A DNA stretch of 64,000 nt from Natronomonas salsuginis (lineage in GTDB: Archaea > Halobacteriota > Halobacteria > Halobacteriales > Haloarculaceae), in contig NZ_QKNX01000001.1 in NCBI RefSeq assembly GCF_005239135.1, forward strand, positions 248,001 to 312,000. The letters run 5' to 3'. Every line of letters begins with the position of its first letter. Position 1 is the stretch's first letter. Shown here one piece after another: positions 1 to 64,000 of this stretch. The position numbers were made by a program, and so were the translations under genes. The notes beneath the pieces are model-generated. The model ran no database searches and was not told the DNA's origin. It saw only the letters and a list, made by a program, of their open reading frames with translations.

Positions 1-23
1 GGTTCCCACTCGTCGAATAGCAT
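1..23 (-). CDS. Possible start of a gene running off the left edge (MptE-like?)
   Basis: An ATG on the minus strand at 21-23 opens a frame reading MLFDEWE before the window ends. Archaeal 6-hydroxymethyl-dihydropterin diphosphokinases of the MptE (DUF115) type often begin with a similar 'xxFxxWEP' motif, and the next gene upstream on the same strand is the folate/pterin enzyme FolP, which would fit. Seven codons are too few to be sure; this is inference from a short match plus context. Confidence 0.3.
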
Positions 24-40
24 GGCCACTAAGCGGTGTA

Positions 41-109
41 AAGACTGGGCCCGAAGCACACCAAGGTACCCCTACCCAGATGTGCCCTCCGGGCTTCCAA
101 CCAGGTCTT
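41..109 (-). other. Nested stem-loop before the left-edge gene; possible leader or small RNA
   Basis: Three complementary pairs are nested: 41-48 with 101-109 (one bulged base), 49-53 with 90-94, and 56-60 with 81-85. On the minus strand a TATA-like element (cttatg, near 122-127) lies about the right distance before position 111, so a transcript could start at the base of the structure and run into the gene at 23. It fits no tRNA or 5S pattern. It could be a structured 5' leader or a guide-type small RNA. Confidence 0.35.
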
Positions 110-156
110 TCGGGGCATCTGGCATAAGCTTTCTTGTACTGTGAGCCGTTTGTCAG

Positions 157-1296
157 TCATTCGTCATACGCCGTCAGATCGTCGCAAACCCCGGCTACGG
201 CATCGATAGCGGGCTTCGGACCGTCGCTGATCGCCGATAGAAGCGTTCTGTATTCCGTGACCGTCCCAACGAGTAACACCTTCTCGCCGCCGTAGACGCC
301 CATCTCGATCCGCTCGGCCGCGTCCGAAAGAAATCTCGACGACGGACCGGGAAGCGTGAACTCGACCGCGTGTGGGACGACGGCCGGATCTTCGTTTCCG
401 TCGCCGATTCGGCGGCTGTGCCGAGCGAACTCCCGATCCGTCGTCACGTCGAGTTCCTCGACGCCGAGCCCCGAATCTCGGCTTCGTTCACGCGTGAATT
501 CGTGCCCGATCAGCGCCGCGTCACGCGTTTCGGCGACGTCGTGAGTCCGAACGACGTGTGCGCCGCGCTCGACGGCCATCGAAGTCGCCGCGAGCGACAC
601 CGACAGCGCTTCGTCGGTGCTCCGTCCGGCGACCTCCCGGAGGAAATTCTTCCGGTTGATCGAAACGAGGATCGGCCGCCCGTAGCCGCGAAACTCCCGG
701 AGTCTGTCCAACGTCTCCCTGTCGTCGCCCGTCGTCTTCGCCTCCGACCAGCCGCCGAAGGCCGGATCGACGATCGTCTTATCCGTGAATCCGTTTTGTG
801 CCAGCGCGTCGTAGATGTCGTCGACCGATTCGATTGCACCGGGGCGTTCGAGGTCGGGCGGCGAGGCCATTTTCGAAACCGCCGCGTCGTACTCCTCGCA
901 GACGACGGGCATCTTCGGATCCGCGAACCCACAGATGTCGTTGACCATGTCGAACCCCGCGTCGAGGGCGGCCTCGGCGACCTCGTGATACCGGGTTTCG
1001 ATGGACCACACCGCGTCCCCGGACGTCGATTCGAGCGTCTGGATCGCCGTCTCCAGCCGGTCGAGTTCGCCCTGGGCGGAGAGCACCTCGAAGCGTTTGT
1101 TCGCCGATTCGAGCCCCACGTCGACGATGTCCGCGCCCTCGTCGATCAGTGCCTCGTCGACGTACGCCGCCGCTTCGCTCGGATCGTCGAAGACGCTCGG
1201 ATCGTACGGGGACTCCTCGGAGACGTTCAGCACGCCCATGATTCGTGGCGGATACTCGTCACCGATTTTTAACCCTGCGGCGTCGACTGTTCGCAT
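157..1296 (-). CDS. folP: Dihydropteroate synthase-type enzyme
   Basis: Joins a pterin diphosphate to p-aminobenzoate in folate synthesis, in the cytoplasm. The 379-aa protein has the pterin-binding TIM-barrel signs in order: MGVLNVS (residues 20-26, family GxLNVTPDS), DVGLES (59-64, family DxGGES), ND (119-120), DPAFGG (177-182), SINRKNF (212-218, family SRKSF) and RTHDV (250-254, family RVHD). The motifs are divergent from bacterial FolP, as is usual for archaeal homologues. About 105 extra residues follow the barrel; their role is unknown. The ATG at 1294-1296 gives a natural N-terminus. The gene is divergent from trmJ and may share a transcript with a gene off the left edge. Confidence 0.88.
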   Translation of the reverse strand: MRTVDAAGLKIGDEYPPRIMGVLNVSEESPYDPSVFDDPSEAAAYVDEALIDEGADIVDVGLESANKRFEVLSAQGELDRLETAIQTLESTSGDAVWSIETRYHEVAEAALDAGFDMVNDICGFADPKMPVVCEEYDAAVSKMASPPDLERPGAIESVDDIYDALAQNGFTDKTIVDPAFGGWSEAKTTGDDRETLDRLREFRGYGRPILVSINRKNFLREVAGRSTDEALSVSLAATSMAVERGAHVVRTHDVAETRDAALIGHEFTRERSRDSGLGVEELDVTTDREFARHSRRIGDGNEDPAVVPHAVEFTLPGPSSRFLSDAAERIEMGVYGGEKVLLVGTVTEYRTLLSAISDGPKPAIDAVAGVCDDLTAYDE

Positions 1297-1365
1297 ACGG
1301 TCGGTTCGCGCGCTCGCGGGTAAAACCGACCGATACCGGAACCGTTCGGTCGGAAGACGAACGCT

Positions 1366-1372
1366 CTTATAC
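1366..1372 (+). promoter_or_regulatory. TATA box of trmJ
   Basis: The element cttatac lies 26-32 nt before the trmJ ATG at 1398, the spacing expected for a leaderless haloarchaeal transcript. It supports choosing 1398 rather than a start further upstream. Confidence 0.55.
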
Positions 1373-1397
1373 GACTCGACCGCGTACCGCCGAACCG

Positions 1398-2165
1398 ATG
1401 TCGGATATCGCCGTCGCCGTCGTCGGGGCAGAGACGCCCGGGAACGTCGGCACCATCGCCCGCTCGATGAAGAACTTCGGACTCTCGGAGCTGTATCTCG
1501 TCGATCCGCCCGAACTCGACCCCGACGGTGAAGCCTACGCCTTCGCCGGGCACGCCAGAGATGACGTGCTTCCGAACGCGACGACCGTGGATTTCGACCA
1601 CCTCGTCGAGCACTTCTACACCGTCGCCTGCACCGCGACCACCAATCAGGACGCGAGAAACCACGTCAGGTATCCCTTCTTGAAGCCGGAGGAACTGGTC
1701 GACGAGATCGGGGACATCGACGCCGACGTGTGTATCGTCTTCGGCCGCGAGAGCGTCGGGTTATCGAACGACGAACTCGCGAGACTGGATCGGGTCTGCT
1801 CGATTCCGGCGAGCGGCTCGTACCCCGTGTTGAACCTCGCACAGGCCGCGACCGTCGTGCTCTACGAGCTCCGCGCGCTGACCGTCGAGTCGACCCAGCA
1901 CCCGCCCGACGCCCACGAACGTGCCGACGAACGCGAACTGGAGGGACTCTATGCGACCTTCTCGGAGTATCTCCACGACGTTGGCTACCCGGGTGAGAAG
2001 ATCCCGAAGACAGAGCGGCTGTTTCGACGCCTCATCGCGCGCGCGCATCCGACCGGTCGAGAGGCGCGGACGATGCGCGGCGTCCTCCGTCGAGGGGCGA
2101 TGCGATCGACGGGTGAGATCCCCCGCCCCTCCGACGATGGACAAGACGGCGATGGCGATCGATGA
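1398..2165 (+). CDS. trmJ: tRNA 2'-O-methyltransferase, TrmJ type (SPOUT)
   Basis: Predicted to methylate the 2'-O of a pyrimidine at tRNA position 32 using S-adenosylmethionine; archaeal TrmJ acts on C32. The 255-aa protein shows the SpoU/TrmH knot motifs: NVGTIARSMKNFG (residues 16-28), VFGRESVGLSNDEL (114-127) and IPASGSYPVLNLAQA (136-150), which form the AdoMet pocket. The ATG at 1398 fits the family N-terminus (MSDIAVAVVG) and the TATA box at 1366. A longer frame to 1245 runs into the folP promoter region and is not used. A TrmH-family enzyme with another target is the alternative. Confidence 0.88.
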   Translation: MSDIAVAVVGAETPGNVGTIARSMKNFGLSELYLVDPPELDPDGEAYAFAGHARDDVLPNATTVDFDHLVEHFYTVACTATTNQDARNHVRYPFLKPEELVDEIGDIDADVCIVFGRESVGLSNDELARLDRVCSIPASGSYPVLNLAQAATVVLYELRALTVESTQHPPDAHERADERELEGLYATFSEYLHDVGYPGEKIPKTERLFRRLIARAHPTGREARTMRGVLRRGAMRSTGEIPRPSDDGQDGDGDR

Positions 2166-2208
2166 GCCGACAGCCAACTGTTTTGCCCGCGGGCGTCACA
2201 GCTACCAC

Positions 2209-2868
2209 ATGCACGTTTCGGTAAACGCCGCCGTGAGCGCCGACGGAAAGCTCTCCTCGCGACGACGCGAACAGATCGCAATAAGCGGCGACGACGATTT
2301 CGCCCGCGTCGATCGGCTCAGAGCGGAATCAGACGCTGTCGTCGTCGGGGTTGGGACGGTGCTCGCCGACGATCCGTCCCTCGTCAGATACGACGAGACG
2401 CACCGGACGTCGATTCGGGGGGAAACCGCATCACCGCCCGCCCGCGTCGTCGTCGATTCGTCCTGTCGGACGCCGACCAACGCGGCGATCCTGGCGGGGG
2501 ATCCGGAGACCTACGTCCTGACGAGCGACGCCGCTCCCGAATCCCGACTGACGGCGCTTCGAGACGCCGGTGCCACGGCGCTCGTGGCGGGAGAAGAGAG
2601 AGTCGATCTGACCGACGCGTTCGCTGCCATCGAAACGCACGGTATCGAACGAGTGATGGTGGAGGGCGGCGGTGAGTTGATCTTCTCGCTGTTCAAGGCG
2701 GCGCTCGTCGACGAGATAACTGTCTACATCGGAAACACGGTGATCGGCGGTCGGGACGCACCGACGCTCGCCGACGGTGACGGGTTCGTCGAGGCGTTCC
2801 CCGAACTCGAACTGACGTCGGTCGAGCGGATCGATTCGGGCGTCGTTCTCGCCTGGCACGTCTCGTAG
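2209..2868 (+). CDS. Diaminopyrimidine phosphate reductase (RibD C-terminal type)
   Basis: Reduces 2,5-diamino-6-ribosylamino-pyrimidinone phosphate to the ribitylamino form with NAD(P)H, an early step of archaeal riboflavin and F420 synthesis. The 219-aa protein begins MHVSVNAAVSADGKLSSR and has the RibD_C signs AVVVGVGTVLADDPSL (about residues 45-60), VVVDSSCRTP and VMVEGGGELI near residue 155. It lacks a deaminase domain, as is normal in archaea. The start is the ATG 40 nt after trmJ; the frame upstream overlaps trmJ. Likely co-transcribed with trmJ. Confidence 0.85.
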   Translation: MHVSVNAAVSADGKLSSRRREQIAISGDDDFARVDRLRAESDAVVVGVGTVLADDPSLVRYDETHRTSIRGETASPPARVVVDSSCRTPTNAAILAGDPETYVLTSDAAPESRLTALRDAGATALVAGEERVDLTDAFAAIETHGIERVMVEGGGELIFSLFKAALVDEITVYIGNTVIGGRDAPTLADGDGFVEAFPELELTSVERIDSGVVLAWHVS

Positions 2869-2880
2869 AATTTCGACGTG

Positions 2881-3165
2881 TTAGTGTTGGTGACCGGTAA
2901 GTTCGGCGTAGCTCGCGCCGAAGCGGTCCTCGAACAGCTCCATGGTCAACTCTTCGATCGCGCGGTACTGCTCGGTGTCGCCGCCGTCGGCGTGGTGGAC
3001 CGTCGCGTGGATCCGTTGGGCGCACGAAAAGAGCGCGAGGTCGCCGACGATCTCGGGGTCGCTCTCGTCGTTCTCCCGCATCAGGTCGAGCATTTCGGCC
3101 GGGAGCGTGACCTCGTCCGTCTCGTCGTCGCCTTCGATCCGTAGCGTGATCGTATCGTCTGCCAT
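2881..3165 (-). CDS. Conserved haloarchaeal protein, function unknown
   Basis: 94 aa, very acidic, mixed helix and strand, no signal peptide or membrane segment. It resembles short uncharacterised proteins found across haloarchaea (it may be the DUF7545 family, from memory). One Cys (in ALFSCAQRI) and paired His in HATVHHADG and TGHQH could bind a metal, which is speculation. It is convergent with the reductase gene and lies 84 nt downstream of trxB on the same strand. Confidence 0.7.
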   Translation of the reverse strand: MADDTITLRIEGDDETDEVTLPAEMLDLMRENDESDPEIVGDLALFSCAQRIHATVHHADGGDTEQYRAIEELTMELFEDRFGASYAELTGHQH

Positions 3166-3249
3166 ACGTCAAGTTCCGGACGCCAACGGAAGGCCCTTGC
3201 GGTGTGATGCACCGGCAACCTCGGAGCTACGTAGAACAGCCGAGCGTCT

Positions 3250-4293
3250 TCAGTCGTCGTCCGCCGCCGCGGTGTCGACGGACGCCTCCGTCGCGCGTTC
3301 GAGATCCTCGAGATAGCCGTCGGCATCGATCGCGGCCTTACAACCCATCCCGCCGGCCGTGATCGCCTGCTGGTAGTGGTGATCCACCACGTCGCCCGCG
3401 CCGAAGATACCGTCGACCCCGGTCTTCGTCTGCCCGCCGCCGTCGCCGCCGATCGTCTCGATGTACCCCGTCTCGTCCATCTCGACGCCGGTCCCCTCCA
3501 GGTAATCGGTGTTTGGCGTGTGGCCGATCGCCATGAACACCGCGCCGACGGCCATCTCGAATCGCTCGGTGTCGGCATCGTCGAGTTTCTCGGTCGGGTG
3601 GCCGTCGGGATGACGCGCCAAAGACGCGCCCTCGATGCCCGCCTCCGGCGAGCCGCGTATCTCGAGCAGTTCGGTGTTCGTGAGGATCTCGACTTTGCCC
3701 TCGGCTTCGAGTTCGCGGAGCCGGTCGATCCAGTAGTCCTCCGCGCGGAACTCTTCGCGACGGTGCACGACGTAGACAGTATCGGCGAACTTGGTGAGGA
3801 AGGCGGCCTCTTCGCAGGCCGCGTCGCCGCCGCCGACCACGATCATGTCCTCGTCGCGGAAGAACGCACCGTCACAGGTCGCACACGTCGAGACCCCATA
3901 GCCCATGAGTTCGTCCTCTCCCGGAACGCCGAGTGTCCGCGCCGACGCCCCCGAAGCGGCGATGAACGCGTCCGCGGTGTACACCGTCCCGTCCTGAAGC
4001 TCGACGCGATGCGGCGTCCCCGGATCGACATCGACGACGACGCCGTGATCGACCTCGGCTCCGAACCGCTTGGCCTGCGACTTCATGTTGTTCACGAGTT
4101 CGGGGCCGCCGATCCCCTCCGGAAAGCCGGGGTAGTTCGCGACGTCGGTCGTCAGCGTCAGTTGCCCGCCGGGTTCGGGACCTTCGAGCACGAGTGGCTC
4201 GTTGTTCGATCGCGCGGCGTAGATGGCCGCGGTCAGTCCCGCGATTCCGGAGCCGGCGATGATGAGCCGGCGGTGTTCGGCCTCGTCAGTCAT
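3250..4293 (-). CDS. trxB: Thioredoxin reductase family flavoprotein
   Basis: Uses NAD(P)H and FAD to reduce thioredoxin-like proteins in the cytoplasm. The 347-aa protein has the FAD-binding GSGIAG (residues 14-19), the redox-active C-A-T-C pair at 137-140, the second nucleotide-binding GGGDAA (154-159) and a C-terminal FAD motif (FGAGDVVDHHYQQA). The tail is acidic. It starts at the ATG at 4291-4293. The paralogue lacking the CxxC would be a ferredoxin reductase, which this is not. Confidence 0.92.
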   Translation of the reverse strand: MTDEAEHRRLIIAGSGIAGLTAAIYAARSNNEPLVLEGPEPGGQLTLTTDVANYPGFPEGIGGPELVNNMKSQAKRFGAEVDHGVVVDVDPGTPHRVELQDGTVYTADAFIAASGASARTLGVPGEDELMGYGVSTCATCDGAFFRDEDMIVVGGGDAACEEAAFLTKFADTVYVVHRREEFRAEDYWIDRLRELEAEGKVEILTNTELLEIRGSPEAGIEGASLARHPDGHPTEKLDDADTERFEMAVGAVFMAIGHTPNTDYLEGTGVEMDETGYIETIGGDGGGQTKTGVDGIFGAGDVVDHHYQQAITAGGMGCKAAIDADGYLEDLERATEASVDTAAADDD

Positions 4294-4354
4294 GTCCCGT
4301 GGTAGCCGGGCGACGGGTATGTAGCTTGTGCTGTGTGGGTTCGCGAGACGTTGC

Positions 4355-4504
4355 TTACGGGCCGGCGAGCATGAACACCGCCAGCGCCGCGACGAGAACG
4401 AACGCGCTCCCGAGGAGAATGCCGAGAACCGCGAGTTGACCCATCGCGCGGTCGTTTGCGAGGAACGTCCCGTCGACGTCGTCCGAGAACGATGAACCAG
4501 GCAT
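4355..4504 (-). CDS. Small single-span membrane protein
   Basis: A 49-aa frame with about 25 charged and polar N-terminal residues followed by one hydrophobic helix (from MGQLAVLGILLG to FMLAG). The only other sizeable reading of this stretch is out of phase with the hydrophobic pattern. It lies just upstream of trxB on the same strand and may be co-transcribed. Function unknown; confidence is limited by its size. Confidence 0.5.
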   Translation of the reverse strand: MPGSSFSDDVDGTFLANDRAMGQLAVLGILLGSAFVLVAALAVFMLAGP

Positions 4505-4559
4505 ACTGGTCGGATCGACCGGCCCCTACATCAGACCCACGGTCGTTTCGAGAGCGGAG

Positions 4560-5165
4560 TCACGGCGAGAGCGCGTCCCGGAGCGTGCTGATCGCCCGCG
4601 TACCCGTGTGTCGGTCCGTCGGACACTCGATCGGGTCCGCGGTACCGCGCTCGAACACGAGCGCGACCTCGCTGGAGGCGAACCAGTACCCGACGATCGC
4701 CGCCACGCCGAGGCCGACGAGGATCCCGCTGAACACGAGTACGATGCCGAGCAACCGGCTCGCCCAGCCGAGTGTCTGAACGATCGTTTCGAGCCCGCCG
4801 ACGCCGGGGGCGTCGGGTACCGCGATGAGATCCGTCGGTGAAATCATCAACAGGAGTACGCCGCTTCCGAGCGCGATAAGCGCGTACAAGAGCGCGCCGG
4901 GCGCATACCGGAGGAGTCCCCGCCCGCCGGATCGTCGGAGCGTGATCCCCGTGACGTTCTGTCTCGGCGTCCGCACCAGAGCCGGATCGCGATCGGGGTG
5001 ATAGCTGAGAAACGCCAGGTCGGTGAGCGCAACCCAGCCCGGGGCGAGCGTCGCGGTCGTAATCGGCGGCTCTCCCGCCGGGAGACAGTCGGCTGGCTCG
5101 GGATCCTCCCGATCGATGTCGATCCGGTTGATGATTCCCGGGGTCGGGACCGAACGCTGGCTCAT
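4560..5165 (-). CDS. Predicted membrane protein, function unknown
   Basis: 201 aa. The first 90 residues look soluble. Two hydrophobic helices follow (APGALLYALIALGSGVLLLM and, after a short loop, LLGIVLVFSGILVGLGVAAI), then a charged C-terminal part. I recognise no domain. It starts at the ATG at 5163-5165 and precedes the 49-aa membrane protein on the same strand, so the two may form a small membrane operon. Confidence 0.65.
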   Translation of the reverse strand: MSQRSVPTPGIINRIDIDREDPEPADCLPAGEPPITTATLAPGWVALTDLAFLSYHPDRDPALVRTPRQNVTGITLRRSGGRGLLRYAPGALLYALIALGSGVLLLMISPTDLIAVPDAPGVGGLETIVQTLGWASRLLGIVLVFSGILVGLGVAAIVGYWFASSEVALVFERGTADPIECPTDRHTGTRAISTLRDALSP

Positions 5166-5251
5166 TTGTCTGACGTTCCGCGTCGGGCGAAAAGTAGATA
5201 CGGTCGATTTCGGCCGCCGAAGCCGACCCGGTTGGGCCGGTTATGGACGTC

Positions 5252-6367
5252 TTACAACCCGTCCGCGAGGTGATTGGCGATCTCGTGGGCACCCTCCGCC
5301 GCGGCCAGGTCCGGACGGTCAGCCCGCACGATCTCGACGTCGCGCTGGAGTTCGTCGGTCAGTCGCCGCTCGATCTCCGCCGCGATTCCGGGGAGACACG
5401 CCATCCCGCCGGTCACCACGATCGGCTGATCGAGCGCGAGCTGGTAGACCTTCATGTAGCTGTTCGCCAGTTCGGGGAGGAAGCTGTTTGCGACCTCGTC
5501 GACGACCTCGTCGACGTACTCGTCGCAGGCGTCCATCACGCTGTGTTCGATAGTGAACTCGTGGGAACCGCCGCCGGGCTGTTGGATCACGTCGGTGAAC
5601 GGCTCGAACGCCTCGAAATCGGCGTGTTCCTCTTTGTACTCTCGTGCCGTCGTGAGGTCGATGTTGACGCGTCCCTGCGTCTCCTCTTCGACGTAGTTCG
5701 CGACTCGACGGTCGACTTCGTTGCCGGTGATCGACCCGGTCGAGAGCGGAACGAGCTGTTCGCCGCGTCGGTAGGCGCACACTTCGAGATTGGTCGATCC
5801 CATGTTGATCGTCACGAAGATGTCGTTGATCGCGCCGAGGCCGTCTTCGAACGCCGGAAGGGCGCCACAGAGCGACTCGGGGTAGCTGCGGACGAGCTCC
5901 GTTCCGATGTGGCTTCCCTCGACGACGGATTCGAGGTTCGCCAGCCCGGCCTCGTTGTCGATCGTGGGAATCGCGTAGACGACGGCGCTGTTCTCCGGGA
6001 CGTCGTTCGATTTTAACAGTTCTGTGAAGAACGTCGCCGCGGATTCGGCGCTCTCCTCGTCCTCTGGGAGTCCCGAGCGGAGCATGAACTCCACGGTGTC
6101 GGGGTACTCGGTCGCGGCCTCCTCGCCGTAGAGTATCCGTTCCTCGCCGGTAAGCACGTCCTCGTAGGTCGCGAGACAGGTGAGCGTTCGAACAGTTTCG
6201 GTGTCCTCGCCGTCCGGAGACGGATAGACGATGACGGTTCGCGTGCTGCCGAGTTTGACGCCGACCGGGACGACGGCGTCGTCCGACGGTTCCGGTTCCG
6301 TGTCCGCCTGCTCGTGGGTATCGGTTTCGTCAGTCTCGGCTTCCGTTTCACTCATATACCCGTTCAT
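5252..6367 (-). CDS. Actin/MreB-like ATPase (salactin/volactin-like candidate)
   Basis: 371 aa with the actin-fold ATPase signs: a phosphate-1-like loop GVKLGSTRT (about residues 36-44), a phosphate-2-like loop NMGSTNLEV (about 190) and an adenosine motif VVTGGMACLPG (about 317). The canonical DxGT residues are altered (K-L-G-S and N-M-G-S), so catalytic strength is uncertain. Haloarchaea carry dynamic actin homologues (salactin, volactin) involved in growth and shape; this is the likely group, but I cannot tell which lineage. The first 30 residues are a Glu/Thr-rich tail. A TATA-like cttattt at 6384-6390 supports the ATG at 6367 over the in-frame ATG at 6355. Confidence 0.7.
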   Translation of the reverse strand: MNGYMSETEAETDETDTHEQADTEPEPSDDAVVPVGVKLGSTRTVIVYPSPDGEDTETVRTLTCLATYEDVLTGEERILYGEEAATEYPDTVEFMLRSGLPEDEESAESAATFFTELLKSNDVPENSAVVYAIPTIDNEAGLANLESVVEGSHIGTELVRSYPESLCGALPAFEDGLGAINDIFVTINMGSTNLEVCAYRRGEQLVPLSTGSITGNEVDRRVANYVEEETQGRVNIDLTTAREYKEEHADFEAFEPFTDVIQQPGGGSHEFTIEHSVMDACDEYVDEVVDEVANSFLPELANSYMKVYQLALDQPIVVTGGMACLPGIAAEIERRLTDELQRDVEIVRADRPDLAAAEGAHEIANHLADGL

Positions 6368-6416
6368 CGACCGAGGGTGTCAAATAAGCTTCCCCGAGTT
6401 CGACGTTCGTCTCCCC

Positions 6417-8273
6417 TCAGTCGGATCGCTTGCCGATCTCCTCGCGCAACAGCTCCGAGACAACCTCGCCGTCGGCCTTGCCGCGGAGCGCGCCCATGCA
6501 CTCGCCCATGAGCCCCGAAAACGCGGCCATCCCCTCCTCTCGGACCTGCGCTTCGTTCCGCTCTATGACCTCGACGACGGTCTCTCTGACTTTCTCTCGG
6601 TCGACGCCGGCCAGGCCCGCAGCCTCGATCCCTTCCGTTGCCGAGAGGCGTGGGTCCTCGGCGAGTTCCGTGAGGACCGGTCCGATACCCTCGTTGGCCA
6701 ACTCGCCCGCTTCGACGAGTTCCAGAACCGAGAGGAGGTGCTCCTCGGTCAGGTTCTCGACCGGGACGTCGTCGCGTCGAAGCTCCGTCAGCGTCGATTC
6801 AAGCGTGCTCGCGGCGGTGGTCGGATCGGCGCCGCGCTCGATAGCCATCTCGAAGGTCGGCATGTGTCGGCCATAGGCGACCTGTCGTGCGAGCCCCGAA
6901 CCGAGTCCGAAGGCCGTCTGATAGCGTTCGACCTTCTCCGTGAGCAGTTCCGGCACCTCGACGTCCGACGGGTCCGGCTCGACCGGCGGCACGTCAGTCT
7001 CGGGATACATCCGCGCCGCGCCGGGAAGCGGGCGGAGATAGCGGGACGTCCCGTTCTCGTTCGCCCCCCTCGTCTCCTCGGGGACGCCGTCGATCGCGAT
7101 TTCGGCCCGGTCAGCGACCGCGTCGATCGCTCGCCTCGCCGTGGCCTCGTCGTCCGCGACGAGCGCGACCGCGTCCTCGCTGCCGGCCCCGACGGCCTCC
7201 CGGAGGGCGGCGACTTCGGCCTCCGTGACTCCGTAGGCCGGCAGTTCGTCCGTGTGGAAGATGCCACCCGCACCGTGTCGTTTGGCGTGATCCGACAGTT
7301 CCGTCCCGAGACGGCGGTCCGGCTGTATCTCCCGACCGACGAGTCCGTCGAAGCCGTCCAATCTGACGGCGAACACGGTTTCGGCCCCGGCGATGACGCC
7401 GCTGTCGGTCTCCGCGAAGACCTCCGTGACCGCCGTCGGTTCCGCGACTGCCGCGTCGCGAGTCTGCAACTCCGCTGCGATTTCGAGCAGCGCAACCTGT
7501 CGTCCGACCTCGCCCTCGACGAGGTCGTCGATGTCGTCGAGGCTCTGAACGCCCTTCATCTCGACGCGCGCGCCCTCCTCGATCGAGACGTTCACGTCCT
7601 GTCTGATGGTGCCGAGCCCGCGCTTTACCTTCCCCGTCGAGCGGAGCAACATGCCGATTCGCTCGGCCGCTTCGCGGGCCTGTTCCGGCGAGCTGATGTC
7701 GGGTTTCGTCCCGATCTCGACGAGGGGGATACCGAGGCGGTCCAGCCCGTAGGTCACTCCGCCGTCGTGTTCTTCGATCCGTGCCGCGGACTCCTCCTCC
7801 AACAGCATGTCCGCGATGCCGACCGACCCGTCCTCGGTTTCGATCTCGCCGTCGGTGGCGACGAGCGTCGAGCGCTGAAACCCGGACGTGTTCGATCCGT
7901 CGACGACGATCTTTCGCATCACGTGGGCGCTGTCGACGACTGTACAGTCCATGAGCGCCGCGATCTCGAGGGTCGTCTCCAGCGCCTCGGCATCGAGGCG
8001 TCCCGGGGGCTCGTCGTCTTCCTCGACGAGACACGTGGTGTCGAACGAGAGGTACTCGAACTCCCGATCGACGCGGGACTCCTCGAGGGCGGCCTCGTCG
8101 AGCTCCCCGAGTTCGGACTTCGTCGGGTGGAGATAGCGGGTGAAGGATCGAACCGATTCCTCGGGCTCACGTCGCTCGGTCGGGCAGCCACAGAAGAGCT
8201 TGCTCGCCGTGTCGAGCTGTTGGTGGATCTCCAACCCGGCGACGAGCCCCAGATCCTCGTAGTCGTGGGTCAT
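6417..8273 (-). CDS. gatE: Glu-tRNA(Gln) amidotransferase subunit E
   Basis: With GatD it converts Glu-tRNA(Gln) to Gln-tRNA(Gln) in archaea. The 618-aa protein opens with the GatB/E signature (GLVAGLEIHQQLDT, then LFCGCPTE), and has IPLVEIGTKPDI and GTIRQDVNVSI in the catalytic cradle, the GatE-specific AspRS-like insertion (from about residue 290) and the YqeY-like helical tail. A GTG two codons upstream is in frame, but the ATG at 8271-8273 (MTHDYEDLGLVAG) is the better start. gatD is not in this window. Confidence 0.95.
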   Translation of the reverse strand: MTHDYEDLGLVAGLEIHQQLDTASKLFCGCPTERREPEESVRSFTRYLHPTKSELGELDEAALEESRVDREFEYLSFDTTCLVEEDDEPPGRLDAEALETTLEIAALMDCTVVDSAHVMRKIVVDGSNTSGFQRSTLVATDGEIETEDGSVGIADMLLEEESAARIEEHDGGVTYGLDRLGIPLVEIGTKPDISSPEQAREAAERIGMLLRSTGKVKRGLGTIRQDVNVSIEEGARVEMKGVQSLDDIDDLVEGEVGRQVALLEIAAELQTRDAAVAEPTAVTEVFAETDSGVIAGAETVFAVRLDGFDGLVGREIQPDRRLGTELSDHAKRHGAGGIFHTDELPAYGVTEAEVAALREAVGAGSEDAVALVADDEATARRAIDAVADRAEIAIDGVPEETRGANENGTSRYLRPLPGAARMYPETDVPPVEPDPSDVEVPELLTEKVERYQTAFGLGSGLARQVAYGRHMPTFEMAIERGADPTTAASTLESTLTELRRDDVPVENLTEEHLLSVLELVEAGELANEGIGPVLTELAEDPRLSATEGIEAAGLAGVDREKVRETVVEVIERNEAQVREEGMAAFSGLMGECMGALRGKADGEVVSELLREEIGKRSD

Positions 8274-8351
8274 TACCACTCGATGCGGCGCGGACCGTCA
8301 AAAAAGACACCATCCAGTCGAACGAGCGACGACCGCCGATCGGCGACCGAA

Positions 8352-8852
8352 CTACTCGAAATCGCCGCGTTCGAGGGCGGCGCGGAGGACCATCCCCAAC
8401 GCGAGGTGCTGTCGGGCAGCCGCGGCGACGTTCGATCGCGCGGTCTCGGCGTCGTGGAGCGTGTACTCCTTCGTCTTGACGAGTTCGCGCTGTTCCAGCA
8501 CGTCGGCGTCACAGAGGTCGTGAAGTCGCGGGTAGACCGTCCCCGGACTGAGGATCGTGTCGAACTCCTGTGCGAGGTCGTCGAGCAGCTGCTTGCCGTG
8601 CGTGTCGGCCGTTCGGAGCGCGACTAGCGAGAGGAGCAGTTCGTCGAGCGAGGATTTGACGTGCGTCTCGTCGAACGAGAACGACTCCGAGCCGAAAAGC
8701 GACGATTCGACCTCGGAAACGATCTCCGAGGCCGCCGTGCCGGGTTCGTCCGTCTGTCCGGTCCCGTTCAGTTCCGCGCGGAGCTGCGAAACGGTGATCG
8801 AGTGGGGGCTGTCCTCGGAGCCGATCTGGGTTGGTGACGTCATCTTCGTCAT
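8352..8852 (-). CDS. PadR-family winged-helix regulator
   Basis: DNA-binding regulator of 166 aa. The first 75 residues are a low-complexity acidic extension. The wHTH follows: GKQLLDDLAQEF, then the PadR recognition-helix sign SPGTVYPRLHDL (about residues 110-121) and a basic wing. A helical dimer tail ends the protein. A Shine-Dalgarno-like ggagg sits 5 nt before the ATG. Two TATA-like elements upstream (about 8873-8883 and 8915-8930, an AT-rich repeat) suggest a regulated, possibly self-regulated, promoter. The ligand is unknown. Confidence 0.8.
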   Translation of the reverse strand: MTKMTSPTQIGSEDSPHSITVSQLRAELNGTGQTDEPGTAASEIVSEVESSLFGSESFSFDETHVKSSLDELLLSLVALRTADTHGKQLLDDLAQEFDTILSPGTVYPRLHDLCDADVLEQRELVKTKEYTLHDAETARSNVAAAARQHLALGMVLRAALERGDFE

Positions 8853-8997
8853 GTATCCTCCGATGGTCCCTACCCATATAATGCGAGTTTAGCGTTTTCA
8901 AGGCTGGAATAAGGACCACTATATTTATATATGACTATCACATTTCCGTGAAAGTCTCGAAAAAAGACGTTCGATAACCGACGGATCCCCTATGGGT
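8853..8997 (-). promoter_or_regulatory. AT-rich promoter region of the PadR gene
   Basis: 145 bp between the fumarase stop and the PadR start, much richer in A/T than its surroundings. It has an alternating T/A tract (tatatataaatatag on the minus strand, about 8918-8932) and a second box (attatatggg, about 8874-8883) about 25 nt before the ATG. Confidence 0.5.
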
Positions 8998-10413
8998 TCA
9001 GTCGTCGCCGAGGATGACGCGCTCGGTCATCGCGCGTGGATCGAGGACCTCGTCGGCCTCGTCTTCGGTGAGATAACCGCCCTCGATCGCGACTTCTCGA
9101 ACCGACTTCCCTTCGGCGAGCGCCTGCTTTGCGACCTTTGAGGCCTTATCGTAGCCGATCGCCGGATTGAGCGCCGTCGCGAGTGCCATCGACTGATCGA
9201 CCTGTTTCTTGCAGTGGTCGACGTTGGCCTGCAGCTTGCCGACGAAGCGCTCACCGAACGTCTCGGCGCTGTTGGCGATGAGTTCGGCGCTCTCGAGGAA
9301 GTTGTGCGCGAGCACCGGCTTGTAGAGGTTCAGGTCGATCTCGCCGCGTGCGGCGCCGGCCGCGACCGCCGCGTCGTTGCCGACGACCTGCTTGTGGACC
9401 TGATTGACTGACTCGGCGACCACCGGGTTGATCTTGCCGGGCATGATCGAGCTTCCAGGCTGGTTTTCGGGCTGCTCGACCTCACCCAGGCCGTTTCGCG
9501 GCCCCGACGCCAGCAGCCGAAGATCGTTCGCGATCTTGTTCATCGAGCCGGCGACCGTTCGGAGCGCGCCATGACCCTCGCTCATCGCGTCGTGTGCCGC
9601 CTGCGCCTCGAAGTGGTTGTCGGCTTCGCGGAACGCGAGGCCGGTCTCATCGGCGATGTTTGCGGCGGCGAGTTCGGGGAACTCCGGATGGGTGTTGAGC
9701 CCCGTGCCGACCGCCGTGCCGCCCAGCGCGAGTTCACCGAGTCGCTCGCGGGTCGCTTCGATCCGGTCGATCCCCTTCTCGATCTGTGTCCGGTAGCCGC
9801 CAAACTCCTGACCGAGACGCACCGGCGTCGCGTCCTGAAGATGCGTTCGCCCCGTCTTTACAACATCGTTGAAGGCATCCTCCTTCTCGGCCAGTTCCGA
9901 GGCGAGCACTTCGAGCCCCGGGATGGTATCTTTTTCCACGGCTTCGAGCGCGGCCACGTGCATGGCTGTGGGGATCACGTCGTTGCTCGATTGGCCGTAG
10001 TTGACGTGGTCGTTCGGGTGGATCTCGCGGGTGCCGATCTCACCACCGTAGATCTCTGTGGCGCGGTTCGCGATCACCTCGTTCGCGTTCATGTTCGAGG
10101 ACGTCCCCGAGCCGGTCTGGAACACGTCGACCGGGAACTGGTCGTCGAGGTCGCCGGCGATGACCTCGTCAGCCGCCTCAACGATCGCCTCGGCTTTGTC
10201 CTCCTCGAGGAGCCCGAGCTCGAGATTCGCCTCGGCGGCCGCCTTCTTCACGATGCCGAGCGCGCGAATGAAGCGCCGGCCGAACACGATCCCGGAAACC
10301 GGGAAGTTCTCGACGGCTCGCTGGGTCTGTGCGCCCCAGTAGGCGTCCGCGGGGACGTTCATCTCGCCGAGACTGTCGCGTTCGATCCGGTAGTCCGTGT
10401 CTTCGTCCGTCAT
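8998..10413 (-). CDS. fumC: Class II fumarate hydratase
   Basis: Interconverts fumarate and malate in the citric acid cycle; iron-independent homotetramer. The 471-aa protein has the fumarase/aspartase superfamily signature GSSIMPGKINP at about residues 322-332, the TGSGTSSNMNANEV stretch (about 101-114) and GRTHLQDATPVRLGQE (about 186), all with normal spacing. Full length. It starts at the ATG at 10411-10413 and stands alone. Confidence 0.96.
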   Translation of the reverse strand: MTDEDTDYRIERDSLGEMNVPADAYWGAQTQRAVENFPVSGIVFGRRFIRALGIVKKAAAEANLELGLLEEDKAEAIVEAADEVIAGDLDDQFPVDVFQTGSGTSSNMNANEVIANRATEIYGGEIGTREIHPNDHVNYGQSSNDVIPTAMHVAALEAVEKDTIPGLEVLASELAEKEDAFNDVVKTGRTHLQDATPVRLGQEFGGYRTQIEKGIDRIEATRERLGELALGGTAVGTGLNTHPEFPELAAANIADETGLAFREADNHFEAQAAHDAMSEGHGALRTVAGSMNKIANDLRLLASGPRNGLGEVEQPENQPGSSIMPGKINPVVAESVNQVHKQVVGNDAAVAAGAARGEIDLNLYKPVLAHNFLESAELIANSAETFGERFVGKLQANVDHCKKQVDQSMALATALNPAIGYDKASKVAKQALAEGKSVREVAIEGGYLTEDEADEVLDPRAMTERVILGDD

Positions 10414-10502
10414 GGGTGAACGCTCACACGCCGATACGTAAAGGGCATCGAAACCTCGCTCGGGGCGAGGCAGTTATCGCTCGTTGGGATTTGCCTCGGA
10501 TA

Positions 10503-10511
10503 TCTTTATCG
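10503..10511 (+). promoter_or_regulatory. TATA box of the amphi-Trp gene
   Basis: The element tctttatcg lies 22-30 nt before the ATG at 10533, giving a leaderless transcript. Confidence 0.5.
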
Positions 10512-10532
10512 ATGCGCACGTGCATTCGATCG

Positions 10533-10787
10533 ATGCCCGAGGAACAACTGTTCAAAACGGAAGCCCGACGAACTCGTACCGAGATCGCCGAAGCGCTCGT
10601 CGCCGCGGCCGAGGAGATCGAGTCCGGAACCGTCGACCTCAAAGACGAAAGCGAGAGGCAGCGTGTGGCGCTCCCCGAACGGCCGCTGTTCGAGGTCGAA
10701 CTCGAGCGCCTGACTGACTCGGAAACCGGCGAGATGCGGTACGAACTCGAATACGAGATCAGGTGGACAGAGGCGGGGGCGGCGTGA
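10533..10787 (+). CDS. Amphi-Trp domain protein
   Basis: 84-aa acidic protein whose C-terminal half (FEVELERLTDSETGE, then YELEYEIRW) matches the amphi-Trp domain, a short domain of unknown role common in haloarchaea and named for amphipathic strands ending in Trp. The N-terminal half is helical. The ATG at 10533 is chosen because of the TATA box at 10503. It is convergent with the BolA-like gene. Confidence 0.75.
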   Translation: MPEEQLFKTEARRTRTEIAEALVAAAEEIESGTVDLKDESERQRVALPERPLFEVELERLTDSETGEMRYELEYEIRWTEAGAA

Positions 10788-10796
10788 CGAACGAGC

Positions 10797-11033
10797 CTAC
10801 GCGTCCGGCGTCCGGGTCGTGAGCTCCAGCGCGTGGATGTCGGTCGTCATCGCGTCGCCGAGAGAATCGTACACCAGTTGGTGTTGCTCGACGAGCGAGA
10901 GCCCCTCGAACGCCGGCGAAACGACCGTCGCGCGCAGATGGTCGTCGTCGTGTTCGCCGCGGGCGCGCTCGACCGTCGCTTCGCAGGATTCGATCGCGTC
11001 CTCGATTCGAGCCTGAACTTCTTCTGGAGTCAT
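10797..11033 (-). CDS. BolA/IbaG-like protein
   Basis: 78 aa with the BolA fold pattern: N-terminal helix (MTPEEVQARIEDAIE), strands with HLRATVVSPAFEGLSLVEQH and a late helix (LVYDSLGDAMT) ending in HALELTTRTP. BolA proteins partner monothiol glutaredoxins in iron-sulfur or stress roles; the class II nucleotide-binding loop is suggested. An in-frame start nine codons upstream exists, but the ATG at 11031-11033 matches the family length. Confidence 0.8.
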   Translation of the reverse strand: MTPEEVQARIEDAIESCEATVERARGEHDDDHLRATVVSPAFEGLSLVEQHQLVYDSLGDAMTTDIHALELTTRTPDA

Positions 11034-11091
11034 ACGCGGCGTTCGGATCGCCGTGACCAAAAGCCCGCCGGGAGCGAGTCGGCAACCGGAA

Positions 11092-12075
11092 TTAGCTCCA
11101 GCGGTCGAGCCCGGTTTGGACGACGGCGTCCTCGATCCGCTCGAACCCCCGCTCGACCTCGTCGGCCGGGATCTCCCACTGCTCCGTGACGTACGTTCGA
11201 GCGGCGTCGATATCGGGGTCGATATCCGTGTCGTAGCCGTACTCGTCCGTGACCGCCGGATCCAAGAACATCGCGCGGATCCGGTCAGCGTGCGGGATCG
11301 ATTCGCCGCGCGCGTCGAGTGCGCCGTACAGATCGCCGTGCTCGCGAACGAGCTTCACGGCGGTCTTCGGCCCGACACCCGCGATCCCCTCGTTGAAGTC
11401 CGTCCCCATCAAGATCGCGGCGTCGACGAGTCCCTCCCAGGTCAGCTCGAGCGATTCGAGCGTCCGCTCGAAATCCATACACTCGGGGTCACCGCTGCTT
11501 GTCAGCCCCCGAAGCGTGTACGGCGCGCCTAACAGGAGCGTGTCGTAGTCCTCCGAACCGGCGTAATCGACGTCGCCGTACCGCGCCATGTGCGCCGCTT
11601 GCGCTTCCCCTTCTGCCGGTGCCTCAACGATCGGAACGTCGAGGAGTTTTAATAACTCCCGGGTCGTCTCTTGGATCGTCTCGGTCAGCCGTTGGGTTCG
11701 GGATTCGAGCGTCGATATTTCCGCCGCGTCCGCTTCGCCCGCCCGTGCCGCTTCGAGCTCCGATTCGTACCGCTCGCGTTGGTTTCGACGGCTCTCGACC
11801 TCGTCGGTCTTCAGCTCAGTGACCCCGCCATCGAAGACGAAGATCGGTGTCATGTCTGCTTCGAGGAACTTCGGGAGTCCCTGAACGACGCCGATGAGGT
11901 TCGCCACCTCGACCCCTTGGTGAGTCGTATATATCGAACTCGACGTGAACCGGACGGTGGTCGTCAGATACCGATAGAGCCAGTTGTGGGCATCGATCGC
12001 CACGACCGAACCGGTGAGCTCCGCGAACGGCTTGGGCTCGATCACCGCCAACTGCCTGAGATCCGCATTACCCAT
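11092..12075 (-). CDS. fen: Flap endonuclease 1
   Basis: Structure-specific nuclease that removes 5' flaps during Okazaki fragment maturation and repair. The 327-aa protein has metal ligands spread through [10 protein letters not shown] (D28), [29 protein letters not shown] and [16 protein letters not shown] (helix-hairpin-helix region). The C-terminus QTGLDRWS is a recognisable PCNA-binding box (QxxLxxW-like). The ATG at 12073-12075 ([10 protein letters not shown]) matches FEN1 N-termini; the longer frame upstream is not conserved in style. Confidence 0.93.
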
Positions 12076-12456
12076 TGGACCCCATTGGGGTGGGTGGGGT
12101 TTGAATCCGCCGACCCGTCCGCGAAGCGACTCGCACCGGGCACGGTCCGTTTCGAGCGACGAAACGAACCTCGAATTACGCACAACGACGGTATGCCCTC
12201 GTGCGGTAGGGGTGTTCATGTGTGCGTGCGCTCTCGATAACCGGATTCAACGAACCGACGAATCGCTGGCGCTCGACTCGTGGGGCGATCGATCGTCGGC
12301 TGTGACGCCGGATCGGCACGCGCCGACTCGAGCGGCGGGCGACACTCAACGTCGACCCCCAACGGACGATTCTCAGCGGTGAGCAACCGTGATTCGATTC
12401 ATCGACTCCGCTCGAAGACAACGCTCCGCGCCCCCATCACGGAGCCTCGCTCGCTG
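12076..12456. other. 381-bp gap between fen and a histidine kinase gene
   Basis: The two genes are divergent. An imperfect repeat with a 5-bp stem (12079-12091, accccattggggt) lies 3 nt before the fen start. I see no RNA gene or other conserved frame here. A GTG at 12379 could extend the kinase by 26 residues, but I see no reason to prefer it. Confidence 0.5.
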
Positions 12457-13563
12457 ATGTTCGATCGCCAGCGGCGAACGTTTTTTGTCGCACTGCTCGT
12501 GACGGTCGGCGTCGCGTTCGCCGTCGCGGGACTGACGCTGTGGTTCGTGCTGATACGACCGCAGACGACGGCGCTCAATCAGGCCGTGTTGGGCATCATC
12601 GTTCACGTGCTGTTCGGCTACGTCGTCATGATGGCGGGCGTCAGTATCGCTCGCAACAAGTTTTCCATACACCAGTGCGTCACCGCCGTCAAGTGGTGTT
12701 TCGGCGGCGCGGCGTTCATGGGTCTTCTGGCCGTCTGGCGGGCCCTCCCCGAACTCAGAGCGGGAGCTAACCTCTTGGGGATCTTGAACGAACTCGTCCT
12801 CATCGGATCCGTCGGGGCCGCGGCCGGGGTCCTCGTCGGACTGAATCGGGGACAAGCGATCCGAAATCGGGAACTCGTCTCACAGAAGGAAACCCGCGAG
12901 GAGACGCTGGTCTTTCTGCTGCGGTTGCTCGACCACGACATCGGCAACCACCTCTTTGCCATCTCGAACCACGCCCGCTCGATCAGGCCGTCGACCTTCG
13001 ATCCCTCACCCACGCCATCCGAGGCGATCGAGGAGCGGGCGGCGAACATAGAGCGACTCCTCGAGACGGCGAACGTGGTGCTCGAATCGGAGACGGGCGA
13101 TACAAGCTTCGACCGCGTCGATCTCTCGTCGGTCATTCGAGAGCAGGCGAACATCGTCCGCGCCGATGTCCCCGACGTCGATCTGTGCGTGGAACTTACC
13201 GACGAGCTGTACGTCGAATGCGATCGGTTCGTCGGTGACGTGTTCAGAAACCTCCTGGAGAACGCCGTCGTTCACAACCCGTCCGACGATCTCACAGTCA
13301 CCGTTACGGGCTCTGTCGTCGACGACGCGGTGGAGGTCGCCATCGAGGACGATGGGGTCGGAATCCCGGACGACGTTCGCGAAGACCTTTTCGATCCCGG
13401 CGTCCGAGGTGACGTGAGCCCGGGGGACGGAATCGGTCTCTATCTCGTGAGAAAGTTCGTCAAAAGTTACGACGGCAGTATTTCGATGTCTGACCGCTCG
13501 CCCAACGGGACACGGTTTCAGCTGCGGTTCCCGCGCGCAGCGATCGACAACAGTTCGTCGTAG
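12457..13563 (+). CDS. Membrane sensor histidine kinase
   Basis: 368 aa. The N-terminal third has about four membrane helices (TFFVALLVTVGVAFAVAG, the next at AVLGIIVHVLFGYVVM, then two more near residues 85-140). A kinase core follows: H-box HDIGNH (about residue 165), N-box NLLENAVVHN, G1 DDGVGIPDD and G2 GDGIGLYLV. This layout, with a short sensor inside the membrane, is common among haloarchaeal kinases. No response regulator is adjacent, so its partner is unknown. The chosen ATG gives the usual short N-terminal tail before helix 1. Confidence 0.85.
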   Translation: MFDRQRRTFFVALLVTVGVAFAVAGLTLWFVLIRPQTTALNQAVLGIIVHVLFGYVVMMAGVSIARNKFSIHQCVTAVKWCFGGAAFMGLLAVWRALPELRAGANLLGILNELVLIGSVGAAAGVLVGLNRGQAIRNRELVSQKETREETLVFLLRLLDHDIGNHLFAISNHARSIRPSTFDPSPTPSEAIEERAANIERLLETANVVLESETGDTSFDRVDLSSVIREQANIVRADVPDVDLCVELTDELYVECDRFVGDVFRNLLENAVVHNPSDDLTVTVTGSVVDDAVEVAIEDDGVGIPDDVREDLFDPGVRGDVSPGDGIGLYLVRKFVKSYDGSISMSDRSPNGTRFQLRFPRAAIDNSSS

Positions 13564-13564
13564 T

Positions 13565-14599
13565 TCATCTCCCAGCGGGCCCCAGCGCGTCGGATACGTC
13601 CGGGAACAGCGAATCGAGATCCGGGTTCGGATCGACCCGCTCGAACGCCCGACCGGTTTTCGATACCACGTCCGCGGCCGCGAGATGTTCGAGGTGGGCG
13701 AACGCTTCGCCCGGCCCGTGGAGGATGTGGATCGACGAGAGCGAGCCGAACAGTTCGGCGCTGACCTCCCACGGCGTCGCCGAGCCGGCATCGAGCACCG
13801 AGAGCACTCGCTCGGTCCGCTCGCGGTGATGAACGACGATGTCCGCCGCCCGCCCGGCTGGATCGATGATCGGCCCGCGGTGGCCGGGCCACGCGCGCGT
13901 GTACCCGCGATCGATGATCCGAACGAGCGTTTCGAGGTACGCCTCGAGTGCCATCTCGACGCGCGTGTCCGCGCCACCGACGTTCGGCGTGTAGTACGGC
14001 AACAGCGCGTCGCCGCTGAACACCTCCTCGCCGTCGCGCCCCTCGAACGCGAAACCTGCGAGTCCAGCCGCGTGCCCCGGCATGTGGACCGCCTCCAGTT
14101 CGACCGAGCCGAGGTCGAACGTCCGGCCGTCGGAAAACGTCGTCACGTCCGGAGCCGCTCCGCGGACATCGGACGTCGAGTCGAGAAATGCGAGCAGTTC
14201 CGCCTGCTTTCCGTCCGGCATCCCCCACTCGTCGATCACCCGCTGCATCCGATCCGACTCCGCGGCTACCGCGTCGGGATCGTGTGCGATGAGCGGTGCG
14301 TCGGCCTCGTGGGCGAAGACCTGACACCCGCTTTCGGCCTGAATCTCGCCCGTCAGCCCGGCGTGGTCTGCGTGATGGTGCGTCAAGAGGATCCGCTCGA
14401 TATCGGAAAACGACAGGTCGTATCGACCGAGTCCGTCGCGAAGTTCCTGGCGCGTTTCGGGTATCGAGATACCCGTATCGATCAGTGTCGTGGTGGCGTT
14501 CGGCTCGAGGCCGAGGAGGTACGTGCTGTTGTTCCCCTCGAACGCCGTGTTGCCGAGCGAGAGGACGCCCAACTCGAATCCGAGCGCTGGATCGCTCAT
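13565..14599 (-). CDS. Metallo-beta-lactamase fold hydrolase
   Basis: 344 aa. The zinc motif THHHADHAGL (about residues 72-81), the later H in VHMPGHAAG and D in FSGDALL, and H in WPGHRGP are the binuclear zinc ligands of the MBL superfamily. A C-terminal winged-helix-like part (LFGSLSSIHILHGPGEAFAHL) is typical of LACTB2/hydroxyacylglutathione hydrolase-like members. Substrate unknown. The ATG at 14597-14599 overlaps the stop of the 53-aa frame upstream. Confidence 0.85.
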   Translation of the reverse strand: MSDPALGFELGVLSLGNTAFEGNNSTYLLGLEPNATTTLIDTGISIPETRQELRDGLGRYDLSFSDIERILLTHHHADHAGLTGEIQAESGCQVFAHEADAPLIAHDPDAVAAESDRMQRVIDEWGMPDGKQAELLAFLDSTSDVRGAAPDVTTFSDGRTFDLGSVELEAVHMPGHAAGLAGFAFEGRDGEEVFSGDALLPYYTPNVGGADTRVEMALEAYLETLVRIIDRGYTRAWPGHRGPIIDPAGRAADIVVHHRERTERVLSVLDAGSATPWEVSAELFGSLSSIHILHGPGEAFAHLEHLAAADVVSKTGRAFERVDPNPDLDSLFPDVSDALGPAGR

Positions 14600-14757
14600 C
14601 GCATCACCGCCATCGCTGGACCGACGTGATCCGTCTCGTCGACGATCCGGTCGATGGCGGTTCGAAGCGCCGTGCGGAACTCGAAGGTGATTTCCATACC
14701 CAAGAGAGGGACTTCGATAGCACAAAACGTTTCGCGTGCCGGAATCCCGTCGGTCAT
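14596..14757 (-). CDS. Small protein, function unknown
   Basis: A 53-codon frame sits exactly between the UDG-like gene (7 nt) and the MBL gene (4-nt ATGA overlap), the spacing of a translated gene in an operon. The sequence (MTDGIPARETFCAIEVPL, then a helix LRTAIDRIVDETDHVG) matches nothing I know. It could instead be the shortened remains of a longer gene. Confidence 0.45.
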   Translation of the reverse strand: MTDGIPARETFCAIEVPLLGMEITFEFRTALRTAIDRIVDETDHVGPAMAVMR

Positions 14758-14764
14758 GCGGCGA

Positions 14765-15352
14765 TTAGCCGATTCGCGTCGCGACGCCCTTCGTCTGGCG
14801 ATAGTCGCTGTCCAAGATCGCTTCGAGGCGATCGGCCAGTGCCGCCTCGTCACCGGAAACCCACTCTGTGGGTTCCCGAACCGGAATGACGAGGAACCCA
14901 CGACCTCTGATCTCCGAGGCGTGCAACCGCGTCGAGTCGGCCGGCACGGAACGAGCCTGCGTGGTGAACTCCGCGAGAACGTACTCCAGCGCCTCGTCGC
15001 CGATCGGGAGAAGGATGTGCGCGTTCAACGCGCGCAGCTCGGCGTCGATGTACCGTTCGAGATCGTCGGGATCACCGGGGGATATCCTGAGATACGAGAG
15101 ATAGCAGTTCGTCAACTCCGGCGCGTCGCTGTAGGGTTCTGCGGCGAAGCCAACGGCATGAAGCACCGACTGGAGCCGCTCGCCGGCGAGCGAATCGGTG
15201 AACGGGACGCCGGTTTCGGTTCCGCCGTGCGTCTCCGCGTCAGCGCCGATCACGTGAAAATCCGCGTTGGCGTCGCCGTAGCCGTACACCGCCGGTTCGC
15301 CGGGGGCGCGCATACCGAAGGGGTTCGAAACGCGATCCGTTACTCGCTCCAC
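14765..15352 (-). CDS. UDG-superfamily protein, possibly not a classic glycosylase
   Basis: 195 aa. It resembles haloarchaeal proteins annotated as uracil-DNA glycosylase family: DFHVIGADAETHGGTETG in the place of motif A, LTNCYLSYLRI in the place of the NxxxxRP region, and FLVIPVREPTEW where motif B (HPSP type) is expected. The family 4 iron-sulfur cysteines are absent (only one Cys seen) and the motif B His is missing, so catalysis is in doubt. The GTG at 15352 gives MERVTDRVSNPFGM, which fits homologues I remember; an ATG follows 13 codons later. Confidence 0.65.
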   Translation of the reverse strand: MERVTDRVSNPFGMRAPGEPAVYGYGDANADFHVIGADAETHGGTETGVPFTDSLAGERLQSVLHAVGFAAEPYSDAPELTNCYLSYLRISPGDPDDLERYIDAELRALNAHILLPIGDEALEYVLAEFTTQARSVPADSTRLHASEIRGRGFLVIPVREPTEWVSGDEAALADRLEAILDSDYRQTKGVATRIG

Positions 15353-15403
15353 ACCTGTCAGTAGGCGAGTGGGTAATAAAAACGGCGTGGATGTCGATCG
15401 ACG

Positions 15404-15916
15404 TTACTCTTCGACGGCGACAGCGCCGTACATCCCCTGTGCGCGGTGGGGGACACAAACGTACAGCGCGGCACCAGCCTCGTCGAAGGTCTGCTCGAAG
15501 GTGAAACCAGCCTCGTCGGTTCGCTCGCTCTCGAACTCGAAGTCGCTGTCCATCTCGGATGAGACGTTGTGGCCGCCACCTTCGCCAGTCCACTCCCAGA
15601 CGACCGTCGTCCCGACGTCGACGACGATTCCAGCGGGGGAGAACGCGAAGCCGTCACCGGCACCGGTGTCGACGATGACCTCGTCTTGACCGGTCATGTC
15701 TTCCATGCCATCGTAGGTGTTGGCCTCGTTCTCGCTGAGGAACGTCTCGGCGCGACCGGTCGGACCGCTGCTACCGCCGTTACCGTTGCCGTTACCGTTT
15801 CCATTCCCGTTTCCATTCCCGTTTCCGCCACCGTTGCCCGAACATCCCGCGAGGGCACCAGTCGCCGCGGCGGCAGCTGTACCGAGTACGAATCGACGTC
15901 GGCTGAACTCTTTCAT
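15404..15916 (-). CDS. Halocyanin (blue copper lipoprotein)
   Basis: 170-aa electron carrier on the outer face of the membrane. It has a Tat signal (SRRRFVLG), then a lipobox ending LAGC, a flexible linker of Gly-Asn repeats (about residues 28-46), and a plastocyanin-like domain. Copper ligands are His in GGGHNV, and Cys, His and Met in YVCVPHRAQGMYG. The ATG at 15914-15916 is preferred to a TTG two codons upstream, and a TATA-like box (tttatgtat, about 15943-15951) fits it. Confidence 0.93.
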   Translation of the reverse strand: MKEFSRRRFVLGTAAAAATGALAGCSGNGGGNGNGNGNGNGNGNGNGGSSGPTGRAETFLSENEANTYDGMEDMTGQDEVIVDTGAGDGFAFSPAGIVVDVGTTVVWEWTGEGGGHNVSSEMDSDFEFESERTDEAGFTFEQTFDEAGAALYVCVPHRAQGMYGAVAVEE

Positions 15917-16383
15917 ATACAAGCCTAATGTACGGACTGAGGATACATAAACACCCGTTGAGCCATGTCAACGACTCCCTTTCAATTCGGCTGAATAACC
16001 GTTAGAAACCTCCTAACTACACGTATATATGATATAGTCTTTTTGTTATACACTTCCTTCTTGACTGTCAAATAATATTGATAAACCCAGCCAGATGTCG
16101 GGAAATAAGACGTGTAATATATCGAGCAGAGATTCTGTCGAGCGGCCGTTTGTGGGCGGCTACTCCGGTTCCTACTCGTGCTGTCCAGGAGTCGCCTACG
16201 CTAGTCACAGATTCAGTCTACGTCGCGAGTGGGCGAACGCACCCCATTCGCTGCGCGGGCTGCGACTTCCGGAGTTCAAAATCCCCTCGGCGATTTCTCT
16301 CACTTCGTTCGAGAAATGCGCCGGCCGGGATTCTCGTGAGTGAAACGAACGAGAAGTCGGGCGGCAAACGACCGGAAGGGAGT
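15917..16383. other. 467-bp non-coding stretch beside tRNA-Gly
   Basis: The first 170 bp are markedly AT-rich (runs such as gtatatatgatatag near 16022-16037). The last 150 bp are GC-rich and contain a partial copy of the tRNA-Gly 3' end (16317-16332) plus imperfect inverted repeats around cacttcgttcgagaa (16281-16315) and gagtgaaacgaacgagaa (16337-16355). Frames here look non-coding. It may be the scar of a lost element. Confidence 0.5.
16317..16332. repeat. Copy of the tRNA-Gly 3' end (possible att remnant)
   Basis: The 16 bases tgcgccggccgggatt are identical to 16383-16398, which is the 3' end of the tRNA-Gly gene plus one flanking base. The copies are 66 bp apart in the same orientation. 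Confidence 0.55.
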
Positions 16384-16453
16384 GCGCCGGCCGGGATTTG
16401 AACCCGGGCCATGAGCTTGGAAGGCTCAGGTCCTACCACTAGACCACCGGCGC
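16384..16453 (-). tRNA. tRNA-Gly (anticodon UCC)
   Basis: 70 nt. Acceptor GCGCCGG pairs with CCGGCGC; D arm GTCT/GGAC; anticodon arm TGAGC-CTTCCAA-GCTCA gives anticodon TCC; T arm CCGGG-TTCAAAT-CCCGG. CCA is not encoded. Confidence 0.96.
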
Positions 16454-16548
16454 ACATTAGGCCGTACCATCACGCCGTATAAGGATCTTTTCGTTCCTCT
16501 CCACTGACCGACGCCACACTTTCGGTGCGTGGCGCGTGTTTATTACGG

Positions 16549-17181
16549 TCACGCTGCTTCGACGACCGCATAGCAGTTCCCGCTCGACACGAACGAGTCG
16601 ACGACGACGAGATTGCTCGCATCGAGATCCGCGTCGAATTCCGCGGGCGCGTAAATGTGGTAGTATCGCGGGACGACCTCCCCGCCGGGAAGCGTCCAAT
16701 CGATTTCGGTATCGAAGCCCGAGTCCGCGTTCGCGTCCGCCTCGAAGCGATCGTGAGCGGTGCTCCACGCGCTGACGAGCGCGGCACCGTCCGGCGTCAA
16801 CACACGCGCGATTTCGTCCAGACTTTGCCGTCGGAGCCGCCGATCCGGGAGATGGTGAAGCGTCGCGACAAAAACGGCGATCCCGACGGTATCGCTCGCG
16901 ATCGGCAGCGTCGCGGCGTCGCCTTCGACGAACGTCGCGTCCGGAGCCCGCCCGCGTGCGATCGAAAGCAGTTCGCGACTCGCGTCGAGGCCGACAGCCC
17001 GGTCGACGTGCTCGGTGAGCAGTTCGGTGTGGCGGCCGTTTCCGCAGCCCACGTCGAGCCCGGTGTCCGCGCACCGACCGGCGCAGAAGGATTCGACCTC
17101 CGGCCAGGGGTACTCTCGCGTCTTCGCGAAGTGGGCGGCGATCCGATCGTACGTGTCCCGCACGCCCGGCCGGTCGTTCAT
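16549..17181 (-). CDS. Trm9-like SAM-dependent methyltransferase
   Basis: 210-aa class I methyltransferase. The N-terminus (TYDRIAAHFAKTREYPWPEV, residues 10-29) strongly recalls Trm9/ALKBH8, which methylate carboxymethyl-uridine at tRNA wobble position 34. AdoMet motif I is LDVGCGNGRH (residues 42-51), followed by GLDAS and ALVSAW-type later motifs. Its neighbour downstream is a tRNA with U34 (tRNA-Gly UCC), which is suggestive only. A general small-molecule methyltransferase is the alternative. Confidence 0.75.
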   Translation of the reverse strand: MNDRPGVRDTYDRIAAHFAKTREYPWPEVESFCAGRCADTGLDVGCGNGRHTELLTEHVDRAVGLDASRELLSIARGRAPDATFVEGDAATLPIASDTVGIAVFVATLHHLPDRRLRRQSLDEIARVLTPDGAALVSAWSTAHDRFEADANADSGFDTEIDWTLPGGEVVPRYYHIYAPAEFDADLDASNLVVVDSFVSSGNCYAVVEAA

Positions 17182-17244
17182 GTCCGCCGTTTCGGTGCCA
17201 CGAATAAGAGCACGGCGATGCGCGCCGGGTGCCGTCGGCCCCGC

Positions 17245-19278
17245 TCAGCCGAAGACCGTCAACACGACGTACGTGATCGAGAGCATGATGGCCGCGTGTT
17301 TCAACCCGTCCTCGATCGCGCCGCCACCCATGACGCCGGCGACAAGCCCCGAGAGTCCCGCCTGGATCAATCCGGTGTGGAAAAACGCGAGCCGGTAGGC
17401 GTCCCGGTCGACGTCCGCGAACCCACCGATCGGTGTCGCACTCGCTCTCTCACCCAGTGCGCTCACGTCCGGGAGGCTCGGTATCAGGACGTACTCGAGC
17501 GCCGCGATGACGACGAGGAAGACGAGAAACGAGACGTAGACGACGACCACGTACGTGAACATCTCTTGGGTTCGCTGTCTGCGAAGTTGGATGTCGGACC
17601 GAGCCTGATCGGCGGCGATGCGGAGGACCGGTCCGATCTCGTTCGAGGCGTTCATCGCGTTCGTGATGAGCGTGACGACACGGGTGATCGATGGCGTCCG
17701 AACGCGCGTTTCGAACCGCAACAGCGCACGCTCGGCGGTTGATCCCCACCGCATGTCCCGCCAGATGCGGTCGACCTCGTCGTCCAGCGCTCCCACGTCG
17801 CTCTCTCGGACGCGGTCGAAGGACGTGGCGATCGACGTTCCCGATTCGTTGAGGCTGGCGAGGCGCTCCAACAGGTCCGGAAGCGCCCCCTCGAGCCGTT
17901 TGAGCCGTCGCTTGCTGTACTCGTACACGATCGCGAACGTTCCAATCAACGCGATGGCACCCTGCACCAGAAAATCGTCGAGAACGCGAACGTCAACGGT
18001 GCCATCGGCGAATACGGCGGGCGACCGAGCAGCGGTCGCGACGACGACGAGTGGGACCGTCACGTACAGCACGAGCCGTGGCCGAGCAACCAACGATTCG
18101 AGCGGCGTAGCGAGCGTCTCACGGAGGGATCGAAGTCGCCGGTAGGCGATCAATCGACCGTGGTTGACCGCAGATTTCGGCCGCGTGTAGCCGCCGTCGG
18201 TTTCGACCGATCGGATGGCGCGTCGCGTTTCGGGGTTCTCGTCGCTGTCCAGTCGCGCGTCCCCGGTGACTCGCAACGGTCGCGTGATATCGAGCAGATA
18301 CGCGAGAAAGAGGACGTTCCCGGCCGGGATGACGACGTAGGCGAGTACTCGGATGATGATCAACGTATCGCCGACAGTGAGTCCGATTATCAACAGTATC
18401 GTGACCAGAAACAACATCCCGGCGACGACGACGGTCACGTACACCTCCGCGGTCGTCGCGAGAACGTTGAGGATCTCCGTCTGCTGATCCTCTGCCTCTT
18501 CGCGGTAGCGCTCGTACTGTTCGCGAAGAAACGCCGAAACGTCACCGCCGCTTCGGAGTACGCTGGAGAGGTTCTCCGTGAACGTCCCGAACTGCTCCGA
18601 GGGCGTGGTGTCCGAGAGGTCCTGTATCGCCGTCACGATGTCGACGTTGAACAGGTCGATGTTGCGGACGGCGATCCTCACCTCCGCCGCGCTCTCGCCG
18701 AACACTCGCTCGTTCGCCGATATCGTCCGAAGCACGTCGGGAAACGACATGCCGCCCCGGGTGAGTGCGTACGTGAACGCGACCATGCGCGGTAATCCGG
18801 CCTCGATCCGACGGCGACGGGCATCGGCGCGAACTAACGGAAGTCGCCACCGGGCCGCGTACATCGCGAACGCCGTCATCCCACCGATGAGAAGCCCGAT
18901 CACCGATGCCATCGCGAGCGTCGATCCCCCGAGCGACGACACATCGAACACCGCCGGTTCCACTATTAGCCCGCGCCCATCTCGGAATGCACCGACGATG
19001 GTGACCACCGCGGCACCCACGTAGACACCAGCGATCGCACCGCAGAGGCCGACGCCCACCGAGTATAGCCGCGTCTTCGCGGCGTACTCGCGATACGGCG
19101 TCCCGATCGACGCGGCCCGAAGGAGACGGGTCCGTTTGATCTCGGATTCGGCTCCCCGATCGCCGAACGCGGCGATTGATATCCGGGCGAGCCACGCGTT
19201 GATTCGATCGTCGAACGCTGCCACAACGAACACCGAGAGGACGACGAGCACGATCGCGAGTGGTAGCAACGCAAGCAT
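17245..19278 (-). CDS. pilC: Type IV pilus assembly membrane protein PilC (TadC/GspF type)
   Basis: Polytopic platform protein that anchors the pilus ATPase. The 677-aa protein has two T2SSF/TadC domains, each a cytoplasmic helical bundle followed by membrane helices (for example VYVTVVVAGMLFLVTILLII and YVVVVYVSFLVFLVVIAALE), plus helices at the N-terminus and centre. The ATG abuts the pilB stop with no gap, so translation is probably coupled. No pilin gene lies near, so the substrate pilins must be elsewhere. Confidence 0.9.
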   Translation of the reverse strand: MLALLPLAIVLVVLSVFVVAAFDDRINAWLARISIAAFGDRGAESEIKRTRLLRAASIGTPYREYAAKTRLYSVGVGLCGAIAGVYVGAAVVTIVGAFRDGRGLIVEPAVFDVSSLGGSTLAMASVIGLLIGGMTAFAMYAARWRLPLVRADARRRRIEAGLPRMVAFTYALTRGGMSFPDVLRTISANERVFGESAAEVRIAVRNIDLFNVDIVTAIQDLSDTTPSEQFGTFTENLSSVLRSGGDVSAFLREQYERYREEAEDQQTEILNVLATTAEVYVTVVVAGMLFLVTILLIIGLTVGDTLIIIRVLAYVVIPAGNVLFLAYLLDITRPLRVTGDARLDSDENPETRRAIRSVETDGGYTRPKSAVNHGRLIAYRRLRSLRETLATPLESLVARPRLVLYVTVPLVVVATAARSPAVFADGTVDVRVLDDFLVQGAIALIGTFAIVYEYSKRRLKRLEGALPDLLERLASLNESGTSIATSFDRVRESDVGALDDEVDRIWRDMRWGSTAERALLRFETRVRTPSITRVVTLITNAMNASNEIGPVLRIAADQARSDIQLRRQRTQEMFTYVVVVYVSFLVFLVVIAALEYVLIPSLPDVSALGERASATPIGGFADVDRDAYRLAFFHTGLIQAGLSGLVAGVMGGGAIEDGLKHAAIMLSITYVVLTVFG

Positions 19279-20955
19279 TCACCCGCCCCGCCTGCCCTTC
19301 CCGTCCGAGGCCGTCTCGGGGTCGGGCGTTCTCGTCGGGTTCGGATCCGATTCGGCGTTCTCGATCCGCTCCATCACCTCGTCGGGGGCAGCGTAGTACC
19401 GATCCACCATCGCTGTGAACTGCTGATACTGTGAGATGTTCCGTTCGTGGAGGAACTCGAGGAACTGCCGCCGTCGATTGAGTTCTCTCAAGAGGTCGGA
19501 TTTCGACCAGCCGCGCTCGGCCCGTATCTCTTCGGTGAGCGTTTTGCTACCTTCCTCGAACCGATCCGTCGACGAGTCCCACCGGTATGCGTCCGTGTAG
19601 TCGAGTTCGCCGGTTCGCTGATCGATACCTTCGATCTCGGCGATCGTCTCCGCGCGTCGGATGCGATCGTTGCCGACGCGGGCGAGCGTCTGGACGCAGA
19701 GAACGTCCAGCGATTGGACCATCGGCCGGGGGACGTTGATCGGCTCGTTTTCCAGTCGGTTGATGACGGTCTGTACCGAATCCGCGTGCATCGTCGAGAG
19801 CGTCGTGTGGCCGGTGTTCATCGCCTGAAACAGCGTGATCGCTTCTTCGCCACGGACCTCGCCGACGATGATGTACTCCGGGCGATGCCGGAGCGCCGAC
19901 CGCAGGAGATCGTACATCGTCACGTCGGCCCCCTCGTCGAGTCGCTCACGCGTCACACAGGACAGCCAGTTGTCGTGGTGCAGCGACAGTTCACGGGTGT
20001 CCTCGATGGTGATCAGTTTCGATCGCGGGGGAATGAACATCGAGATGGCGTTCATCGAGGTCGTCTTCCCCGATGCCGTCCCGCCGGCGAACACGAGATT
20101 TCTGTTGTGCTCGATCGCGAGCCACAGGTACGCCATCTGTTCGATCGAGTACGTTCCGACGTCGATCAGATCGATCGGTGTGAACGGCTCGTCGCTGTAT
20201 TTCCGCACCGTGAACGCTGACCCGTGCGGTGTCACCTCTTCGCCGAGCGCCAACTCGGCGCGGGAGCCGTCCCGAAGCGTCGTCTCGACGATCGGGTTGC
20301 CGACGGAGATATGTCGCCCGGCCTGCTGTGCCATCCGCACGATGTAGCTGTCGAGTTCCGTGCGCTCGAACGAGACGTTCGTCTCGATGTCCTGGTAGGT
20401 GTCGTGGTAGGCGTACAGCGGGATCCCGTAGCCGTCACACGAGATGTCCTCGATCCGCGGATCGTACATCAGCGGATCGAGCGCTCCGAACCCCTGAAAT
20501 CTCCTGTAGAGATAGTAATACAGCCGGTAGAATCCATCCGCAGCCACTTCAACGCCGTATCGTTCGAGCCGATCCCGAAGCGAAGACCGGAGCACCTCCT
20601 GGGGGTCACCGTCCCGCGTGGTGTACAGCAGCGATACCCGAACGTCGTCGTACAGCATCTCGAGGAGGTCGCGCTCGAAGCGATCGAGCTCCGGCTCGAC
20701 GACGTGATAGTGGTACTGATTCAGGTCGTCGTCGTGCGTCACGGCGGCGTACGAGAACGGGGCGTTCAGCCAGTACCGTTCGACTTCGCGGTCCTCGAAC
20801 GTCCGATCTCCGACGACATGTCCGTGTTCTCGTGGCCGATACGGCGCGTCCGGGACCGTCGATCCGCGAAGTGTCTCGATCGACCGCGCGAGTCGCTCGC
20901 GAATCGAGCGCTCGTCGCGGTCGGGGTCGGAATTCAACGGCTCGTGTCCGTTCAT
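19279..20955 (-). CDS. pilB: Type IV pilus assembly ATPase PilB (GspE/VirB11 type)
   Basis: Powers pilus extension from the cytoplasm. The 558-aa protein has Walker A GGTASGKTTSMNA, an Asp box ITIEDTREL, Walker B-type YIIVGEVRGEEA and a His box NTGHTTLSTMHA, in that order, after an N-terminal domain rich in Tyr. The C-terminal 100 residues are charged. The start is the ATG at 20953-20955 (MNGHEPLNSD); the open frame continues upstream to 21633 but that part overlaps the divergent gene at 21130 and looks non-coding. Forms a two-gene unit with pilC. Confidence 0.92.
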   Translation of the reverse strand: MNGHEPLNSDPDRDERSIRERLARSIETLRGSTVPDAPYRPREHGHVVGDRTFEDREVERYWLNAPFSYAAVTHDDDLNQYHYHVVEPELDRFERDLLEMLYDDVRVSLLYTTRDGDPQEVLRSSLRDRLERYGVEVAADGFYRLYYYLYRRFQGFGALDPLMYDPRIEDISCDGYGIPLYAYHDTYQDIETNVSFERTELDSYIVRMAQQAGRHISVGNPIVETTLRDGSRAELALGEEVTPHGSAFTVRKYSDEPFTPIDLIDVGTYSIEQMAYLWLAIEHNRNLVFAGGTASGKTTSMNAISMFIPPRSKLITIEDTRELSLHHDNWLSCVTRERLDEGADVTMYDLLRSALRHRPEYIIVGEVRGEEAITLFQAMNTGHTTLSTMHADSVQTVINRLENEPINVPRPMVQSLDVLCVQTLARVGNDRIRRAETIAEIEGIDQRTGELDYTDAYRWDSSTDRFEEGSKTLTEEIRAERGWSKSDLLRELNRRRQFLEFLHERNISQYQQFTAMVDRYYAAPDEVMERIENAESDPNPTRTPDPETASDGKGRRGG

Positions 20956-21129
20956 CGGCTCGGTCAACGGACCGTATGCGAGCCGACGAAATAAAGCTCC
21001 GCTGCGTTCGGCTGCGCACAATCGACGTTGACCGGTACGGATTTTCGTCGTGGTCACCGCGGGGACTGAGAGTCCTGACGGGGGCGTTACGTTCATGCGT
21101 CCAGCGAACGTACCCGTTTGCAAGCAGGG

Positions 21130-21582
21130 ATGCGCCGTGACTATTTCACCTTGAGCACGACGGGCGCGACCGCCGACGAATCGGGACGGCCAGTCATACG
21201 CGTGACTTACGAGGGGCCGAGGTCGGAACTCGAAACGCGCCTCGACCCCGAGGACCGAGTGATCGACGACGATGGGATCGATGTCACCTACCGGATCCGA
21301 GACGCTGCCGGGACCGACGTGATGGGCGTCCTCGCCGTTACGGATCGGGTCACGGGCGAGTATATCCTCGAAGTTGACGTCGATGCCGATTCGATCTTCG
21401 CCGTCACCGCAGAGGCCTCCGACCGCAGCGATCACGACGGGATCGGCGGTTACCGACTCGTGATCGAAACCGACGGCGAGGAACGGCTCGCGGCGTACGA
21501 CAAATCGACGCTGTTGGTGTACGGCGAGAGCGGCGAGATACTCCGCGACCGAAGCCTCATCCCGAGCGGCGTCGAGATCTGA
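21130..21582 (+). CDS. Conserved haloarchaeal protein (DUF5793-like)
   Basis: 150 aa, acidic, mostly strands. It begins MRRDYFTLSTTG and resembles a haloarchaeal family I remember as DUF5793 (MRRDYFTLE..., then a 'tvtYeGP...LeeRL' segment, here RVTYEGPRSELETRL). No enzyme motif is visible. The ATG at 21130 is preferred to a TTG four codons upstream. It is divergent from pilB and convergent with the next gene. Confidence 0.7.
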   Translation: MRRDYFTLSTTGATADESGRPVIRVTYEGPRSELETRLDPEDRVIDDDGIDVTYRIRDAAGTDVMGVLAVTDRVTGEYILEVDVDADSIFAVTAEASDRSDHDGIGGYRLVIETDGEERLAAYDKSTLLVYGESGEILRDRSLIPSGVEI

Positions 21583-21633
21583 ACTGGGTGCGTCGAGATC
21601 CGAGCCCGAAGGCGATCGGACCGCGATCGGCAC

Positions 21634-22086
21634 TCACGCCCCGAACTCCGACTCTGTGACCCGAATGACGAGCGTTTCGCTCACGTCGTGGAGGTCGTAC
21701 GCTGGGAGTTCCGGCCCGGTCCGCGCGACGAACATCGGTTCGAGCAGCCGGCCGTCGTCGACGCCGAAGATCTTCAGAAATCGTCCGGAATCGGCGTGGT
21801 CGAGTTCGTCGTCGCGAATGGCGATCGCAAGCGCCCGCGAGAGCCACTCCTCGTCGCTCACCGACGGTTCGAAGACGAGCGCTTCGTTGACGAATCGGAC
21901 CAGATACCAGTTGAGATCGTTCAACAGCGCGACGGCCGCGCCGAGCGAGACGGTCTCCAGGGAGATCGAGTTCTCGTAGGGGGTTGCGAGGTCGTAGGTC
22001 GCGAGCGCGTCCCGCGAGGTCTCGCGACTGACGAGTTCGTATCGCAGTTCGACGTCGTCGTCGCCGACGAGACACACTCGCGTCAT
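21634..22086 (-). CDS. Conserved haloarchaeal protein (DUF5804-like)
   Basis: 150 aa. The opening MTRVCLVGDDDVELRYELVS and the central SLGAAVALLNDLNWYLVRFV match a haloarchaeal family I remember as DUF5804. Soluble, no known catalytic motif. Located 45 nt downstream of metK on the same strand, so it may be read from the metK transcript. Confidence 0.7.
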   Translation of the reverse strand: MTRVCLVGDDDVELRYELVSRETSRDALATYDLATPYENSISLETVSLGAAVALLNDLNWYLVRFVNEALVFEPSVSDEEWLSRALAIAIRDDELDHADSGRFLKIFGVDDGRLLEPMFVARTGPELPAYDLHDVSETLVIRVTESEFGA

Positions 22087-22131
22087 GGATCGACATACGG
22101 ACCGACCGAAAAAGCGGTTTCGTTCCCCCGA

Positions 22132-23337
22132 TCAGAACGTCGTCAGCTCGCCGGCGATCACGCGCTCGGTGATCGCGGTGACGTTTTCGAGCTCCGAATC
22201 GATGATCGCGGTGACATCGTCCTCGATATCGCCCACTTCGATGCCATCGTCCGTCGCGAGGCTCGCGTCGGCGACGTGCGGGCGGTCGATCGGCTGGCCG
22301 ATCTGCGAGAGGAGTCGAATCCGAGCCTCGAGAATGCCGTCGACCTCAGCGACGACCGTCCGAGCGATCTCCGTCGAGAGCAAGTTGTAGATCTTCCCGA
22401 TGTGGTTGACGGGATTCTTCCCCGAGGTGGCCTCCATCGACATCGAACGGTTCGGCGTGATGAGCCCGTTCGCGCGGTTACCGCGGCCGACGGAGCCGTC
22501 GTCACCCTGCTCGGCGCTCGTACCGGTCGTGGTCAGATAGATCGAGTCTTCCTCGTAGTTGTCGGCGGTGTTGACGTGGACTCGAACGTCGCGGTCGGTG
22601 TAGTCGGCGGCGAGGGTTTCGACGAACGTCTGAACGCCGTCGATTGTTTCGTCATACTCGTCGATATCGGCGACGTAACTGTCGACGACTGCGACGGCGA
22701 CGGTCACGTCGATGGTGTCCGACTCGCGTTTGCCCATCACCTTGATATCCTGACCGACGGCGGGATTGTCGTCGCTGTATCGACCGTTGAGCTGCCGTTC
22801 CGTCTCGAGGACGATGCGTTCGGTCTCGGTCAGCGGCGCGTGACCGACGCCGAAGGAGGTGTCGTTCGACATCGGGATCTGTTTGCCGTCCTCGCCGAAC
22901 ACCTCTTGAAGGTCGCCGGATCCCTCGCCGAGTTTCACGTCAGCGATGATATCCACGCCGTACTCGATGAAGGGGAACTGCTCGTGGATGTACTCGCGGG
23001 CGGCCCGGAGAGCGATCGTCTCGGCTGGGATCTTCGTCCCCTCGTACTCCTTCGTCGCCCGACCGGTGATGAGAAGATAGATCGGATCGACGACTTCGCC
23101 GCCGCCGAACTCCGGGGCCGAACTGCCTGCGACCAGTTGTGTTTCGTCCGTGTTGTAGTGGAGAACCTTCCCGACTCGGTCGATGTACTCGCGGGCCAGC
23201 GCTTGTGAGACGTGCTCTGCGATCCCGTCGCACAGGGAGTCCGGATGGCCCAACCCCTTCCGCTCGACGATCTCGACGTCCTGGGCTTCGACCGCGCGAC
23301 CGACGACCGGCTCGACGCGAATGTTTCGGTCAGTCAT
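22132..23337 (-). CDS. mat: Methionine adenosyltransferase, archaeal type
   Basis: Makes S-adenosylmethionine from methionine and ATP. The 401-aa protein is of the archaeal family (PF01941), distinct from bacterial Met[19 protein letters not shown] (about residues 25-42), [27 protein letters not shown], and a C-terminal [14 protein letters not shown]. Full length. A strong Shine-Dalgarno-like ggggagg lies 2-5 nt before the ATG at 23335-23337, which is unusual among the leaderless genes here and decides the start. Confidence 0.95.
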
Positions 23338-23410
23338 TACCTCCCCTTGCTTTCGGTCGGTTCTATAACTTACGGAAACCAAACTACATCATTAAATTAC
23401 TACAGTGCAT

Positions 23411-23944
23411 TTAGTTCGCATCGAGGAGAAGCCCGAGATACGATCGGCGGATGCCGCACTCGGGATCCAGATCCAGGCTTTCGAGGAGGTCGATTGCGCC
23501 CTCGCGCGCCGGATTGATCTCCTCCGCTTCGGTTTCGACCTCGATGAACTCGCCGAGTCCCGCTACCCGATCGAGCGTCACCGTGTACTCGCCACAGCGG
23601 AACCGTTCGCGAGCCTTTTCGACCGTCGCGGCCGGCTCGAATCCGACGGACTCGAGGATCGCCGCCATCGTCTCCCCGTCGCCCACGCCGGTTTGGCGTT
23701 CCTCACGTGTCTTCGAGGCGCTGTCGACGAGCGGTCCCTTGTAGGTGACTTTTACGCTCTCGCCGGACTCGTCCGTTTCGCGCCGGATCCGGAGGGCTTC
23801 GTCGGTTTCGGCGAAGTCCCTAACGGGATGGTCGTAGTAGGTGTCGACCTGCGTGACCGTCCCCATCAGCTCGGCACCGATCGCCGCCAGCCGCTCGCGG
23901 AGTTCGCCGTGGTCGGCTCGAAGCTTCAATTCGACCTCGTACAT
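23411..23944 (-). CDS. cyaB: CYTH-domain protein (class IV adenylate cyclase/CyaB type)
   Basis: 177 aa. The ExExK signature is present (YEVELKLR, residues 2-9), with Arg/Lys-rich strands RIRRETDES and VKVTYKGP and the acidic strand GEFIEVETEAEE lining the tunnel. CYTH enzymes act on triphosphates; archaeal CyaB-like members may be cyclases or triphosphatases, and which applies here is not clear. It starts at the ATG at 23942-23944 and lies upstream of mat on the same strand. Confidence 0.82.
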   Translation of the reverse strand: MYEVELKLRADHGELRERLAAIGAELMGTVTQVDTYYDHPVRDFAETDEALRIRRETDESGESVKVTYKGPLVDSASKTREERQTGVGDGETMAAILESVGFEPAATVEKARERFRCGEYTVTLDRVAGLGEFIEVETEAEEINPAREGAIDLLESLDLDPECGIRRSYLGLLLDAN

Positions 23945-24036
23945 GCCAAATTCGACGCTACAGGGCTTGAAAAGTGCAATGACTTCGATCGTGTCGAAAC
24001 GTGATTGTTAAGGGTGCGACGGCTGTCGTGGGGAGT

Positions 24037-25023
24037 ATGAGCGATGAATCCGATGAGGTCGAGGAGACCGAAGCGGTCGACGAAGCAGTAACCGAACCCG
24101 AGACCGAGGAGAAAGAATCGTCCGAGGAGGCCGAAGTCGAAGGGCTTCAGGACGGGGATTTCGTCCGTATCGCCTACACCGCCCGGACGGTCGAAGACGA
24201 CCAACTCGTCGACACGACCGACGAGGAAGTCGCCGAGGAGGAGGGCGTCGCCGACCAGGGCGAGTTCAGTCCCCGCGTCATCGTGTTGGGAGAGGGTCAC
24301 CTCTTCGCCGCGGTCGAAGACGACATCCGCGGTAAGGAGGTCGGTGACACCGGTAGCGTCGTCGTCACCGCCGAGGAAGCGTTCGGCACCTATGACGAGT
24401 CCGAAGTCCGAACCGTCTCAGCGGACAAGATCGGCGAAGATGACCGGTTCCCCGGCGCACGCGTCCAGATCGACGGCCAGCAGGGCGTCCTCGAGACGAT
24501 CATCGGCGGTCGCGCGCGCGTTGATTTTAACCATCCGCTCGCCGGCGAGGACATCGAGTACGAGTACGAGCTGCTTGAGGAAGTCGACGATGATCTCGAA
24601 CAGGCCCGCGGTCTGCTGAACATGTTCCTCGACATCGATCTCGAGATGTGGATCGAGGACGACGAGGTCGAGGAGACGCGCGTCGAAGAACCCGACGAGG
24701 ACGACGAAGACGGGGACGACGAACCCGAGACGGTCACCGAGACCGTCGAAAAGCGCACCCTCTACGTGGAATCGACGCCGCAGTTGTCGATGAATCAGCA
24801 GTGGATGATGCAAAAGCAGCAGATCGCCCAACAGCTCGTCGACCTCACCGACATCGATCGAATCCTGATCCAGGAGGTCCTCGACGGGGCCGGCATGGGA
24901 ATGGGTATGGGCGGCATGATGGGCGGCATGGGCGGTGGCGGCGTCCCTGACGATGTCGACATCGAGGAGGCGCTCGAAGAGGCCGACATCGATGCCGACG
25001 AGATCGCCGAAGAGCTCGAATAA
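24037..25023 (+). CDS. FKBP-type peptidyl-prolyl isomerase (SlyD-like, long form)
   Basis: 328-aa proline isomerase/chaperone. The first 38 residues are acidic. The FKBP domain follows (DGDFVRIAYTARTVEDDQLV, then VIVLGEGHLFAAVEDDIRGK) with an insert-in-flap region (EEAFGTYDES to RVDFNHPLAGED). A C-terminal extension of about 130 residues holds a Met/Gly-rich run (GMGMGMGGMMGGMGGGG) and an acidic end. The ATG at 24037 is better than a GTG at 24001. Confidence 0.9.
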   Translation: MSDESDEVEETEAVDEAVTEPETEEKESSEEAEVEGLQDGDFVRIAYTARTVEDDQLVDTTDEEVAEEEGVADQGEFSPRVIVLGEGHLFAAVEDDIRGKEVGDTGSVVVTAEEAFGTYDESEVRTVSADKIGEDDRFPGARVQIDGQQGVLETIIGGRARVDFNHPLAGEDIEYEYELLEEVDDDLEQARGLLNMFLDIDLEMWIEDDEVEETRVEEPDEDDEDGDDEPETVTETVEKRTLYVESTPQLSMNQQWMMQKQQIAQQLVDLTDIDRILIQEVLDGAGMGMGMGGMMGGMGGGGVPDDVDIEEALEEADIDADEIAEELE

Positions 25024-25042
25024 CGCGAACTCCGTTTTGACG

Positions 25043-25050
25043 TATTTTTT
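25043..25050 (+). terminator. T-rich end after the FKBP gene
   Basis: Two T tracts (tttt at 25035-25038 and tttttt at 25044-25049) follow the stop within 30 nt, fitting the oligo-T termination of archaeal polymerase. Confidence 0.45.
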
Positions 25051-25145
25051 GAGTCGGTGGTGAGCGGCGCATAACGCGAAACAGGGGATCAGCCACGGGG
25101 CAACACGAAACAGCCGGCACACCACTGGGAACTAAGACCTGCGTC

Positions 25146-26051
25146 TCAGCGACCGCTCGTGGGATCGAGATCCCGCTGGAACTCGTCGAACTGGTCGAGA
25201 TCGTCGGGGAGGTCGTACTCGATCTGTCGATCCGCGCGGCCGTCCGGGTGGTCTCCGTCGAGCGGTTCGGCGACATCTTCCCATCCGGGCTTGATGCGAA
25301 CGCTCTGGGCTGGTTGCCCCACGACGACGTGGTGAGCGGGAACGTCAGATTGGACGACGCTCCGTGCCCCAACGATCGAGTTCTCGCCAACCTTACAGCC
25401 CGCTCGAACCATGGCATCGAAGGTGATCCGCACATCGTCTTCGATGGTGGTGTGGTAGTTGTCGACGGCGGTCTGGTCGACGATATCGTGATCGTGGCTG
25501 TAGATGTGGACGCCGTCGGAGATCGACACGCGGTCACCGATGGTCAATCTGCCGCGGTCGTCGAGGTGGGCGTCGTCGTGGATGACGACGTTGTCACCGA
25601 CGGAGATGTTGTGGCCGTACGTGAAGGTGATCCCCTTGAAAAACCGACAGCCGTCGCCGCACTCGTCGAAGAGATGGTTCGCGAGCATCTGCCGAAACCG
25701 GAGCGCGAACTCGACGTTGTCCGCCATCGGCGTGGCGTCGAACTGCCGCCAGAGCCACTGGAGGTGCTTCGACCGCTTGAACGCGTCCTCGTCCTTCTCG
25801 GCGTAGTACTCGCTTTCGAGCGTGGCGTTACACGGGTCGTATCCCTGTAGTCGAACCCGTTGGGCCGCCGAAACATCCTCACCCGCCTGCCACCGCTCAT
25901 AGGCCTCCCGATCGCCGTGGAGGTCGACGAGGACGTCCTCGACGACGGCGCACGTGTCTTCGTCGCTTGACAGCCGGTTATCCACTCCGGAGATGAACGC
26001 CTTGAGTCCTTCCTCGGCGTCGACCGGCAGCGAGACGTGGCGCTTCGTCAT
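25146..26051 (-). CDS. Acyltransferase with left-handed beta-helix
   Basis: 301 aa. A helical N-terminal 100 residues are followed by hexapeptide repeats (NISVGDNVVIHDDAHLDDRG, RLTIGDRVSISDGVHIYSHD) and the maltose/galactoside acetyltransferase-type end (GENSIVGARSVVQSDVPAHH, VVVGQPAQSVR). Likely moves an acetyl group from acetyl-CoA to a sugar or related hydroxyl. The C-terminal 45 residues are acidic. The ATG at 26049-26051 is chosen; the longer frame has no homologous look. Confidence 0.82.
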   Translation of the reverse strand: MTKRHVSLPVDAEEGLKAFISGVDNRLSSDEDTCAVVEDVLVDLHGDREAYERWQAGEDVSAAQRVRLQGYDPCNATLESEYYAEKDEDAFKRSKHLQWLWRQFDATPMADNVEFALRFRQMLANHLFDECGDGCRFFKGITFTYGHNISVGDNVVIHDDAHLDDRGRLTIGDRVSISDGVHIYSHDHDIVDQTAVDNYHTTIEDDVRITFDAMVRAGCKVGENSIVGARSVVQSDVPAHHVVVGQPAQSVRIKPGWEDVAEPLDGDHPDGRADRQIEYDLPDDLDQFDEFQRDLDPTSGR

Positions 26052-26208
26052 ATCTCTCCCGAGGACTGCGTGGTTGTTATGGATTGCTGTCGAGGTATGG
26101 ACGACCGACTGTACCCACGACCGGGGCGAGGAAATCATGGGCCTTCCCGACGAAACCCGGTCCCGAACGTTTCCAGCGTCGTGGGACGAACCACGAGCGA
26201 TAAGTGGG

Positions 26209-26228
26209 ACGCCCTCCAATGAGGGCGT
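26209..26228 (+). promoter_or_regulatory. Perfect inverted repeat abutting the aldo/keto reductase start
   Basis: The arms acgccctc (26209-26216) and gagggcgt (26221-26228) are exact complements around caat, and the ATG follows at 26229 with no gap. It lies where transcription should begin, so it may be a repressor operator or an RNA hairpin that hides the start codon. Confidence 0.5.
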
Positions 26229-27287
26229 ATGAATCACCGAACGCTCGGGACGTCCGGGGTCGAGGTTTCGGAGATCGGCTTCGGCGCGTGGGTCGTCGGT
26301 AGCGACTGGTGGGGCGACAGAACCGACGAGGAAGCGATCGAGATGGTCCAGTACGCGATCGACCAAGGAATCACCTACTTCGACACCGGCGATGTGTACG
26401 GGCACGGCGCCTCGGAGGAGCTGATCGGGCGCGCGCTCGAGGGCGTTCGCGACGAGGTGACCGTCGCGACGAAGATCGGCTACGACTTCTACAACAACCC
26501 GCAGGCCGGACACGGCGAGTTGCCCAAGGAGATGGATCGTGACTACCTCGAGGAGGCCTTCGAGAGATCACTCGACAGGCTCGGGCTCGAACGGATCGAC
26601 GTGCTCCAGTTGCACAACGCGAACGTCGACGAGGTCGACGCCGAGGTGCTAGCGTTGCTCGACGATCTCAAATCAGCGGGCCGGATCGACGCCGTCGGCT
26701 GGGCGCTTGGGCCGTCGATCGGCTGGCTCGCGGAGGGCGACATGGCGATCGAGGAGGAGTTCGACTCGGTTCAACTCGTTTGGAACGCCTTCGAACAGGA
26801 GGTCGGAAACCACTTTCTCGAGACGATCGAGCGGACCGGATCGACGACGAGTCTGATCCCGCGCGTCCCGCACTCGTCGGGCCTGTTGAACGAGCAGGTG
26901 CGCCCCGAAACGGAACTCGGCGAGGGGGATCACCGCGCGTACCGCCCCGACGAATGGTACGAAACGGGGTGGGAGAAACTCGAAACGCTTCGGTTCCTCG
27001 AGCGCGACGGCGAGCGGACGATGGCACAGGCGGCGCTCCAGTGGCTCCTGTACCACGACTCGGTCGCGACAGTAACGCCGACGTTCCGGACGCGCGAGGA
27101 CATCGACGAGTGGGCCGCGGCGAGCGACGTTCCCGCGCTCTCGGACGACGAGTACGACCGCGTGCAGGCGCTGTACGCCGACGGCTTCGGCATCGATCGC
27201 AACGACGGGATGGACGCGCTCCGGTCGTCCGTCGGGGGCGAAGACATCGATGCCGCCGGACTCGACAAGCTGTCGGCTGGAAGCTGA
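26229..27287 (+). CDS. Aldo/keto reductase
   Basis: 352-aa NADPH-dependent oxidoreductase with a TIM barrel. It has the catalytic Asp-Tyr region YFDTGDVYGHGASEELIG (about residues 55-72), Lys in VATKIGYDFY, and the DVLQLHN strand (about 131). The later VATVTPTFRTREDIDEWAA binds the cofactor phosphate. Substrate unknown. The start is fixed by the inverted repeat just upstream. Confidence 0.9.
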   Translation: MNHRTLGTSGVEVSEIGFGAWVVGSDWWGDRTDEEAIEMVQYAIDQGITYFDTGDVYGHGASEELIGRALEGVRDEVTVATKIGYDFYNNPQAGHGELPKEMDRDYLEEAFERSLDRLGLERIDVLQLHNANVDEVDAEVLALLDDLKSAGRIDAVGWALGPSIGWLAEGDMAIEEEFDSVQLVWNAFEQEVGNHFLETIERTGSTTSLIPRVPHSSGLLNEQVRPETELGEGDHRAYRPDEWYETGWEKLETLRFLERDGERTMAQAALQWLLYHDSVATVTPTFRTREDIDEWAAASDVPALSDDEYDRVQALYADGFGIDRNDGMDALRSSVGGEDIDAAGLDKLSAGS

Positions 27288-27322
27288 ACGCGATCGGGAC
27301 GGTCCCTGGATCGTTTCCCGAC

Positions 27323-27332
27323 GTTTTTATTC
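27323..27332 (+). promoter_or_regulatory. TATA box of the arginine decarboxylase gene
   Basis: gtttttattc lies 23-32 nt before the ATG at 27355; leaderless spacing. Confidence 0.5.
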
Positions 27333-27354
27333 GCCCGTCGCCGATCTCTGGACA

Positions 27355-27834
27355 ATGGGACGCATTCGGATCGTCTGGGGAACCGCAGCCGGGCCGACGG
27401 CGATGGCCTCCTACGACGCCGCGCTCGCGGCCGCGAACGTCCACAACTACAATCTCGTCTCCGTCTCGTCGGTGATCCCGGCAAACGCGGAGATCGAGGT
27501 CGTCGGCGAGGCACCGGATCTTGGACCACCGGGCGAGCGGCTGACCGTCGTCGAGGGACGATCGACCATCGCACCAGGGAACGTAGAGCCGGCGGTCGCG
27601 AGCCTTGGCTGGTCGCGGGAGGCGAATGGCCCGGGAATCTTCTACGAGACGTCCGGGACGGACCCCGACGCGGTTCGAAGCCGTATCGACGCCGGCCTCG
27701 CTGCCGGAAGGGAGCTTCGAGACTGGGCGTTCGAGGACGACGGGCGGCGGACCGTCGTCGCCGAGTCGAGCCCGAATCGGCATACGACGGCGGTCGTCCT
27801 CGCGGTGTACGGTGAGAGTGGGTCGATCCTCTAA
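27355..27834 (+). CDS. pdaD: Pyruvoyl-dependent arginine decarboxylase
   Basis: Makes agmatine from arginine. The 159-aa proenzyme self-cleaves at a Ser-Ser bond to form the pyruvoyl group; the cleavage context NLVSVSSVIPANAEIE (about residues 37-52) is clear. In archaea agmatine feeds polyamine synthesis and the agmatidine wobble base of tRNA-Ile2. The ATG at 27355 (MGRIRIVWGTAAG) follows a TATA box; the frame upstream overlaps the aldo/keto reductase gene. Confidence 0.9.
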   Translation: MGRIRIVWGTAAGPTAMASYDAALAAANVHNYNLVSVSSVIPANAEIEVVGEAPDLGPPGERLTVVEGRSTIAPGNVEPAVASLGWSREANGPGIFYETSGTDPDAVRSRIDAGLAAGRELRDWAFEDDGRRTVVAESSPNRHTTAVVLAVYGESGSIL

Positions 27835-27868
27835 GTGTCCGTGACACCGAATAACAGTGAAGCCGACG

Positions 27869-27879
27869 GCTTTTTATTC
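27869..27879 (+). promoter_or_regulatory. TATA box of the gene at 27906
   Basis: gctttttattc lies 27-37 nt before the ATG at 27906. Confidence 0.45.
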
Positions 27880-27905
27880 ACATCCCCTGTAGCCGGAGCC
27901 GTCCA

Positions 27906-28247
27906 ATGCACGGGAACACGCCATACGCCGGCTCGCCGACGGCCGATGCCCAGCCGACACCCGAGCGTCGTCGAACGCTCCGACGGGAACTCGCGAGTGT
28001 CGCAGCGTCGACACGGGAGTTGCTCTCCGATGAGTTCGTTGTCGGTGGCGAGATCTCCGACGGCGACGACGGGTCGCTCCGGGCCACGATCGCGGTCCAA
28101 CCCCCCGTTGGATCCGTCGTTTCGGCGGGTATAGATCCGGAAAACGCCGACGCCGATGCCGTCGATTCGCTGGCACGCGATCTCGCCGCGAGCGCGGTGT
28201 TCGAGGCGAAACACGCCACCAGAGACACCCACAGCTCCGCGAGCTGA
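27906..28247 (+). CDS. Conserved haloarchaeal protein (DUF5811-like)
   Basis: 113 aa. The start MHGNTPYAGSP and the later ELLSDEFVVGGEIS and TIAVQPPVGSVVSAGI resemble a family I remember as DUF5811. Soluble and acidic with a helical end. Role unknown. It lies between arginine decarboxylase and RNase P component 4, all on the plus strand and closely spaced. Confidence 0.7.
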   Translation: MHGNTPYAGSPTADAQPTPERRRTLRRELASVAASTRELLSDEFVVGGEISDGDDGSLRATIAVQPPVGSVVSAGIDPENADADAVDSLARDLAASAVFEAKHATRDTHSSAS

Positions 28248-28312
28248 TCGTCGCTGCAGTCCGCTGTCGGCGTTGCAGAACGTCTTTGTGCATCCGACGA
28301 GAACCCGAGAGC

Positions 28313-28612
28313 GTGAGCGTCGCCGAGGAACGCATCGATCGATTGACCGAACTCGCGCGGGATGCGGCCCGCGCTGGCGAAGCGGATCTCGCCCGGCAAT
28401 ACGTGCGTCGCGCACGACGGATCGCCGAGCGAAACCGGATTGCGCTCCCGCGCCGGTTCAAGCGGTTCACGTGCGATCGGTGTGATGCGTATCTCGTCCC
28501 CGGTCGAAACGCCCGCGTTCGGACCCGTGACGGCCACGTCGTCGTGACGTGTGGTTGTGGGGGACACGCACGATACCCGTATCGTCGGCCGGACAGCGAC
28601 GACGCCGTGTAG
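28313..28612 (+). CDS. rnp4: RNase P protein component 4 (Rpp21)
   Basis: 99-aa subunit of archaeal RNase P, which matures tRNA 5' ends. It has an N-terminal helix pair (EERIDRLTELARDAARAGEA, then LARQYVRRARRIAERN), basic strands, and a zinc ribbon with C-D-R-C (about residues 58-61) and C-G-C (about 83-85). The GTG at 28313 is preferred to a TTG nine codons earlier, because archaeal Rpp21 begins with the AEERI helix. Confidence 0.88.
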   Translation: MSVAEERIDRLTELARDAARAGEADLARQYVRRARRIAERNRIALPRRFKRFTCDRCDAYLVPGRNARVRTRDGHVVVTCGCGGHARYPYRRPDSDDAV

Positions 28613-28628
28613 CCGATCGAATGTGTCA

Positions 28629-28638
28629 GATTTTTATG
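28629..28638 (+). promoter_or_regulatory. TATA box of the YhbY-like gene
   Basis: gatttttatg lies 22-31 nt before the ATG at 28660. Confidence 0.5.
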
Positions 28639-28659
28639 AGCGCGAACCGAACCGCGGGT

Positions 28660-28908
28660 ATGTCGCAGCGCGATCGAAAAGCGAAAATACACGACCTCGA
28701 CGTAACCGTCTGGGTCGGAAAGTCCGGGCTCGATCCAGTCACCGACGAACTGTCGGATCAGTTGATGGGGGCGGACCTCGTGAAGGTGAAGTTCCTTCGA
28801 GCGGCTCGGGGCGGAACCACGACCGACTCGCTCGCCGAAGAACTCGCCGAGCGGACGAGCGCCGAACTCGTCCAGACGCGCGGCCACACGGCCGTGTATA
28901 GTCGATGA
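28660..28908 (+). CDS. YhbY/CRM-domain RNA-binding protein
   Basis: 82 aa forming one CRM domain, associated with ribosome assembly. Signs are the helix start RKAKIHDLDVTVWVGKSGL (GxxG-like loop), LVKVKFLRAARGG and the end LVQTRGHTAVYSR. The ATG at 28660 follows a TATA box. Its stop overlaps the mscS start (ATGA), so both are probably translated from one message. Confidence 0.87.
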   Translation: MSQRDRKAKIHDLDVTVWVGKSGLDPVTDELSDQLMGADLVKVKFLRAARGGTTTDSLAEELAERTSAELVQTRGHTAVYSR

Positions 28909-29807
28909 TCGCGCTGCAAAACGGCGTAAGCACGTGGCTCGGCGAGCAGCTCGAAGCGTTCGGCGTCCCGCCGGAGATCGCCGCGTCCGCCGGTGACGCG
29001 ATCGTCGGCGGCATTCTCTTCGTCACCGCATTCATCGTGCTGTATCTGCTCGGCAAGCGGGGGGTTCTTCCACTTCTCGATCGCCTGCTGAATTCGAGAG
29101 ACCTGGACCGACACGCCCGGACGCCGATACGGCGGTTCGCTTGGATTCTGTATCTGTTCGTCGGGATCACCATCGCGTTCGGGGCCGCGGGGTACAACGG
29201 CTTCCTGCGTTCGCTCGCCACGATCGCCGCCGCGGCGACACTGGCCATCGGGTTCGCTATGCAGGACGTACTGAAGAACTTCGTCTCGGGCGTGTTCATC
29301 TTCACGGAAAAGCCGTTCCGGATCGGCGATTGGATCGAGTGGCACGACAATGTCGGCGTCGTCGAGGACATCAGTCTCCGCATCACCCGAGTCCGAACGT
29401 TCGACAACGAACTGCTGACGGTTCCGAACTACCAACTCACGGATAACGTCGTCAAGAATCCCGTTGACGCGAAGAAGCTCCGACTCAAGTTCGTCTTCGG
29501 GATCGGATACGATGACGATATCGAGGCCGCGACGGACATCATCCTCGAGGAGGCGCGGGATCATCCGGGAATCATGGACGATCCGGAGCCGTCCGTTCGG
29601 CTGACGGAACTGGGCGACTCGTCGGTCGGGCTCCAATCGAGGATCTGGATCGAAGACCCGTCGCGCGCCGACTTCGTCAAAACCCGCGCCGAGTACGTCC
29701 AGCGGGTCAAAGAGCGATTCGATGCGGCGGGTATCGATATCCCTTATCCGCACCGAACCCTGACCGGCGGCATCGATATCGCCGAAGGTCCGGTCGCGGG
29801 CGAGTAG
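28905..29807 (+). CDS. MscS-family mechanosensitive channel
   Basis: 300 aa. About three N-terminal membrane helices (DAIVGGILFVTAFIVLYLLG, ILYLFVGITIAFGAAG and a pore helix LATIAAAATLAIGFAMQDVL) lead to the MscS beta domain (KPFRIGDWIEWHDNVGVVED, then NELLTVPNYQLTDNVV) and an alpha/beta end. Releases osmolytes on hypo-osmotic shock. Overlaps the YhbY gene by 4 nt. Confidence 0.9.
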   Translation: MIALQNGVSTWLGEQLEAFGVPPEIAASAGDAIVGGILFVTAFIVLYLLGKRGVLPLLDRLLNSRDLDRHARTPIRRFAWILYLFVGITIAFGAAGYNGFLRSLATIAAAATLAIGFAMQDVLKNFVSGVFIFTEKPFRIGDWIEWHDNVGVVEDISLRITRVRTFDNELLTVPNYQLTDNVVKNPVDAKKLRLKFVFGIGYDDDIEAATDIILEEARDHPGIMDDPEPSVRLTELGDSSVGLQSRIWIEDPSRADFVKTRAEYVQRVKERFDAAGIDIPYPHRTLTGGIDIAEGPVAGE

Positions 29808-29876
29808 CCGCTCCCGTTTTCCGTCGCGTGTATCGCGCCCGATCGACCGACAGCGACCGGTTGGGAGCCGAAAGAT

Positions 29877-29883
29877 CCTTATG
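29877..29883 (+). promoter_or_regulatory. TATA box of the SRP RNA gene
   Basis: ccttatg lies about 26 nt before the predicted 5' end of the 7S RNA at 29906. Confidence 0.55.
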
Positions 29884-29905
29884 TCGGAGTCGTTTAGTCC
29901 GAAAC

Positions 29906-30212
29906 GGACTAGGTCGGGCGGTTAGGCCCCGCTCACAACCCGCGCTATGGTCTTTAGCGGGGACCGAAGCCGGGGTACGTCCGGACCAATCGGTGCGGGC
30001 CCCGCAAGCTAACGTCGAAGCCTCGTCCTACGAGGGCAGCGGTCCGTGTGCCAGCGTCTGCAGGGACGTTCGGGCGCGGTTAACCGCGGGTAATCCGTCA
30101 GGCACGGAAGTGAGCAGCGGGCCCGCGAACAGCTGTCGCCCGTAGGGTCGCGGGGTGGAGGAGGCACGCGGGACTCCCCGTATCGAGCGGGCCGGGCACC
30201 CCCCGGGTCCAC
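29906..30212 (+). ncRNA. ffs: Signal recognition particle 7S RNA
   Basis: About 307 nt. The 5' part ggtcgggcggttaggcccc is the Alu domain of haloarchaeal 7S RNA, and cggtccgtgtgcca... leads to the S domain with the conserved helix 8 SRP54 site (gtcaggcacggaagtgagca, 30098-30117). The 5' ggac (29906-29909) pairs with gtcc near 30207-30210 to close helix 1. Ends are estimated to within a few bases. Confidence 0.93.
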
Positions 30213-30237
30213 CATTCATTCGATCTTTATCGGCTAG

Positions 30238-31263
30238 TCACTGCTGTTGGGGCGACTCCGACGTCCGGAACTCGAATCGCGCGCCGCCCTCGATACTCTC
30301 GGTGACAGTAATCGACCAGCCGTGTGCCGAGGCGATCTCGGTGACAATGGCTAATCCGAAGCCGGTTCCGTTTTCGTCCGTCGAGTACGTTGGATCGAAG
30401 ATTCGCTCGCGCTCCGATTCGGGGATTCCGGGCCCGTTGTCCGAGATGAAAAAGCCCTCATCGGCGTCGAGTCGATCGACCCGGACACTTACCGAAGCGT
30501 CGGTGTGTTCGATCGAATTCCGAAAGAGATTCTCTAGCAGCTGCTGGATCCGTCCCCGATCAGCGACGACGGTCCCCTCACAATCGGCTTCGAAACTCGA
30601 GTCACGTGCTTCGATCTGCTTCCAAGCGTCGTTTGCCACGGCCGAGATGGAAACGTGCTCGGTATTACGCACCGAACGGCCTTCGCGAGCCAGCGTCAAC
30701 AGATCCTCGATGAGAGTGTCCATCCGATCGAGCGCGCTCTCGATCAATTCGATCTCGTCCCGATCAACGTCGGATTGAAGCAATTCGAGATACCCCGTTG
30801 CAACGCTTAACGGATTCCGGAGGTCGTGGGAGACGATCCCGGCGAATGCCTCGAGCCGTTCGTTTTTCTCGCTTAGTTCCTGTTCACGCCGTTTCCGCTC
30901 GGTGCGATCTCGGATCGTCCCAAAGTTGTACGCTTTCCCGCCGATTCGGCGTCGAGTCGTAAGTGTGCTCACCGGTGTCGAGTTTCCATCGATGAGGTGT
31001 TCGGTCTCCGCGAGGCGCGTCTCACCGTCCTCGAAGGAACTCCAGTAGTCCTCGAAGCGCTCCTGTCTGAACGAAGGTACGACCTTCCAGATGCCGATAC
31101 CGGTGAGCGACGAGCGATCTGTCCCGAGGATGTCAGCGTAGGCTTCGTTGACGTACTGGTATCGACCGCTGTCGTCGTAGATCGCGACGCCGACGCCGAC
31201 CGCCTCGACCATCTCGGCGAGGAGTTCCATCTCTAGCTCGTCTCGGGGCGTGTTACCCATCAC
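30238..31263 (-). CDS. PAS-domain sensor histidine kinase
   Basis: 341 aa, no membrane helix, so cytoplasmic. One PAS domain (about residues 18-130: VGVGVAIYDDSGRYQYVNEA) is followed by a linker coil and a complete kinase core: H-box FAGIVSHDLRNPLSV (about 150), N-box LLENLFRNSIEHT, G1 ISDNGPGIPESE and G2 GTGFGLAIV. Two adjacent ATGs (31263 and 31260) could start it. No partner regulator is adjacent. Confidence 0.88.
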   Translation of the reverse strand: MMGNTPRDELEMELLAEMVEAVGVGVAIYDDSGRYQYVNEAYADILGTDRSSLTGIGIWKVVPSFRQERFEDYWSSFEDGETRLAETEHLIDGNSTPVSTLTTRRRIGGKAYNFGTIRDRTERKRREQELSEKNERLEAFAGIVSHDLRNPLSVATGYLELLQSDVDRDEIELIESALDRMDTLIEDLLTLAREGRSVRNTEHVSISAVANDAWKQIEARDSSFEADCEGTVVADRGRIQQLLENLFRNSIEHTDASVSVRVDRLDADEGFFISDNGPGIPESERERIFDPTYSTDENGTGFGLAIVTEIASAHGWSITVTESIEGGARFEFRTSESPQQQ

Positions 31264-31369
31264 TTTGTGTTCGTTAATATCACTTATGAAACTTTATCCA
31301 GTATCCAACCGCGTTCGACCGCCCGACCCGACCGCAAGGCACACAACGGGCCGAGACAAACCAGGCGGT

Positions 31370-31696
31370 ATGGGACTCGGAGGCGCGACCAGAAAGCTTC
31401 AGAAGGTCGCAGACATGGGTGAAGAACTGTACAGCCGGATCAGCGAACTCCGCGAGCAGATGCTCGAGGTACACGAGACGGTCAAAGAGACCGACAAACG
31501 CGTTGCCACGCTCGAAAACAAGGTCGACGGCCAGACCGCGATCATCGAAGCGCTCGCCGACTCAGAAGGGATCGACGTCGACGAACTCCTCACAGAAACC
31601 GCGATCGAGGAGGCCGAACCGGAAGGTTGCGACGAAGTGGGTGATGACGCGACGGATTCGATTCCCGACGCTGAATCCCGCACCGACGCGTCATGA
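31370..31696 (+). CDS. Coiled-coil haloarchaeal protein (DUF5798-like)
   Basis: 108 aa. Heptad-like repeats run from ADMGEELYSRISELREQM through VKETDKRVATLENKVDGQTA, predicting a coiled coil; the tail is acidic. It resembles a haloarchaeal family I remember as DUF5798 (GxGxxxxKxQKVADM...). The ATG at 31370 is preferred to an upstream start at 31250 because the family begins MGxG. Function unknown. Confidence 0.68.
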   Translation: MGLGGATRKLQKVADMGEELYSRISELREQMLEVHETVKETDKRVATLENKVDGQTAIIEALADSEGIDVDELLTETAIEEAEPEGCDEVGDDATDSIPDAESRTDAS

Positions 31697-31724
31697 TTCC
31701 CTCTCGCGGTCTACTTGACTAAAT

Positions 31725-32135
31725 CTACCCCATCAGTCGTTGGTATTCAACCTTGAGACATCGGTCCTCGACGTACCGTTTGTCGGCCGCCTCGACGCGC
31801 TCACCGGCTTCTCGATCGCGGATGCCGAGTTGGGTCCAGACGACTTTCACGTCGTCGCGTTCGATCGCCTCGTCGGCGATTTCGGCGACCTCGTCGCTCG
31901 GCCGGAAGATATCGACGATGTCGATCTCTGCCTCGACGTCGGAGAGCGAATCGTACGGTTCGACGCCGAATATCTCGTCGGCATAGGGGTTGATCGGAAT
32001 GATCTCGTAGCCGCGATCACGCATGAACTTCGGGATCGCGTGGGCCTGTTTGTGTGGCGTCGCCGAACAGCCGACCACGGCGATCGTTTCGAGCTCGAAG
32101 ATCTCCCGCAGTTCGTCGTCACTTTCGACGGGCAT
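31725..32135 (-). CDS. CoA-binding (YccU-type) domain protein
   Basis: 136-aa Rossmann-fold protein of the CoA-binding family (IAVVGCSATPHKQAHAIPKF at about residues 17-36, then GYEIIPINPYADEIFG and VDIVDIFRPSDEV). The C-terminal half has the conserved VWTQLGIRDREAGE segment. Members bind CoA; their role is unknown. A TATA-like box on the minus strand (32158-32167) lies about 25 nt before the ATG at 32133-32135, which sets the start. Confidence 0.85.
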   Translation of the reverse strand: MPVESDDELREIFELETIAVVGCSATPHKQAHAIPKFMRDRGYEIIPINPYADEIFGVEPYDSLSDVEAEIDIVDIFRPSDEVAEIADEAIERDDVKVVWTQLGIRDREAGERVEAADKRYVEDRCLKVEYQRLMG

Positions 32136-32189
32136 AACCGACGCTACGCAACGGAGGCATAAAAACCGCACCGACGCGGTGCCGAGCGC

Positions 32190-33023
32190 TCAGACGACCA
32201 CAGCGATCCGCCCGATGACGAACGCGATCGCCGCGAGAAACATCGACGCCTTGAGCAACGACTGCCCGCGAGTCGGATCGGTGAAAGATCGGTACATCCC
32301 AGCTACGAGTCCCGCGATCGTCGGGGCCAACACGAGGAGGTACGTGCTCCCGAACGTCCCGAGCAGGTACGGGGCCGGACTCACGACGATGGCGAATCCA
32401 ACGAACACGGCCGCGACAAAGAGCGCCGGCCGTTTCCCCACTGCGATCGGGAGCGTGTTCAGCCCCTCTTCGCGGTCGCCCTCGATATCTTCGACGTCCT
32501 TGACGATCTCTCTCGCCATCGTCGCGCCCGCCGCGAGGACGAAGAGAATGAGAACGGTCCTGAGGTCGCCGCCGACCGCCGCGCCACCGTAGAGGAACGT
32601 GCTCCCGGTCAGATACGCGACCAGTGCGTTTCCGACCCCCGGCAGGCCCTTGAATAGCTCCGTGTACGCGACCAGTGCGATCAGGTTTATCACCGCGATG
32701 ACGATCGCCGCAAGCGGGAGGAGAAGGGTGAGTGCGATGGCGCCAATAAACAGCGCGACGCTGAATCCGAGCGCGATATTCGGCGGCACGGCTCCTCGCG
32801 GGATCGGTCGGTTCGGTTGGTTGATCGCGTCGATCTCTCGATCGAAGTAATCGTTGATCGCGTTCCCGCCGCTGGTGGCGAATGTCGTCGCGAGAACGGC
32901 GAGTGACGCGAGTACGGGCGTCCCCGCTCCCCCCGCGACGAACGCACCGATGAACGTCAGGCCGCCCGCCGCGATGGCGTTCCCCGGCCGCATCAGCTCG
33001 ATCGCCCCGCGGGCTGTTTTCAT
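32190..33023 (-). CDS. UbiA-family digeranylgeranylglyceryl phosphate synthase
   Basis: Attaches the second geranylgeranyl chain to geranylgeranylglyceryl phosphate, building archaeal membrane lipids. The 277-aa protein has about eight membrane helices, the first Asp-rich motif NAINDYFDREIDAINQPNRP (NDxxDxxxD) and the second EIVKDVEDIEGDREEG. The family also includes menaquinone and haem prenyltransferases; the IPRG after motif 1 and overall length favour the lipid enzyme. The ATG at 33021-33023 is used; the frame runs on upstream across the tRNA-Arg gene, which is not coding. Confidence 0.85.
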   Translation of the reverse strand: MKTARGAIELMRPGNAIAAGGLTFIGAFVAGGAGTPVLASLAVLATTFATSGGNAINDYFDREIDAINQPNRPIPRGAVPPNIALGFSVALFIGAIALTLLLPLAAIVIAVINLIALVAYTELFKGLPGVGNALVAYLTGSTFLYGGAAVGGDLRTVLILFVLAAGATMAREIVKDVEDIEGDREEGLNTLPIAVGKRPALFVAAVFVGFAIVVSPAPYLLGTFGSTYLLVLAPTIAGLVAGMYRSFTDPTRGQSLLKASMFLAAIAFVIGRIAVVV

Positions 33024-33118
33024 ATCCGGCCCGTCCCCGGCCTGCGGTATAAGCACCGCGACTTTTTCCGATCGCAAACCAAGGGACTTAAGCGGCGGTG
33101 GTGGATACGGAGTCGTAC

Positions 33119-33192
33119 GGGCGCTTAGCTCAGTCTGGACAGAGTGCTTGGCTTCGGACCAAGTTGCCGCGGGTTCAAATCCTGCAGCGCCC
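33119..33192 (+). tRNA. tRNA-Arg (anticodon UCG)
   Basis: 74 nt. Acceptor GGGCGCT/AGCGCCC; D arm GCTC/GAGT; anticodon arm CTTGG-CTTCGGA-CCAAG gives TCG; T arm GCGGG-TTCAAAT-CCTGC. It marks the left edge of the low-GC islet. Confidence 0.96.
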
Positions 33193-33598
33193 ATCCTGCC
33201 GCATAACACCTAGGAGTCAACAGACGGCGGCGGGGTGTATTTAAACTCTTCCCCTCTATTGGAGTAGAGTTCATTATGTCCCGTCATCGCGGTCTCCTCC
33301 GTCGTGCGATTTGCTAGAGTCAAGATTACCGTGGTTTATAACAAACTTACTGCCGGTATTGGCCCATGGACGACTATAGCTGCGCGCGCTAAGAGCTTTT
33401 CACAGAGTCGTCTGCTGCCCCACCTTGTTCAGGTAGCCAACTGATGTAACAGGGAATGCGTATATTGTCGCTATTCCGCTCTGCCTCGCGACTCTGACGG
33501 TAGAACTCGAATCCAACGACGAAGTCCGAAGTAAGCCCGTTGGACACCGCCGAACCAATTTTATAAGAAAGCTTATACTATCACCTCGCTTCGGGTAA
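33193..33598. other. 406-bp non-coding stretch after tRNA-Arg
   Basis: AT-richer than the core. It holds the left copy of the 21-nt repeat (33416-33436) and, at 33571-33577, a TATA-like cttatac that probably serves the lipoprotein gene. Short frames here look random. No copy of the tRNA 3' end and no recombinase gene were seen. Confidence 0.5.
33416..33436. repeat. Left copy of a 21-nt direct repeat around the lipoprotein gene
   Basis: tgcCccaccttgttcaggtag, 20 of 21 bases identical to 35526-35546. The inner part acct-tgttc-aggt is itself an inverted repeat. Confidence 0.6.
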
Positions 33599-35497
33599 AT
33601 GATTATGAACCCACGAAGACCGGAGGTTGGCACCCATCAAATGTCACGCGGTATCATTAGTCGTCGCCATCTTCTCGCAATGACCGGCGTCGTCGTGGCT
33701 GGTGGGCTAAGCGGCTGTGCGAGCCGAGTGGCGTCGCAGGTGACGAATACAGGTGCGTCTCCAGCGGCTGTGTTTGCAGGAGACGACGAGTCGGTCGGCG
33801 AGCCGCACGTGAGTCGCTTGACTCCGACGTTATCTGGCGGGTCTGGACTGTTCTCGGGGGACGTGGAGCTGGAAGCGTGGGTCACGGCCATCGCTATGGA
33901 GAACTACAACAGTCCACGGAGTAATCGGTCGATTGCTGATATAGACGACCCTGATTTGGATGACGACGGAGTCGAAGATGGAGTTGACTCCGACGACGAC
34001 GTTCGAGGCGAGGACTACAATTCTCCCCGGAACAATCGGTCGGCCTACAAACCAGTCGACATCATCGATGACGACGTTGATGAAGACGACGAGACGTTTC
34101 GAACGGCGTTGGAGTTGGAAGCCGAGGTTCAGGATGCTGCTGACAGGGCAGTCCTAGCGATATCGAAGCGGAGTGCACGAACAGGACGGAATCCAGAGAC
34201 AGATAAGGAAATTACAGAAGCGATAGACGAGATGGACGAGCACCTCGCTGCGCTTCGAGCCGAGTTAGAGCGATGTTCTGATGAGTCCTGTGTCGAGGCT
34301 TTAGAGAACGTTGCGGAGATTGAGGACGAGGTGAGCCACGCGAGAGAACACGTTGCGGACGAACAGTGGAGTGAGGCAGTCGAAGCGGTCGGTGGAGATG
34401 GGAACGACATCCTTGTCGGTGACTACCTCGTCGCCCCGGGAGTCGACCCCAGTAACGAGGAGCGAGACGCGCTCGTCGAGTATCTGTATGGCTCGCCGAT
34501 GGTTGGGGAGCGGTTCGCCGTGTGTCTGCCTGATACGGAAGTGCCGGGTGGAAACGAAAGTCTTGCTCAGGAAGTGACTCCGCAGCGGTTCATCGAGTAC
34601 ATGACGGGGCGGGCTAGTGATGACGGGAAGGTGTACGCGTGGGGGAACAACACGAAGGCGGCTGATGGCGGTGAGGACTGTGACGATACGGACCCTGATA
34701 TCCATCCGGGGCAGGTATGTGGGGATACCGAGCATCTGTCGGCTGCGATTTCGGGGCCAGTTGAGACGGGTGGTGGGCTGGTGTCTCTGAGTAATGGTGG
34801 TGGGACAGTGACGGTAACCGTAGTGAATACCCCGCCAACGGTATCAGAAACTGATATGGGCCCGTCGACGCTCGTGTGCCCTGTTGATAGTGAAGCGTAC
34901 GAGCCGTCGGACTTGAGCGGGTGGGGCTCGGAGTCGGGCGAGAGTTCGGAGACGCCGACTATCGTCTGTCAGGTGATGGTACAGCCGCCGGAGTGCCCGG
35001 TACCGGTTCGGGCGTTGTTGTACGTGAAGCGGTGTCGGAGTAACGAGCAACTCGTCTACACGGGTGGGTGGGTTCTTGACGAAGCAGGGCTGTTCGAGGA
35101 GTCGGTGACTGCGTTGACGGTGGCTGGTGAGACGCAGGTGGTCGGTGTGGACGCTAGTGGGGTTGGTGGCGACCATGATGGTGATGGGCTCAGTGACTTT
35201 TTATCGCGAGCCGTATCGGGTGAGCGGGCTCGTCGAGGGGCGCGGATTGATTCGGCCACGGTGGAAGAGTTGGTTGAGGCTGGTGTGTTGGCGGATGGAG
35301 AAGTGTATTGTTGGGGGAAGGTGTCTTCCTCAAAGGCGGAGTCTGGTAGCTGCGGAGACACCCATGGAGCTGACGGCGACGTTGTGGTGACGCATTGTCC
35401 GTTGGATGCGCCGGTGCTTCATTTGGTTATCGCTGGGAGTGCGTCTAACGAGGTGAAATTCAAGACGGGCGCAGAACTCTCGAAGAGCGTGAACTGA
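33599..35497 (+). CDS. Large Tat-exported lipoprotein with calcium/metal-type motifs, function unknown
   Basis: 632 aa from the ATG at 33599 (25 nt after a TATA-like box); an ATG at 33641 also works. A Tat signal (ISRRHLLAM) and lipobox (GGLSGC) predict a cell-surface lipoprotein. A repeated motif ENYNSPRSNRS / EDYNSPRNNRS occurs near residues 101 and 140, between Asp-rich stretches (DPDLDDDGVEDGVDSDDD) like thrombospondin type 3 calcium repeats. A coiled middle part follows, then DCDDTDPDIHPG, the pattern of the MopE-type metal-binding motif, and DHDGDGLSDF, an EF-hand-like loop. It is unusually rich in Cys (about 15). Codon use and GC differ from neighbours, suggesting transfer. Confidence 0.75.
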   Translation: MIMNPRRPEVGTHQMSRGIISRRHLLAMTGVVVAGGLSGCASRVASQVTNTGASPAAVFAGDDESVGEPHVSRLTPTLSGGSGLFSGDVELEAWVTAIAMENYNSPRSNRSIADIDDPDLDDDGVEDGVDSDDDVRGEDYNSPRNNRSAYKPVDIIDDDVDEDDETFRTALELEAEVQDAADRAVLAISKRSARTGRNPETDKEITEAIDEMDEHLAALRAELERCSDESCVEALENVAEIEDEVSHAREHVADEQWSEAVEAVGGDGNDILVGDYLVAPGVDPSNEERDALVEYLYGSPMVGERFAVCLPDTEVPGGNESLAQEVTPQRFIEYMTGRASDDGKVYAWGNNTKAADGGEDCDDTDPDIHPGQVCGDTEHLSAAISGPVETGGGLVSLSNGGGTVTVTVVNTPPTVSETDMGPSTLVCPVDSEAYEPSDLSGWGSESGESSETPTIVCQVMVQPPECPVPVRALLYVKRCRSNEQLVYTGGWVLDEAGLFEESVTALTVAGETQVVGVDASGVGGDHDGDGLSDFLSRAVSGERARRGARIDSATVEELVEAGVLADGEVYCWGKVSSSKAESGSCGDTHGADGDVVVTHCPLDAPVLHLVIAGSASNEVKFKTGAELSKSVN

Positions 35498-35525
35498 ACG
35501 ACTTCTCCCTCAGCGGCTTTCCCGT

Positions 35526-35546
35526 TGCTCCACCTTGTTCAGGTAG
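35526..35546. repeat. Right copy of the 21-nt direct repeat
   Basis: tgcTccaccttgttcaggtag, 29 nt after the lipoprotein stop; pairs with 33416-33436 in the same orientation. Confidence 0.6.
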
Positions 35547-35644
35547 ATAGATTCCACGATACATCTTCTCGAATCAATTAATATAGTGATACTGTTCCCA
35601 ACTTCGTGGAAAGATTTTTCGACTGTGCCACCCAACACTCATCC

Positions 35645-35887
35645 ATGTCAGCAGAGACGGACAAGCAGGGTCGCCTCTACATCCCCAAAGGGGTACGAGA
35701 AAAGTACGGGGAGCGGTACCACATCGTGACCTACGAGGATAGAATCGAACTCATTCCGGTCGCAGACGACCCGCTCGCGGCTGTCCGCGCAGCGGCAGGC
35801 GAGCTCCGGGATGCGTCTGTGGAAGAGATACGAGAGGATATCGAGGACGAGGCGGAGGCGGAAGCCCGGAGTGAGGGCGGTAGATGA
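35645..35887 (+). CDS. AbrB-type antitoxin of a VapBC-like pair
   Basis: 80 aa. The N-terminus (ETDKQGRLYIPKGVREKYGE) is an AbrB/SpoVT DNA-binding fold; the C-terminal half is an acidic helix (VEEIREDIEDEAEAEARSEG) suited to wrapping the toxin. The ATG at 35645 is chosen over one at 35606. It overlaps the toxin start by 4 nt (ATGA), the classic antitoxin-first order; such antitoxins usually repress their own operon. Confidence 0.82.
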   Translation: MSAETDKQGRLYIPKGVREKYGERYHIVTYEDRIELIPVADDPLAAVRAAAGELRDASVEEIREDIEDEAEAEARSEGGR

Positions 35888-36276
35888 CGGTGTACGTCGA
35901 AACAGGCTTTTTTCTCGCGCTCGCGAAGGACACCGATAGGCTACAGGAGTCGGCAGAAGCTGCGCTTGACGAACACGAAGTCGAAACATCGGCGTTCTCG
36001 TATCTCGAACTCGTCCTCGCTCGGGAACGTTACGAGTTCGATTACGTTCCGCTCGTGGCCAATCTGCTCGAATTAGTTCCCGTCCGTGACGAGGAGGAGA
36101 AGCAGGTAGTTCTCAAAGCTGTGAACTACTACGAAGAGGGAATGACTCCGTTCGACGCGTTCCACGCAGCGACCGCAGAAACAAGACGGTTAGATGTGCT
36201 CTCCTCGGAGAAGGATTACGAGAATATCGAGGTTTCGAGGGTTCCGTTGGAACCTAGTGATACCGGCGAGGAGTGA
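35884..36276 (+). CDS. PIN-domain toxin (VapC-like)
   Basis: 130-aa predicted RNase. The acidic PIN residues appear at E6 (MTVYVETGFF, where Asp is usual), E in SAFSYLELVLARE, D in MTPFDAFHAA and D/E in LSSEKDYENIE. The Asp-to-Glu change at the first site may be tolerated or may weaken metal binding. Translationally coupled to the AbrB-type antitoxin. Confidence 0.8.
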   Translation: MTVYVETGFFLALAKDTDRLQESAEAALDEHEVETSAFSYLELVLARERYEFDYVPLVANLLELVPVRDEEEKQVVLKAVNYYEEGMTPFDAFHAATAETRRLDVLSSEKDYENIEVSRVPLEPSDTGEE

Positions 36277-36549
36277 TTTGTCCGCTCGGATTCTGTGGCG
36301 AGAACGAGATAATTCTTCTGGCGTAGTCAGGTAGCTTATCTCGAACCCAAGATTCTCTTCGTAGAACGCCTGTAGAACTAGAAACCACTCAAACCGGTCC
36401 ATCTCAAAATCATCAAGCATGGTGCTGTCAACGGGCGTGAGTGTGCTTAACCCCTATCAAATGGACTCGGCCTCCGCTTGCATCGATATTCGTGATGGAC
36501 GTGAATAAAGGCCGAAAGCGCTTTCAGTATGAATATGATATGAGTATGT

Positions 36550-36816
36550 ATGAGCCGCAGCGAGGAGCGCAAGGTCGGGGAACGCGGGCAAGTCACCCTC
36601 CCGAAGGAGCTCCGGGAGAAGTTCGACATTCACGGGGGCGACGAGGTAATCATCCACGAGGAGGACGGGAAAATCACTATCGAGAAGCCAGTAAGCCGAG
36701 ACGTACTCGCCGAAGGCTATCGCCAGTACGCAGCAGAGTCGGAAGCCCTTGAAGAAGAGATGGCCGGCGTGTCCCTAGAGAGTAATCAATATCTCGGCGA
36801 TGCGCCGGATTGGTAG
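36550..36816 (+). CDS. AbrB/MazE-type antitoxin
   Basis: 88 aa. AbrB fold at residues 5-45 (VGERGQVTLPKELREKFDIH, then GGDEVIIHEEDGKITIEKP), with an acidic helical tail. A TATA-like tatgaatatgat lies at about 36528-36539. Three bases separate its stop from the MazF-like gene. It would neutralise that toxin and repress the pair. Confidence 0.85.
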   Translation: MSRSEERKVGERGQVTLPKELREKFDIHGGDEVIIHEEDGKITIEKPVSRDVLAEGYRQYAAESEALEEEMAGVSLESNQYLGDAPDW

Positions 36817-36819
36817 CTG

Positions 36820-37173
36820 ATGAACGTCCGACGAGGGGACATCGTTATCGTCGACCTCAACCCGACGGAAGGTTCGGAGCAGCGTGGAACACGCCCATGT
36901 CTCGTCGTGCAAAACGACGTTGGGAACGAGAACGCCCCGACGACGATTGTCGTCCCATTCACGACATCCCGTGGAGACCAGCTGTATCCTTTCGAAGTTC
37001 TAGTCTCGGCCGATGAGTGCTCCTTGAGAGAAGACTCAGTTGCCCTCTGTAGTCAGATTCGTACTGTCTCTATCGAACACCGCATTACGGACAATGTTGG
37101 TTCCATTCCTGACTCCCGTATGGAAGAAGTCGATGATGCCCTCGAATACAGTCTCGGTCTGAAAGGCCTCTAG
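36820..37173 (+). CDS. MazF/PemK-type endoribonuclease toxin
   Basis: 117 aa of the PemK/MazF fold: RRGDIVIVDLNPTEGSEQRG (residues 4-23), RPCLVVQND, then TIVVPFTTS and ALCSQIRTVSIEHR. These carry the usual mRNA-cleaving surface (R in RG, T in PFTT). Start ATG at 36820. Confidence 0.88.
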   Translation: MNVRRGDIVIVDLNPTEGSEQRGTRPCLVVQNDVGNENAPTTIVVPFTTSRGDQLYPFEVLVSADECSLREDSVALCSQIRTVSIEHRITDNVGSIPDSRMEEVDDALEYSLGLKGL

Positions 37174-37258
37174 TGGAACCGTCCTTGCTCCTCACATTAC
37201 AGATTTTACATCGATGATATGCTCGATATCTTCGGTTCTGTTGGTGACCAGTGCGCAA

Positions 37259-38251
37259 TTACGAGAGAGACCGACGTCGCCACAAGTACAGGCCAGCTGG
37301 GATGATCGCAAGCAGCCAGACGAGTGACGTACCGACGTACGCCCACCAGTACTGCGGCCAGTCTCGACGTTCTCGAACGTATCTCGCATCGAGGAACAGC
37401 GCAACCGGGAGCCCAAGCCAAACAGCAAAGAAAACGATTCCCCAGAGTGCTTCAGGGAGAAATTCAATACCAAAGAACGCGACGAGCCAGCCCGGGATAG
37501 CGATCATAATCGCTTTCTCCCACACGGTAGACGACACCGCAACAGAGTCTCTGTCTGGTGTTACTGCGCGGTCGTCGGCTCCGGGTTCAGTTGCTACTCG
37601 CTGTTCACCGTCTGTTCCGTCGGTACCCTGCTGCGGTTGGTCACAGGGCTGATCGGACTCAGCGATCGTCACGAACTCAAGATAATCATCAACGAGATCA
37701 AGTGCGTCTTGTTCAACCACCAAAGACGCGAGATCATCCCCGTCAATCTGTTTTACATTGAGTTGGTCAGCGAGTTCACGAGCCTGGTTCGTGAATTCAT
37801 TCGTTGTCACCACGACGACCTTATCGACGTTGTTGTACTGCTGACTGAGGCTCGCATACTGCTGGATATCAGGGGACCCAACGGTCGTGTTTGGCCCGTA
37901 CCGCTTCGCCTGAATGAGCGTCGTCTGCTCGTATGGCTGTTGTTTGCGAGCAGTGACGTCCACACCTTTGTCTATCGACGCAGTGGAGACATCGGTTTGC
38001 CAGCCCATTCGAGTCCAGAGGTCCGCGATGAAGTGCTCGAAGTCGTACGGATCCATCTGCTGGAGGACCGTTTTCAACTCCCCTGTGTTTTCAATCGGGC
38101 CCTCATCAAGCGGTAATTCCTCAATCTGCCCCGCAGGCGAGTTCGTGGTCCCCGCTGAATCACGCTGAGTCGAATTAGCGTCGTCTTTTCCAACGTTCCG
38201 AAGCCACTTGTACAGCTCCCGGTAGAAGACATATCGGAGGAACCGTTTCAT
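37259..38251 (-). CDS. Mrr-type restriction endonuclease domain fused to membrane helices
   Basis: 330 aa. After a 60-residue basic N-terminus comes an Mrr_cat nuclease domain: E72 in DPYDFEHFIADLW, D98 in DKGVDVTARK and Q114-A-K116 in LIQAKRYG, the PD-(D/E)xK set of Mrr enzymes, which cut modified DNA. A linker of about 50 acidic residues leads to three or four hydrophobic helices (VWEKAIMIAIPGWLVAFFGI and on to LVWLLAIIPAGLYLW). Membrane attachment would place the nuclease at the inner face of the membrane. The ATG at 38249-38251 is better than a TTG five codons earlier. Possibly a defence gene. Confidence 0.82.
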   Translation of the reverse strand: MKRFLRYVFYRELYKWLRNVGKDDANSTQRDSAGTTNSPAGQIEELPLDEGPIENTGELKTVLQQMDPYDFEHFIADLWTRMGWQTDVSTASIDKGVDVTARKQQPYEQTTLIQAKRYGPNTTVGSPDIQQYASLSQQYNNVDKVVVVTTNEFTNQARELADQLNVKQIDGDDLASLVVEQDALDLVDDYLEFVTIAESDQPCDQPQQGTDGTDGEQRVATEPGADDRAVTPDRDSVAVSSTVWEKAIMIAIPGWLVAFFGIEFLPEALWGIVFFAVWLGLPVALFLDARYVRERRDWPQYWWAYVGTSLVWLLAIIPAGLYLWRRRSLS

Positions 38252-38399
38252 CAGAATCCACCCCAAGCGCGATACGGTAACGAGTCAGTTGGGTGCATGT
38301 GCAATGCGTACTGGCTGACTTTTGACGGCCCGACCTAATAATACGTGTGTCGAGACAAGGGAAAAGATTCTGGAGACATAGATAGTTATCAACCAGAGA

Positions 38400-38422
38400 C
38401 ACACCCCGTTATCGATTTGTTC
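38400..38422. repeat. Left arm of a 23-bp perfect inverted repeat
   Basis: cacaccccgttatcgatttgttc; exact complement of 38517-38539, separated by 94 bp of AT-richer DNA. Each arm ends outward in a GGGGTGTG run on one strand, as in haloarchaeal origin recognition boxes, but no orc1/cdc6 gene is near. Confidence 0.7.
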
Positions 38423-38516
38423 CACATTGAGACGGTGGGGTTGAGGGTTGTGTCACAAGGGCAAATTCAGGTATTTATAACTTATAAAATGTAAAACCGC
38501 ACTACAGTGGTTAATC

Positions 38517-38539
38517 GAACAAATCGATAACGGGGTGTG
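38517..38539. repeat. Right arm of the 23-bp perfect inverted repeat
   Basis: gaacaaatcgataacggggtgtg; exact complement of 38400-38422. Confidence 0.7.
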
Positions 38540-38823
38540 GGAGTAGGACTTCCGTCGAAAACTCACATTTCGAAATACCCAACACCAGTCGCTGTAAAGT
38601 ATCTAAGTCGGACGTATTTACCGAATCATCGAGACAAATACCACAGAAGAAGACCCATTTATGTCAAAATTTCCAACAGTCGAGCGAGCTACAATGAGTA
38701 CGCCCTCGCAGAAAGATAGGGGGTCCATCGAGACTGCGAAGTGGTCGGAATCCCGTCGTTCAGATAGCGGGTGAAACAGAAACGGATCAAAACGTTGTAG
38801 CTTCCCCACGCGCATCGTGGTGT

Positions 38824-39126
38824 ATGTACCTGCTGCACTCGGGGCACCAGTTCTACGAATCCGTACTCATCCTCACATTCGCGGTCGTCGTGCTTGCGAG
38901 CGCGTTCGCACTCACGAGAGACGGGTGGTCGCGCGTCGGCGCACTCCTCGGCGCGGCGATGATCGCCGGTGGCACACGAGTCGGCGTGGAGGCGCTCGGA
39001 ACCCACGCACACGGGCTGTTCCACCTCCTCGGACACGGTCTCGAGTTGAGCCTCATCGTAACGTCAGTTCTCGCGGTGTACTACGCGCTCGACGCTCGAT
39101 CCGCCACCGACCTCGTGTCCGAATAG
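38824..39126 (+). CDS. Small membrane protein, function unknown
   Basis: 100 aa with three predicted membrane helices (VLILTFAVVVLASAFAL, VGALLGAAMIAGGTRVGV and LELSLIVTSVLAVYYAL) and several His (HSGHQFYE, THAHGLFHLLGHG), which might bind a metal or quinone. It lies 63 nt before a HalX regulator on the same strand, so a signalling link is possible. Confidence 0.7.
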   Translation: MYLLHSGHQFYESVLILTFAVVVLASAFALTRDGWSRVGALLGAAMIAGGTRVGVEALGTHAHGLFHLLGHGLELSLIVTSVLAVYYALDARSATDLVSE

Positions 39127-39189
39127 ATCGACGGACAGCGACACGCCGGAATACATATCACACAGACGCACAAAAAGGGGTCGTAGAGA

Positions 39190-39807
39190 ATGGCCGATCG
39201 AGATGACCAGCCGACGATTCTCGTCGTCGAGGACGAGCAGGCACTCATCGAACTGTACGTTCGGTGGTTAGATCATGAGTATACGGTTTTGACCGCCGGT
39301 GGTGGTGAGGAAGCACTCGAAACGTTCGATTCCGAGGTCGATGTCGTGTTGCTCGATCGACTGATGCCTGGGATGAGCGGCGACGAGGTGTTGGGGGAGA
39401 TTCGATCACGGGCGTCGACCTGTAAGGTCGCCATGGTGACCGCTGTCGAACCCGATTTCGACGTCATCACGATGGGATTCGACGACTACCTGACGAAACC
39501 CGTCGAACGCGAGGAATTGCTCGATACGATCCAACGGTTGCTCTCGAGATCGCAGTTCGACGAGATCGAGCAGGAACTCTACGCGCTCTCGTCGAAGCAG
39601 GCCGCACTTCGCGCATCGAAGCCGAAGGAGGAACTCGAGGACAACGACGAATTCGGACAGTTGCAAGGGAGGATCCGCGAACTTCGCGACGATCTGGATA
39701 CGACGTTGCCGGAGATGAACGACGACGAGTTCGTCGCGATGGTACGCGACATCGAGGCCGACCGACCGCGAGACGAATCCTCGACGATCGAGGGTGACGA
39801 TCGGTGA
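39190..39807 (+). CDS. HalX-domain response regulator
   Basis: 205 aa. A receiver domain (residues 9-118) has phosphoacceptor D56 in LLDRLMPGMSG and K103 in YLTKPV. The C-terminal HalX domain (about 125-180, rich in helices: LQGRIRELRDDL) is found mainly in haloarchaea; its output is not settled. It overlaps the next gene by GTGA. Confidence 0.9.
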   Translation: MADRDDQPTILVVEDEQALIELYVRWLDHEYTVLTAGGGEEALETFDSEVDVVLLDRLMPGMSGDEVLGEIRSRASTCKVAMVTAVEPDFDVITMGFDDYLTKPVEREELLDTIQRLLSRSQFDEIEQELYALSSKQAALRASKPKEELEDNDEFGQLQGRIRELRDDLDTTLPEMNDDEFVAMVRDIEADRPRDESSTIEGDDR

Positions 39808-40397
39808 GCTATCGAGTAGACGACCTGCAGGCGATCTCGTCGTTCGACAGCGGAGTGAGCCTTTTGCTCACCGGCCCGTCCACGCTGACCGATGAGGTCG
39901 TTCTCGACGTCGTCACCCCTGAAGCAGACGAACGGGTGATCGTCATCACGATGACGACGGGCGCGGAGACAGTCGTTAAAGAACTCGAACGTCGTGGCGT
40001 GGCACGTGACCAGATCGGTATCATCGACTGCACGAACGCCGATAGCAACGTCGAGGGCGTCCCGGTTCGGCAGTTGAACTCGCCCGGTGATCTCACGGGG
40101 ATCAGCCTCGAGTTCGCGAAACTACTCGATCAGGACAGCGGGAACCAATCCGTTCGAGCGCGCGTCGGTATCATATCGGTATCAACCGCACTCATGTACA
40201 CCGAACTCCGGACCATGTTCCGATTTTTACACGTGTTCACCGCCCGAATCAGATCAGGTGGGATGTTCGGTGCCTTCTCGCTCGATCCGACGATGCACGA
40301 GGAGAAGGCGCACAACACGATCCGTGCGGTGTTCGACTGTGAGGCGTCTATCGACGAGAGCGGCGTGTCGATAGCGGGGACGGGATTCGAGCCGTAG
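39804..40397 (+). CDS. KaiC-like RecA-fold partner of the HalX regulator
   Basis: 197 aa. The fold pattern recalls haloarchaeal KaiC/RadA-like proteins found beside HalX genes (I remember DUF7504): SLLLTGPSTLTDE in the Walker A position, VIVITMTTGAETVVKEL, then RVGIISVSTALMYTEL in the Walker B position. The Walker A lysine is absent, so ATP hydrolysis is unlikely. Start GTG at 39804, coupled to the regulator. Confidence 0.7.
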   Translation: MSYRVDDLQAISSFDSGVSLLLTGPSTLTDEVVLDVVTPEADERVIVITMTTGAETVVKELERRGVARDQIGIIDCTNADSNVEGVPVRQLNSPGDLTGISLEFAKLLDQDSGNQSVRARVGIISVSTALMYTELRTMFRFLHVFTARIRSGGMFGAFSLDPTMHEEKAHNTIRAVFDCEASIDESGVSIAGTGFEP

Positions 40398-40420
40398 GGC
40401 AGACGATCTGGCTGCCATCC

Positions 40421-41236
40421 CTACATTTCGATCCGCTCGACCAAGTCGCCACCGCTGTGGGTGTTGATCGCGACGATGCGGACGTACTCTTCGATCCTTG
40501 AGTCCAGGAGTTTGTGCTGGAGGAGTTCGTCGACCTGATAGACGCCTGCGGCATCGGTCATCTCGATCTCCACCAGCACGGGCGTCTCGTCTCCCGGCTG
40601 TAGCGACACCCGCCGTATCGCCTGACTCGAAAGGGTGTTGATGCCACGCCCACCCTTCTCGTAGGGGATCCGCGACCGGCCGCGCTCCATATCGAGCGCG
40701 TCCGCGACCCTCACCACGCCCGCTTCCTGCGTTAGCGGCGTCTCCTCCGCGTGGTGACAGAGTATCGCGTGGAGAACTTCTCCCTTCAGCTTGACGCGGT
40801 CTGCGACATCGTATCGGTTCAGTTCGTCAAGAATTCGGTCGAGGATGTCCACCGCGAGCGGAATCGAGTAGTATGAATGATCCTCCCGGTGGACGACGTG
40901 TCCGATGTCGTGTAACGTCGCCGCGAGCGCGATGATGACCGACTCGTCGGCCTCCTCGAGGCCCTGCCCGAGCGCACCGTTGAACGCCACGTTGCCGGCC
41001 TTCAACAGGTCGTAGAGACGGAGCGCAGCGTTTCGAACGATCTCGATGTGTTTCGCGCCGTGATCGTTGTAGCCCATCCGTGCGACCGGGTTGACGTTTT
41101 GTGCCTCCAGGTACGCGTTGATCTCCTCGTCGGCTCGAATCAGTTCGAGAACGTCGTTGAGCGGCCCATCAGGGAAGCAATGCTCTGCCTTCGGATCGTA
41201 GTGTCGGCCGTTCTTCGAATCGGTGCCATCGCTCAT
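40421..41236 (-). CDS. HD-domain phosphohydrolase
   Basis: 271 aa. Metal ligands H (GYNDHGAKHIEIV), HD (LAATLHDIGHVVH) and D (VRVADALDMERGR) give the HD signature; HAILCHHAEETP supports a six-histidine variant. The C-terminal 70 residues form a separate strand-rich part. Likely acts on a nucleotide, possibly ppGpp-like or dNTP; not determinable here. The ATG at 41234-41236 is used rather than one nine codons upstream. Confidence 0.83.
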   Translation of the reverse strand: MSDGTDSKNGRHYDPKAEHCFPDGPLNDVLELIRADEEINAYLEAQNVNPVARMGYNDHGAKHIEIVRNAALRLYDLLKAGNVAFNGALGQGLEEADESVIIALAATLHDIGHVVHREDHSYYSIPLAVDILDRILDELNRYDVADRVKLKGEVLHAILCHHAEETPLTQEAGVVRVADALDMERGRSRIPYEKGGRGINTLSSQAIRRVSLQPGDETPVLVEIEMTDAAGVYQVDELLQHKLLDSRIEEYVRIVAINTHSGGDLVERIEM

Positions 41237-41278
41237 GTGAACTGCGTCGCCGGGCGACCGCAAAAAGGATCCGACGAT

Positions 41279-41758
41279 TTACGCGTCGTTGGCCGCCGAT
41301 TCGACCTCGTCGTAGTCGGGTTCGACACCGGGGTCGTCCGAGATCCACGCGTACGTGATCTCGCCGTCGTCGTCGATGACCAAAACGGATCGTTTGGCGA
41401 CGCCGGAGATCCCGAGGTCCGCGAAGTCCATCACGACGTCGTACGCCTCGATGACCTCCTTGTTCGTGTCGCCGATCAGCGGGAAGTTGAGTTCGTTCTG
41501 TTCGGCGAACTCGCCGAGCGAGAACGGCGAGTCGATGCTGACGCCGTAGAGGGACGCACCGGCGTCGGCGAGGCTGTCGAGTCGGTCGCGGAACGTCGTC
41601 ATCTCGCCGGTACACACGCTCGTGAACGCACCGGGGAAGAACGCCAAGACGACGGGGCCGTCACCGAGTTCGTCCGAGAGCGTGAACTCCGTGATTTCGC
41701 CCGTTGGTGTTCGCATCGGTGCGGTGAAATCGGGTGCAGTGTCGCCTACTTGTACCAT
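41279..41758 (-). CDS. Peroxiredoxin (AhpE/BCP-like)
   Basis: 159-aa thiol peroxidase. The peroxidatic Cys lies in LAFFPGAFTSVCTGEM (P-x-x-x-T-x-x-C); no second conserved Cys is seen, suggesting a 1-Cys mechanism. It begins MVQVGDTAPDFTAP. The ATG at 41756-41758 is the only start fitting the family. Divergent from the tatA gene at 41880. Confidence 0.9.
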   Translation of the reverse strand: MVQVGDTAPDFTAPMRTPTGEITEFTLSDELGDGPVVLAFFPGAFTSVCTGEMTTFRDRLDSLADAGASLYGVSIDSPFSLGEFAEQNELNFPLIGDTNKEVIEAYDVVMDFADLGISGVAKRSVLVIDDDGEITYAWISDDPGVEPDYDEVESAANDA

Positions 41759-41879
41759 ATCTCCAACGATGGGTGGTAATATTGTGTTACTTTCGGTTCG
41801 AGACGGTTCCGACCGGTCTGCTCGTCGTCTCCGGGGCCGACGGCGAAAGGCATACAAGTACCCGCGCGAACGACGAAGT

Positions 41880-42176
41880 ATGACATTGCCGCTGTTCATC
41901 GGTGGATTGGGTCCGCCGGAGCTGCTGTTGATCGCTGGTGTGTTCATCCTGCTGTTCGGCGCGAGCAAGCTGCCGAAGCTCGCGCGGTCGATGGGAACCG
42001 CCACGGGCGAGTTCAAGAAGGGCCGCGAAGAGGTCGAGGGCGAACTCGAACAGATGCGTTCGGGCGCGCAGCCGTCGGACGAACCGACAGTCGAGGACGA
42101 GCCCGAACCCGGACTCGAGCCAGATGCGGACGCCGAGCTGGAGTCGGACGCCGACCCCGATCGATCCGGCGCGTAG
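41880..42176 (+). CDS. tatA: Sec-independent translocase TatA
   Basis: 98 aa. One membrane helix (ELLLIAGVFILLFGASKLP), a hinge and an amphipathic helix (LARSMGTATGEFKKGREEVE), then an acidic tail. Helps form the twin-arginine protein-export pore, the main export route in haloarchaea. The ATG at 41880 follows a TATA-like gcatacaagta (41850-41860). Confidence 0.9.
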   Translation: MTLPLFIGGLGPPELLLIAGVFILLFGASKLPKLARSMGTATGEFKKGREEVEGELEQMRSGAQPSDEPTVEDEPEPGLEPDADAELESDADPDRSGA

Positions 42177-42257
42177 ATCGACTCGCACAGCCCGTTTCTC
42201 TCGCCCGCTTCGTACCCACGCTACTGTCGACCATCGCCGCCGCGTCCGAGGAAAAAG

Positions 42258-42266
42258 CCTATAATC
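42258..42266 (+). promoter_or_regulatory. TATA box of the second tatA gene
   Basis: cctataatc lies 26-34 nt before the ATG at 42292, showing that the second tatA has its own promoter. Confidence 0.5.
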
Positions 42267-42291
42267 ACGACTGGACTAGCGTCCGGTAGCA

Positions 42292-42642
42292 ATGGCATCC
42301 ACACTTCCCCTCCAGTTCGGGATCCCCGGCGGACCGGAGCTTCTGATCATCCTGCTCATCGCCGTCCTGCTGTTCGGCGCGAACAAGATCCCGCAACTCG
42401 CGCGGTCGACGGGCGAGGCGATGGGTGAGTTCCAAAAGGGACGCGAAGAGGTCGAACAGGAGTTACAGGATATGCGCGAGGGTGCCACCGGCGCTCCAGA
42501 GACGGCCGCCGACGAGCCGGAGATCGAAACCGACGACGAGTCGGAGCCGGAGATCGAAACCGACGACGACGATGCGGTCGACTCCGACGACGACACAGAA
42601 CTCGATATCGACGACGCCGAGGCGGACGAAGAGACGAACTGA
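42292..42642 (+). CDS. tatA: Second TatA-family translocase protein
   Basis: 116 aa with the same layout as its neighbour: helix ELLIILLIAVLLFGANKIP, hinge, amphipathic helix LARSTGEAMGEFQKGREEVE, and a longer, very acidic tail with two copies of EIETDD. The pair looks like a tandem duplication that has diverged; one may be TatE-like. tatC is not in the window. Confidence 0.9.
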   Translation: MASTLPLQFGIPGGPELLIILLIAVLLFGANKIPQLARSTGEAMGEFQKGREEVEQELQDMREGATGAPETAADEPEIETDDESEPEIETDDDDAVDSDDDTELDIDDAEADEETN

Positions 42643-42682
42643 ACCGCACCGCTTAACCGGTGATCGATCGTTCTGGACCTGC

Positions 42683-42755
42683 GGGCGTGTGGCCTAGCGG
42701 ATCAGGGCGAGAGGTTCCTAACCTCTAGATCGCGGGTTCGAATCCCGCCACGTCC
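42683..42755 (+). tRNA. tRNA-Arg (anticodon CCU)
   Basis: 73 nt. Acceptor GGGCGTG/CACGTCC (one G-U); D arm GCCT/GGGC; anticodon arm AGAGG-TTCCTAA-CCTCT gives CCT; T arm GCGGG-TTCGAAT-CCCGC. A T tract follows. Confidence 0.96.
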
Positions 42756-42854
42756 GTTTTCCTTCGAACGATAGTGAGCAGTGAAAACGGGCTGAGGGAT
42801 TCGAAGCAGGGAGGTCGCGTACAGCGAACAAGATGAGCGAGCACGTCCGACCGC

Positions 42855-42878
42855 GGTTCGAATTCCGCCACGTCCGTT
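42855..42878. repeat. Partial copy of the tRNA-Arg(CCU) 3' end (possible att remnant)
   Basis: ggttcgaattccgccacgtccgtt matches 42735-42758 at 23 of 24 bases, including the T loop, acceptor strand and three trailing bases. The copies are 120 bp apart in the same orientation. No gene lies between them. Confidence 0.65.
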
Positions 42879-43017
42879 CTCTGCGGCCCGTTCGCTCCAG
42901 ACTACCCGTTCTGAACGGTGTCTGCAGACCCACTCATATTTAAATCCATCACGTAATATATGCGTTCAAACCGCCCGTACAATCATATGTCTCCGGTATC
43001 GATCGACGGGTAACTCC

Positions 43018-45045
43018 ATGTTTGATAGCCTCATTCCCCACTTGGCGAGCGTGGTCGGCAGTCGTTCGAGCCCTCAAGAGACCGGGGAAGCGCCTACGAC
43101 GGTTTCTCCCGGTACCGACCGGTTGGACGAGCGCGTAGAGCGCGCACGGAACGCCGTGGGGATCGACGCCGCCGCGGCGGATGACGGCGGCGATCCCTTC
43201 GACGTGTCCGCCGTCGATCTCGAGCGCTACTATCCGGACTCGACCGCGGGACAGGCGCTCGCACAGCAGGCGAGAAATCGGTCGAAAGTGAACGAACGGC
43301 CGATCGATCTCGACCGAGCGCGTCGGGTCACCTCGGCCGCGAGCCAACTGGCCGAAGCACACGTCCCTCCGTCGTCGTACGTCGCCTCGTTCGTGCCGCT
43401 GTTCGAGGAGGCGGTCGAACGCGCGTTCGACGAGATCCGAGCGGGTGAGTCGGCCGACGACGTCGAGACGTCGCTCCGAACCACGATGCGAGCCGCGATG
43501 GTCGATGCGCAGCTCGGCGTCGACGAGTTCATCACAGAGGGCGCTGCTGACGCCCCGACGGACGAACGGGCCTCGAGCGTACTGACGACTCGCGCGCTGA
43601 TCGAAGCGCTCCCGTACTCGGCATTCCTCATCGACGACGAGAACACCGTTCTCGAGTACAACTCGAACATCAACGAGCAACTCGGTCTCGAATCTGGACA
43701 CCGCGAGTACATCGGACTCGACTGTCGGGACACGATCGCAGCCGCAACGTACACGGACGATTCGCGGCACAAGACGCTCGCAGACAAGATCGTCGAGACG
43801 CCGCACGACCCCGAAGCCAACTGGGACATCGAACGGCTGGACGACGATTTCGAGTTCGACGACGGGCCGGTGTACGGGGATAGTAGCGTCTCAGTAAACA
43901 CGCGGGGAGAGGCGGTTCACATCGAGTTCCTTGCGATCCCGATGTTTGACGATTCGGGGCAGCTGCTCGCTGTTCTCGAACTCATCGAGGATCGGTCCGC
44001 GGACGTCCGCCACGAGCAGGCGATCACCGATCTCGTGACGGCGATCACCGACACGCTGGAACGAATTGGGGAGGGTGATCTCTCGGCCCGCGCCGAGTAC
44101 GAGGACGAATACGGCGTCGTCAGTGAGGAATTGTTGAGCGTCACCGACGAAGTCAACGAGATGGCCGAAAGCTTCGAAGCGCTCGTGGGCCGAGTCGAGG
44201 AGAAGACCGACGCCCTATCTGTCTCTATCGATCGCGCGGCCGATAGCGCCCATGCCATCGACGAGCGAGTCGACGCTCAACACGAAGCGCTCGAGGAGGT
44301 CAGCGCGGAGATGGAATCGTTCTCCGCGACGATGGAGGAGGTAGCCACGAGTTCGAGCGAGGTCGCAACCGCGGCCGAGGACGCCCTCGAAAGCGTTGAA
44401 TCGGGCGTCGAATCGGGTAAAAACGCGAGGGAAGCGACCGACGACGTACGGGAGATAAGCGCACGATTGGTGAACTCCGTCACCGAACTCGACGACCGTA
44501 TGCAGGAGATCGAACACGTCGTCGAGATCATCTCGGACGTCGCAGATCAGACGAACATCCTCGCGTTGAACGCCAACATCGAAGCGGCGAGGGTCGATGC
44601 GGGTGGCGACGGGTTCGCCGTGGTCGCTGAAGAGGTGAAGACACTCGCCAATGAGACCCAAGAACACACCAAGGAGATCGGTGATCTCGTCGAAGCCATC
44701 CAGGGACGGACCGACGAGACCGTCTCGGAGGTCAAGCGCGCCCACGAGCGGATCGAAGCGAGCGACGAGCGGATCGACCGCGCGCTATCGGCGCTGAGCG
44801 ATGTCTCGACGAGCGTCGACGACGCGGCTGCGGGCATCAACGAGGTCGCGAGAGCGAACGACGAACAGGCATCGACCGTCGAAGAGGTGACCGCGACGGT
44901 CGACAGCGTGCGAGGAAACGCGCTTGAGGTCGCTTCGGAGACCGATGAGATCGTCGAGGAAGCCGAAACCCAAACCGTCGCGATAGACGAACTGACCGCG
45001 CAGGTGGAACGGCTGACCTCCGGTGACGATCGACCGGCACGGTAA
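43018..45045 (+). CDS. Soluble methyl-accepting taxis transducer
   Basis: 675 aa, no membrane helix, so a cytoplasmic sensor. A helical N-terminal domain (about residues 60-175) of unknown ligand comes first, without a globin haem-ligand motif I could find. A PAS-like domain follows (about 190-325: [20 protein letters not shown]), then a HAMP-like part (about 335-390) and a long coiled MCP signalling domain whose tip is [20 protein letters not shown]. Adaptation Glu pairs are present. A TATA-like aatcatatg about 30 nt upstream fits the ATG. Confidence 0.9.
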
Positions 45046-45056
45046 CCCGGGGATCC

Positions 45057-45314
45057 TCAGACAAGCGGCGGTTCCGCGGCCGCGTCGTCCCCCGCGAGTC
45101 GGTAGTTCGATTTTCGGGCGTCCATGAGATAGACGGACTCCTCGACGACGTCGACGTCTTCGAGCTTTTTCAGGGCGTGCCGAACGGTTCGCTGGGGGAG
45201 CAATGACGCATCCGCTAACTGGGCCTGCGTCATCGGCCCTTCGTACTGGAGCGTCTTGTAGACGAGTTTAGCACTCGGCGGGAGGGATGTGACTGCCGAT
45301 TTGGGATCTACCAT
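45057..45314 (-). CDS. Winged-helix DNA-binding protein (MarR/PhiH1 repressor-like)
   Basis: 85 aa. A compact wHTH: LPPSAKLVYKTLQYEGPMTQ, recognition helix LLPQRTVRHALKKLEDVDVV, and a wing ESVYLMDARKSNYRL. Of the kind found in many haloarchaea as stand-alone repressors. The ATG at 45312-45314 is preferred; one at 45374 would add 20 residues, but the TATA tract at 45384-45396 places transcription start near 45366, inside that extension. Confidence 0.78.
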   Translation of the reverse strand: MVDPKSAVTSLPPSAKLVYKTLQYEGPMTQAQLADASLLPQRTVRHALKKLEDVDVVEESVYLMDARKSNYRLAGDDAAAEPPLV

Positions 45315-45482
45315 CGATTCCGACGACTCGTCGAACCGAGTTAATGGTCCGTCGATCGGACGACACAGCCGCACGACCGGAGTACATATATATACAATAG
45401 CGGGACGCTCGGCAACGACGCGGTTCGAAGCTTCCCCGTCAATCGACGGTGGCTATGGGGATCGCTGGGGATGCGTCGCCGA

Positions 45483-45686
45483 TCACCCTTCGAGCAGTCC
45501 CAGATCGACCGCGACCTGATCTGCGAGGTGATCGAAAACATCCGGGTCGACCGCCGCAACCGGGTCGCCGTCGTGGAGCCGTTCGTTGTGATCGGTGACC
45601 GTCTCCTCGACGTTAGAAAACGGGATCTTCGCTCGCGTTTCACAGACCGGACACACGATCGGTATTTTCGGAACGTCGTCGGTCAT
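45483..45686 (-). CDS. Small Cys-pair protein, function unknown
   Basis: 67 aa from the ATG at 45684-45686. It has one CxxC pair (IPIVCPVCETRAKIP) and His in TDHNERLHDGD, a possible metal site. A GTG at 45756-45758 would overlap the cheC-like stop (GTGA) and add 24 residues; that spacing is attractive, but short haloarchaeal relatives begin at MTDD as here. Probably co-transcribed with the CheC-like gene. Confidence 0.65.
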   Translation of the reverse strand: MTDDVPKIPIVCPVCETRAKIPFSNVEETVTDHNERLHDGDPVAAVDPDVFDHLADQVAVDLGLLEG

Positions 45687-45754
45687 CGATTCGAGATCGC
45701 CGTTAACACGGTAAAGTTCCTCTGCTTCGGAGAACACCGGATCACCCGCCCTCG

Positions 45755-46924
45755 TCACGGCCGAGGCGCCGGTAGTGCATTCAGGGCTTCGGTCAATTCG
45801 GCCGTTTTCGGGAGCACGTAGAGCCGAACCTCGGCCTCCCGATCGTCGAGTTCGATCGTCGTATCGATCGTGAAGGCGTACTCCTGTTCCCCCGAGATCC
45901 GCCGTTGGACGGCTCGGACGATGTTTTGCCCCGAGTCCCGCATGAGCTCCGGCGGCGTGTGCTCGATGCTGCTGCAGAGGGTGTTCGCCCAGCCGTCGAT
46001 GAACCCGCTGGTGATGATGTTTCCCAACTCCGTTATCGCCCCGTCCGCCATCTCGTCCCCGAGATCGGTCCCGGCTGGCAGCATCGCGGATGCGATACGG
46101 TCGGCCGATCGCTCGCCGAACAGCGCGACGAAGAAGCCGCTTGGCGCCCCGTTCAGTTCGAAGATGGTACTGACGTATTCGTCGTCCCCGACGTGAGCCG
46201 CGATATTCGAAAACGATGTGAATCTGAGTTGGCTCACCGAGACGTCGGTTGCGAGTCCGGTCATCTGTGCGATCTGTCTCGACGCCCGCTCCGCGCTTCG
46301 CGTCGCGAACCCGTCGAAGACGAGGAGCTTTTCGGCCGGCACTGAGAGCCGGTCCGACCGTGTCCCGAGCAGATCGACGAACTCGCTGTACTCGGGGATC
46401 AGGTAGATCGGAACGGTCAGTTCGCGATCGGTCGCGGTGAGTTCGCTCTTGAACAGAAACACGCCGGTTTCGGCCGCGTCCTGTCTCGTGATCTTTGGGA
46501 GAATACGGGTCCCGGTCGCTTCGATGTACGTCGGCGGGGTCATGTCGATCTGCGCGTCGATGTGGTTCGCCCAGCCGTCGATGAACCCGCCGATCATGAT
46601 GTTGCCCAGTTCGGCGAACGGGCCGCCGGCGAGGGAACTCCGCCCGCCAGTCGATCGAAGCCGTTTCCGGAGCCGGCCGACCGAGTCCGGATCGAAGATC
46701 AACACCGTCTCCCCGGACAGACCGCCGCAGAGCCCGACCTGTACGGCGACGTGACGATGGCCGCCAAACACGTCCGAGAGCGCGTCGTTTGTAATGAGAC
46801 TGACGTCCGTCACGTCGTGTGTCATCCGGATGCCGATCATCTGCGAGAGTGCCCGAGCGGCCTGTCTCGCACCGTTCGTTGCGAGACGGTTGTACGCTTC
46901 GAGATGCCGGATGGCGATTCTCAT
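45755..46924 (-). CDS. Tandem CheC-family protein
   Basis: 389 aa made of two CheC domains. Each carries the active-site pattern ExxN: AELGNIMIGGFIDGWANHID (about residue 105) and TELGNIITSGFIDGWANTLC (about 295). CheC proteins dephosphorylate CheY and help adaptation in taxis. Two full domains in one chain mimic a CheC dimer or CheX. It lies close to the soluble transducer and a small repressor, forming a taxis-related group away from any main che cluster. Confidence 0.85.
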   Translation of the reverse strand: MRIAIRHLEAYNRLATNGARQAARALSQMIGIRMTHDVTDVSLITNDALSDVFGGHRHVAVQVGLCGGLSGETVLIFDPDSVGRLRKRLRSTGGRSSLAGGPFAELGNIMIGGFIDGWANHIDAQIDMTPPTYIEATGTRILPKITRQDAAETGVFLFKSELTATDRELTVPIYLIPEYSEFVDLLGTRSDRLSVPAEKLLVFDGFATRSAERASRQIAQMTGLATDVSVSQLRFTSFSNIAAHVGDDEYVSTIFELNGAPSGFFVALFGERSADRIASAMLPAGTDLGDEMADGAITELGNIITSGFIDGWANTLCSSIEHTPPELMRDSGQNIVRAVQRRISGEQEYAFTIDTTIELDDREAEVRLYVLPKTAELTEALNALPAPRP

Positions 46925-47086
46925 CGGGCGCTATTCCGCACGGCTCGCTCGGCGGTCGGACGATCTCGGATGCATCGAGCGACTCGAGGCGATGGTGCCG
47001 CCCCCGGCGTTCCTACGCGATCCATATGCCGAGCGCGTATGGCTACGTAGTAACTCCCCGGTCCGATACAGCGCTCGAAAGACGGG

Positions 47087-48076
47087 CTAGTCGAACAGTC
47101 CGGTCGACATGTAACGCTCACCGGAGTCCCAAAAGACGGTGACGACGAGCGGGCAGTCGTCGTCAATCGGCGCTTCCTGCGGTGGGCTGTCGCTGAGCAC
47201 GCCGACCTCGTTGTTCGGGCCGGGACACCGATCCGGATCGACGCCCCGTTCTGCGGCGAGTCGTCTCGCAACGCGCTTTGCGACGACGAGGGACCCACCG
47301 GACGACTGGCCGACGAGAATCCCTTCCTCGCGAGCGAGTCGCCGACACTCCGCTTCGGCGGCGTCGATGTCGACGGTCTCGACGTCGGTCAGGAGATCCC
47401 GATCGAGGTTGGGCGAGACGAATCCCGGTCCCATCCCCTGAAAGTCGTCGTCGCCCGACTCGCCACCGGAGAGGACCGCGTTTTCGTCGGGTTCCACGCC
47501 GACGACCGCCATCTCCGGGAAGGCCTCGGTGAGCCGTCTTGCGGTTCCCGAGATCGTCCCGCCGGTGCCGATCCCGGCGACGAGCGCGTCGATCCGCCGG
47601 TCGCCGACCTGTTCGAGGATCTCCTCGCCGGTCGTCCGATAGTGCGCTTCGGGGTTTGCCGGGTTCTCGAACTGCCGAAGCTGGACCATCCCAGCGTCGG
47701 CTTCGAGCTCGTCGGCGCGGTCCTTCGCGTCCGAGATCGTCCCGTCGACGAGGTCGAGGTCGGCGCCGTAGGCTTTCATTATCTGCCGCCGTTCGGGCGA
47801 TTTCGAAGACGGCATGACGACCGTGATGTCGTACCCCTTCGCCGCGGCGACGACGGAGAGACCGATCCCCGTGTTCCCCGAGGTGGGTTCGACGATCCGA
47901 TCGCCGGCTTCGAGTTCACCGGCCGCTTCGGCGGCCTCGACCATCGCCAGGGCCGGCCGATCTTTCGCGGACCCACCCGGATTCTTCGATTCGATCTTGG
48001 CCGCGATGACGGATCCCGGCGGCGATTCGACCTGTACCAGCGGCGACCCGATCGTGTCGAGGATCCCCCGTTTCAT
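47087..48076 (-). CDS. cysK: Cysteine synthase (PLP-dependent)
   Basis: Makes cysteine from O-acetyl- or O-phosphoserine and sulfide. The 329-aa protein has the PLP lysine K38 in NPGGSAKDRP, the substrate loop TSGNTGIG (about 64-71), the phosphate loop GIGTGGTISG (about 168) and the closing SSGGS region (about 258). Close cystathionine beta-synthase relatives cannot be excluded. It starts at the ATG at 48074-48076. Confidence 0.92.
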   Translation of the reverse strand: MKRGILDTIGSPLVQVESPPGSVIAAKIESKNPGGSAKDRPALAMVEAAEAAGELEAGDRIVEPTSGNTGIGLSVVAAAKGYDITVVMPSSKSPERRQIMKAYGADLDLVDGTISDAKDRADELEADAGMVQLRQFENPANPEAHYRTTGEEILEQVGDRRIDALVAGIGTGGTISGTARRLTEAFPEMAVVGVEPDENAVLSGGESGDDDFQGMGPGFVSPNLDRDLLTDVETVDIDAAEAECRRLAREEGILVGQSSGGSLVVAKRVARRLAAERGVDPDRCPGPNNEVGVLSDSPPQEAPIDDDCPLVVTVFWDSGERYMSTGLFD

Positions 48077-48204
48077 GGATCAAGCTTCGGCGGGCGGATA
48101 TAAAATCCCGATGAACCGTTCCCCGGTAGCGATCGGGTGGGTGAGCAGTTCGGCGATCCGTACCGGTGGAAAAAACATACATATACACGGTGTCGACGAG
48201 CTGT

Positions 48205-48324
48205 ATGGTCCGCCGACTCCTCGTCGCCCTCCTCGTCGCTTCGGACGCGATTCGAGCGATCCCCGGCACAAATCTCGCCACCATCGCCGCGATCCGGGAC
48301 ACCGTTCACCCGGCGAACGATTAA
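48205..48324 (+). CDS. Possible 39-aa protein with its own promoter
   Basis: A frame from ATG at 48205 reads MVRRLLVALLVASDAIRAIP, then on to VHPAND. A TATA-like catatac (48179-48185) lies about 25 nt upstream, the leaderless spacing. The N-terminal part is hydrophobic. The stop overlaps the convergent carbonic anhydrase-like gene by 4 nt. It may be a real small protein or chance. Confidence 0.35.
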   Translation: MVRRLLVALLVASDAIRAIPGTNLATIAAIRDTVHPAND

Positions 48325-48821
48325 TCGAGACGTTCGGACGTTTCGGCGTGTTTCCGCGAGAGTTCGACGTATCGATCGCCGGCTTCGGTCCACGGAGACG
48401 ACTCGACGTTCTTGATGAACTCGGCGGGGACGCCGGCGTACAGCGTCTCCGGTTCGATCTGAGTGTCCTCGGTGACCAGACTGTTCGCCCCCACCATCGC
48501 CCGCTCGCCGACCACCGATCGGTCGAGAACGGTCGAACTCATCCCGACGAGCGCTCGCGCGTGTACCGTCGACGTGTGAACGATCGCTGAGTGCCCAACG
48601 GTCGCGTACGGGCCGATCTCGACGCCTTCGTGGAGGACGGCGTTGTCCTGGACGTTCGCACCCTCCGCGAGCCGAATCGAACCGTGATCGCCGCGAATCG
48701 TCGCGTTCGGCCACACGCTCGCGTCCGCCTCGATGGTCACGTCGCCGATGATCACGGCGGCCGGATCGACGTAGGCGTCCCGATGAATCTCCGGTTCGTA
48801 TCCGTCGAAACTCCGTATCAT
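48321..48821 (-). CDS. Gamma carbonic anhydrase-like hexapeptide protein
   Basis: 166 aa with left-handed beta-helix repeats from PAAVIIGDVTIEADASVWPN. The zinc histidines appear in LHEGVEIG and VGHSAIVHTSTVH, with R in TIRGDHGSI, as in Cam/CaiE/YrdA proteins. Catalysis is not certain: many such homologues lack activity. It starts at the ATG at 48819-48821. Confidence 0.85.
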   Translation of the reverse strand: MIRSFDGYEPEIHRDAYVDPAAVIIGDVTIEADASVWPNATIRGDHGSIRLAEGANVQDNAVLHEGVEIGPYATVGHSAIVHTSTVHARALVGMSSTVLDRSVVGERAMVGANSLVTEDTQIEPETLYAGVPAEFIKNVESSPWTEAGDRYVELSRKHAETSERLD

Positions 48822-49036
48822 ACGGCGAGCGACGGACCGCCCGGTGGTAAACGTTCGCGAAAGAGCGGGTGGCTCAATCGCTCCCCGAATGGGTTTCGAG
48901 GTCGGCGAAGGACCGGAGCCCCCCTGCGAGCATCAAAAAGCGATTCCTCGAGCAACACCTGCCAGCCGAGCGCCTGCTGTTTCTCACGGGACGATCCGTC
49001 TCGGAGCCGGCTTCGAGAGCGAGGCGGCGGACACGA

Positions 49037-49408
49037 TCAGAGGAGGCGGGCGACGCGAGCCCGAAGTTCGCTCGGACTGAACGGTTTCGTGATGTAATCG
49101 TCGGCGTCCGCCTCGAACTCGGCGACGACATCGGACTCCCGTCCGCGTCCGCTGAGAAGGACCACTGGGATATCCGCGAGTCGATCGTCCTCGCGGATAC
49201 GCTCGAGAACGTCGACGCCGTCCATTCCCGGCATCATGATGTCGAGGATGACGAGCGCCGGAACCGGCTCAGCCTGGAGGTGTTTCAGACAGTCGTCCCC
49301 GGCTCCGAACGCCTCCACGGTGTACCCCTCGGATTCGAGCGTGTACACCAGGAGCTTTCTGAGATCGGGTTGGTCCTCGGCGATCACGACGGTCGGTTCG
49401 CCACCCAT
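49037..49408 (-). CDS. Single-domain response regulator
   Basis: 123-aa receiver only. Acidic pocket E11-D12 (VVIAEDQPD), phosphoacceptor D56 (VILDIMMPG), and K108 (YITKPFSP). No output domain, so CheY-like or a phosphorelay part. The 215 bp downstream (48822-49036) contain frames in several phases but none I trust. Confidence 0.9.
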   Translation of the reverse strand: MGGEPTVVIAEDQPDLRKLLVYTLESEGYTVEAFGAGDDCLKHLQAEPVPALVILDIMMPGMDGVDVLERIREDDRLADIPVVLLSGRGRESDVVAEFEADADDYITKPFSPSELRARVARLL

Positions 49409-49577
49409 TTCCTGATACGTTCAGGTGCACGGATATAGTAGGTTTCGTCTACCAGCCACCACTTCGACGCTTCGGGTCGGTTCGACGCACGCTTTGGGGG
49501 AGTATGATGGTCCTACGTCAGCCAACTGTTCGATTCGATGACCGTTCGGTCCGAGATTGCGGACACTCGACAGGCAA

Positions 49578-49587
49578 GTTTAAATAG
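49578..49587 (+). promoter_or_regulatory. TATA box of leuA
   Basis: gtttaaatag lies 26-35 nt before the ATG at 49613. It supports that ATG as the original leuA start, upstream of the frameshift. Confidence 0.6.
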
Positions 49588-49612
49588 CTCGAAGACGCTT
49601 GGACGAACTGCA

Positions 49613-50828
49613 ATGACACAGCACGAGGGTTCGTCGGCTTCGCCGGCGGATCGAGTTCTTCCAGGGCACACTAGATAGTACCTCAGAGATCAGTGAGGCC
49701 CGAATTTTCGACACGACGCTGCGCGACGGCGAACAATCCCCCCGAACCTCGTTCTCCTACGAGGACAAACGGGAGATCGCGTCCATCCTCGATGACATGG
49801 GGACCCACGTCATCGAGGCTGGCTTCCCGGTGAACTCCGACGCGGAGTTCGAAGCCGTCCGAGACATCGCCGACGCGACGTCGACCACGGTGTGCGGGCT
49901 CGCCCGCGTCGTGGACAAAGATATCGACGCCGCCCTCGATTCAGGCGTCGAGATGGTACACGTGTTCGCTTCCACCAGCGACGTACAGCTGCAGGATTCA
50001 ATGCACGCCACCCGCCAGGAGGCGCTCGAACGCTCGGTCGATGCCGTCGAGCGCGTCAAGGAGGCCGGCGCGACCTGCATGTACTCGCCGATGGACGTCA
50101 CGCGTACCGAGGAATCGTTCGTGAACGAGGTTGTCGAGGCCGTCTCCGAGGCCGGAGCGGACTGGATCAACCTACCTGACACCGTCGGTGTCGCGACGCC
50201 GAGACGCTTCTACGACATGGTCGAGAACGTCGTCGCCCACACCGATGCGCGCGTCGATGTCCACACCCACGACGACTTCGGGTTGGCGTCCGCAAACGCC
50301 ATCTCCGGGTACGAAGCAGGGGCATCGCAGGCGCAGGTGTCGGTCAACGGAATCGGCGAGCGCGCCGGTAACGCGGCCTACGAGGAGGTCGTGATGGCGC
50401 TCGAATCGCTGTACGACGTCGACACCGGCATCGACACCCGGCGGATCACCGAACTGTCCAAAGTCGTCGAGGAGAAAAGCGACATGCCGATCCCGGCGAA
50501 CAAGCCGATCGTGGGAAGCAACGCGTTCTCTCACGAGTCTGGAATTCACGCCGCGGGCGTAATCGAGAACTCCGACACGTTTGAACCCGGAGTCATGACG
50601 CCCGAGATGGTGGGTGCCACCCGTCAACTGGTGCTCGGCAAACACACCGGTACACACTCGGTTCGAGAGCGGCTCGAAGACGCCGGATTCGAACCGACCG
50701 ACGCGGAGGTTCGCGAGGTGACACGCTTGGTCAAAGATCACGGTGCGCAAAAGGAGCAGGTCACCTTCGAGCGCCTCAAGGAGTTCGCCCGAGAGGTCGG
50801 GGTCCGACGCGAGGAGGTTCGAATCTAA
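49613..50828 (+). pseudogene. leuA: 2-isopropylmalate synthase gene with a 5' frameshift
   Basis: Condenses acetyl-CoA and 2-oxoisovalerate, the first step of leucine synthesis. From 49613 the sequence reads MTQHEGSSASPADRV, like haloarchaeal LeuA N-termini, then hits a stop at 49673-49675. In another phase the family sequence resumes at IEFFQGTLDS (from 49650) and runs through FDTTLRDGEQSPR (metal and substrate site) and VHTHDDFGLASAN to EEVRI. That phase has a TGA at 49614 and no ATG, GTG or TTG before 49797, which lies after the TLRDGEQ motif. A lost 5-nt repeat unit (gtcga) would explain it. The ORF from 49797 alone gives 343 aa lacking a key catalytic residue set. Either a true mutation, a recoding event or a sequence error. 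No C-terminal regulatory domain follows. Confidence 0.75.
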
Positions 50829-50913
50829 GGATGCCGACCTCGGCCGTTCGCTCCCGCCCACAGCGACCAGTGGTCGAAGGCGTTGCGACGGCCGGCGGAC
50901 CCGTGACGCGGAA

Positions 50914-50923
50914 CGTTTATGAA
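50914..50923 (+). promoter_or_regulatory. TATA box before the ilv leader ORF
   Basis: cgtttatgaa lies 26-35 nt before the ATG at 50949, 225 nt before ilvB. It places transcription start close to the leader ORF rather than at ilvB. Confidence 0.6.
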
Positions 50924-50948
50924 TATCCGCGATACAAGGATCACAGTG

Positions 50949-51026
50949 ATGACGGACGCGACGGTTCGAACGGCCACACTCGCTGGCGCCGTCAGCCTCG
51001 CGACCATTATTGTAGGGGCCGCCTAG
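50949..51026 (+). CDS. Candidate leader peptide of the ilv-leu operon
   Basis: 25 codons, reading MTDATVRTATLAGAVSLATI then IVGAA and TAG. Seven of 25 residues are Val, Leu or Ile, with Ile-Ile-Val just before the end. It starts about 25 nt after a TATA box, so its ATG would be at or near the 5' end of the mRNA. The stop codon lies in the loop and 3' arm of a strong hairpin (51011-51034), and ilvB follows 112 nt later. The layout copies bacterial ilv attenuators. Expression is unproven; Val/Ala-rich short frames do occur by chance in such DNA. Confidence 0.5.
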   Translation: MTDATVRTATLAGAVSLATIIVGAA

Positions 51027-51034
51027 CCCCTATA
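51011..51034 (+). promoter_or_regulatory. Hairpin over the stop codon of the ilv leader ORF
   Basis: taggggc (51013-51019) pairs perfectly with gcccctа-type arm 51026-51032 around a 6-nt loop; a G-U and a U-A pair can extend it to nine pairs (51011-51034). The leader stop TAG is 51024-51026. A ribosome stalled on the Ile-Ile-Val codons or at the stop would disrupt it. No T-run follows, so it may act on translation or RNA stability rather than as a plain terminator. Confidence 0.55.
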
Positions 51035-51138
51035 CCACACTTCTCACGATCGCGGTTCGCATCGGACGTAGACCACTCCACAGCTGAAACAATGTACACA
51101 CGAGACACCAATCGACGGTATCGAACGGGGGCGGAACG

Positions 51139-52881
51139 ATGAGCGGGGAACAGGCGCAATCACCACCCGAAACAGAAACCGACACGACTCCCAAAGAGAT
51201 AGAGACGGGAGCCGACGCGGTCGTTCGCTCCCTCGAAAACGCGGGCGTCGAACACGTCTTCGGCGTCCAGGGCGGCGCGATCATGCCCGTCTACGATGCC
51301 CTGTACCACTCAGAGATGGCGCACATCACGATGGCCCACGAGCAGGGAGCGGCCCACGCCGCGGACGCGTACGGCACGGTCACCGGTGATCCGGGCGTCT
51401 GCATGGCGACGTCCGGTCCGGGCGCGACGAACCTCGTGACGGGGATCGCCGACGCGAACATGGACTCCGACCCGCTCGTCGCGTTGACCGGACAGGTGCC
51501 GACGGAGTTCGTCGGAAACGACGCCTTCCAGGAGACGGACACGGTCGGCGTCACGAGTCCGGTGACGAAAGCGAACTTCTTCGCCGACGATCCGACCTCC
51601 GTCGGTGGCGACGTCGGCACGGCGTTCGCGCTGGCAAATCGCGGGCGGCAGGGACCGACGCTCGTCGATCTCCCGAAGGACGTGACCAACGGCGAGACGA
51701 CGGACGATCCGGGTGCCCCGGAGTTACCCGACACGTACGCCCCACCGGAGAAAGCCGATTCGGATGCGGTTTCGGAGGCGGCCACGGCGCTCGCACGCGC
51801 GGAGAAGCCAGTCATCCTCGCGGGCGGCGGCGTGATCAAGGCCGAAGCCAGCGACGAACTGCGCGCCTTCGCCACGGAGCACGAGATTCCGGTCATCACG
51901 ACGATGCCCGGGACCGGTTCGTTCCCCGAGGACCACGAGCTCTCACTCGAGATCGCCGGCATGCACGGCACCGGATACGCCAACATGGCGATCACGGTGA
52001 CCGACTGCATGCTCGCTGTCGGGACGCGCTTTGACGACCGCCTCACGGGCGGCGTCGAGACGTTCGCCCCCGACGCCGAGATTATCCACGTCGATATCGA
52101 CGCCGCGGAGATCTCGAAGAACATCGAGGCCGATCACCCGCTCGTCGGCGATGCGAAGGTCGTGTTGGACCAGCTGGCCGATTCGATGGTCGGTTCGCCC
52201 GCGACGGAGTCGTGGGTCGAGCAGTGCCAGACGTGGAAATCGGAGTACCCGATGGATTACGCGGCCCCCGACGACGAGCCGGTCAAACCGCAGTACATCG
52301 TCGAGCGGTTCGACGAGCTGACCGACGACGACACGATCGTCACGACAGGCGTCGGTCAACACCAGATGTGGGCCTGGCAGTACTGGACGTGGACGAAGCC
52401 CCGAACGTGGGTCACTTCCCATGGGCTCGGGACGATGGGCTATGGGTTGCCCGCGGCGATCGGTGCGAAGCTCGCAGCGCCCGAGCAGGACGTCGTCTGT
52501 TTCGACGGCGACGGCTCGTTCCTCATGACGTGTCAGGAACTGTCCGTCGCGGTCCGAGAGAACCTCGACATCACGGTCGTCGTACTCAACAACAGCGCGA
52601 TCGGGATGGTCCGCCAGTGGCAGGACGCCTTCTTCGGCGAGCGCCACATGGCCTCGGAGTACCCGTGGATCCCGGATTTCGACACGCTTGCCGAGGCGTT
52701 CGGCGCGCGCGGCTTCCGGATCGACACCTACGACGAGGTCGAGGAGGTCATCGAAGCGGCGCTTGGCTACGACGGGCCGAGCGTCATCGACGTCCACATC
52801 GATCCCGGAGAGAACGTCTATCCGATGGTCCCGAGCGGCGGGGACAACGGACTGTTCGCCCTCACGGAGGGACAGCTATGA
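51139..52881 (+). CDS. ilvB: Acetolactate synthase large subunit
   Basis: ThDP-, FAD- and Mg-dependent enzyme making acetolactate or acetohydroxybutyrate, first common step of Val, Leu and Ile synthesis. The 580-aa protein has the catalytic Glu in HEQGAAHAADAYG (about residue 68), the ThDP/Mg motif GDGSFLMTCQELSVAVREN, and the FAD-linked GTRFDDRLTGG region. About 20 extra N-terminal residues are acidic. The ATG at 51139 is 112 nt after the leader ORF. Its stop overlaps ilvN (ATGA). Confidence 0.96.
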   Translation: MSGEQAQSPPETETDTTPKEIETGADAVVRSLENAGVEHVFGVQGGAIMPVYDALYHSEMAHITMAHEQGAAHAADAYGTVTGDPGVCMATSGPGATNLVTGIADANMDSDPLVALTGQVPTEFVGNDAFQETDTVGVTSPVTKANFFADDPTSVGGDVGTAFALANRGRQGPTLVDLPKDVTNGETTDDPGAPELPDTYAPPEKADSDAVSEAATALARAEKPVILAGGGVIKAEASDELRAFATEHEIPVITTMPGTGSFPEDHELSLEIAGMHGTGYANMAITVTDCMLAVGTRFDDRLTGGVETFAPDAEIIHVDIDAAEISKNIEADHPLVGDAKVVLDQLADSMVGSPATESWVEQCQTWKSEYPMDYAAPDDEPVKPQYIVERFDELTDDDTIVTTGVGQHQMWAWQYWTWTKPRTWVTSHGLGTMGYGLPAAIGAKLAAPEQDVVCFDGDGSFLMTCQELSVAVRENLDITVVVLNNSAIGMVRQWQDAFFGERHMASEYPWIPDFDTLAEAFGARGFRIDTYDEVEEVIEAALGYDGPSVIDVHIDPGENVYPMVPSGGDNGLFALTEGQL

Positions 52882-53510
52882 GCCGTCGACAGAACGTCCA
52901 CCGGACCGGCCTCGAAGGGCCACCACCGGAGGAGCGACTTCGCCCCGTCGGCCGGCGGAACTCACAGGGAATCCGAATCGATCCGGAGATCGAAGCCGAA
53001 CACGAACCGCGACGTACGACGATCTCCGCGTACGTGAATAACGAGCCCGGCGTGCTCGCGCGGGTGTCCGGGCTGTTCCACCGCCGACAGTTTAACATCG
53101 AGTCGCTGACCGTGGGCCCGACGCAGAACGAGGGGTACTCGCGGATCACGCTCGTGGTCGAGGAACCCGATCCGGGGATCGATCAGATCAAAAAGCAATT
53201 GAGCAAGATCGTCCCGGTCGTTCACGTTCGGGAGTTGGATTCGAATCCGGTCGCCTCCGAACTGGTGTTGCTCAAAGTCGACGGCGACGAGCCGGACAAA
53301 GTGCAGGCCATCACGGAGATGTACGACGGACAAACGCTCGACGCGGGACCCCGAACGATCACCGTTCAGATCACCGGCGAAGAGGGCAAGATCGACGACG
53401 CGATCGATGCGTACAAGCAGTTCGGCATTCGCGAAATCGCACGGACGGGACAGGCTGCGCTGGCGCGCGGCGAAGAGGAGACGGCGAGAGTCGACGAGAG
53501 ACACACATAA
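52878..53510 (+). CDS. ilvN: Acetolactate synthase small (regulatory) subunit
   Basis: 210 aa. An unusual 45-residue N-terminal extension precedes the ACT domain ([20 protein letters not shown], then [20 protein letters not shown]), which binds valine for feedback inhibition. A C-terminal ALS_ss domain follows. The long open frame upstream overlaps ilvB; the ATG at 52878 with 4-nt overlap is the real start. Confidence 0.93.
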
Positions 53511-53515
53511 CACAC

Positions 53516-54514
53516 ATGGACGAAGACACACAGATTTACTACGACGGCGACGCGGACAGCACAGTACTCGACGACAAGACGGTCGCCATCCTCGGCTACG
53601 GGAGCCAGGGGCACGCCCACGCGCAAAACCTCGACGACTCGGGCGTCGACGTGGTCGTCGGCCTTCGGGAGAGTTCGTCCTCCCGAGACGCCGCGAAAGC
53701 GGATGGACTCGACGTGGCGACGCCGCGAAACGCAGCCGAACAGGCCGACATCGTGAGCGTGCTCGTCCCCGACACGGTCCAGCCGGACCTCTACGAGGAG
53801 ATCCGAGACGTGGTCACCGAAGGCGACACGCTGCAGTTCGCTCACGGCTTCAACATCCACTACGGCCAGATCGAGCCCGACGACGGGATCAACGTGACGA
53901 TGGTCGCGCCCAAGTCGCCCGGCCACCTCGTCCGCCGCAACTACGAGAGCGACGAGGGGACGCCCGGACTGCTCGCGATTTACCGCGACGCCACGGGCGA
54001 CGCCCACGATATCGGATTGGCCTACTCGAAGGCGATCGGGTGTACACGGGCCGGCGTTATCGAGACGACGTTCCGCGAGGAGACCGAGTCCGACCTCTTC
54101 GGCGAGCAGGCGGTGCTGTGCGGCGGCGTCACCTCGCTCGTCAAGACCGGCTACGAGACGCTGGTCGACGCCGGGTACAGCCGCGAGATGGCGTACTTCG
54201 AATGTCTCAACGAGCTCAAACTGATCGTCGACCTGATGTACGAGGGCGGCAACATGGAGATGTGGAACTCGGTCTCCGACACCGCCGAGTACGGCGGCCT
54301 GACCCGCGGCGATCGGATCGTCGACGACCACGCCAGAGAGAAGATGGAGGAGATCCTCGAGGAGGTCCAAAACGGGACCTTCGCGCGCGAGTGGATCACC
54401 GAGAACCAGGCCGGCCGACCGAGCTACAAACAGCGCCGAGAGGCCGAGAAAAACCACGACATCGAGGACGTCGGGGAAGACCTGCGCGCGCTGTTCGCGT
54501 GGGGCGGAGAGTAA
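53516..54514 (+). CDS. ilvC: Ketol-acid reductoisomerase
   Basis: Isomerises and reduces acetolactate with NADPH. The 332-aa class I enzyme has the Rossmann loop [13 protein letters not shown] (about 27-39), then [12 protein letters not shown] and the Mg ligands in [12 protein letters not shown] and the later Glu in [18 protein letters not shown]. Five bases separate it from ilvN. Confidence 0.96.
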
Positions 54515-54521
54515 CCAAGCG

Positions 54522-54746
54522 ATGACAGACGATTCACAGACACTGGAAGAGATCAGCCACACCAACCCGTACACCGGACAGGTGTTCGGGGAGACGCAGA
54601 CGTACGGACGCGGGAAAGTCGTCGCCGCCGACGGCGGTAAGGCCGATTCGAGCGACGAATCCGAGACGCTGGCCGACGTCCCCCACACGACGGCCGAGGG
54701 GACGGACGGGGTACAACGCACGTTCGACCGTGGTGAGTCCGAATGA
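54522..54746 (+). CDS. Small acidic protein inside the ilv-leu operon, two repeats
   Basis: 74 aa, hydrophilic. Two similar halves: [20 protein letters not shown] followed by QTYGRGK, and [20 protein letters not shown] followed by FDRGE. It starts 7 nt after ilvC and overlaps leuC by 4 nt, so it is translated as part of the operon. No known domain. The placement suggests a link to IlvC or the LeuCD isomerase, but nothing in the sequence shows which. Confidence 0.75.
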
Positions 54747-56167
54747 GCGAGGGAACGCTGTACGACAAGGTCTGGGAGAACCACAGGGTGACGACGCTCC
54801 CGAACGGACAGGATCAGCTGTTCGTCGGGCTGCACCTCATCCACGAAGTGACGAGCCCGCAGGCCTTCGGCATGCTTCGCGAGCGCGATATCGAGGTCGC
54901 TCGACCCGATCTGACGCACGCGACGGTCGATCACATCGTCCCGACCGACGCCCGAGACCGACCGTTCGCGAACGACGCGGCCGAGGAGATGATGGCCGAG
55001 CTCGAGGAAAACGTCCACGCAGCGGGCATCGATTTCGACGATCCGACGACCGGCAACCAGGGGATCGTCCACGTCATCGGCCCGGAGCAGGGGCTCACCC
55101 AACCGGGCATGACGATCGTCTGCGGTGACAGCCACACGGCGACGCACGGTGCATTCGGCGCGCTGGCGTTCGGGATCGGCACTTCACAGATCCGCGACGT
55201 ATTGGCGACCCAGACCATCGCGATGGACAAAAAGAAGGTCCGAAAAATCGAGGTCACGGGCGAACTCGGCGAGTGCGTCACCGCGAAGGACGTGATCTTG
55301 ACGATCATCCGCCGCCTCGGTACCGACGGCGGCGTCGGATACGTCTACGAGTACGCCGGTGAAGCCATCGAGAACCTCGACATGGAGGGTCGAATGTCGA
55401 TCTGCAACATGTCGATCGAGGGTGGCGCTCGCGCGGGGTACGTCAATCCCGACGAGACGACCTACGAGTGGCTGGCGGAGACAGACGAGTTCGAAGACGA
55501 CCTCGAGCGATTCGAGGAGCTGAAAGCCTACTGGGAGTCGATCGCCTCGGACGCCGACGCCGAGTACGACGATGTGGTGACGATCGACGGCTCGGAGATC
55601 GAGCCGGTCGTCACGTGGGGAACGACGCCCGGGCAGGGTATCGGAATCTCCGAACCGATTCCCGAACCTGATTCCCTGCCGGCCGATAAACAAGAGACAG
55701 CTCGGCGCGCACAGAAACACATGCGAGTGGAACCCGGCGACACGATGGACGGGTACAATATCGACGTCGCCTTCCTCGGCTCGTGTACGAACGCGCGGCT
55801 GCCCGATCTCAGAGCGGCAGCGGAAATCGTCGAGGGGCGGCAGGTCGACGAATCGGTTCGGGCGATGGTCGTTCCGGGGAGCCAGCGAGTCAAAGCGGCT
55901 GCCGAGCGCGAAGGACTCGACGACGTGTTCATCGAGGCCGGGTTCGACTGGCGCGACGCCGGCTGTTCGATGTGTCTCGGCATGAACGACGACCAGCTGG
56001 TCGGCGACGAGGCGTCGGCCTCCTCCTCGAACCGCAACTTCGTCGGACGGCAGGGGTCGAAGGACGGTCGCACCGTCCTGATGAGCCCGGTCATGGTCGC
56101 CGCCGCAGCGATCGAAGGCGAGGTCACGGACGTTCGTGAACTACCGAAGGCGGAGGTGAAAGCATGA
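54743..56167 (+). CDS. leuC: 3-isopropylmalate dehydratase large subunit
   Basis: With LeuD, isomerises 2- to 3-isopropylmalate. The 474-aa aconitase-type protein has the iron-sulfur Cys in [14 protein letters not shown] and in [11 protein letters not shown] (three ligands in all), plus [20 protein letters not shown]. Longer than archaeal homoaconitase-type LeuC and closer to the bacterial form. Overlaps both neighbours by 4 nt. Confidence 0.95.
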
Positions 56168-56802
56168 CGAGTGACGAGATCCCGAGCGTCGAGTACGTCG
56201 AGGGAAGCGGTATTCCGGTCCGCGGCAACGACATCGACACGGATCAGATCATCCCCGCCCGGTTCATGAAGGTCGTCACCTTCGACGGTCTCGGGGAGTT
56301 CGCCTTCTTCGATCAGCGATTCGACCACGACGACAACCAGAAGGAGCACCCGTTCAACGATGACAAGTACCAGGACGCGAACGTCTTGGTCGTCAACGCC
56401 AACTTCGGCTGTGGCTCCTCGCGCGAGCACGCCCCGCAGGCGCTCGTTCGGTGGGGCATCGATGCGATCATCGGCGAGTCGTTTGCGGAGATCTTCGCGG
56501 GCAACTGCCTCGCGCTCGGCGTTCCGACGGTCACGGCCGACAGCGAAACCATCGAAGCGCTCCAGGAGTGGATCGAAGCGAATCCGGACGGGACCATCGA
56601 GGTCGACGTTGCGGACGAGACTGTCACCTACGGTGGGAAGACGATCGACGTAACGGTCAACGAGGCACAGCGAAAAGCCCTCGTCGACGGGATCTGGGAT
56701 ACGACGGCGCTGATGAAATCTAACACGGAGGCCATCGAGAAGACCGCGGCGTCGTTGCCGTACGTCGGCAGCGAGGTGAACAAAGAGGCCGCCGATGACT
56801 GA
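56164..56802 (+). CDS. leuD: 3-isopropylmalate dehydratase small subunit
   Basis: 212-aa swivelling domain partner of LeuC. Signs are [15 protein letters not shown] (about 21-35) and [20 protein letters not shown] (about 80-99), which bind substrate. Start overlaps leuC and stop overlaps leuB. Confidence 0.95.
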
Positions 56803-57775
56803 GCTGATAGCCGTCATCCCCGGTGACGGGATCGGCCAGGAAGTGGTCCCGGCCGCCGTTGAGGTGCTCGAAGCGCTCGACGTCGAGTTCGAGTTCGTCG
56901 AGGGCGACGCGGGCGATGCGGTCCTCGAAGCTCGTGGTGAGGCGCTTCCGGAGGAGACCTACGAACTCGCGGCCAACGCCGATGCGACGCTGTTTGGCGC
57001 GGCGGGCGAGACCGCGGCGGACGTCATTTTGCCGCTACGCGAGGCGGTCGATTCCTTCGCGAACGTCCGGCCGGCCCGGGCGTACCCCGGAGTCGACTCG
57101 CTTCGTCCGGAGACGGATCTCGTCTTCATCCGGGAGAACACCGAGGGCGTCTACAGCGGCATCGAGAGCGAGATCGCAGAGGGCGTGACGACGCTGACTC
57201 GCGTCATCACCGACGACGCGTCGCGCAAGATCGCCAGGTACGGCTTCGAATACGCCGATTCGAACGGCTTCGACGACGTGACGGTCGCGCACAAGGCCAA
57301 CGTGATGCGAATGACGGACGGTCAGTTTCTCGAGAGTGCGGTCGCCGTCGCCGAGGAGGAGGGATACGAGTACGACGACGCGCTCATGGACGCGCTCGCG
57401 ATGCACCTCCTCCTCCGGCCGGAGGAGTACGGCGTCGTGATCTGTCCGAACCTCGCCGGGGACGTGCTTTCGGATCTCGCGGCCGGACTCGTTGGCGGCC
57501 TCGGCTTGCTTCCGAGCGCCAACGTCGGCGAGGAGAACGCGCTGTTCGAGCCGGTTCACGGTTCGGCACCCGACATCGCCGGACAGGGGATCGCGAACCC
57601 CGCGGCGACGGTGCTTTCGGCGGCGATGCTGCTCGATCATCTCGGCTACGGTGAAGACGCCGATCGGGTCACCGCGGCGGTCGAAGGCGTCCTATCCGAC
57701 GGTCCGCGGACGCCTGACCTCGGTGGCGACGCCTCGACGACGGACGTGACGGCGGCGATCGTCGATCAGCTGTAG
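56795..57775 (+). CDS. leuB: 3-isopropylmalate dehydrogenase
   Basis: NAD-dependent oxidative decarboxylase, last Leu-specific step before transamination. The 326-aa protein has [13 protein letters not shown] at the start, [13 protein letters not shown] (about 110), the catalytic Lys in [14 protein letters not shown] and the NAD loop [14 protein letters not shown] (about 250). Isocitrate/homoisocitrate relatives are less likely given the context. Last gene of the operon. Confidence 0.94.
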
Positions 57776-57785
57776 ACGTTCGAAG

Positions 57786-57795
57786 ACGTTTTTGA
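57786..57795 (+). terminator. T tract ending the ilv-leu operon
   Basis: A run of five T (57789-57793) lies about 15 nt after the leuB stop, between convergent genes. Confidence 0.45.
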
Positions 57796-57805
57796 TCTGA
57801 TCTTA

Positions 57806-58252
57806 CTAGTCGTCAGCTGCAGCAGCTCTAACCTCGTCCCAGCGACCCTGCGATTCGAGGTGTGCCTGGAGTTCGGCCGCATACTCGGAGACGAGTCGCT
57901 TCGCGGTCTCTAACCGGTCCTCGTCGACGCCGCCGGAGCCGCCGTTGCCGTCGAGTCCGAGCATGTCTCGGATCGATCCGAGTATGCCATCGGAGCCGGA
58001 TTCGGATTCCGGCGCTCCCATCGGGGTCATGTTCGCGACCTTCTCGATTTCGGGCATCATCCCACGGAGTTCATCCGTTCTGGCGACGATCTCCGCCGCG
58101 TCCTCGTCCTCCGGGTTCTCGATTTCGAACGTCGTCGCGGTCATGATGAGCCCCCACTCCTGACGGGTAAAGGGTGAACTCTCGATCCGCGATGCGAACT
58201 CGCCGTCGACGGTCATCCGATCGCCGACGACCATGTCCTGCCAATCGGTCAT
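57806..58252 (-). CDS. Conserved haloarchaeal protein (DUF5799-like)
   Basis: 148 aa. The opening MTDWQDMVVGDRMTVDGEF and SPFTRQEWGLIMTATTFEIE match a haloarchaeal family I remember as DUF5799. The middle is low-complexity (Gly/Ser/Asp), the end helical. Role unknown. Convergent with leuB. Confidence 0.7.
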   Translation of the reverse strand: MTDWQDMVVGDRMTVDGEFASRIESSPFTRQEWGLIMTATTFEIENPEDEDAAEIVARTDELRGMMPEIEKVANMTPMGAPESESGSDGILGSIRDMLGLDGNGGSGGVDEDRLETAKRLVSEYAAELQAHLESQGRWDEVRAAAADD

Positions 58253-58475
58253 ACGACGGCGTAGTTCCCCCGTGGTCTTATAGTCGGGCGCTCTGGAGCG
58301 AGCTACCGGAGCGAATCGTGGGCGAACAGGTGGCGCGGAGACTGTCCGACGGCCACGCTAGGTCGAATGTCGGACAGCCGCTGAGTCGGGCATACCGGAT
58401 CTGGCCGCGTTTTGGTATAAAAATGGTCGTTCACGGAGTACCCGATCGCGAGGGGCGACCGTGCGTTGTCGGGGC

Positions 58476-58874
58476 TCAGAACGCGTCCGGTGTGAGTTCT
58501 ATTTCGGCGTGAAGCGACTCCTTCACCGCGTCGTGGATGTGACAGATCTCCTCGCCGAGTTCGATCACGTCGTCGACCTCCTCGTCCGTGAGATCCGCCT
58601 CGACGTAGATGTGGAACCGAATGCCGGTGAGGTCGTCGCTGTCGTTGAGATCCGCCTCCGCGGACGTCTCGATCTTCCCGAGGTCGATGTCGAGCCGTCG
58701 GTTCGCCCCCGCTCTGCAGGCGAACGAGAAACAGGAGGCGTAGTCGGCGACCAACACTTCGTTCGGGGTCGGCCCGTCTCCCCCGGTGGCGTCGATGCTG
58801 AGCTCGAATTCGCCGGCTCGGCTCAGTGCGTGATACTTCTCTTCGTTGACGGTGGTCGTCTCGATATCGGCCAT
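58476..58874 (-). CDS. OsmC-family protein
   Basis: 132 aa. OsmC/Ohr fold with a Cys in VADYASCFSFACRAG and another in ELGEEICHIHDAV; the pair is placed like the peroxidatic and resolving Cys of hydroperoxide reductases, though spacing is not canonical. Probably removes organic peroxides. Starts at the ATG at 58872-58874. Confidence 0.85.
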   Translation of the reverse strand: MADIETTTVNEEKYHALSRAGEFELSIDATGGDGPTPNEVLVADYASCFSFACRAGANRRLDIDLGKIETSAEADLNDSDDLTGIRFHIYVEADLTDEEVDDVIELGEEICHIHDAVKESLHAEIELTPDAF

Positions 58875-58965
58875 AGCAACCGTCTATGCTCGGCGAACAC
58901 ATAAAAAGATACGCCGGATCGACGCGATCGACGCGCGACGCCAACGGGACGCGTTGCTCGTCCGA

Positions 58966-59691
58966 CTACTCGAGCGTGAACGATTCGTCGCCGTCGAGAA
59001 TAACGGGCTCCGCCTTGGCACCGGCAGCTTTCAGTTCCCGCTCGAAGTCTTCGGTGTCGATCTCGATGGGCGGGAACGTATCGTAGTGCATCGGCGCGGC
59101 GTAATCGGCACTCACCCAGTCCGCCGCAATCGCGGCCTGCGCCGGGCCCATGGTGAAGTGATCGCCGGCGGGAAACGCGGCGAAGTCGGGTTCGAGGAAC
59201 GGGCCGATGACTTCGCGCATCTCGACCATGAGACTAGTGTCGCCAGCGTGATAGAACGCCGTGCTATCGGGGTCGGACTCCTGTGTTGGCTTTTTATCGG
59301 AGATGACGAATCCGGCCGGCATCCCGGCGGAGCTTTCGTAATCCGTTTCGATGCCGTTCGAGTGGTCGGCTCGAACCATCGTGACCCACGCGTCGCCGCA
59401 TTCGACGGTTCCACCGAGATTCATCCCCATACCGCCGACGGCGTCCTCGAAGCCGAAGTTGTCGGTCGCATAGCTGACGAGTTCGGGCGTGGCGACGAGC
59501 GTCGCGTCGCTGAAGGCGTCCGCGTCCGCGATGTGGTCCGCGTGGCCGTGCGTCAAGAGGACGTAGTCGGGCTCGTCCACGTCGTCCGGATCCAGCTCCG
59601 TCTTCGGGTTGTCGAAGAACGGATCGATGAGTAGATCGGTGCCATCGACGCTGACGTACCACGTTGAGTGGCCGTGCCAAGTGAGTTCCAT
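58966..59691 (-). CDS. UPF0173-type metal-dependent hydrolase (MBL fold)
   Basis: 241 aa. Short N-terminus [11 protein letters not shown], zinc motif [13 protein letters not shown] (about residues 45-57), ADHSNG (about 108), and later HAGDTSL and [11 protein letters not shown]. This set is that of the UPF0173 hydrolases, whose substrates are unknown. The ATG at 59689-59691 is chosen because family members begin this way; the longer frame is not used. Confidence 0.9.
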
Positions 59692-59793
59692 CACGGACCG
59701 AACTACTCCACACATCGCCTTAATAGTAGGTGCCGGGCCGTACATCGGGGCGTAACCGTCGGAGTTAGAACCGACGACCACGAGAGGGCGCGT

Positions 59794-60231
59794 ATGGAAA
59801 TACGACGGGTCGACAGCGACGCCGAACTCGAGGACGCGCTCTCGGTGCGTCGAACAGTGTTTATAAACGAACAGGGAGTTCCCGAGCACAGAGAACTCGA
59901 CGGGATGGACGCAGAAGCGACGCACTTCGTCGCGTACGACGACGACGAGCCGATCGGGACCGCGCGTCTCCGTCGGTACGATGGGGATGACCGTTCGACC
60001 GCCAAAATCGAGCGGGTCGCCGTCATCGAGGCGCGTCGCGCGGAGGGTATTGGTCGCGATCTGATGTGCGCCGTCGAGCGCGCCGCGCGCGAGATCGGAT
60101 ACGAGAAGCTCGTGTTACACGCACAGGTCCCGGTCGTCTCATTTTACACGGAACTCGGGTACAAAACGGTTGGCGAGGAGTTCGAGGACGCCGGCATCCC
60201 GCATCGAGAGATGACGAAGGTGCTTCGGTGA
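59794..60231 (+). CDS. GNAT-family N-acetyltransferase (ElaA/YjdJ-like)
   Basis: 145 aa. [20 protein letters not shown] (about 18-37) is typical of the ElaA-like group. The acetyl-CoA loop is [16 protein letters not shown] (about 80-95), followed by [17 protein letters not shown]. Substrate unknown. The ATG at 59794 fits family length. Confidence 0.87.
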
Positions 60232-60282
60232 CTGGTCGAGTCGCCCGGGAGTACTTATAGTGCGCCGTCCGTCGACCCGGGT

Positions 60283-61047
60283 ATGCGACAGATTCGTTTC
60301 CGAGATCCGGACGGCGACGTTCGATACGGTGAGCTGATAGACGACGGGACGATCCGTGCCGATCCGATCCGGACAGGTCGCGTCACGGACGCGGTCGAGA
60401 CGTTCGAGATGGAGTCGATCGAGGTTCTCCCACCGTGTGATCCCTCCAAGATCGTCTGTGTCGGGCGGAACTACGCCGATCACGCCGAAGAGATGGGCAA
60501 CGAGATCCCCGACCGGCCGCTGTTGTTCCTCAAATCACCGAACGCGGTCGCGAGCCACGGGTCGACGGTCGAACTCCTCACGGGCATCGAAACGCTCGAC
60601 CACGAGGCCGAACTCGGCGTCGTCATCGCCGAGCGCTGTCGGCACGTCTCAGCCGACGACGCCGACGGCGTCATCGCCGGATACACCTGCGTCAACGATA
60701 TCTCGAACCGCGACGACCAGCGGCGCGAGACGAACTGGGTCAGGGGAAAATCGTTCGACGACTCGGCACCGATCGGTCCAGTCATCGCCGCCCCCGAAAA
60801 CGTGCCGGACGACGCGTCGGTCCGTTGTCGCGTCAACGGCGAACTCAGACAGGACGGCTCGCGTGACCAGTTCATCTTCTCGGTCCCGGAACTGATCGAG
60901 GAGATCACGGCGTACATGACCCTCGAAGCCGGCGACGTCATCTCGACGGGGACGCCCGAGGGCGTCGGTCCGCTCGCGGACGGCGACACAGTCGAGATCG
61001 AGGTCGAGGGCGTCGGGACGCTCGAAAATCAGGTTCGAATTCCCTGA
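60283..61047 (+). CDS. Fumarylacetoacetate hydrolase-family protein
   Basis: 254 aa with the FAH fold: VCVGRNYADHAEEMGNEIPD (about 45-64), acidic metal ligands in HEAELGVVIAER and TCVNDISNRDDQRR, and the end VISTGTPEGVGPLADGD. Members are acylpyruvases, oxaloacetate decarboxylases or hydratase-isomerases in catabolism; context does not decide. Confidence 0.88.
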   Translation: MRQIRFRDPDGDVRYGELIDDGTIRADPIRTGRVTDAVETFEMESIEVLPPCDPSKIVCVGRNYADHAEEMGNEIPDRPLLFLKSPNAVASHGSTVELLTGIETLDHEAELGVVIAERCRHVSADDADGVIAGYTCVNDISNRDDQRRETNWVRGKSFDDSAPIGPVIAAPENVPDDASVRCRVNGELRQDGSRDQFIFSVPELIEEITAYMTLEAGDVISTGTPEGVGPLADGDTVEIEVEGVGTLENQVRIP

Positions 61048-61060
61048 GCATCTCAGGCCG

Positions 61061-61519
61061 CTAGAAGAGCGGAGCGGGACTACCGAGCAGTCCGGCCACG
61101 ACGAGGAGTCCGACGGCAAAGAGGGCGGCGAGACGGTAGAACGGTCTGGCGTTTCGCGCCGGCTCGCGGATCTTCTTTTCGGCAACGCCGCGGTTCGCCT
61201 TGGCGCTCCCGATCTCGACGAGCGCAGCGAGACCGAGCCACAGCGCCAGCATCGTCAACACGAGGTAGCCGCTCGGCGTGCCGGTCAGCGTCTCCGCCGA
61301 GTACAGGGTGCCGGCGAGATGCCCGCCAGTGACGAACGACAGGAGTGCGCTGATCCGCGTGACCCACTGGAGCTTCGAGACGACCCCACCGAACGCCTCG
61401 GGGGAGAGCTCACCGTCGATCGCGAGCGGAAGCACTGCCGCGGCGACGAACAGAACCGATCCAGCCCACAGCGCCGCGAAGGCGGTGTGGACGGTGTACA
61501 TCGCAGTATCTACAACCAT
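61061..61519 (-). CDS. Four-helix membrane protein, CopD-like
   Basis: 152 aa with four membrane helices (MYTVHTAFAALWAGSVLFVA, ISALLSFVTGGHLAGTLY, GYLVLTMLALWLGLAALVEI and LAALFAVGLLVVAGLLG) and His in helix 1 and 2. The pattern resembles CopD-type or DUF2269-like proteins. Function unknown. Confidence 0.72.
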   Translation of the reverse strand: MVVDTAMYTVHTAFAALWAGSVLFVAAAVLPLAIDGELSPEAFGGVVSKLQWVTRISALLSFVTGGHLAGTLYSAETLTGTPSGYLVLTMLALWLGLAALVEIGSAKANRGVAEKKIREPARNARPFYRLAALFAVGLLVVAGLLGSPAPLF

Positions 61520-61576
61520 ACGAGGTCCGCGTCCGGGACCATCTTATAAGCCATCGTCTCGGAACCGCCCCGCGGC

Positions 61577-61586
61577 GCTTTTATGC
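61577..61586 (+). promoter_or_regulatory. TATA box of yqeC
   Basis: gcttttatgc lies 21-30 nt before the ATG at 61607, favouring that start over the one at 61583, which falls inside the box. Confidence 0.5.
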
Positions 61587-61606
61587 GACGGTTCGCATCG
61601 TTCGGT

Positions 61607-62329
61607 ATGGACCTCCGGGACGCGTTCGGCCCGAGCGGCGTCGTCTCGATCGTCGGAGCGGGCGGGAAGAAATCGACGCTGTACGCGCTCGCCTCGGAGT
61701 TGGAGCGCGCCGTCGTCACCGCGACGGTCCGAATTCCCGTCTTCGACGATCGAGTCGAGCGGCTCGTGGTCACAGGCGACCCCGCGCGAACCGTCCGGAC
61801 GAACGACGCGTGGCCCCTCGGCGTCGTTCCCGGACGTGACGACGACCGCGAGCGGTACCTCGGATACGATCTCGAAACAGTCGACGTGCTTGCGTCGGCG
61901 ACCGACGCGCCCATTTTGCTCAAAGCTGACGGAGCGCGAACCCGGTGGCTCAAAGCGCCCAACGACGACGAGCCGCAGATCCCGTCGACGACCGACCTCG
62001 TGATTCCGGTCGCGAGCGCTCGAGTCGTTGGGGAGTCACTCGACGCGCGGCGCGTCCATCGCCCCGAGCGCGTCGCGGCGATCACCGGACGAACGGTCGG
62101 TGAGTCGGTTCGTGCTGAGGATCTGGTCACGGTGTTGACGCACGATCGAGGCGGTCTGAAACACGTTCCGTCGGACGCTCGGGTCGTCCCGCTGATAAAC
62201 ATGGTCGACGATGAGACGCTGGTATCGACGGGGCGTGAGGTCGCTACCGAGCTTCTCTCGCACCCACGGATCGACCGGGTCGTACTCGGACGGATGGATC
62301 GAGGACGAGCGGTCGATGTCGTCGAATAG
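61607..62329 (+). CDS. yqeC: YqeC-family protein (selenium-dependent molybdenum hydroxylase accessory)
   Basis: 240 aa. P-loop VSIVGAGGKKSTLY (residues 11-24) and the family signature ADGARTRWLKAPNDDEPQIP (about 104-123). YqeC is linked by genome context to maturation of selenium-dependent molybdenum hydroxylases and Mo cofactor work; the reaction is not established. It is tail-to-tail with mobA (12 nt) and close to a molybdopterin enzyme, which supports a molybdenum role. The start follows the TATA box. Confidence 0.85.
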   Translation: MDLRDAFGPSGVVSIVGAGGKKSTLYALASELERAVVTATVRIPVFDDRVERLVVTGDPARTVRTNDAWPLGVVPGRDDDRERYLGYDLETVDVLASATDAPILLKADGARTRWLKAPNDDEPQIPSTTDLVIPVASARVVGESLDARRVHRPERVAAITGRTVGESVRAEDLVTVLTHDRGGLKHVPSDARVVPLINMVDDETLVSTGREVATELLSHPRIDRVVLGRMDRGRAVDVVE

Positions 62330-62341
62330 CCGGACGTGCGG

Positions 62342-62956
62342 CTACGACAGCCGACCGTCGGCCCACATGACGTCTTCGGGGGTGTCGACGCTGTCGAAAC
62401 TGTCGAGTGAGCCGTATTCGAGCAGTTCATCGCGAGCGACGACCACTCGGTCGAGCGACGAAATCGGCTCGATGATCCGCGGATTTTCGTGCTGTAACGC
62501 TCGGTCACACGCTTCGACGGCCGGTTCTGCCCGATACACGGCGTGGAGCGGCTCGAACCACTCATCCGGCCGCGGGATGGCCACGTCGTGTCCGGTCGCA
62601 CGCTCGAAGAGGTGCGTGATGAGGTCGGGATCGAGAAACGGCATGTCGGCGGCGACGACGACGGCGTACTCGGTTTCGACGGCTTCGAGCCCCCGCTCGA
62701 TACCGGCGACGGGGCCGCGGTCGGGAACGTCGTCCACGGCGAATCGCGTCTCTACGTCGAGTCCGTCGAGCGCCTCGGCGATCGCTTCGCGCTGGTCGTC
62801 GCGACAATTGACGATCAGTTCGTCGGTCACCGCGGCCAGCCGATCCGCGACGCGTCGTATCAACGGTGTGCCGGCGACGCTCACGACCGTCTTTTCAGGT
62901 TCGCCCATTCGCACCGACCGTCCGCCGGCGACGATTACGCCACTCCGTCGAGTCAT
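62342..62956 (-). CDS. mobA: Molybdenum cofactor guanylyltransferase
   Basis: Adds GMP to molybdopterin to make the guanine dinucleotide cofactor used by DMSO-reductase-family enzymes. The 204-aa protein has VIVAGGRSVRMGEPEK (residues 7-22), the uridylyl-type metal Asp in VVVAADMPFLDPDL, and PLHAVYR. It overlaps the end of the molybdopterin oxidoreductase gene by ATGA, so enzyme and cofactor maker are translated together. Confidence 0.9.
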   Translation of the reverse strand: MTRRSGVIVAGGRSVRMGEPEKTVVSVAGTPLIRRVADRLAAVTDELIVNCRDDQREAIAEALDGLDVETRFAVDDVPDRGPVAGIERGLEAVETEYAVVVAADMPFLDPDLITHLFERATGHDVAIPRPDEWFEPLHAVYRAEPAVEACDRALQHENPRIIEPISSLDRVVVARDELLEYGSLDSFDSVDTPEDVMWADGRLS

Positions 62957-64000
62957 GATCCGTCTGCTCCGGCTTCGTCGGCTTCGATCGGATCGATCCG
63001 CACGCTCGCGATCTTGTACTCGGGGATCCCGCTCGTCGGATCGTACCGCTCGCCGGTCAGCGTGTTGACCGCTCCGTCTGCGAAGTGCATCGGGACGAAG
63101 ACGACGCCCTCCCCGGGGCGATCCGTGACGGTTGCTCGCACGTCGATGTGCCCGCGCTCGGATTCGACGCGGACCGTCTCGCCGTCGTCGATGCCCAACG
63201 CCTCCGCCGTCTCGGGGTGGATCTCGACGAAGCTCTCGGGAGCGTGGTCCGTGATCTCCTCGACGCGACGGGTGAGCGTCCCCGTGTGGAAGTGATACAG
63301 CAGCCGCCCCGTCGTCAGCGTCAGCGGGTACTCCTCGTCGGGGAGTTCGCCCGGTTCGCCCATGTCGGCGGGGACGAACCGCGCCTTCCCGTCGGGGAAG
63401 TTGAAGCCGTCCCCGTAGAGGAACCGCGTCCCCGGATGATCCGCGTCCGGACAGGGCCGCTGAATCCCGCCCTCGCGCTCGATCCGTTCGTGGCTCATTC
63501 CGCCGTAGATCGGCGTGAGGTCGGTCAGCTCGTCGAATATCTCCGTCGGATTCCGATAGTCCCAACGATCGCCGTCGTGGTCGATCCGGTCGGCGAGCGA
63601 CTGGAGGATCTCCCAGTCCTGCCGCGCGCCTCCCGGCGGGTCGAGCGCCTTGCCGACCCGCTGGACCCGTCGCTCGGTGTTGGTGAACGTCCCCGATTTC
63701 TCCGCGAACGCGGCGGCCGGTAGGACGACGTCGGCGTGTTCAGCCGTCTCGGTCATGAACAGGTCCTGCACGACGAGGAAGTCGGTCGTGTCGAGCGCCT
63801 CACGGGCGTGCGTGATATCGGGCTCCGAGAGCGCCGGATTCTCGCCCATCACGTAGAGGGCGCGAACGTCGCCGTCGTGGATCGCTTCGAACGTCTCCGT
63901 GACCTTCAGACCGACCTCGTCCGGCGGTCGAACGCCCCACGCGTCCTCGAACCGATCCAGCGCCGCCTCGTCGGTCACGTCCTGGTACCCGGGCAGTGTG
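62953..64000 (-). CDS. fdhA: Formate dehydrogenase-type molybdopterin oxidoreductase, catalytic subunit (partial)
   Basis: The C-terminal 348 codons; the gene continues past the right edge, since the frame is open to 64000 (LPGYQDVTDEAALDRFE there is typical FdhA). It has MGENPALSEPD, TETAEHADVVLPAAAFAEKS and GTFTNTERRVQRVG of the DMSO-reductase family and the C-terminal molydop_binding domain (LTLTTGRLLYHFHTGTLTRR, then IHPETAEALGIDDG). Formate is the best guess for substrate. The N-terminal 4Fe-4S part is outside the window. Confidence 0.88.
   Translation of the reverse strand, partial: TLPGYQDVTDEAALDRFEDAWGVRPPDEVGLKVTETFEAIHDGDVRALYVMGENPALSEPDITHAREALDTTDFLVVQDLFMTETAEHADVVLPAAAFAEKSGTFTNTERRVQRVGKALDPPGGARQDWEILQSLADRIDHDGDRWDYRNPTEIFDELTDLTPIYGGMSHERIEREGGIQRPCPDADHPGTRFLYGDGFNFPDGKARFVPADMGEPGELPDEEYPLTLTTGRLLYHFHTGTLTRRVEEITDHAPESFVEIHPETAEALGIDDGETVRVESERGHIDVRATVTDRPGEGVVFVPMHFADGAVNTLTGERYDPTSGIPEYKIASVRIDPIEADEAGADGS

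Follow-up and report, generated by a model that had tools for sequence, protein, structure and literature searches.

The window analyzed here, a 64-kb stretch of contig C1 (882 kb) of Natronomonas salsuginis, contains a lower-GC islet that extends from about 33194 to 39142, between the end of a tRNA-Arg gene and a block of sequence conserved in the genus. In five congeners the conserved sequence on the left extends no farther than the end of the tRNA-Arg gene (33193-33195), and the right conserved block starts at about 39141-39146 in seven of eight congener stretches and at 39189 in the remaining one. The two flanks lie far apart in the single-contig congener G006, indicating that rearrangement has occurred too and that no empty site is demonstrable. 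On its plus strand, the islet encodes a predicted secreted protein of 632 aa (33599-35497), with repeated YNSPR-NRS motifs, a DxDxDG-type stretch, and only a weak RCC1 match, followed by two tandem toxin-antitoxin pairs, vapBC-like and mazEF (35606-37173). Haloarchaeal plasmids carry MazF copies with 81-83% identity to this one, a likeness that is weak evidence because the collection searched holds plasmids only. The minus strand carries a gene for an Mrr-type restriction endonuclease (37259-38266; Mrr_cat, E 2.9e-28). No relaxase, parA, integrase, or other plasmid gene was recognized in the islet. Nor is the tRNA-Arg end duplicated as an att site; the islet holds only an unrelated 17-bp direct repeat, CCACCTTGTTCAGGTAG, at 33420 and 35530, which flanks the 632-aa gene.

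Upstream of mrr, the islet holds the inverted repeat that is the subject of this report. Its arms, at 38400-38422 and 38517-38539, are complementary at 23 of 23 positions and enclose 94 nt, exactly as a preliminary description of the sequence had stated; the second-longest inverted repeat in the window, with spacers of up to 400 nt allowed, measures 12 nt. With up to three mismatches allowed, a 19-mer of the arm occurs twice in the window, against 0.02 copies expected in shuffles, and the 2.9-Mb genome searched likewise contains no copies beyond the two arms. The single-strand hairpin at the repeat has a z score of −6.3, which reflects the perfect arms. The left arm reads GAACAAATCGATAACGGGGTGTG on the minus strand and the right arm reads GAACAAATCGATAACGGGGTGTG on the plus strand, so that each has an outward G-run. 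The enclosed region (38423-38516) has a GC content of 40%, compared with 63% for the window, and a 40-bp stretch within it falls to 23%. The two palindromes noted earlier between the arms were located at 38474-38488 (TTTATAA-C-TTATAAA, where the spacer is richest in AT) and at 38448-38458 (TTGTG-T-CACAA). A single G-rich stretch, GGTGGGG, lies on the plus strand at the inner side of the left arm (38434-38440). Rfam contains no known RNA element matching the site, and a bacterial promoter scan, which is blind to archaeal promoters, found nothing above shuffles there. The exact 19-mer is absent from IMG/VR, and a phage collection yielded only a remote Orc relative; we rejected a viral origin of the site on these grounds.

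The identity of the arms emerged from a distant BLASTN search of a plasmid collection, in which 571 bp around the site served as the query. Four weak matches were obtained. Three were haloarchaeal and covered the arm, and all three adjoin annotated orc1/cdc6 genes, at distances of about 10 bp, 0.5 kb, and 0.7 kb. At each of these plasmid loci, arrays of GAACAAATCGATAGRGGTGTG or GAACACATCGATAGAGGGGTGTG surround the orc gene in both orientations, and arrays of this TCGATA-type box were present at every orc gene of the clade that was examined, including further loci from the same taxonomic family and order. A 22-mer identical to that of the arm, AACAAATCGATAACGGGGTGTG, lies inside the orc-linked origin arrays of two other haloarchaeal loci (L075 and L076). 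A weight matrix trained exclusively on orc-linked boxes, 45 distinct ones beside six clade orc genes, gave the left and right arms 34.8 and 33.1 bits, respectively, whereas the next-best site in the window scored 7.4 bits and the maximum over 97 kb of the organism's own contigs C3 and C5, mostly around orc genes, was 14.3 bits. On the left, the likeness to orc-linked origin recognition boxes (ORBs) reaches past the arm through TCTCTGG to about 38393, and this tail matches a Haloprofundus ORB; the tail of the right arm, GGGAGT, is similar to Halocatena plasmid ORBs.

The arrangement of the arms is likewise that of orc-linked loci, in which the inner ORBs diverge with their G-runs outward around a spacer of mostly 105-335 bp that is usually AT-richer. 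By the measure used for those loci, the spacer of the window pair is 96 bp; at 94 bp between the arms, it sits toward the lower limit of the range, and the ORB count of two is below that of most clade origins. Pairs identical at 23 of 23 positions are present in three orc-linked origins, and perfect arms are thus normal for the TCGATA-type ORB family. A 20-mer search over the genome_contigs collection found no match. A looser pattern recovered from the same collection four matches in bacterial metagenome-assembled genomes, at about chance level, and a single plasmid from haloarchaea on which ORBs adjoin a clade orc1/cdc6 (891.7 bits). None of 391 other genomes has the same pair at 80- to 110-bp spacing. 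Because the loci were gathered by similarity to the arm, the orc-linked share among them is no unbiased estimate; the argument for ORB identity draws instead on direct orc adjacency and multicopy arrays. Single weak matches with no nearby orc gene (L042-L048, L051-L053, and L059) were taken as chance. At L043 (9708-9860 and 14075; G142:C1), several similar boxes ending in GGGGTCCCC stand in direct orientation with no orc gene nearby, and these look like a different repeat. Two Orc genes of a different Orc family, L215 (950) and L221 (3566), have one TCGATA-type ORB upstream each, so the box extends beyond a single Orc clade. We conclude that, judged by sequence, orientation, and spacing, the arms are ORBs, as their appearance had suggested from the start, and that they are of the type of one plasmid-borne Orc1/Cdc6 clade (TCGATA type). 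A clade Orc1/Cdc6 would be expected to bind them.

Haloarchaeal orc/cdc6-associated origins combine inverted ORB repeats carrying the halophile G-string, an AT-rich unwinding element between the ORBs, and a directly adjacent orc/cdc6 gene (Wu et al. 2012, PMC3528665). The site has the inverted ORBs with their G-strings, and by composition the spacer is a putative DNA unwinding element, a function assigned from orc-linked origins. The adjacent gene is missing: no orc1/cdc6 is near, as noted earlier, the window contains none, and the 882-kb contig C1 has only weak AAA-ATPase matches. The proposal in the preliminary description that the repeat may be a replication origin is therefore supported at the sequence level, by the ORBs, their orientation, their spacing, and the AT-rich core, while the missing initiator argues against autonomous replication activity. 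GC skew over 786 kb of C1 gave no support for an active origin. No notable sign change occurs at the site; the cumulative skew has a local minimum about 18 kb away, and the skew change across the 290-kb bin edge ranks 33rd among 58 and falls far short of the maximum in shuffles.

The genome encodes five Orc proteins, on contigs C3 and C5, and none belongs to the clade. The best of them matches the clade protein with 263 bits and 37% identity, whereas within the same taxonomic family the clade's core members exceed 580 bits. In a maximum-likelihood tree, the Orcs associated with TCGATA-type ORBs form one group (100/99) with all five resident Orcs outside it; the tree has long branches, and its deep joins are uncertain. 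The clade initiator was not found in the assembly (12 contigs, 99.94% complete); a clade Orc could possibly sit on a plasmid missing from it. Comparison of the arms with boxes at the resident orc1/cdc6 genes, an idea raised at the outset, revealed ORB-like inverted repeats at two of the five, but of another sequence. The Orc at 237 kb of C3 shares 76-84% identity with Orcs from other genera, and these are accompanied by an inverted repeat, TCCAGTGGAAACGAAGGGGTGGGG, of classical oriC1 look; the Orc at 183 kb of C5 has the ORB-like inverted repeat TTACGACGGAAACGTGGGG. No convincing ORBs were found at the remaining three. Clade genes, for their part, occur on plasmids in 186 PLSDB records, Natronomonas pharaonis among them, where the clade member resides on the 131-kb plasmid NC_007427. 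In the genus, genome G007 has such an Orc on a contig of 130,989 bp that agrees with this plasmid in length and gene position, with ORBs of the GAACACATCGATAGAGGGGTGTG type.

TCGATA-type ORBs also occur apart from initiator genes elsewhere. One divergent ORB pair recurs in two species that belong to a single genus (L050, about 9625-9890 of G064:C1, and L079, about 9052-9298 of G058:C1), with no orc gene within roughly 9.5 kb on either side. Between the two species the ORBs differ hardly at all but the spacer differs clearly, a pattern that suggests that selection acts on the orphan pair. At a threshold of E 1e-90 neither genome has a clade Orc; both encode an Orc of another kind, beside which one similar ORB lies (L215 and L221), making binding in trans possible at the orphan pair. 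A third locus (L049, 9323-9840 of G034:C1) is an orphan cluster of four ORBs of the GAACAAATCGATAAGGGGGTG type beside two Mrr-domain genes, with no orc gene in the surrounding 58 kb. Three orphan loci do not suffice for a functional claim, but they make worth testing the unlikely idea that initiator-less ORB pairs are recurring, selected docking sites on haloarchaeal chromosomes for plasmid Orc1/Cdc6 proteins, serving as trans-activated spare origins or as antiplasmid decoys.

Taken together, these data make it probable that the site is the core of a plasmid-type Orc1/Cdc6 origin left in the chromosome by an integrated plasmid without its initiator. That the matching initiator gene was not found in the genome is what makes an integrated-plasmid relic the most likely reading, and the earlier suggestion that the repeat may have been the origin of a once-autonomous element agrees with its place in the islet and with the occurrence of the cognate clade on plasmids. 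In the complete replicon, an Orc1/Cdc6 of the TCGATA clade, of the types found on the Haloprofundus megaplasmid and the 131-kb N. pharaonis plasmid, would bind both ORBs, after which the AT-rich core would presumably melt and MCM would be loaded. The plasmid, or a fragment of it, would then have integrated and lost its initiator, with the origin core staying in the islet beside the tRNA gene. Minimal oriC1 likewise consists of two inverted ORBs around an AT-rich region, and haloarchaeal origins each depend on their own Cdc6, which can act in trans (PMC3936714); dormant origins exist in haloarchaea (PMC4595724). With its cognate Orc absent, the site is expected to be silent on its own, although an initiator supplied in trans might still bind it and perhaps fire it. 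The ORBs are undecayed, which is unexpected for an old relic, and so the relic would have to be recent or under selection.

The intact ORBs could also be read as belonging to a chromosomal origin, active or dormant, that is driven in trans, whether by one of the ORB-less resident Orcs or by an Orc of the clade encoded on a plasmid that escaped assembly. We consider this rather unlikely. Cdc6 proteins are able to act in trans (PMC3936714), dormant haloarchaeal origins are known (PMC4595724), and three resident Orcs are without convincing ORBs; against this, an origin responds specifically to its own Cdc6 (PMC3936714), none of the five resident Orcs belongs to the clade, and the skew at the site does not depart from background. 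Moreover, four other genomes that were examined encode close relatives of the three ORB-less Orcs, whereas the TCGATA-type ORB is found in some genomes only. The setting of the pair in an islet with mrr and toxin-antitoxin genes brings to mind a decoy or incompatibility site as part of a possible defense islet, which would titrate the initiator of incoming clade plasmids and lower their establishment. A chromosomal ORB-rich region of Haloarcula hispanica lowers plasmid copy number, probably via titration of Cdc6E (PMC3936714), the clade circulates in the genus, one orphan pair is conserved in two species, and the orphan cluster L049 likewise lies beside Mrr-domain genes. Yet the known titrating region has 11 ORBs and the site has 2, two Mrr neighborhoods are too few to exclude coincidence, and no relative carries the site, which precludes a test of selection at it; we regard a decoy function as quite unlikely.

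The preliminary description had also offered an invertible promoter, a bidirectional operator, or a small MITE, to which the symmetric TATA-like core between divergent neighbors lends some appeal. Nothing beyond that core supports an operator or a switch: the arms match orc-linked ORBs, and no recombinase was recognized among the genes next to the repeat. The mrr start is about 200 nt away from the TATA-like box and the gene at 38824 more than 300 nt away, distances unlike the usually short leaders of haloarchaea. A MITE requires several dispersed copies and was rejected on copy number, the repeat being present at one locus only in the genome. As a group, these readings are highly improbable.

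Published predictions of haloarchaeal origins examined only the surroundings of orc/cdc6 genes (PMC3528665), and a clean ORB pair with no initiator indicates that origin cores are findable apart from their initiators. The site would also offer a simple system in which to study trans-activation, plasmid incompatibility, and origin turnover. A relic of an integrated plasmid would be a modest finding; a retained docking site, if true, would add a new layer to the interplay between plasmid and host.

Among known systems, the site resembles the orc1/cdc6-linked TCGATA-type plasmid origins of Haloprofundus halobius (NZ_CP083667), Halorubrum ezzemoulense (NZ_CP034941), Halocatena salina (NZ_CP096022), and N. 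pharaonis (NC_007427), sharing with them the ORB family, the opposed arrangement of ORBs with G-runs outward, and the AT-rich spacer. It differs from them in having two ORBs rather than about four to fourteen and in having no adjacent orc1/cdc6, with none of the clade in the genome. Compared with the minimal oriC1 (oriC1m) of H. hispanica, the site has another ORB sequence and another initiator family, and where an inner inverted G-rich pair enhances oriC1m, the site has the single GGTGGGG and no pair (PMC3936714). Like oriC2D, the ORB-rich negative control region of H. hispanica, the site could bind an initiator through its ORBs and yet not be an origin; oriC2D, however, has its 11 ORBs directly beside cdc6E, in contrast to two ORBs and no initiator gene here (PMC3936714). 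Finally, like the deficient oriC3-cdc6D* of H. hispanica (PMC3528665) and the dormant oriC4-cdc6H of Haloferax mediterranei (PMC4595724), it is an origin-like sequence that would not normally be expected to fire. Those two retain a cdc6 gene, whereas this site has intact ORBs and lacks the gene. The ORB-pair origin core is of a known kind; what is unusual is that it stands apart from its initiator.
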